Virus record (IMG/VR): IMGVR_UViG_3300050139_000027
Span: 1 to 23,449 of that record
Source: a virus
DNA: 23,449 nucleotides
Strand: one strand, 5' to 3'
The notes under the pieces were generated by a model that made no database searches, was not told the origin of the DNA, and was given only the letters and a program-made list of their open reading frames with translations. This document shows positions 1-23,449 of the stretch, piece after piece; positions within the stretch are counted from its first letter, which is position 1, and the number at the start of each line of letters is the position of its first letter. A program made the translations under genes and the position numbers.

Positions 1-1191
1 AGCAATCCGTCTTACGTTGTGGCACTGGCTAATAGTGACGACTCTGCAATGACGTATGAGGCATCCGGAGTCTCCACAAACGGCGGGCAATCTGCTCCGA
101 GCGCCGCATGGACAAAACTCTCAACATTCACTGCGAGCGGGACGTGGACAACATCGACGGCGAACATCACTTTAACAGTTTCAGTTCCGGCGTATGTCAC
201 GAGCGGATATTTTGTTTATGACTACACGGCTCAACGTAAGTTAGGACTCGTTAGTTCAGTAGCAGGATCAACAATAACCCTACAATCAAATGCTGTAGTA
301 GCGAGCAGCGGATCATCCGACGAGCTAATCATTCAATACGAAACCCACGGCGGGGGCTGCATTGCGTGGGGGCCAACGAGCAGCGTTATCTTTAGAGTAG
401 GTGTTGGCGGTCAACCGACAGAAAGCACGGACGGAGGCCAAAGTTTTGCACCGATCAGTATTTCCGGCGGCACACCATCGGTAGGGTGGGAGCCGTACTC
501 AACCTATCAAGCCAACAGTAAATACTGCGAGAGCGACAAGAGCAACGGCGACATTTACCTTTACAATTATAACAAAGGATCAGGAAGTCCATCAGACGGC
601 ATTTATAAACGCGATCATACAAGCGGAACGTGGACCCTTCAAAGTCAGCCAGGGTTCAGCCAGGCACAGATCAATGGTCAGATGGTTTCTGTTCCTGGTC
701 AGGCAGGTCATCTATTCGCCATCTCTGGTCTTGGAGGATCGCCGCATCCTGCGATACTCTCTTTTGTCTATTTTACCGCGAATGGATGGACTTCTAACCT
801 TACTGTTCCGCGATTTAGAGAGGCGGGTGGAATAGGAATGGGGGCAACGTTTCCAGGAAAATCCTATCCGTCAGTTTACATCGCCGGGTACTATGATGTG
901 CTGAACAACGGCACCTACACCTATGGTGTTTGGATGTGCAAGGACTTCAAGACGAGCGATGGGACATGCAACACTGGATGGCAGCAGGTAGGCAATGGTC
1001 ATCCTCTTGGTATTCCAAACCCCATTGAATTTGTTGATAGCGACAAGGTAACGCCGGGTCGTGTTTATCTTGGCACCAGAGGCGGCTATTACTGTGGCGG
1101 CTGCAATGCGGCGTTCAACTACCTCCTTAACCGCGACCTCAACCCCGCCTCCAACGACAACACCCCGGCAGGATTAGCAAAGGTGGGGTAA
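1..1191 (+). CDS. GH74/BNR-repeat-like tail protein, 5' end outside window
   Basis: The frame is open from base 1, so this is the 3' part of a gene that starts upstream; the GTG at 19 is not a convincing start. About 396 residues are visible. An Asp-box (ESTDGGQSF, bases 421-447) and a C-terminal PGRVYLGTRGGYYCGG stretch resemble the end of GH74-type beta-propeller glycosidases and BNR-repeat proteins. The sequence is rich in Gly, Ser, Thr and Tyr, as in tail spikes. By inference it is a virion-borne receptor-binding or polysaccharide-degrading protein; catalytic acids cannot be assigned from this part. G+C is lower than in the head genes (29 of 60 in bases 1-60 against 42 of 60 in 5041-5100), consistent with separate acquisition. 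A plain structural propeller without enzyme activity is possible. Confidence 0.6.
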   Translation, partial: SNPSYVVALANSDDSAMTYEASGVSTNGGQSAPSAAWTKLSTFTASGTWTTSTANITLTVSVPAYVTSGYFVYDYTAQRKLGLVSSVAGSTITLQSNAVVASSGSSDELIIQYETHGGGCIAWGPTSSVIFRVGVGGQPTESTDGGQSFAPISISGGTPSVGWEPYSTYQANSKYCESDKSNGDIYLYNYNKGSGSPSDGIYKRDHTSGTWTLQSQPGFSQAQINGQMVSVPGQAGHLFAISGLGGSPHPAILSFVYFTANGWTSNLTVPRFREAGGIGMGATFPGKSYPSVYIAGYYDVLNNGTYTYGVWMCKDFKTSDGTCNTGWQQVGNGHPLGIPNPIEFVDSDKVTPGRVYLGTRGGYYCGGCNAAFNYLLNRDLNPASNDNTPAGLAKVG

Positions 1192-1260
1192 GAGGTAGGC
1201 GACGCCGCAGAAACTGTGTTATATCGAGTCCCGCACCCTGATTTGACCGGAGAGAACCCG

Positions 1261-1791
1261 ATGGCCCATCTGATGAAGACGATCAACGAGGACGCGGCGA
1301 AGGATTTGTCGGCACCCGAACCGCTTCCCGGCGTAGGCGAGAGCGTGGTGTTCTACCCGCGGCCAGGCGAGCTGCGGGCCGGGCGCGGCAAGCACGCCGC
1401 GATCGTCACGGCCTCGAACGACGACGACCAGAGCCTCGACCTCGTGGTGATCTACGACGCCGACGACTTCATCGGGCAGCGCAAGGTCAAGCGCAGGTCG
1501 CTCGACGGCGGGATGGGCTGGGAGCCGATGTATGCTACCAAAACACTGCCCGCCGCCGTTCTGGCGCCAGATTTAGAGGCGATCAATATGCTCTCGAAGC
1601 AGATCGCGGAACTGAAGGCAACGGTGGTGAATCTCACATCTGCAGTGTTCGGCGACTTTGATGTTCCGAAGGAATCACTGGTTGATATCATGGGCGAGCA
1701 CGAGGACCGGATGCAGAAGATCGAGGATATGGTGACGCCGCCCGTGACCAGAGCGAAGGCTAAGAAGGTTCCAAAGACGAAGGCGAAGTGA
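1261..1791 (+). CDS. Small hypothetical phage protein before the portal
   Basis: It encodes 176 residues. ATG 1261 is chosen because GGAGAG lies just upstream; the in-frame GTG at 1216 lacks such a site. Residues around 25-90 contain short beta-strand-like segments (GESVVFYPRPGEL, HAAIVTASNDD, LDLVVIYDADDF), resembling the small SH3-like proteins found in podovirus head clusters. A helical stretch follows (LEAINMLSKQIAELKATVVNL), and the tail is strongly basic (KAKKVPKTKAK), so nucleic-acid contact or assembly with another virion protein is possible. The gene ends 4 bases before the portal start, so the two are probably co-translated. I do not recognise a named family, and function is unknown. 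Confidence 0.7.
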   Translation: MAHLMKTINEDAAKDLSAPEPLPGVGESVVFYPRPGELRAGRGKHAAIVTASNDDDQSLDLVVIYDADDFIGQRKVKRRSLDGGMGWEPMYATKTLPAAVLAPDLEAINMLSKQIAELKATVVNLTSAVFGDFDVPKESLVDIMGEHEDRMQKIEDMVTPPVTRAKAKKVPKTKAK

Positions 1792-1795
1792 CCGC

Positions 1796-4700
1796 ATGGC
1801 CGACGCCTCGACCACCGACGAATCCGAGCCCGACGACCGTCCCACCGGAAGGCCCGGAGCCGAGGACGACAAGGACGCCGCGCGCCCGGTCAGCGATCTT
1901 GAGGCGAACGAGCAGTTCGAGGCCCTGAAGGGCTGGTGGAAGGCCGACGCGGACCATTCCCGCGAGTGGCGGGTCGAGGCGCGCGAGGCTTTCGCCTTCC
2001 GCGCCGGCGAGCAGTGGACGCCCGAGGACAAGGCGCTGCTCGACAGCCGCAACCGCCCGCACATCGTCTTCAACCGCGTGCTGGCGATCCTTAAGGCGGT
2101 CGCCGGCATGGAGATCAATGGGCGGCACGAGATCAGCTTCATCCCGAGGGGCACGCAGGACACCGCCGTCAACGAGCTGCTCACCGCGGCCTCGAAGTGG
2201 ATGGCCGACGAGTGCGACGGCGAGGACGAGGAGAGCCAGGCGTTCGACGACACCTGCACCTGCGGCATGGGGTGGTGCCTATCCGACGATGCGCTCGTTC
2301 GGCTCCCCAATACGCATTTCGCGACGACCCGTCTCTATTCGGGGAGCATTGTTCAAATCGGTCTGGAAAACGGCAAGGAGTTGACCGGAACCCCCAATCA
2401 TCCGGTACTCACGGACATGGGGTGGAAGCGCCTTTGTGATCTCCATGAAGGCGACAATCTTATCAACAGCGCATTTCTCGAACGGATCAACGGGCTCCCG
2501 ATAGAGCAATTCGATCATGTGGAAACCAGACTTAAGGATAAAATAGATGCGTTCCGCGCTGGACGCGAAAGCCTGCGGTGTTCCACGGCCCCCGATGATT
2601 TCTATTCCGACGGAGCCGGAAGCAAAGTCCATATTGTATACGCCGACAGTTTTTTGTTGGACAAGGTCAGGAATGCAATAGCCCTTCGCAAAGTCGATGA
2701 ACTTCTGCTCTCCGGGCGGGATCTTCTTGCGAAGATGCGCGCCTTTTTCTTTTCCAAGACTCATGGTCTGGGCGCGATCTATTCCGCCATATGTCAATCG
2801 ACTTTCAATTGGGTCCATATGCCATTGGCGCAGCCTTTTTCCGACTTCGCTATCGCGCAGAACATGCCCAGCAGCGCGGAGCCGTCTTCTCGCAGTTTCG
2901 GAATGAACCCCATAACGCTCAGCAATTTGGACGGTCGACAAACCTTCTCCGAAGTAGAGCCGAACGAGTTCTTCGATAGGCATAGAGGGCGTCGGCCCGC
3001 CTCGCCACGATCTCATAGTATGACCGGCTCGCCGGAGGCGCAGACAGATCGCGGAAACCGATATTCCAACCTGATCGCTGACTTTTTTGACTGGAAGCCC
3101 CTCCTCGAAATAGAGGCGCGCAAGCTCGGCGGTGCTGACGTTCTTTCTATTTTTGTAACGCAGGTTAAGAGCAGGGTCGTCCGTCCAGTTGAGGGGTTTG
3201 CCGTCCATGATGTGGGGACCTCGTTGGGGTTCTTTGTCGCTGGCGATATTATAACCTCAAATACTGAGTCCCGCATGTCCTACGAGGACGAGCACCAGGG
3301 CCTCTATGTCGAGGAGCAGATCGACCCGAAGGAGATGTACTGGGACCGCACGGCGCGCAAGAAGAACCTCACCGACGCGCGCCGCAAGCACCGGGTCCGC
3401 CGCATGCCGTTCTCCGACGCCGCGCAGCTATTCCCCGGCAAGACGCGCGCCCAGCTCGACGCGGTGTGGGCAGACGAGTCGCTCGGCGACTACCCCACGC
3501 GCACGCTCGAGGAGCGGCGCAAGCGCGACTCCGACAACTCCGGAATCCATCCGTACGACGACACCACCGAGGTGACGATCGTCAACACGCAGTGGATCGA
3601 GAAGGAGCCGTTCTGGCTCGTCGCGGACGTGCAGAAGAACGAGAAGGTCGCGCTGAGCCAGGCCGAGTTCGACCAATTTAAAAAGCGCATGGACACGCTG
3701 CGCAAGACCGTACCGCCCGAGATGGCGGAGCAGTTCGAGGTGCATGCCGTCCGCATGGTCAAGAAGGTCTACAAGAGCGCCTTCTTGGGAGCCGGGCTGC
3801 TGCGCAAGGCGGAGGACGCGCCGATCGAGGGGCAGTTCTCGTGGGCCTGCATAACCGGAGAGCGGGACAACGCGAAGGGGACGTGGTTCGGGCTCGTGCG
3901 CGTCATGCGCGACCCGCAGATGTGGGCGAACAAGTGGCTCTCGCAGATTCTGCACATCCTCAACTCGACGGCCAAGGGCGGCATCCTAGCCGAGGAGGAC
4001 GCCTTCGAGGACCAGCGCGAGGCGGAGAACTCCTACGCTCAGTCCGACCAGATCACCTACGTCACCAAGGGCGCGCTATCAGGGCAGAAGCCGAAGATCA
4101 TACCGAAGCCGGGCGCCGGCGCGGTCGAGGGCTACCTCGGCCTGATGGCGTTCGCGATCTCGTCGGTCAAGGACGTGGTCGGGATCAATCTCGAGCTGCT
4201 CGGCCAGCGCGACGAGAACCAGCCGGGGATCGTCGAGGCGATGCGCAAGCAGGCCGGCATGACGGTGCTCGCCACGCTGTTCGACTCGCTGCGCAGGTTC
4301 CGCAAGATCGTCGGGCGCAAGCGGCTCTACTTCATCCAGAACTTCCTCTCGGACGGCCGCCTGATTCGCGTCGTCGGGACTGACTCGAACGTGCAGGCGC
4401 TTCCTCTGGTGCGCGACAAGACGCTCGGCGAGTATAACGTCGTGGTCGACGACACGCCGACGTCGCCGAACCAGAAGGAGGCGAACTGGGCGATCATCCA
4501 GCCGCTCCTCGTGGTGTTCAAGGACCAGCTCATCGCCAACCCGCAGGTGTTCGGCATGTTGCTCGAATACTCGCCGCTGCCGAACCGCATCGTCGAGGCG
4601 ATCAAGGGGTTCATCGCGCAGCAGCAGCAGGACCCGGACGCGCAGATCGACAAGAAGCTGCAGCGCGACCTCATCGAGTCGAACGTCTCGAAGAACCAGT

Positions 4701-5134
4701 CCACCGCCGAGATGCAGAACGCCAAGGCGGGCGCGTCGCAGGCAACAGCCATGTACGACTTCGCGATGGCGAAGCACTTGCTCGAATCCGGCGACACGAA
4801 CGGGCTCAAGGGCCACCTCGACATGATGGAGGCCGCCGCCAAGATGAGAACCGCCGACGCGAAGGCGCAGCAGGCGTCGGCCGAGGCGGACCACACCAAG
4901 GCCAAGACCGCGCGCGAGATGGTGGGCACCCACCTCGACGTCGCCGCGGCGCACGAGCAGGGGCAGCAGGGGCAGGCCGACCGGCGATCTCAGGTCCTCG
5001 GTGGCCTTATCGACCACCTCACGGCCACCTCCGGCGCGCACCGCGACGTGGCGGTCGCTCACAAGGACCACGTGGCTGCGATCAAGGACGCCAGGACGCC
5101 GATCGCGCTCCCGGCGCCGGCGGGCGGCCAGTGA
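1796..5134 (+). CDS. P22-type portal protein precursor interrupted by an intein
   Basis: The precursor has 1112 residues. Removing residues 161-489 (the intein) leaves 783, close to P22 portal size (about 725). The portal forms the dodecameric ring at the capsid vertex through which DNA is packaged and ejected. Family signatures are NRPHIVFNRVLAILKAVAGM near residue 80, AFDDTCTCGMGW just before the intein, and TESRMSY followed by DPKEMYWDRTARKKNLTDARR just after it, which join into the continuous GMGW-TE motif of this family. The C-terminal 250 residues are helical and rich in Gln, Ala and Lys, as expected for the barrel. The stop overlaps the next gene as GTGA. Production of active portal should need protein splicing. 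Portal identity is confident from motif order. Confidence 0.92.
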   Translation: MADASTTDESEPDDRPTGRPGAEDDKDAARPVSDLEANEQFEALKGWWKADADHSREWRVEAREAFAFRAGEQWTPEDKALLDSRNRPHIVFNRVLAILKAVAGMEINGRHEISFIPRGTQDTAVNELLTAASKWMADECDGEDEESQAFDDTCTCGMGWCLSDDALVRLPNTHFATTRLYSGSIVQIGLENGKELTGTPNHPVLTDMGWKRLCDLHEGDNLINSAFLERINGLPIEQFDHVETRLKDKIDAFRAGRESLRCSTAPDDFYSDGAGSKVHIVYADSFLLDKVRNAIALRKVDELLLSGRDLLAKMRAFFFSKTHGLGAIYSAICQSTFNWVHMPLAQPFSDFAIAQNMPSSAEPSSRSFGMNPITLSNLDGRQTFSEVEPNEFFDRHRGRRPASPRSHSMTGSPEAQTDRGNRYSNLIADFFDWKPLLEIEARKLGGADVLSIFVTQVKSRVVRPVEGFAVHDVGTSLGFFVAGDIITSNTESRMSYEDEHQGLYVEEQIDPKEMYWDRTARKKNLTDARRKHRVRRMPFSDAAQLFPGKTRAQLDAVWADESLGDYPTRTLEERRKRDSDNSGIHPYDDTTEVTIVNTQWIEKEPFWLVADVQKNEKVALSQAEFDQFKKRMDTLRKTVPPEMAEQFEVHAVRMVKKVYKSAFLGAGLLRKAEDAPIEGQFSWACITGERDNAKGTWFGLVRVMRDPQMWANKWLSQILHILNSTAKGGILAEEDAFEDQREAENSYAQSDQITYVTKGALSGQKPKIIPKPGAGAVEGYLGLMAFAISSVKDVVGINLELLGQRDENQPGIVEAMRKQAGMTVLATLFDSLRRFRKIVGRKRLYFIQNFLSDGRLIRVVGTDSNVQALPLVRDKTLGEYNVVVDDTPTSPNQKEANWAIIQPLLVVFKDQLIANPQVFGMLLEYSPLPNRIVEAIKGFIAQQQQDPDAQIDKKLQRDLIESNVSKNQSTAEMQNAKAGASQATAMYDFAMAKHLLESGDTNGLKGHLDMMEAAAKMRTADAKAQQASAEADHTKAKTAREMVGTHLDVAAAHEQGQQGQADRRSQVLGGLIDHLTATSGAHRDVAVAHKDHVAAIKDARTPIALPAPAGGQ
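2279..3208 (-). CDS. Two-HTH Vsr/DUF559-like homing endonuclease encoded antisense within the intein
   Basis: It encodes 309 residues. ATG 3208 is the only start in the frame and has GAGG 10 bases upstream. Residues 24-62 and 78-115 are two similar helix-turn-helix repeats (ELARLYFEEGLPVKKVSDQV and ELVRLYFGEGLSTVQIAERY, each followed by L/R-rich helices and AGH), typical sequence-recognition modules. Residues 165-240 fit a Vsr/DUF559/EDxHD-like PD-(D/E)XK nuclease: Glu167 in GEQKF, Asp194 in YNMDFA, Glu203 in GIEIIGG, then AERIYFILKSGF and MIELL. The usual His after the Glu strand is not obvious. Every codon is the exact reverse complement of an intein codon, and both frames are open. The expected role is cutting intein-free portal genes so that the element spreads. 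Protein identity is well supported; activity is inferred. Confidence 0.82.
   Translation of the reverse strand: MDGKPLNWTDDPALNLRYKNRKNVSTAELARLYFEEGLPVKKVSDQVGISVSAICLRLRRAGHTMRSWRGGPTPSMPIEELVRLYFGEGLSTVQIAERYGVHSETARRRLRAAGHVLRDSEVGKRLRQWHMDPIESRLTYGGIDRAQTMSLGKEKGAHLRKKIPPGEQKFIDFAKGYCIPDLVQQKTVGVYNMDFASGSVGIEIIGGRGTPQAFASSAERIYFILKSGFHMIELLYREPVDPFEKCAVDKIVAFMEITKALPPHVREYRMIGGSGQLLAVFQTDLNNAPRIETGRREMRIGEPNERIVG
3219..3222 (-). promoter_or_regulatory. Shine-Dalgarno of the antisense endonuclease
   Basis: Read on the minus strand, GAGG lies 10 bases before ATG 3208. No other ATG, GTG or TTG occurs in that frame before its upstream stop at 3257-3259, so the site settles the start. Confidence 0.55.
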
Positions 5135-5487
5135 GGGCGCGCGCGGCGCTGTTCCGCCAGGTGCGGGAGTTCCTCGAAACGCAGGCGGTCGGCCTTTACG
5201 GGGTCGGGGACGTGGACTACTTCGTGGCGCGCCCGGCCGAGGACAAGCGTGAGGGCGGAAGGCGATTCGCTTACGGCAAGGAGCGCGAGATCGTCGAAGG
5301 AAAGTTCGGGGAGTTCGAGATCGTTCTCGAATCACCCAACGAGGCCCCGCCCCTCGGGCGGGTAACGCTGCGCTGGCCCGGAGGGGAGGTGAACGGTCCG
5401 ATAGACCGCACGACCTTCGAACGGGCGGGGGCGGCGATCAGAAGCAGGGTTATCAACAAGCAAACCGAAAGGACTTTGGCGTCATGA
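5131..5487 (+). CDS. Small hypothetical protein between portal and scaffold
   Basis: It encodes 118 residues from GTG 5131, overlapping the portal stop (GTGA). Its own stop overlaps the scaffold ATG (ATGA), so translation is probably coupled on both sides. The N-terminus is basic and helical (RARAALFRQVREFLETQ). The middle is beta-like (FGEFEIVLESPN, GRVTLRWPGGEV) and the end again helical and basic. Its position suggests a minor head or packaging accessory role, but I recognise no family and assign no function. Confidence 0.7.
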   Translation: MRARAALFRQVREFLETQAVGLYGVGDVDYFVARPAEDKREGGRRFAYGKEREIVEGKFGEFEIVLESPNEAPPLGRVTLRWPGGEVNGPIDRTTFERAGAAIRSRVINKQTERTLAS

Positions 5488-6653
5488 CAGCAGAAGCAGC
5501 CCAGGGCGGCGCGGCCGCGGCGGCGGCGGAACCAGCACCGGCAGACGACGGATTTACCCCGGAAGAGCGAACGGCGTTCGCTGACATGCAGAAGGCGGAC
5601 GCAACACCGCCACCGGCCGACGCGCCGGCGGAAGAGGCGAAGCCCGAGCCGAAGCCAGGCGAATCACCCCCGGCGGACGGCGACAAGGCCAAGCCGGGTG
5701 CGGCGGCAGAGACCGACGAGGAAGACGAAGGCGAGGAAGCAGCGGCCGCGCCGAAGCTCGGCGCCGACGGCAAGCCGGAGGAGAAGCAACCCCCCCGGCG
5801 GGTGAACTACAACAAGTTCGCCCGGATGGAGGAGCGCGCCAAGGCGGCCGAGAAGGACCGCGACATTGTCAAGGAGAACTTCGCGCGCGTCGACGAGCGC
5901 ATGAAGCTGCTCAACGAGGCGCTGATGTCGCCGAAGGAGCAGAAGAAGGCCGAGGAGGAGGACCCGGAGCCAGATCCCGAGAAGGACGTGTTCGGCTGGA
6001 TCAACTGGTCCCGCCGCAAGACGGCCACGCTCGAGCAGAAGCTCAACGGCATGCAGGAAGGCCAGCAGACGTCGGCCGCGGAGACGCAGATCGCGAACAC
6101 CTACGTCGACGACGCGCGATCGTTCCAGCAGACCGAGCCGAACTTCGTCCCGGCCTACCAATGGCTGATGGCGAACCGGACGCTCGAGCTCGCGCAGTAC
6201 TTTTACGGCAAGGACCTCACCGAGGAAGGCGCGACGCTCAGCCCGCAGGAGGGCGCTCGCATCAAGCAGGCGATCGCCGCCGAGGAGCGAGACCTCGTGG
6301 CCGAGGCCGTCCAGAACAGGCAGTCGCCGGCCAAGCGCATCTACGGGCTCGCCAGGGCGCGCGGCTTCCGGCCTGCCGCGGCAGCAGCAGCGGCAGCAAA
6401 CGGCGCCGCGAAGGATGCCGCTGCAGCGAATGGCAAAGCCGCTCCCGGCAGCCTAGCGGAGGCCCCGAAGGTAGCCGACGAGATCGGGCGCATCAGGAAG
6501 GGCAGCGAGGCGGCGCTCTCGCTATCGCAGGGCGGAGGTTCTCCCGGCTCTCCGCTCACGCCCGAGCGGCTGGCGAACATGAACGACGAGGAGTTCGGAG
6601 TCATGCTCGACGAGATGACGTCGGCGCAGAGGAAGAATCTTCTCGGCGCATGA
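5484..6653 (+). CDS. Scaffolding-like head assembly protein
   Basis: It encodes 389 residues. The first 100 are acidic and rich in Ala, Pro and Glu (low complexity). Residues 105-165 form a charged, coiled-coil-like stretch (KFARMEERAKAAEKDRDIVK and onward). A helical middle (YQWLMANRTLELAQYFYGK, AEERDLVAEAVQNRQSP) and an Ala-rich segment follow, then a C-terminal conserved-looking LANMNDEEFGVMLDEMT. This composition, and its place between portal and major capsid genes, are typical of scaffolds that template procapsid assembly and then leave or are degraded. Scaffolds share little sequence, so the call rests on position and composition. A hairpin begins 8 bases after the stop. Confidence 0.72.
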   Translation: MTAEAAQGGAAAAAAEPAPADDGFTPEERTAFADMQKADATPPPADAPAEEAKPEPKPGESPPADGDKAKPGAAAETDEEDEGEEAAAAPKLGADGKPEEKQPPRRVNYNKFARMEERAKAAEKDRDIVKENFARVDERMKLLNEALMSPKEQKKAEEEDPEPDPEKDVFGWINWSRRKTATLEQKLNGMQEGQQTSAAETQIANTYVDDARSFQQTEPNFVPAYQWLMANRTLELAQYFYGKDLTEEGATLSPQEGARIKQAIAAEERDLVAEAVQNRQSPAKRIYGLARARGFRPAAAAAAAANGAAKDAAAANGKAAPGSLAEAPKVADEIGRIRKGSEAALSLSQGGGSPGSPLTPERLANMNDEEFGVMLDEMTSAQRKNLLGA

Positions 6654-6922
6654 CGGTTGACGGCGGCGAAAACCGCTGTTAGAAGATTCGGGCGGGAACG
6701 ATCAGGCCCTCCGGCTAGGACGCTCCCGCCCCAAGATCGCAACGAGAGGCCGCGGCAAGTGCCTCGACAAACGGAAGTCCCCCGGTAAAGGGACAGGCGC
6801 CGTCTCCCGCGCCCGATACCCGAAGGGAACCTCGCCGCGCAGGCGATAATCAGCGCACCCCACGCTTTCGAACCGTCACCGGCGCGCCCGCGAATGGGCG
6901 ATCCGCAACAAGGGTGCAGCCC
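6654..6922 (+). promoter_or_regulatory. Hairpin-rich non-coding leader of the capsid gene
   Basis: This is the longest + strand stretch without a credible gene. Hairpins visible in order: 6661-6666/6673-6678 (6 bp with one G-U, CGAAAA loop); 6690-6697/6724-6731 (GGGCGGGA/TCCCGCCC, 8 bp); 6746-6750/6761-6765 (GAGGC/GCCTC); 6777-6781/6790-6794 (GTCCC/GGGAC); 6796-6800/6809-6813 (GGCGC/GCGCC); 6832-6836/6842-6846 (TCGCC/GGCGA); 6885-6889/6896-6900 (CGCCC/GGGCG). AGGG at 6911-6914 is the SD of the capsid ATG at 6923. None of the stems is followed by a T run, so a simple intrinsic terminator is unlikely. By inference it is an RNA element that boosts, times or processes capsid mRNA, or a small RNA. 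GC-rich DNA forms hairpins easily, so covariation is needed. Confidence 0.5.
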
Positions 6923-8032
6923 ATGTCGATCACGTCCTATGGCGTCAACGACGCCCTGGCAATCAAGCTCTGGTCGAAGGTCCTCGATCACGAGGCCCTC
7001 AAGTATACCGACATCGGGGCGCTGATCGGCGACGACAGCAACGCCATCATCCACCGCAAGACCGAGACCGAGAAAGGTCCCGGCGACAAGGTCACCTACG
7101 CAATCCGCATGCAGCTCTCCGGAGCCGGGTTCACCGAGAACCAGGTCGCGGAAGGCAACGGCGAATCGCTGACGACCTACTCGGACAGCATCCTCATCAA
7201 CGAGCTCGGCCACGTGGTCGGGGTCAAATCCGAATACACGATCGACCAGCAGCGCGTGCCGTTCAACCTGCGCGACGAAGCCAAGGGCGGCCTCGCCGAC
7301 TGGTGGGCGAAGCGCTACTCCGTCTCGTTCTTCAACCAGGTCTGCGGCTACACCCCGCAGGGCGACACGCGGTTCACCGGCCTCAACGCGGTCATCGCGG
7401 CGAGCTCGACCCGCATCATCCGTCAATCGAGCCGGACCGACGACACCTCGCTGGTCGCCGGCGACACCTTCACGCTCGACCTGATCGACAAGGCGAAGGA
7501 GGCCGCCACCACGGCGACCCCGAAGATTCGCCCGTTCATGGTCAAGGGCGCGGGCGGGGCCAACAAGCGGCGCGACTTCAACGCCACGCTGACCGACAAG
7601 TACTGCATGTACCTGCACCCGTACCAGATCACCGATTTGCGCAAGAACACCTCGACGGGCCAGTGGCTCGACATCACGAAGGCCGCCTATACCGGGCTGG
7701 GCTCGACGAACAACCCGATCTACTCGGGCGCCATCGGCGAGTACAACGGCGTCATCCTGCGCTCGGCCTACGACGTCACCAACGGCGTCACGAACGCGGG
7801 TGCCGACGCCCCGAACGTGAAGCGCGCGGTGTTCCTCGGCGGGCAGGCCGCGATGATCGGCTTCGGCCAGCGCAACAGCCCGAACAAGTACCGCTGGAAC
7901 GAGGAGCTGTTCGACCACAAGCGGCGGCTCGAGGTTTCGGCATGGTCGATCCTCGGCATCAAGAAGACATCGTTCAACGCGGTCGACTACGGCACCATCG
8001 TCGTGTCGACCTACGCCGTCGCCCACACCTGA
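6923..8032 (+). CDS. Major capsid protein, N4 gp56/DUF4043 type
   Basis: It encodes 369 residues. ATG 6923 is preferred over the in-frame GTG at 6914, because that GTG lies in the AGGG ribosome-binding site. Family-like features are SYGVNDALAIKLWSK at the N-terminus, KGPGDKVTYAIRMQLSG near 55-70, WWAKRYSVSFFNQVCGYTP near 130, CMYLHPYQITDLRKN near 230, NGVILRSAYDV near 275, and AVFLGGQAAMIGFGQ near 310. These match the N4 gp56-family capsid proteins, which also occur with P22-like portals in some podoviruses. It forms the icosahedral shell around the DNA. It follows the scaffold gene and the structured leader, and two SD-led small head genes come next. No truncation is evident. Confidence 0.88.
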   Translation: MSITSYGVNDALAIKLWSKVLDHEALKYTDIGALIGDDSNAIIHRKTETEKGPGDKVTYAIRMQLSGAGFTENQVAEGNGESLTTYSDSILINELGHVVGVKSEYTIDQQRVPFNLRDEAKGGLADWWAKRYSVSFFNQVCGYTPQGDTRFTGLNAVIAASSTRIIRQSSRTDDTSLVAGDTFTLDLIDKAKEAATTATPKIRPFMVKGAGGANKRRDFNATLTDKYCMYLHPYQITDLRKNTSTGQWLDITKAAYTGLGSTNNPIYSGAIGEYNGVILRSAYDVTNGVTNAGADAPNVKRAVFLGGQAAMIGFGQRNSPNKYRWNEELFDHKRRLEVSAWSILGIKKTSFNAVDYGTIVVSTYAVAHT

Positions 8033-8033
8033 T

Positions 8034-8075
8034 AGGGGCCGCATCGCCAAGGCCGCGCAATAGCCCCTCGAGGGG
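8034..8075 (+). other. Mutually exclusive hairpins between capsid gene and next gene
   Basis: AGGGGC (8034-8039) can pair with GCCCCT (8063-8068). The same CCCC block can instead pair locally in the palindrome CCCCTCGAGGGG (8064-8075). The AGGAGA ribosome-binding site of the gene at 8094 follows within about 10 bases. There is no T run, so it is not a standard terminator. It could modulate how much of the small protein is made relative to capsid, or be an RNA-processing site. This is seen only as pairing potential. Confidence 0.35.
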
Positions 8076-8093
8076 AAAGGCAGGAGAAACCAA

Positions 8094-8507
8094 ATGGCTA
8101 CCGACACCGCACAAGTCGCGCCTCCCACTCGCCGTCAGCCGCAGCAACTCGTCAACACGCTCAAGAAGACCGTGCTGTTCGGGGACGCGGGCATCGCAAC
8201 GGGCGTCGCCTTCGACAACTCGCTGCCCGATGGCGTGACCATCACCGACGTCCAGGTAGAGATCGTGACGGCCTTCGACGGCACCCCGACGCTCACCGTC
8301 GGCACCAACTCGACGACCTACAACGACATCGTGGCCGCCGCAGACGTGAACGAACTCGCCATCGGCGTGACCAAGGTCGGCCGGGCATGGGGCGCCGCGC
8401 TCACGGCATCGGCCGGCAAGACGCCATACGCCAAGCTGGCCGCGACCTCTCCGACGGTCGGCAAGGCGATCATCGTCATCAGCTACGAGGGTGGCTGGTC
8501 GAGCTGA
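8094..8507 (+). CDS. Capsid-associated or decoration-like protein
   Basis: It encodes 137 residues from ATG 8094, with a strong AGGAGA 6-9 bases upstream. The sequence is mostly beta-strand and turn: VTITDVQVEIVTAFDGTP, TLTVGTNSTTYNDIV, GKAIIVISYEGGW. Small beta-rich proteins of this type (a target of 'vtTaFdgtptltvG' pattern) lie directly after the capsid gene in many tailed phages and decorate or stabilise the shell. The placement and fold impression support that role; no catalytic motif is present. A head-fibre or minor capsid role is equally possible. Confidence 0.6.
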   Translation: MATDTAQVAPPTRRQPQQLVNTLKKTVLFGDAGIATGVAFDNSLPDGVTITDVQVEIVTAFDGTPTLTVGTNSTTYNDIVAAADVNELAIGVTKVGRAWGAALTASAGKTPYAKLAATSPTVGKAIIVISYEGGWSS

Positions 8508-8535
8508 TCCTCAAAGGAAACGGGAGACTAAGGTT

Positions 8536-8940
8536 ATGGCGAAGATCAACAGCAAGCGGCCCGAGTGCGCGGCCTACAACGGCAAGGACGCCAGGTTCGT
8601 GCGCGACGTGACGGAGGCGGACGGGTCGTCCTACAACCCGCTCGTCGATCAGGTCATCGTCGAGATCGACGGCGTGGCTCCCATGCCGAATCATCCGCAG
8701 GGCGGGAAGGTCGAACTCTACTTCTTCGCCAACGAGGTCGAGTTGACCCCCGACGAGGCGAAGGCCAACGCGAAGGCAGGCGCGGACCGCTCCAAGGCGG
8801 CCAGCGAAGCCTCGGCGGCCACGGCTGAACAGATAGCCGGCAAGCGCAAGCAGTTCGCCGAGACCAAGCGCAAGGGGTCGCCGATCCCCGTGGCTGCCCC
8901 GGCACCCGCGCCGATCCATCCATCCGGCACGCCCGCGTAG
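8536..8940 (+). CDS. Small hypothetical head-cluster protein
   Basis: It encodes 134 residues. ATG 8536 is chosen because GGGAG lies about 9 bases upstream; an in-frame ATG at 8491 overlaps the previous gene and has no such site. The N-terminal 80 residues look like a small beta domain (YNPLVDQVIVEIDGVAPM, KVELYFFANEVELTP). An Ala/Lys-rich helix follows (KANAKAGADRSKAASEASA), then a Pro/Ala tail. The family is not recognised. Its position between two virion-like genes suggests a structural or assembly role. Confidence 0.65.
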   Translation: MAKINSKRPECAAYNGKDARFVRDVTEADGSSYNPLVDQVIVEIDGVAPMPNHPQGGKVELYFFANEVELTPDEAKANAKAGADRSKAASEASAATAEQIAGKRKQFAETKRKGSPIPVAAPAPAPIHPSGTPA

Positions 8941-8969
8941 TCGAATCGACCCATCAGGAGAATTGAACG

Positions 8970-9167
8970 ATGACTGCAAACATCTCAATCGACGGCGGCG
9001 TCGGACAATACGGCGTGCTGCCCCCCGCGCAGCGCGCTTCCTCGATCCAGGCGACGTCGGCCATCGCGGCCTACACCGGCACCTCGTCCATGACCGTGAT
9101 CGGCGCGCTCCTCGTCGAGATCGCCAACACCTTCATCGGGCTAGGCGCGTGGAAAGGCTCGGCCTGA
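8970..9167 (+). CDS. Small hypothetical virion-type protein, 65 aa
   Basis: The gene has a good AGGAGA site 9-14 bases before ATG 8970 and ends one base before the GTG of the methyltransferase gene. The N-terminus is Gly/Ser/Ala rich. The C-terminal third is hydrophobic (TVIGALLVEIANTFIGLGAW), which could be an amphipathic or membrane-active helix. There is no signal peptide and no recognisable motif. Function is unknown; the upstream SD and tight packing support expression. Confidence 0.6.
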   Translation: MTANISIDGGVGQYGVLPPAQRASSIQATSAIAAYTGTSSMTVIGALLVEIANTFIGLGAWKGSA

Positions 9168-9168
9168 C

Positions 9169-9696
9169 GTGCGTGCGGCTCTGGCCGTTCGGCCCGAGCC
9201 ACAGCGCATCCTTCACGTGGGCTGCTCCACCGAAGCGCTGCCTGACGGGCTCGACGGAACGGAGACGCGCCTCGACATAGACCCCTCGGTCAAGCCAGAC
9301 ATCGTCGCGAGCATGACCGATCTTGGCGAGATCGGAGACTTCGACGTGGTCTACTGCTCCCATTCCCTCGAACACCTCTACCCGCACGAAGTGGCGAAGG
9401 CGCTGCGAGAGTTCTGGCGCGTGCTGGTGCGCGGCGGGTTTGCCATGATCATAGTCCCCGACCTCGAGGGCGTGAGGGCGACCGAGGAGGTCGTCTACGA
9501 ATCGGCGGCCGGACCGATCTGCGGCATCGACATGATCTACGGACACCGAGCGCAGATGGAGGCGAACCCCTACATGGCGCACCACTGTGGATTTGTGGCC
9601 GATACCCTGCGCGCGGCGCTGGAGGCTGCGGGCTTCGATAAGGTCATAACGCGGCGCTCCGTTCACGATCTCGCCGGCGTGGGGCTCAAGCTGTGA
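9169..9696 (+). CDS. Class I SAM-dependent methyltransferase (Methyltransf_11-like)
   Basis: It encodes 175 residues from GTG 9169. Motif I is ILHVGCSTEALPDGL, with Ser where many relatives have Gly. RLDIDPSVKPDIVASMTDL follows with the acidic residues that contact SAM ribose and adenine. Then come FDVVYCSHSLEHLYPHEV (post-strand-4 motif), LREFWRVLVRGGFAMIIVPD (strand 5 with the 'RvLvrGG' turn) and a C-terminal DTLRAALEAAGFDKV. The substrate cannot be read from sequence; small molecules, sugars or protein side chains are all possible. It overlaps the glycosyltransferase gene as GTGA, so the two probably act together, perhaps on a glycan. It is cargo in a structural block rather than a head protein. 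Confidence 0.82.
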   Translation: MRAALAVRPEPQRILHVGCSTEALPDGLDGTETRLDIDPSVKPDIVASMTDLGEIGDFDVVYCSHSLEHLYPHEVAKALREFWRVLVRGGFAMIIVPDLEGVRATEEVVYESAAGPICGIDMIYGHRAQMEANPYMAHHCGFVADTLRAALEAAGFDKVITRRSVHDLAGVGLKL

Positions 9697-10430
9697 CGGA
9701 CGCGAAGAAAAAAAAGGTCATATTCTGCACGCCCTCGCTCTCCGGGCCGACGGCTCCATACATCAAGGCGCTGGAGGATTCCATCCCGCTGATCGTCGAA
9801 GCCGGATGGGACGAGGGCTACGCTCAGGAGATCGGCAACCCATACATCTCCGCCGCGCGCGCGGACATGACGCGCAAGGCGCTCGACGCCAAGGCCGACG
9901 TGATTTGCTACCTCGACTATGACCTGTCGTGGGACCCTCCCGACCTGCTGAAGCTGATCGAGACGGAGGGCGACGTCGTCGCCGGGACCTACAGGTTCAA
10001 GAAGGACGCAGAGGAATACATGGGCGTGATGAACACGCTGCCCGACGGTCGCCCGCGCGTTCGCGCCGACGGGTGCGTAGAGGCGCTGCGCGTTCCGGCC
10101 GGGTTCCTGAAGGTCACCAAGGAGGCGATCCACCGCTTCATGGCGAGCTACCCGGAGCTGATCTACGGGCCGCGCTACAATCCGTCGATCGACCTGTTCA
10201 ACCACGGGGCTCACAAAGGAACGTGGTACGGAGAGGACTACGCGTTCTGCCGCAACTGGTGCGACGCCGGAGAGAAGATCTGGGTGGTGCCTGACTTGAA
10301 CCTCGACCACCATCAGGAAGGGCGCCCGGCTCACCACGGCATGCCGGCGACGCTGCCTCGCGTCTTCGCTGGAAACTTCCACCGATTCATGCTTAATCTG
10401 CCGCAGCCAGCCGTAGCCGCCGCGGCCTGA
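9693..10430 (+). CDS. GT-A-like glycosyltransferase
   Basis: It encodes 245 residues from GTG 9693, overlapping the methyltransferase stop. KVIFCTPSLSG begins the nucleotide-sugar fold. YISAARADMTRKALD precedes VICYLDYDLSWDPPDLLKLI, whose DYD is a DxD-type metal and nucleotide-sugar motif. DVVAGTYRFKKD follows. GTWYGEDYAFCRNWCDAGEKI supplies the GED motif common in GT2-like enzymes, followed by a PDLNLDHHQEG histidine segment. Phage enzymes of this kind can modify capsid proteins, DNA bases or host surface sugars; the target here is unknown. An A8 run (9708-9715) encodes KKKK near the start. The gene probably works with the preceding methyltransferase. Confidence 0.75.
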   Translation: MTDAKKKKVIFCTPSLSGPTAPYIKALEDSIPLIVEAGWDEGYAQEIGNPYISAARADMTRKALDAKADVICYLDYDLSWDPPDLLKLIETEGDVVAGTYRFKKDAEEYMGVMNTLPDGRPRVRADGCVEALRVPAGFLKVTKEAIHRFMASYPELIYGPRYNPSIDLFNHGAHKGTWYGEDYAFCRNWCDAGEKIWVVPDLNLDHHQEGRPAHHGMPATLPRVFAGNFHRFMLNLPQPAVAAAA

Positions 10431-10446
10431 ACCAAGGAGAAGATCG

Positions 10447-10830
10447 ATGACCGTGAAAAACACCGGGACCGACACCCGCGAGCAGGACATGACCGAGAAG
10501 ATCGGATTCCTGCAGTTCGGTGCCGTCGAGGACGCTCTCACTGCGGCATCTGGAAGCGATCAGGCCAGCGGCTACGCTCTCGCAGCGCAGATGAGCAGGT
10601 TCACCACGTCAGCGACCGGCGGCGACAGCGCCACGCTGCCGCCCGCGAAGGCAGGCATGATAAGGATCGTGTGCAACTCGGCATCGGCGAACGCGATGGA
10701 CGTGTTCCCGGCCGTGGGCGAATATATCAACGCCATCGCGCAGGACGGCGCCTTCTCGATAGTCGCGAACAAGGTCGCCATCTTCTTCTGCTTCGTCGAC
10801 GGGAAGTGGAACTCGATCCTGACGGCCTGA
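10447..10830 (+). CDS. Virion-associated phage protein, hypothetical
   Basis: It encodes 127 residues from ATG 10447, preceded by AAGGAGA. The pattern ALAAQMSRFTTSATGGDSAT, LPPAKAGMIRIVCNSASANA, MDVFPAVGEYINAIAQDGAF and a final GKWNSIL matches a small beta-rich protein common in phage structural clusters. It is probably a virion or fibre-associated structural protein, and lies directly before the head-completion adaptor. No enzyme motif is seen. The exact role is not established here. Confidence 0.65.
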   Translation: MTVKNTGTDTREQDMTEKIGFLQFGAVEDALTAASGSDQASGYALAAQMSRFTTSATGGDSATLPPAKAGMIRIVCNSASANAMDVFPAVGEYINAIAQDGAFSIVANKVAIFFCFVDGKWNSILTA

Positions 10831-10851
10831 TAGCGGAGAGGGCGGTGGACT

Positions 10852-11529
10852 ATGGCCGGCACTCTCGGAGACATGAAGGCGCGCGTGGCGACGGAGCTCG
10901 CCCGCGCTGACCTGGCGACGCAGATCGCGAGCGCGATCACGGACGCCATCGGCGTCTACCAGAAGAAGCGATTTCGCTTCAACGAAACGATCCCCGACGG
11001 GGCCAAGAGCTTCTCCACCGTGGCGGGGCGCTCGATCTACACCTCCGCCGACCTCGCCGACATCGCGACGGTGCTCGCCTTCGACTACCTGCTCATGCAG
11101 GTCGGGATCACGCTGTTCGAGCTCAAGCGCGAGGACCCGAAGATCGTCAAGCTCTACAACCAGACCACGCAGATGATGGGCCAGCCTGGCTGGTACGCCT
11201 ACGAGGGCAACGAGATGATCCTCGCGGCGGTCCCCGACAAGGCCTACACGATCTTCGTCGGCGGGTTCTTCGTGGCTCCGGCGCCGGCGAGCGACGCGGA
11301 GGCGAACAACGCCTGGATGAACTGGGCCGAGCCGCTGATCCGCGCGCGCGCCAAGTTCGAGATCGCGACCCACGTCACCCGCAACCCAAAGATGGCGCAG
11401 GCCATGTCGCCCGACCCGCCGGACGAAAACGGCGGGGTCACCGGTGCAGCCTGGCGCGAATACGACATCCTCAAGGCCGAGACGAACCTCGTCACCGGCC
11501 GCGGCATCGTTCGCCCGATGGCGTTCTAG
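10852..11529 (+). CDS. Head-completion/tail adaptor protein (P22 gp4-like)
   Basis: It encodes 225 residues. The N-terminus TLGDMKARVATELARADLAT followed by QIASAITDAIGVYQKKRFRF is the helical opening typical of phage adaptor proteins that bind beneath the portal ring. The rest alternates helix and short strands (GWYAYEGNEMILAAVPDKAY) and ends with helical WAEPLIRARAKFEIATHV. The gene precedes the gp10-like hub, the same order as gp4-gp10 in P22-type phages. It is longer than P22 gp4 (166 residues) and lacks an obvious lysozyme motif. The likely role is sealing the filled head and docking the tail hub. Confidence 0.72.
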   Translation: MAGTLGDMKARVATELARADLATQIASAITDAIGVYQKKRFRFNETIPDGAKSFSTVAGRSIYTSADLADIATVLAFDYLLMQVGITLFELKREDPKIVKLYNQTTQMMGQPGWYAYEGNEMILAAVPDKAYTIFVGGFFVAPAPASDAEANNAWMNWAEPLIRARAKFEIATHVTRNPKMAQAMSPDPPDENGGVTGAAWREYDILKAETNLVTGRGIVRPMAF

Positions 11530-11539
11530 GGGGGCACGC

Positions 11540-13273
11540 ATGGCCCCCGACGTCGACTTCCCCGAGTACGCTCCCGACCTCACCGCGATCGGCGAGCCGG
11601 TGTCCCCGCTCATTTCCGGCGTCGTCCCGCAGGCCGACGGCTACGGCCCATGGAAGGCGTTCGTCGCGTTCACGCAGGGCCTCCCCGGGCCGTGCCGCGG
11701 CGGCGTCTTCGCGCGTCGTGGCGACGGCTCGATCGCGGTGTTCGCCGGGACATCGACCGACCTCTACCTGCTCAGCAACACCGACTTCTCATGGACGAAG
11801 GTTTCGAAGGGTGGAGGACCCTACTCAGCCCTGCCGGCCACCGACAACTGGACCTTTGCGCAGTTCGCCGACACCGTGATCGCGGCGCAGGTCAACACCG
11901 TCCTGCAGAAGTTCGCGCTCGCGAGCGACAACGCCTTCGCCGACCTAGCCGGCAGCCCGCCGCAGGCGGCTAACGTCGCCGTGATCGGCGGGTTCCTCGT
12001 GCTCACAGGGCTGCTCTCGAACCCGAAGCGCGTGCAGTGGTCCGACCTTTACGGGATCACGACGTGGACGGCCGGCGTCGGGCTCTCTGACTTCCAGGAC
12101 CTGCCCGACGGCGGCTCGTGCCTGGCGGTCTCGGGCGGCGACCTCTACGGGCTGCTCTTCCAGAACGACGTGATCCGCCGATTGCTCTACGTTCCCGGCT
12201 CGGCGGCGATATTCGACATCGTCCGGATCTCGACGAACGACTCCCTGGTCGGGAGGTATTCGATCATCAACGCCGGGACCAAGACGTTCTTCTGCTCGGC
12301 GCAGGGCTTTCGCATGGTCGATGCGGGAGGAACCCCCGTCCCTATCGGCAAGGAGCGGGTCGACCGTACGTTCGCCAAGGACGTCGACACCGGAAACCTG
12401 CAGCTCCTGATCGGCGCCGTCGATCCGACCGCGACGCGAGCCTATTGGGCCTACAAGTCCATCGGCGGCGACGCGGGGCTGTTCGACAAGATACTCTGCT
12501 ACGACTGGTCGATCGGGCGCACCGGGCGGTTCACCCTCATCCCGATGAGCGGCGAGTACCTGATGGCGCTCGCCAAGCCCGGCATCACGCTGGAGAACCT
12601 AGACGCCATCGCGCCAGGCGTCCTCAACGTGACCGGGGCGGCGGACAACGGCTCCGGCAAGATTCGCCTCGAGATCAACGCCCTTTCGAGCGGCCTCTAC
12701 AACCTCGGAACCGTCGGCAGCCCGGCGCAGAACTTCGTCGAGGTCTACGGCGTCGGCGGCACGACCGAGGCGAACGGGTCGTGGGCCTACACGATCCCGG
12801 ACGCGACGCACATCGATCTGACCGGGTCTACCTTCACGCATGCGTGGACGAGCGGCGGGCACCTCGGCGGCGCTCTCGACGCGCTTCCGTTCTCGCTCGA
12901 TACGATCTCGACGGCGTCGATCGCGCAGCTCGCGGCGGTCAACTCTGACCACAAAATCGGGTTCTTCAACGGCGACAACATCGAGGCCATCCTCGAGACC
13001 GGCGAGTTCAACGCCGACGACAACCTCACGTTCGTCACGTCGATTCGTCCGATGACGGACTGCGCCGAGGGAATGGTGTCGCTCGCCTACCGCAACGTCG
13101 CGCAGGCGACTTCGAACTACAGCCCCGAGACGGCGATCGACACCGGGCAGGGGCAGGCCCCCTGCCTCGTCGAGGGGCGCTACATCCGCGGGCGGCTGCG
13201 CAACCCGTCGGGGGCCGCGTGGACCTTCGCCAAGGGCCTCGACCCGGAAGCGCAGGAATCGGGCGAGGTGTAG
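11540..13273 (+). CDS. P22 gp10-like tail hub/DNA stabilisation protein with an inserted domain
   Basis: It encodes 577 residues. ATG 11540 is chosen because GGGGGG precedes it and the previous gene ends at 11529. Repeated strands describe a beta-propeller: GVFARRGDGSIAVFAGTSTD, WTFAQFADTVIAAQVN, FLVLTGLLSNPKRVQWSDLY, SCLAVSGGDLYGLLFQND, CYDWSIGRTGRFTLIP. This matches the packaged-DNA stabilisation protein gp10 of P22 (472 residues), which plugs and extends the portal channel. Residues about 373-444 look like a separate domain (Ig-like or FCCH-like: LSSGLYNLG, VEVYGVGGTTEANGSWAYTI, TSGGHLGG) inserted in the propeller, which explains the extra length. The next ATG follows directly after its stop. 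Confidence 0.78.
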   Translation: MAPDVDFPEYAPDLTAIGEPVSPLISGVVPQADGYGPWKAFVAFTQGLPGPCRGGVFARRGDGSIAVFAGTSTDLYLLSNTDFSWTKVSKGGGPYSALPATDNWTFAQFADTVIAAQVNTVLQKFALASDNAFADLAGSPPQAANVAVIGGFLVLTGLLSNPKRVQWSDLYGITTWTAGVGLSDFQDLPDGGSCLAVSGGDLYGLLFQNDVIRRLLYVPGSAAIFDIVRISTNDSLVGRYSIINAGTKTFFCSAQGFRMVDAGGTPVPIGKERVDRTFAKDVDTGNLQLLIGAVDPTATRAYWAYKSIGGDAGLFDKILCYDWSIGRTGRFTLIPMSGEYLMALAKPGITLENLDAIAPGVLNVTGAADNGSGKIRLEINALSSGLYNLGTVGSPAQNFVEVYGVGGTTEANGSWAYTIPDATHIDLTGSTFTHAWTSGGHLGGALDALPFSLDTISTASIAQLAAVNSDHKIGFFNGDNIEAILETGEFNADDNLTFVTSIRPMTDCAEGMVSLAYRNVAQATSNYSPETAIDTGQGQAPCLVEGRYIRGRLRNPSGAAWTFAKGLDPEAQESGEV

Positions 13274-13600
13274 ATGTCCGGCATCAACCTATCTCCCGCC
13301 GAGACCGCGATCTGGCGCATCGTCGCCGCGATCATCGCGCTCGCGCGCGGGGCGTCGAACGCGGTCGGGACCGTCACGCTGCGCGCCAACCAGACGACGA
13401 CGGTGGTCACCACAGCGACCTCGCCGGCGGCCGAGAACGTATCGCCCGACATGCAGATATTCCTGACGCAGAGGACGGCGCATGCCGCTGCAGCGCTGGC
13501 CACGACCTACGTCTCGTCGGTGGGGCAGAAGTCGTTCGTGCTTACCCATGCTAATGATGGAAATACGGATAAAACATTCGGATTCGAGGCGCGTGGATGA
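13274..13600 (+). CDS. Small phage structural-cluster protein, 108 aa
   Basis: ATG 13274 directly follows the hub stop, with GAGG 6 bases upstream. The N-terminus is helical (PAETAIWRIVAAIIALARG). The centre is Thr/Val-rich beta (VGTVTLRANQTTTVVTTA), followed by IFLTQRTAHAAAALATTYVS and a C-terminal KSFVLTHANDGNTDKTFGF. This matches a family of small conserved proteins found beside tail-hub genes in many phages, probably virion-linked; the molecular role is unknown. The last 15 codons are much more A+T rich than the rest. It overlaps the next ATG (ATGA). Confidence 0.65.
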   Translation: MSGINLSPAETAIWRIVAAIIALARGASNAVGTVTLRANQTTTVVTTATSPAAENVSPDMQIFLTQRTAHAAAALATTYVSSVGQKSFVLTHANDGNTDKTFGFEARG

Positions 13601-14007
13601 GCGAATCGCCCCCCTTGGCCTGCGTCTCGCCCGACAAGATCGACGCCGTCTGGCCGATCGTCGAGCCGATGATCCGGTCCGCGTACGAGGCGGGCGACGA
13701 GATCATGCCGGACGACCTGGTCGACTGGCTCAAGGCAGGGAAGGGGCTGCTCTGGCTCTGCATCAGAGAGAACAAGGTGATCGCGGCGATGACGACGTCG
13801 CTCGAGCGCAAGCGCAGCGGGCTGTGCTGCCGGATGGTGTGCTGCGGCGGCGTGGACATGAACTATTGGCGAGCGTGCGAGGACCGAATCGTGGAATATG
13901 CTAGGGCCGAAGGATGTGTTAAGGTCCGCGTCGAAGGCCGCGTCGGATGGGCGCGCGTCCTGCCCGGCTACAAGGTCGAACGAGTCCACCTCGAGAAGGC
14001 GATCTGA
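13597..14007 (+). CDS. GNAT-like phage protein
   Basis: It encodes 136 residues, translationally coupled to the gene before (ATGA). IDAVWPIVEPMIRSAYEAG is a helical start. LLWLCIRENKVIAAMTTSLE and GLCCRMVCCGGVDMNYWRAC resemble the central strands of a GNAT fold, and EDRIVEYARAEGCVKVRVEG followed by VGWARVLPGYKVERVHLEK resembles its C-terminal half. The acetyl-CoA pyrophosphate loop (R/Q-x-x-G-x-G/A) is not clear, so it may be a degenerate or structural GNAT relative. Five cysteines cluster in the centre. Similar proteins are common beside tail-hub genes of podoviruses. No substrate can be assigned. Confidence 0.5.
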   Translation: MSESPPLACVSPDKIDAVWPIVEPMIRSAYEAGDEIMPDDLVDWLKAGKGLLWLCIRENKVIAAMTTSLERKRSGLCCRMVCCGGVDMNYWRACEDRIVEYARAEGCVKVRVEGRVGWARVLPGYKVERVHLEKAI

Positions 14008-14009
14008 TC

Positions 14010-15122
14010 ATGACCGGCGGCGGCTCACAGACCACAAACCAATCTCAGAGCAGCACGACGCAGCCGTGGGCGGCGGCGCAGCCACTATTGCAGAACCTAA
14101 TCAACAGCTACGGCGGGCAGAGCACCGCAGTGACGCCAGCGCAGACCGCCGCCGCGCAAACGCTATCGAGCGACGCGAGTGGGGTCTCGAGTTACGCCCC
14201 CGACATCAACACCACGCTGCAGAATATGTTCGGCACGAGCACGACTCCGCAAGTCGGTGCGCTCAATACGGCGATGGGAAATCTGAACACGTCGCTTTCT
14301 CCTATTGCCGACCCAAATAATTTGAACCCATATAACACGCCTGGATTCTCAGACGCTCTCAAGACAATGACGTCCGATATCACGAACAACGTGAAGGGCG
14401 TCTATGCCGGTTCGGGACGAGATCCGTCAGGCGCAGGCAGCTTTGCGCAGTCGCTCGGCCGAGGATTGACGCAGGGCGAGGCTCCGGTGATCGCGAGCCA
14501 GTACAACACGAACGTCGGAAACCTGGAGAATGCGGCAGGAGCTTTGAACGCCGGAACCATCAGCGATACCGGCGCGATCACTGGTCAGCAGCAGGTTCCT
14601 ATTTCGAACGCGGCCAGTGCAGTTGGTCTTATTCCAGGTGCCGCCACGGCGGCGACGACCCCAGGTTCGACGCAACTTGCGGCGGCGAACACCGCCTACG
14701 GCCAGCCATACGGCAATCTATCCGCACTTCTGCAGCCCGCCACCGCGCTCGGCTCGATGGGACAACAATCGCAGGGAAGCGGCACATCGACGACGCAGCA
14801 GTCGTCCAGCCCGTTCTCGCAGATCATGGGCGGCCTGATGGGGGGCACCGGCATGCTCTCGAGCATGGGCGCGTTCGGCCCGGCCGGATGGCTGCTCGCG
14901 TCGGATGAGCGCCTAAAAGATGATATTAAAAAGGTCGGAGAATTGCACGATGGGCAGCCTGTGTTCAGGTATCGCTACAAAGGCCAACCGGAGATGCGGA
15001 TAGGTCTATTGGCTCAAGAAACGTTGAAACACAAACCAGATGCAGTCGGTGACATTGGAGCAGGGATGCTTGGTGTTGACTATGCTAGGGCGACCGAGGA
15101 TTCCGCGAGGGCATCAGCATGA
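14010..15122 (+). CDS. Virion protein with short C-terminal S74-like chaperone/autoprotease domain
   Basis: It encodes 370 residues; ATG 14010 lies just after the previous stop, with AAGG about 11 bases upstream. The first 290 residues are rich in Gly, Ser, Ala, Thr, Gln and Asn (TGGGSQTTNQSQSSTTQPW; MGGLMGGTGMLSSMGAFGP), like virion proteins that unfold for ejection. Residues 298-370 begin SDERLKDDIKKVGELHDG and continue IGLLAQETLKHKPDAVGD and LGVDYARA, the pattern of an intramolecular chaperone S74 domain. Ser298 and Lys303 correspond to the self-cleavage dyad of that family. The domain is shorter than in endosialidases, and its DNA is less GC-rich than upstream. The stop overlaps the HNH gene start. 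Internal virion or tail assembly role inferred. Confidence 0.65.
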   Translation: MTGGGSQTTNQSQSSTTQPWAAAQPLLQNLINSYGGQSTAVTPAQTAAAQTLSSDASGVSSYAPDINTTLQNMFGTSTTPQVGALNTAMGNLNTSLSPIADPNNLNPYNTPGFSDALKTMTSDITNNVKGVYAGSGRDPSGAGSFAQSLGRGLTQGEAPVIASQYNTNVGNLENAAGALNAGTISDTGAITGQQQVPISNAASAVGLIPGAATAATTPGSTQLAAANTAYGQPYGNLSALLQPATALGSMGQQSQGSGTSTTQQSSSPFSQIMGGLMGGTGMLSSMGAFGPAGWLLASDERLKDDIKKVGELHDGQPVFRYRYKGQPEMRIGLLAQETLKHKPDAVGDIGAGMLGVDYARATEDSARASA

Positions 15123-15772
15123 CCGCGCATCCTTGCTTGCATGGCCATACTTCTAAGCGGAGGCCGGATGGGAGATGCGTAGAGTGCCGTAGAATTGCAG
15201 CAAAAAAACATTATGCGAAAAATCGAAGCACGATACTCGCAAAAAACAGGAAGTGGGTTAAAGCTCACCCTGATAAAGTGAGAGATCTCCATGCTGCGTG
15301 GAGAAAAAAGAATCCTGGAAGTTCTACTGAGTGGGCGCGCCTAAATCGAGCGCGATACAAGAAAAGCCATAAAAAATGGCGCGACAAGAACCGAGAAAAG
15401 CTTAGGGTGATAGGGCAAGAATATAGAAAGAACAATCCTGTCGTCTGCGCTGCTTATAGAAAACGGTGGAGAGAGAACAATCGAGACCATGCAAGGACTT
15501 TAGTTAGAAATCGGCGCGCGCGAATCGCTAATTCTTCTGGAACCCACACTACGGAAGACGTCAAACGCATATCAGATGCTCAGCTTAATAGATGTGGGTA
15601 TTGCCATGCGTCATTTCGTACTACAACGCCTTGCGTCGATCATATAATTCCTCTGTCAAAGGGAGGATCAAATGATCGAAGGAATCTGCAACTGCTTTGC
15701 GGCTCGTGTAACTCGCGTAAAAACAATTCCGATCCTATTGAATATGCGCGGCGAATAGGGAGGCTTCTCTGA
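15119..15772 (+). CDS. Free-standing HNH homing endonuclease
   Basis: It encodes 217 residues. Residues 6-23 form a possible zinc knuckle (C6-x3-H10, C20-x2-C23). Residues 30-135 are a strongly basic tract built from repeated W/Y-x-K-x-N-P/R-type units, a likely DNA-tracking region. Residues 159-201 are the HNH domain: CGYC, then VDHIIPLSKGGSNDRRNL (catalytic D-H and structural Asn) and LLCGSCNSRKN with the second Cys pair. It is expected to nick or cut DNA and spread by homing. It overlaps its neighbours at both ends (ATGA, TGATG), and its last codons contain AGGGAGG, the SD of the next gene. G+C is low (25 of 60 at 15181-15240), marking recent arrival. Confidence 0.9.
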   Translation: MTAHPCLHGHTSKRRPDGRCVECRRIAAKKHYAKNRSTILAKNRKWVKAHPDKVRDLHAAWRKKNPGSSTEWARLNRARYKKSHKKWRDKNREKLRVIGQEYRKNNPVVCAAYRKRWRENNRDHARTLVRNRRARIANSSGTHTTEDVKRISDAQLNRCGYCHASFRTTTPCVDHIIPLSKGGSNDRRNLQLLCGSCNSRKNNSDPIEYARRIGRLL

Positions 15773-16152
15773 TGGCTTTCGGTTCAATGGCTCCGGGGAT
15801 GCCGGCGATGGCGGTCCCGCAGATGCCCCAGCAGCAGCCCGGCGGCCTCAACATGCAGGCGCTCCTGCAGATGCTCATGCAGCAGGGTCGGCAGAACCAG
15901 CCGCAGCAGGCCGCGCCCGCGCCTGGCGCGCCCCAGCCAGCGCCTCCGGGCGCTCCGCTCGACCTCTCCGCGACCGGGCCGAACGGACCCGCCCCGCAGT
16001 CGCCCGGCGCGATCAACCGGCTGCTCGGCATGGCGCCCGGCACCGGCATGCTCAACCAGATGTTCGCGGGCCAGCCCGGTGGCACCGTTCCGACGATCCC
16101 GCCCTACGACCCGAGCGCGCCGGGACCGAACGCCTTGACGAACTCGTGGTGA
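15772..16152 (+). CDS. Pro/Gln/Met-rich small virion-type protein
   Basis: It encodes 126 residues. ATG 15772 overlaps the HNH stop, and AGGGAGG (15757-15763) inside the HNH gene is its ribosome-binding site. The protein is low complexity: PQMPQQQPGGLNMQALLQML, then Pro/Ala stretches and AINRLLGMAPGTGMLNQMF near residue 85. Such sequences resemble flexible internal virion or ejection proteins. There is no enzymatic motif or signal peptide. Its place within the ejection-type gene run is the main clue. Confidence 0.6.
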   Translation: MAFGSMAPGMPAMAVPQMPQQQPGGLNMQALLQMLMQQGRQNQPQQAAPAPGAPQPAPPGAPLDLSATGPNGPAPQSPGAINRLLGMAPGTGMLNQMFAGQPGGTVPTIPPYDPSAPGPNALTNSW

Positions 16153-16156
16153 CGCG

Positions 16157-17140
16157 ATGGCGATGCTAGATTCATTCATCGACCAGTTCGTGCAGCCGAA
16201 GTACCGGCCGTATTTCCGCGCGACCTACGGCGGAACGGCGGACGATTCAACCGCCGCGCCGCAATCGTCGTCGGCTCCCGGATTTGACGGCAGCATGCCG
16301 CAGCAGGCACCTGCCCCGTTTACCGACCCGCTGAGCGGCGCACCGATGGCCGGGCCGCCGGTCGACCCCTACGCGCCCGCCAACGCAGCCATTGAGGCGC
16401 GCAAGGCATCCACGATGGCCCCAGGCAAGCCGATCCTCGGCGCCGGGCTGCTCAGCGACATGGGCGTGCTGCAGCAGCCCGGGAGCGCCCCGCTCGCGCC
16501 CGGAAGCGCGGCACCCGCCCTTCCCGCGCCGATCGACGTGCGTGCCCCCGATCCCGTCGCGGACGCCGGCCTGCCGCTAGGCGCGAAGCCAGCCATGCAG
16601 CCTGGCCCAGCCGCAGCTCCGGTTGCTCCCGCCACTCCGCCGCCTGCAGCATCACCCGGTGCCGGATTCCTCTCGCGTATCTCCGACGCGCTCGCCTCCC
16701 ATCCGTCGACCCTGCTCGCGATGGGAGCGGGATTCGCCGGCGCGCCCTCGTTCGGCCAGGGCATGTCGCGCGCGTTCGGCGCCGCAGTGCCGGCGAGCAA
16801 GCAGGACCAGGCGCTCGGAATCCAGCAGCAGGGCATCGCCGCGTCGTACAAGGCGCTGGTCGCCGCCGGCGTGAGCCCGCAGGAGGCCCTCGCCGCGTCT
16901 TACAACCCCGAGATCATGAAGGCGCTCACGCAGCGCACCTTCGGCATGAACGCGCACTGGGGCATCGTCGGCTACGACCAGATGGGCCAGTCGAAGTACG
17001 GCTTTATCAACGACGCGCTGCAGACTGCGGTCCCCGCCGACAAGGTCCGCACGCCGCAAGTTAGCTCGCCCGAGGAGGTCCTTCGCCTGCCGAAGGGACA
17101 GCACTTCATCGGATGGGACGGACAGGAGCACGTGCGCTGA
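16157..17140 (+). CDS. Ala/Pro-rich ejection-type virion protein
   Basis: It encodes 327 residues. ATG 16157 follows the previous stop by 4 bases; ATG 16163 is a possible alternative. The start MAMLDSFIDQFVQPKYRPYF is helical. Residues 25-165 are Pro/Ala-rich linker. GFLSRISDALASHPSTLLAM and onward is amphipathic and Gly-rich, then KALVAAGVSPQEALAASYNP is helical, and the last 60 residues form a small folded-looking tail (HWGIVGYDQMGQSKYGFIND; QHFIGWDGQEHV). Its context, together with the next two genes, suggests an internal protein delivered with the DNA. No family name is assigned. Confidence 0.65.
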   Translation: MAMLDSFIDQFVQPKYRPYFRATYGGTADDSTAAPQSSSAPGFDGSMPQQAPAPFTDPLSGAPMAGPPVDPYAPANAAIEARKASTMAPGKPILGAGLLSDMGVLQQPGSAPLAPGSAAPALPAPIDVRAPDPVADAGLPLGAKPAMQPGPAAAPVAPATPPPAASPGAGFLSRISDALASHPSTLLAMGAGFAGAPSFGQGMSRAFGAAVPASKQDQALGIQQQGIAASYKALVAAGVSPQEALAASYNPEIMKALTQRTFGMNAHWGIVGYDQMGQSKYGFINDALQTAVPADKVRTPQVSSPEEVLRLPKGQHFIGWDGQEHVR

Positions 17141-18129
17141 TGCCCGGGCCAGATAACTTCCTCTCGCAGTTCCCGGTCGTCCCGCAGGCCGCCGCGCAGC
17201 CCGGAATGGCGGCGCCCGGCGCTCCGGGCGCTCCCGGCGCCGCGCCTGCGGCCGACCCCGGCCTCGCTCTCGGCGGCGGCGGCGAGGGAGACCTTCTGAA
17301 CTCGGACAAGCACGGCGACGAGTTCCTCAGCACCCTGCCGAAGGGCATGGCGCTGACCGTCAAGGCGATCGCGGAGGGCCGCTCGCCTTACCCGGCCGGG
17401 TTCCTGCAGAAGACGCCGTTCGGCCAGCGCCTGACGACATTCACGCAGCAGTACGATCCGGAGTTCGACGCCGGCAGCTACCCGGCGCGCGCGGCGCAGC
17501 GCAAGAACTACCTCGGCGGCGGCAAGCAGTATCAGGAGCTCCAATCGATCAACACGGTCGCGGGCCACCTGCAGAACCTCATGTCCTCGGCCGACGGGCT
17601 CAACAACTACGAAGGCCTCGGCCCGCTCAACGCGCCGGTGAACTACGCGCGCGCGACGTACCGCGGCTGGGAGCAGGACCCTGCGCTCGCCAAGTTCAAC
17701 ACCGACAAGCAGGCTGTGCTCACCGAGCTCGGCAAGGCCTACCGCGGCGGCCAGGTCACCGAGAGCGAGCTGCGCCAGTGGCAGTCGAACCTCGACACGA
17801 TGAGCACGCCCTCGCAGGTACGCACCGTGATCGGCGAGCTCAACGACTTGCTCGCGTCGAAGCGGCTCGCCCTCGAGGAGGGCTACCGAGGAACGATGGG
17901 GCAGTACAACGCGCTGCCGAAGGACTTCTCCTCGGTGAACGATCGCACGCGCAAGATATTCGACAACGTCGGCGCGTGGTCGCGCGGCGCCAAAGTGTCG
18001 ACGGTCAACTCCGGGCTATCCGACCAGGGCGGCTCGCCCGCTCCAGCTGCTCCGGCCGCGCCATCTCCGGCTCTCGCGCCCGGACAGTCGACTGTGCTCA
18101 ACGGGATCACCATTAAGCGGGTGAACTGA
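17140..18129 (+). CDS. Phage internal virion/ejection-type protein
   Basis: It encodes 329 residues. ATG 17140 overlaps the previous stop (TGATG); an in-frame ATG at 17113 is inside the preceding gene. After a Gly/Ala/Pro leader with GAPGAPGAP, the body is a helical domain seen in many phage proteins: GDEFLSTLPKGMALTVKAIA, EGRSPYPAGFLQKTPFGQRL, QYDPEFDAGSYPARAAQRKN, LQSINTVAGHLQNLMSSAD, FNTDKQAVLTELGKAYRGGQ, and LNDLLASKRLALEEGYRGTM. The conserved '(G)EFLSTLP...VKAIAEGR...QYDPEFDA...TVAGHL' pattern marks the family, whose members lie in internal-virion or injection clusters. It ends in a Pro/Ala tail and NGITIKRVN. No catalytic residues are evident. Confidence 0.7.
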   Translation: MPGPDNFLSQFPVVPQAAAQPGMAAPGAPGAPGAAPAADPGLALGGGGEGDLLNSDKHGDEFLSTLPKGMALTVKAIAEGRSPYPAGFLQKTPFGQRLTTFTQQYDPEFDAGSYPARAAQRKNYLGGGKQYQELQSINTVAGHLQNLMSSADGLNNYEGLGPLNAPVNYARATYRGWEQDPALAKFNTDKQAVLTELGKAYRGGQVTESELRQWQSNLDTMSTPSQVRTVIGELNDLLASKRLALEEGYRGTMGQYNALPKDFSSVNDRTRKIFDNVGAWSRGAKVSTVNSGLSDQGGSPAPAAPAAPSPALAPGQSTVLNGITIKRVN

Positions 18130-18132
18130 GCG

Positions 18133-20787
18133 ATGCCCACATTCGAACTCAGCGGACCTGACGGCGGGACCTACCACGTCGAAGCGCCGGACGAGCACGC
18201 GGCGGTCTCCGCGCTCGGCTCGATGGGAAACGTTTCACGTGAAACTTCCGCGCCCGCGCAGCAGCCAGCCGCTCCGCCGTCGACCGACGTGCCGATGGGC
18301 GAGGGGTTAATGCGATCGGCGGTGAGCGGCGCACCGATCCTCGGCGGCCTCGCGAACAAGGCCGCCGCCGGGGCAGAAGCGCTCGCCGGTCCGGTACTCG
18401 ACAAGCTCGGTTTGACGAGCAAGTTCGGCAGCGCACCGGAGGACGCGCCGTTCTCCGATCGATACCAGCGCGCACTCGACATCCAGAACCAGCGCGACAA
18501 GTCCTTCCGAGAGGCGCACCCGATAGCGTCGATGGCGGCCGAGATCGGCGGCGGCATCGCCTCGGTCGGCGGCGCGCTCAAAGCGGCGCCTAAGGTTACG
18601 TCCTCGCTGCTAGGGCTGACCGGCAAAACGCTCCCGCAGCAGGTCGTGCGCGGAGCCGTCGGCGGTGCCGGCCTGAGCACGGCCGATGCGCTGACCCGCG
18701 AGGGGACCGACCCGGGAACCGCGGCCGAGGTCGGCGCGATCACCGGCGCGGCCGGCCCCGTCGTCGGCAGGCTCGTGGGCAAGGGAATCGATGCGGTCCA
18801 GGGATTGCGGCGCCCGGCGGCCGTCCCGGCGAACGTAGCCGACGTTTCCGGCATCCCCGTCAGGCAGTCGCTCGGCCAGGCGACGGGCGACACCGAGGCG
18901 ATCACGCGCGAGCAGATGGCGCTGCGCGGTGCCGACAACTCGCAGGAGCAGGGCGTCGCGCGCGACTTCTTCGACGCGCAGAAGGGCGAGCTCGGCCAGG
19001 CGCGCGATGCAGTGGCCGGCAGGATGTCGCCGACCGGCGAGGTGGTGGCGAGCAACCCGCAGGACGCGGCGTCGGTCATCGCCGACTCGCTGCGCACCCG
19101 AGGGCAGACGCAGTTCCAGACCGAGCAGGCGGCAGCAGGGCGGCTCGCCGCCGATACCGAGGCGCTCCACAACGGCCTCTCGCCCACCGGCACGCAGCTC
19201 GCAGCCAACCCCACGGAGGCGGCCAACATCGTCGGCCAGTCGGTCGGCAACGCCGCCGAGCGGGCCCAGGCAGCCACGAAGCAGGCGTATGACAAGCTGC
19301 GCGCGCTTCCCGGCCAGTTCCACCCGGCGGCCTTCAACGGCGTCGGCGATGAGATTGCGGCCTCGCTCAACAAGGGCAGCGAGCCGATCAAGGTCAATTC
19401 GCAGACCACCCCGCAGGCCGCGATGGCGCTGCGCGACATCGACGAGGTCGTGGGCGGCCTCGGGCAGACGCGCAATGAGGCTGGCCAGATCATGCCGAAG
19501 CCTCCGACCACGCCGGCCGTCGTCGAGGACGCCCGCAAGAGGCTAAACACCTTCTACGGCGACGCGCTGCAGGCGGCGCGATCGAGCAACAACTGGTCGG
19601 ACGTGCGCGCCATGCGTGGCGTGATCAACGGCTTCGACGACGCGGTGACCAGCAGGCTCACGAAGGCTGGCCAGTTTGCCGGAGGAGATCCCGCCGACGT
19701 GGCGTCGACGATGCGCTGGGCGCGCGGGCTCAACACCGAGTACCGCAAGACCTTCACCCCGCAGGGCTCAGGCGACGAGGTCGGTCCGGCGATCCAGAAG
19801 ATCGTCGGCCGCTTCGACGGGCAGGCCGCGCCCCCCGAGCAGATCAGGGGGATGCTGTACGGCAGCGGGGCTCTCCCCGTAAAGATCGCGCAGCGGCTGA
19901 CCAACGTGTTCGGCCAGGATTCGCCCGAGATCGGCGCCGTCAAGCAGGGGCTATTGTCGCACCTCACCGAGGCTGCGGACGGGTCGAAATTCGCGCCCGA
20001 AAAGGCCGCCGCGAACATCAACGGGTTCCTGAAGAACAGCACGCTCGCGCAGGTCTACCTCAAGCCGGCCGAGCGGCAGGCCTTCGCGGCGCACGCCGAC
20101 CGGCTGGCGGGCAGCGTCAAGGGCGCGCCGACTGACGTCGAAAAGGTCGTGGCGCGCATCGCTGACGGCTCGCTCTCGCCGACCGACGTCGCGAATGTTC
20201 TCATGACGACGAAGGGCGTCGGCCGATCGGTGCAGCTCGCGCAAAAGATCAAGTCCGAGTTCGGCGGAGATTCGAGGGAGTGGGCCGCGCTCAAGCAGGG
20301 CATGTGGGCGAAGGTGAGCGAGACGACCGGAGGACCGCTCGACGTCGGCTCGCGCAAGGTCGTCACGCAGCTCACGCAGCTCCTCGACGGGGACGGCAAG
20401 CCGCTGTCGCACGTCATGTTCGGCTCGGACGAACGCGACCTGATCCGGTCCTACCGCGACCTGATGGACAGGATCACGCCGCCGGCCGGGACGGTGAACT
20501 ACTCGAACACGGCGTCGGTGCTCGGCAAGATGTTCCGCGGCGCGCTCGACGGCATCTTCGGGCTGGGCGGCCTGCACATCGCCGGCCCGGTCGGCATGGC
20601 GGCCGGCTTCGCAGCTCACGCGGGGCAGAAGGCGATCCAGGACACGGTGCGGGCGACGAAGGTGGCGAAGTCTCTCTACGGCACCCCGCAGGGCGCGGCT
20701 GCCGCCGAGCAGCTGCAGCAATCGCTCGCGCAGCTCAGCGCGGTGGTGGCTCGAGGGGCGTCGCCGCGGCTGGCGGCCGCTCAGTAG
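18133..20787 (+). CDS. Large ejection/DNA-transfer-type virion protein
   Basis: It encodes 884 residues, mostly helical. The start (TFELSGPDGGTYHVEAPDEH followed by AAVSALGS) is the short beta module common at the N-terminus of phage injection proteins. A Pro/Ala linker follows and contains the parS-like site (codons 34-38). A hydrophobic Gly/Ala-rich stretch (ASMAAEIGGGIASVGGALKA; GAITGAAGPVVGRLVGKGID) could insert in membranes during ejection. Long Ala/Gln/Glu helices follow, and near the end there is IFGLGGLHIAGPVGMAAGFA, another membrane-prone segment. P22 and related phages eject comparable large proteins with the DNA. Size, composition and last place in the virion run support the call; exact partners are unknown. 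Confidence 0.65.
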   Translation: MPTFELSGPDGGTYHVEAPDEHAAVSALGSMGNVSRETSAPAQQPAAPPSTDVPMGEGLMRSAVSGAPILGGLANKAAAGAEALAGPVLDKLGLTSKFGSAPEDAPFSDRYQRALDIQNQRDKSFREAHPIASMAAEIGGGIASVGGALKAAPKVTSSLLGLTGKTLPQQVVRGAVGGAGLSTADALTREGTDPGTAAEVGAITGAAGPVVGRLVGKGIDAVQGLRRPAAVPANVADVSGIPVRQSLGQATGDTEAITREQMALRGADNSQEQGVARDFFDAQKGELGQARDAVAGRMSPTGEVVASNPQDAASVIADSLRTRGQTQFQTEQAAAGRLAADTEALHNGLSPTGTQLAANPTEAANIVGQSVGNAAERAQAATKQAYDKLRALPGQFHPAAFNGVGDEIAASLNKGSEPIKVNSQTTPQAAMALRDIDEVVGGLGQTRNEAGQIMPKPPTTPAVVEDARKRLNTFYGDALQAARSSNNWSDVRAMRGVINGFDDAVTSRLTKAGQFAGGDPADVASTMRWARGLNTEYRKTFTPQGSGDEVGPAIQKIVGRFDGQAAPPEQIRGMLYGSGALPVKIAQRLTNVFGQDSPEIGAVKQGLLSHLTEAADGSKFAPEKAAANINGFLKNSTLAQVYLKPAERQAFAAHADRLAGSVKGAPTDVEKVVARIADGSLSPTDVANVLMTTKGVGRSVQLAQKIKSEFGGDSREWAALKQGMWAKVSETTGGPLDVGSRKVVTQLTQLLDGDGKPLSHVMFGSDERDLIRSYRDLMDRITPPAGTVNYSNTASVLGKMFRGALDGIFGLGGLHIAGPVGMAAGFAAHAGQKAIQDTVRATKVAKSLYGTPQGAAAAEQLQQSLAQLSAVVARGASPRLAAAQ
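18232..18245. promoter_or_regulatory. parS-like ParB binding site inside a coding region
   Basis: GTTTCACGTGAAAC is a perfect 14-bp palindrome and the core of the bacterial parS consensus (TGTTTCACGTGAAACA; 14 of 16 match, both outer bases differ). It is read in frame as GTT TCA CGT GAA ACT, five consecutive codons ending in A or T, while the flanking codons are GC3-rich. This suggests the DNA word, not only the VSRET peptide, is maintained. No other copy was seen in the window. ParB binding is inferred. Confidence 0.7.
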
Positions 20788-20795
20788 CGGGAAGC

Positions 20796-20963
20796 CTAAA
20801 GTCGATCGAGGCGTGCGGCGAGGAAGAGAATCAGGGTAACCACGACGGCGACGCCCGCCATGCCCCAGCGGTGCACGATGTAGGGCGCGACGACCTGGTG
20901 GATGACGAACATCGCCAGCACGAAGGTGGCGATCGCGGCGGGAAAGACGAGGGACCGGTTCAT
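20796..20963 (-). CDS. Small two-helix membrane protein on the minus strand, holin-like
   Basis: It encodes 55 residues. The start ATG (20963-20961) has GGAGA 7 bases upstream on the minus strand. TM1 spans about residues 5-21 (LVFPAAIATFVLAMFVI) and TM2 about 35-50 (MAGVAVVVTLILFLAA), separated by a turn with H31-R32; the C-terminus is basic (ARLDRL). It fills the gap between two + strand genes, and its start overlaps that of the transglycosylase-like gene (shared CATG). Size and topology fit a class II holin or an antiholin-type lysis protein, but no sequence family is recognised. It is read against almost every other gene here, so it needs its own promoter, which I cannot identify. A chance frame is less likely given the SD and hydrophobicity. 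Confidence 0.6.
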   Translation of the reverse strand: MNRSLVFPAAIATFVLAMFVIHQVVAPYIVHRWGMAGVAVVVTLILFLAARLDRL

Positions 20964-21723
20964 GGCGTTCTCCGACCAGGTAATCGAGAGCGAAAGCGGC
21001 GGAAATCCCGCTGCGACGAACCCGTACTCGACGGCGGCCGGGCTGGGAGGTTTTACCAACCAAACCTGGCTCGACACAGTCCGCGCGCACCGTCCCGACC
21101 TCGCCTCGTCCAGTTCTCCCCAGGAACTTCTCGCGATGCGGTCAGATCCGGCTCTTTCCCGGCAGATGATCGACGCGCTCGCCTCGGACAACGGAGATCA
21201 CCTTCGCCGGAACGGCCTGCCGGTCAACCCGGCGACGCTCTACCTTGCACACTTCGCTGGCGCGAACGGAGCAGCAAGCGTCCTCAACGCAGACGACTCG
21301 GCGTCGGCTTCTTCAGTGATGTCACCGGAAGCGATGCGGGCGAACCCGTTCCTCGCCAGGATGACGGTCGGAGACCTCAAGTCGTGGGCAGCGCGCAAGG
21401 GCGGCGGCGGGTCGATCCCAGCGTCGCAGGCGTCGGCCGGAGTGCAGCCGCAGCAAGGCCCGGATGCCGTGACGGCGGCGCTGTCGCAGTCAGGCGCGGG
21501 CGGGGCACCGGTTCCCACCTCCGTGGCGCCGGACGCGCAGACTGGCGCGCCGGGCTCAGACGCGCTCTCGCAGATCCCGGCCATGCTGCGCGACAGCGAG
21601 CCGCAGATGCCGGAGCCGCCGCCGATCAACTTCAACTTTCAGACGCCGCCAGGAATCGCTCGTGCACGGCTGTTGGCGCGTGCTATGATGGCGAACCCAC
21701 TCGGACGGAGCCCCGCAGCATGA
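20962..21723 (+). CDS. Lytic transglycosylase-like virion protein
   Basis: It encodes 253 residues. ATG 20962 has GAGGGA about 7 bases upstream; an in-frame ATG at 20902 has no such site and would run through the minus-strand gene. VIESESGGNPAATNPYSTAA, GLGGFTNQTWLDTVRAHRPD and LYLAHFAGANGAASVLNADD follow the pattern of SLT-type lytic transglycosylases, with the catalytic Glu probably in IESESGGN. The last 100 residues are a Pro/Ala/Gln linker. It is likely to open peptidoglycan during DNA entry or help lysis. The stop overlaps the tail-fibre start (ATGA). No signal peptide is seen, as expected for a virion enzyme delivered with the DNA. Confidence 0.75.
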   Translation: MAFSDQVIESESGGNPAATNPYSTAAGLGGFTNQTWLDTVRAHRPDLASSSSPQELLAMRSDPALSRQMIDALASDNGDHLRRNGLPVNPATLYLAHFAGANGAASVLNADDSASASSVMSPEAMRANPFLARMTVGDLKSWAARKGGGGSIPASQASAGVQPQQGPDAVTAALSQSGAGGAPVPTSVAPDAQTGAPGSDALSQIPAMLRDSEPQMPEPPPINFNFQTPPGIARARLLARAMMANPLGRSPAA

Positions 21724-23126
21724 AGAAGATCGCAGCAGCCCTCCTCGTCGCGATCTCGACGCTCCTGGCGATCTCGGGAGCCGACGCGGCCTGCTACAAC
21801 TGGAGCAAGACGGCCGGGACGAACGCGACGGCCGACCCCTCGATCAACTGGGCGGAGGGCATGGCGCCCTCCTCGGTGAACGACTCGGCGCGCGCGATGA
21901 TGGCGCGCAGCGCGGAGTGCCGCGACGACCTGTCGGGCAGCCTCGTCACCGGCGGCACCTCGACCGCCTACACGCTCGCCACGAACCAGCAGTTCGACAC
22001 GCTGGCGCACATGGACGGCGCGCGGCTGTGTTTCCGCGTCAACGCGGCCAACGGAACGCCAGCGACGCTGGCCGTCGACGGGCTGACGGCCAAGCCGCTG
22101 CGCACCGGCCCTTCCGTCGAGCTCGTCGCCTCGATGCTCAACGTGAACGCGCCCTACTGCGCGACCTACAGCAACTCGGCAAACGAGTGGTATCTCTTCG
22201 ACTACTACGCATCGGCGGCCATCCAACCGAGCACGATCACGACCGCGATGCTACAGAACAACGCGGTCACATACGGCAAGATGCAGGCCGAGACCACGAA
22301 CACGATTCTCGGGAATGTATCGGGTGGACCGGCGGTTCCGGAAGAGATCACGATCGGCACTGGCCTGAACGTTATTGGAACCACAATATCAGCGCCAGCG
22401 TTTCCGTTTCCTGGCGGATTCAAAAATCTTTCCATAAAGGTCGCCACCACCACGACCGTCGCGGTAGCCGCCGACTTCGTGACGACCACGGACGGGACGA
22501 ACTATCAGACGACGGCATTGAGCGGGACGGTTGACCTCGGATCAAACGGCGCGGCGAACAAGCTCGACACCGGAACGATCGCCATCGACACTTGGTATGC
22601 CATCTGGGCCATCGCGAAAGCTGACGGCACCACCGCTGCGCTTGCGTCAGCATCGTTCACGGCCCCTGCATTGCCTACCGGCTACACCTATAAAGCACGC
22701 ATTGGTGCGGTGCAGACGATCCACGCCACCGCGACTCTCTATGGGACGTGGCAATTTGGCAGGCGCGCGCAGTATGTCGTCGGATTGGCATCAACGTCGG
22801 CAGTTGTCATAGCATCCACAGGCCCACAGGGAGCACCGGATACACCGACATGGATTTCCGTTGCAATGGCTAGGTTCGTCCCGACAACCGCCTCGGTCAT
22901 CAACGGAACGATACTTAATAATGGCAACAAAACAGTAGTTGCCCCGAATAATTCTTATGGGGCGGCTTCCTCTACAACAAATCCACCGCCCGTTGCGTCA
23001 AACGGCGCATCCAGCAATCCAGTTAACATTCCTTTTTCTTTCATCTTGGAAAGCACAAACATCTATTGGGCCTCCTCTGCCACCAACTCGTTGTTGATCA
23101 TCACCGGATGGGAAGACAACATTTAA
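21720..23126 (+). CDS. Tail fibre protein with an N-terminal signal peptide
   Basis: It encodes 468 residues from ATG 21720 (ATGA overlap with the gene before). Residues 1-24 look like a Sec signal peptide: MKK, hydrophobic AALLVAISTLLAISG, then ADA-A as a cleavage site; -3 Asp argues against a lipobox at Cys25. Residues 40-60 carry WAEGMAPSSVNDSARAMMA, the tail-fibre N-terminal attachment motif. Four cysteines (25, 67, 104, 147) all lie in the N-terminal third. From about residue 225 a beta-rich fibre domain follows (GGFKNLSIKVATTTTVAVAA; GTIAIDTWYAIWAIAKADG; LPTGYTYKARIGAVQT), typical of receptor-binding parts; its DNA becomes more A+T rich (27 of 60 G/C at 22921-22980). Export of a fibre protein is unusual. 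Confidence 0.75.
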   Translation: MKKIAAALLVAISTLLAISGADAACYNWSKTAGTNATADPSINWAEGMAPSSVNDSARAMMARSAECRDDLSGSLVTGGTSTAYTLATNQQFDTLAHMDGARLCFRVNAANGTPATLAVDGLTAKPLRTGPSVELVASMLNVNAPYCATYSNSANEWYLFDYYASAAIQPSTITTAMLQNNAVTYGKMQAETTNTILGNVSGGPAVPEEITIGTGLNVIGTTISAPAFPFPGGFKNLSIKVATTTTVAVAADFVTTTDGTNYQTTALSGTVDLGSNGAANKLDTGTIAIDTWYAIWAIAKADGTTAALASASFTAPALPTGYTYKARIGAVQTIHATATLYGTWQFGRRAQYVVGLASTSAVVIASTGPQGAPDTPTWISVAMARFVPTTASVINGTILNNGNKTVVAPNNSYGAASSTTNPPPVASNGASSNPVNIPFSFILESTNIYWASSATNSLLIITGWEDNI

Positions 23127-23128
23127 TC

Positions 23129-23449
23129 ATGACCACCATCAGCACAGACCTGCGCAGAACGAAAGAGTCCGCCCGCCGCGAGCGGTTCGAGCCGACAGGA
23201 TCGATCACCGCGACGAACGTACAAAAGGCCATCGAGCAGGTCGCCAGCACCCCTCCTGCTGTGGTTCCGACCGCCGTTAACTTCGCCGCGTCGCCATATA
23301 CCGTATTGGGGACCGACAACTACCTTTACATCGACACATCGGGCGGCGCGGTCACGATACTCATGCAGACCGCGAGCGCGCGAGCTGGCGTTCCGCTTAT
23401 CGTTAAGGACGTTACCGGCAATGCGAACGCGAACAACGTCACGCTGACG
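23129..23449 (+). CDS. Tail fibre/appendage protein, 3' end outside window
   Basis: The frame is open from ATG 23129 to the last base (107 residues) with no stop. It starts 2 bases after the preceding stop. The N-terminus contains RRERFEPTGSITATNVQKAI, the 'F-x-P-T-G-s-I-x-A-T-n-V-Q-x-A-I' motif at the head of many phage tail-fibre and appendage proteins. A Thr/Val-rich beta region follows (YLYIDTSGGAVTILMQTA). It probably lies in the same tail-fibre block as the gene before. The rest of the protein, including any receptor-binding domain, is outside the window. Confidence 0.7.
   Translation, partial: MTTISTDLRRTKESARRERFEPTGSITATNVQKAIEQVASTPPAVVPTAVNFAASPYTVLGTDNYLYIDTSGGAVTILMQTASARAGVPLIVKDVTGNANANNVTLT

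Follow-up and report, generated by a model that had tools for sequence, protein, structure and literature searches.

A phage portal intein with a predicted Vsr-like homing endonuclease gene on its opposite strand, and the same layout in other phage inteins

The portal gene and its intein

The window, by which we mean the whole stretch of DNA analysed, is an IMG/VR virus record of 23,449 bases (IMGVR_UViG_3300050139_000027). It encodes a P22-type portal protein in a single frame of 1112 codons (Table 1). An intein occupies portal codons 161-489, from Cys1 (2276-2278) to Asn329, whose codon ends at 3262, and is uninterrupted in frame with the portal. The marks of a cis-splicing Hint intein are present: Cys1, a block B TxNH, a C-terminal Asn and Thr at position +1. 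The ends of the intein match the profiles PF14890 (Intein_splicing, E 4.3e-5) and TIGR01445 (intein_Nterm, E 3.3e-4), both below the curated cut-offs. In an AlphaFold model, pLDDT is mostly 88-97 at the ends and below 50 at residues 141-258.

Table 1. Features of the portal gene, its intein and the antisense gene in the window (positions in window coordinates)
Feature	Position	Strand	Basis or detail
Portal ORF, 1112 aa	1796..5134	+	P22_portal profile match, E 7.6e-99
Portal N-extein	1796..2275	+	160 codons; intein-free phage portals match up to codon 160
Intein, 329 aa	2276..3262	+	Cys1 to Asn329, Thr at +1; profiles and exact empty site
Intein block B, TPNHPVLT	2390..2413	+	Sequence; conserved in family alignment
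Intein blocks F-G, VHDVGTSLGFFVAGDIITSN	3203..3262	+	Sequence and family alignment; AlphaFold pLDDT at least 88 over last part
Portal C-extein	3263..5134	+	Profile match; match to intein-free homologue
Antisense homing endonuclease gene (predicted), 309 aa	2279..3208	-	ATG 3208-3206, TAG 2281-2279; family and structure
Shine-Dalgarno-like GAGGT	3218..3222	-	About 9 nt before antisense ATG; plus-strand reading is intein block F
First HTH domain (residues 26-60)	3029..3133	-	Profile, AlphaFold model
Second HTH domain (residues 78-112)	2873..2977	-	Sigma70_r4 profile, E 3.8e-11; AlphaFold model
PD-(D/E)XK nuclease domain, Vsr/EDxHD type (residues 159-281)	2366..2734	-	Structural matches
Invariant YNxD (Y191, N192, D194)	2627..2638	-	42-sequence alignment
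Dual-coded motif	2597..2611	both	Minus VGIEI (acidic E203; family VAVEV), plus DFYSD (family DFHGD)

Portal genes that lack the insertion are contiguous exactly at the predicted junction. In the portal of Microcystis phage Mae-JY35 the match to the N-extein ends at 3327 and that to the C-extein starts at 3328, and in the intein-free portal of Rhizobium phage RHph_Y1_10 the two matches meet at 28844/28845. The junction aligns as GMGW^TESRM against GMGW^TETRL. The GC content of the intein (0.535) is below that of the exteins (0.69 and 0.66), which fits an acquired element; codon-position GC of the intein does not show clearly which strand leads. The preliminary description had placed an intein with good splicing blocks at these codons, and the profiles, the modelled ends and the empty site all agree with it. 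On these sequence features we assign portal codons 161-489 to a canonical intein, and the portal precursor would be expected to undergo protein splicing.

The profile PHROG 15127, named 'head protein', matches residues 6-156 of this intein (window 2276-2743). The same profile matches inteins in unrelated host genes (portal, terminase and MuF) and can thus mislead annotation. Also present in the window is a free-standing HNH endonuclease gene (15119-15772, plus strand; PF01844, E 1.5e-13) that directly follows a Peptidase_S74-containing ORF (13947-15122) and is probably a second homing element.

A predicted nuclease gene antisense to the intein

The minus-strand gene lies in the codon-aligned antisense register of the intein, with its TAG stop opposite intein codon 2 (CTA). 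The Shine-Dalgarno-like sequence upstream of its ATG occupies the same place in most family members. No promoter-like site for the gene was found in the window, and promoter candidates near one family locus (L074) were not clearly above shuffles. At the composition of the intein, an open frame of 309 codons has a log10 P of about -5 to -7. The window is GC-rich and holds seven further minus-strand open stretches of at least 300 codons, so openness by itself is weak evidence, and these stretches would be in keeping with an antisense ORF that arose by chance opposite a GC-rich coding strand, the intein alone being real. What places the frame beyond chance is family evidence: a conserved protein, a pattern of selection and a layout shared by more than 100 loci.

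The protein product resembles both DNA-binding proteins and nucleases, as the preliminary description had proposed. Its HTH segments match the Sigma70_r4 and HTH_23 profiles. The REase family MTES_1575 profile is matched by seven of nine family members and DUF559 by three of the nine, and a family profile finds 3hrl (a Neisseria nuclease-like protein, E 5e-5) and 3r3p (the homing endonuclease I-Bth0305I, E 1.3e-4). An AlphaFold model made with 42 family sequences (mean pLDDT 82) has two three-helix DNA-binding domains followed by a Vsr-type fold. The top VIA-align match of this model is Vsr itself (1cw0, Z 10.9 over 114 residues at 3.3 A), followed by 1vsr (Z 10.0), 3r3p (Z 9.9) and 3hrl (Z 9.8), and the top Foldseek match is again 3r3p (E 0.012, probability 1.00). 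Thus, both the two HTH repeats and the Vsr/DUF559-like PD-(D/E)XK core of the earlier reading are borne out by profiles and by the modelled structure. We identify the product as a predicted nuclease of the HTH-HTH-Vsr/I-Bth0305I type; such matches indicate the fold, not activity.

Invariant positions in the 42-sequence alignment include Q185, Y191, N192, D194 and E203, and conservation is 90% or more at E167, R220 and G228. Within the E..D..x..H..D catalytic set, E167, D194 and E203 are conserved. Of 41 family members, 33 have a His after the conserved Glu; it is absent from the window copy and from seven relatives. The loss of this residue may have impaired the nuclease of the window. The layout could therefore be functional in relatives while the window nuclease is inactive or decaying and its intein is kept by splicing alone. 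Such decay would also be in line with the distance of the window nuclease from every other member of the family (at most 28% identity) and with a block F that departs from the usual HVYNLQ. Against it, the frame is intact over all 309 codons, an improbable length at this composition, the invariant Y191, N192, D194 and E203 are present, the Shine-Dalgarno sequence is retained, and the same His is missing from relatives. We consider decay of the window copy unlikely, though it is the likeliest of the alternatives.

Family members differ in how many HTH domains they have, from one (in proteins of about 233 aa) to several. At a locus on a Chloroflexi contig (L073, 2812-4125, plus strand) the nuclease is 438 aa long and has additional HTH copies, and several HTH-only profile matches fall in its frame. 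Four loci on IMG/VR contigs (L023, L031, L049 and L051) form a subgroup whose host gene is of unknown function (phrog_37388) and whose C-extein starts with CQRELLPRLDLIG or a similar sequence; in their nucleases, too, no His follows the conserved Glu. In L051 and L052 the Cys1 region appears altered (CSPPRRAYV rather than the usual CVVEGTEVEA), and the N-terminal splice junction is possibly damaged.

The two-strand layout in other phages

A tblastn search of phage records with the window nuclease returned 20 records; in all ten that were examined the nuclease gene is antisense in a minor-head/MuF gene. Scanning IMG/VR with the window nuclease as sole query gave no match, and no close relative of it was found. 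A nine-member alignment was too divergent for pattern scans, and a three-member alignment was used instead, yielding 56 loci from IMG/VR and five from genome contigs. An intein-led search of phages returned 124 records, 63 of them from Salmonella phages; from these 124, twelve further records were taken for analysis, and later another four. The comparison set, mainly nuclease-led, comprises 82 loci, 51 of them at less than 70% identity, with GC contents from 0.41 to 0.70.

In all 82 loci the nuclease gene is antisense inside an open host reading frame, and the codon-aligned opposite frame is open across the whole nuclease gene, whereas the other two registers are usually broken. Clear intein motifs (an N-terminal Cys, TxNHPxLT, GHVYNLQ, and N then C) are found in nearly all. 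A separate intein-led search of IMG/VR located at least 574 related places; the best 80 were taken and gave 65 distinct inteins, every one of which carries an antisense ORF of 237-371 codons with no sense stop, the nuclease motif being found in 62. This sample of the best 80 is biased toward long inteins, so inteins that lost the nuclease would be under-represented in it. No homologue was found in which the antisense frame is broken while the sense frame is kept. The nesting of the nuclease gene antisense within a continuous intein frame, described at first for the window alone, is thus a conserved trait of a family rather than a one-off, and on sequence evidence it is common to at least 100 distinct phage inteins in public data. 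A conserved product across 51 nonredundant loci, at GC contents down to the lower end of the range given above, is difficult to reconcile with a shadow of GC-rich coding DNA.

Host genes are mostly MuF/minor head genes, with minor capsid 2, P22-type portal (the window), terminase and one unknown gene also represented. The annotations of 26 intein-bearing phage records were examined, and the antisense gene is absent from every one, probably because gene-calling programs discard overlapping ORFs on the opposite strand. A search for free-standing copies of the nuclease covered 369 genomes of one class and 400 of one phylum; none was among the strong matches, which were two known loci and one new locus, again antisense in an intein.

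Selection on both reading frames

No close relative of the window nuclease was found, and selection was measured in other members of the family. Among Gordonia phages, changes in the intein middle fall mostly at sense position 1, which is position 3 of the nuclease codons (e.g., counts of 48, 7 and 26 at sense positions 1, 2 and 3), while the exteins have the ordinary third-position pattern. Across 13 independent pairs there were 370, 202 and 627 substitutions at nuclease codon positions 1, 2 and 3 (p 2e-16); the same comparison of N-exteins gave 173, 122 and 481 at sense positions 1, 2 and 3. The pattern in the intein middle is therefore the mirror image of that in the exteins, i.e., the middle evolves as antisense-coding DNA. 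The sense frame has been kept open as well: about 210 sense stops would be expected in the nuclease genes of 43 loci (at TTA, CTA and TCA codons), a number derived from local codon use, and none was seen.

The two frames also meet at the site of initiation. The start codon of the nuclease lies opposite the block F His, and its Shine-Dalgarno sequence opposite the residues that come next in block F; read backwards, a stretch that typically codes for HVYNLQ gives CTGGAGGTTGTAGACATG. The block F His is encoded by CAT in 40 of 49 cases (20.7 expected) and the Leu by CTC or CTT in 33 of 38 (14.5 expected), and a sequence resembling a Shine-Dalgarno precedes the antisense start at 41 of 49 loci. In about ten of the loci counted, the start was picked for its proximity and not from the block F motif. 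Within the nuclease, the codons of the VAVEV motif are frozen beyond what the nuclease frame needs: the second Val is always GTG (43 of 43 sequences; 9.7 expected) and the Glu is GAA in 42 of 48 (22.7 expected). With these codons fixed, the sense strand reads DFHGD, and the intein itself also seems to need this motif.

From these substitution and codon patterns we conclude that both frames are under selection in relatives of the window. We rejected the idea of a chance antisense ORF on the position-specific substitutions together with the conserved fold, with its HTH domains and Vsr core, and give it almost no credence. Far better supported is the reading in which this is a mobile intein whose nuclease is a complete, codon-aligned gene of the opposite strand, not fused between the splicing domains; of this we are highly confident.

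Empty and filled alleles

A query made from the joined flanks of a Salmonella phage minor head gene matched 357 Guernseyvirinae-type records, 298 of which span the uninterrupted junction over most of the query. The remaining listed records match about half of it, as expected with an 816-base intein in between. The empty gene of Ent1 is 1044 nt long and the filled gene 1860 nt. About 300 empty alleles are found in phages of Salmonella and E. coli.

The minor capsid gene of Gordonia phages is occupied at loci L001, L004, L008, L085 and L005, and within one phage genus two inteins of about 50% nucleotide identity sit at the same site, one of them common to another genus. Sedona and Fosterous have exteins about 95% identical and inteins only 50% identical. 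The Sedona intein is 81% identical to that of APunk. APunk belongs to another genus, and its exteins reach only 81% and 73% identity to those of Sedona. On these comparisons, we take the swap as direct evidence that an intein has been transferred at a fixed site.

The antisense protein might instead serve a role other than homing, for example in regulating head genes or in cutting the portal gene of competitors. Two HTH domains and a preference for virion-assembly genes as hosts would suit a regulator, and antisense transcription could in itself repress the host gene. The fold is near that of a known homing endonuclease, however, with conserved acidic residues, and the polymorphism of empty and filled sites and the intein swap at a fixed site also speak against such a role; cutting of rival phages, for its part, is compatible with homing. 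We regard a purely non-homing role as improbable, and return to the mobile intein with an opposite-strand nuclease gene.

Comparison with known elements

In the usual view, inteins become mobile through a nuclease domain in their own frame, which they lose later. Canonical large inteins that carry a LAGLIDADG or HNH nuclease in frame likewise have Hint blocks, a homing endonuclease within the element and fixed insertion sites. They differ from the element in the window, where the nuclease is a separate antisense gene and does not form the middle of the intein protein. An in-frame nuclease intein was rejected for the window since the nuclease is antisense and the sense middle has pLDDT below 50 and gave no nuclease match in a profile search.

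A 2009 NAR account of 'Fractured genes', which PMC12350094 cites, is said to associate Vsr-like nucleases with split inteins. In the known Vsr-like systems the nuclease genes are intronic or lie between the halves of a split intein. Homing endonucleases of the EDxHD/Vsr-like type, such as I-Bth0305I, share the nuclease fold of the window protein and are tied to phage self-splicing elements. Unlike I-Bth0305I and the split-intein nucleases, the gene in the window overlaps an unsplit intein on the other strand and in codon register. A split intein with an intercalated nuclease gene was rejected on the single 1112-codon frame.

A same-strand, out-of-frame HNH gene is known in a non-intein insertion (PMC11855218). 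This ShiLan type is alike in that a homing nuclease is hidden in another frame of an element translated in the host frame; it differs in being same-strand and HNH, with no splicing domain found, whereas the window has an antisense gene of the Vsr type and a real intein. An out-of-frame HNH insertion was rejected for the window on the opposite strand, the Vsr-like fold and the presence of Hint blocks. Antisense homing genes are also known in nuclear group I introns, e.g., I-DsqI (PMC9548176). There, too, the nuclease gene is opposite the host-gene strand within a self-splicing element, but the element is an RNA intron whose sense strand need not encode protein, while in the window both strands are protein-coding. 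PHROG 15127 already contains inteins of this type and names neither the intein nor the antisense gene.

A literature search turned up no account of an intein that is dual-coded with a nuclease gene on its antisense strand. A preprint from 2025 on inteins of actinobacteriophages with 'non-canonical architecture' (bioRxiv 10.1101/2025.01.02.630785, as cited in PMC11855218) may cover part of this ground, for Gordonia phages. The parts, Hint inteins and Vsr-like homing nucleases, are already known; their combination by antisense dual coding appears to be new, with which the preprint may overlap.

Proposed mechanism and implications

We propose that, on the plus strand, the portal precursor would be translated through the intein, whose ends would fold as the Hint splicing domain, excise the intein and join the portal. 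The middle of the intein protein, encoded by the complement of the nuclease gene, would be tolerated as an insert with little structure. On the minus strand, a transcript would be translated from the start opposite the block F His, using the Shine-Dalgarno sequence opposite the neighbouring residues. The resulting HTH-HTH-Vsr-like endonuclease would bind and cleave portal alleles that lack the intein, and the intein would be copied in during repair.

More broadly, dual coding of this kind is probably widespread among phage inteins. Both strands of such an element would encode protein over most of its length, block F would double as the ribosome-binding site and start of the nuclease, the strand of the nuclease that bears the acidic residue would be read in the sense frame as DFHGD, a second conserved motif needed by the intein, and intein and nuclease would be locked together. 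If this is so, few changes in the intein or the nuclease would leave the other untouched, and the locking would account for the absence of copies with a broken nuclease among those found.

An opposite-strand gene is a different route for coupling splicing and homing. Loss of the nuclease frame would be hard without altering the intein, and mobility would hinge on antisense transcription rather than on expression of the host gene. The family also offers a rare example of two long protein-coding genes that overlap on opposite strands and are both under measurable selection. The layout spans very diverse phages, including well-studied phages of Salmonella, E. coli, Gordonia and Mycobacterium, and reveals a family of predicted homing nuclease genes that has been absent from their annotation.
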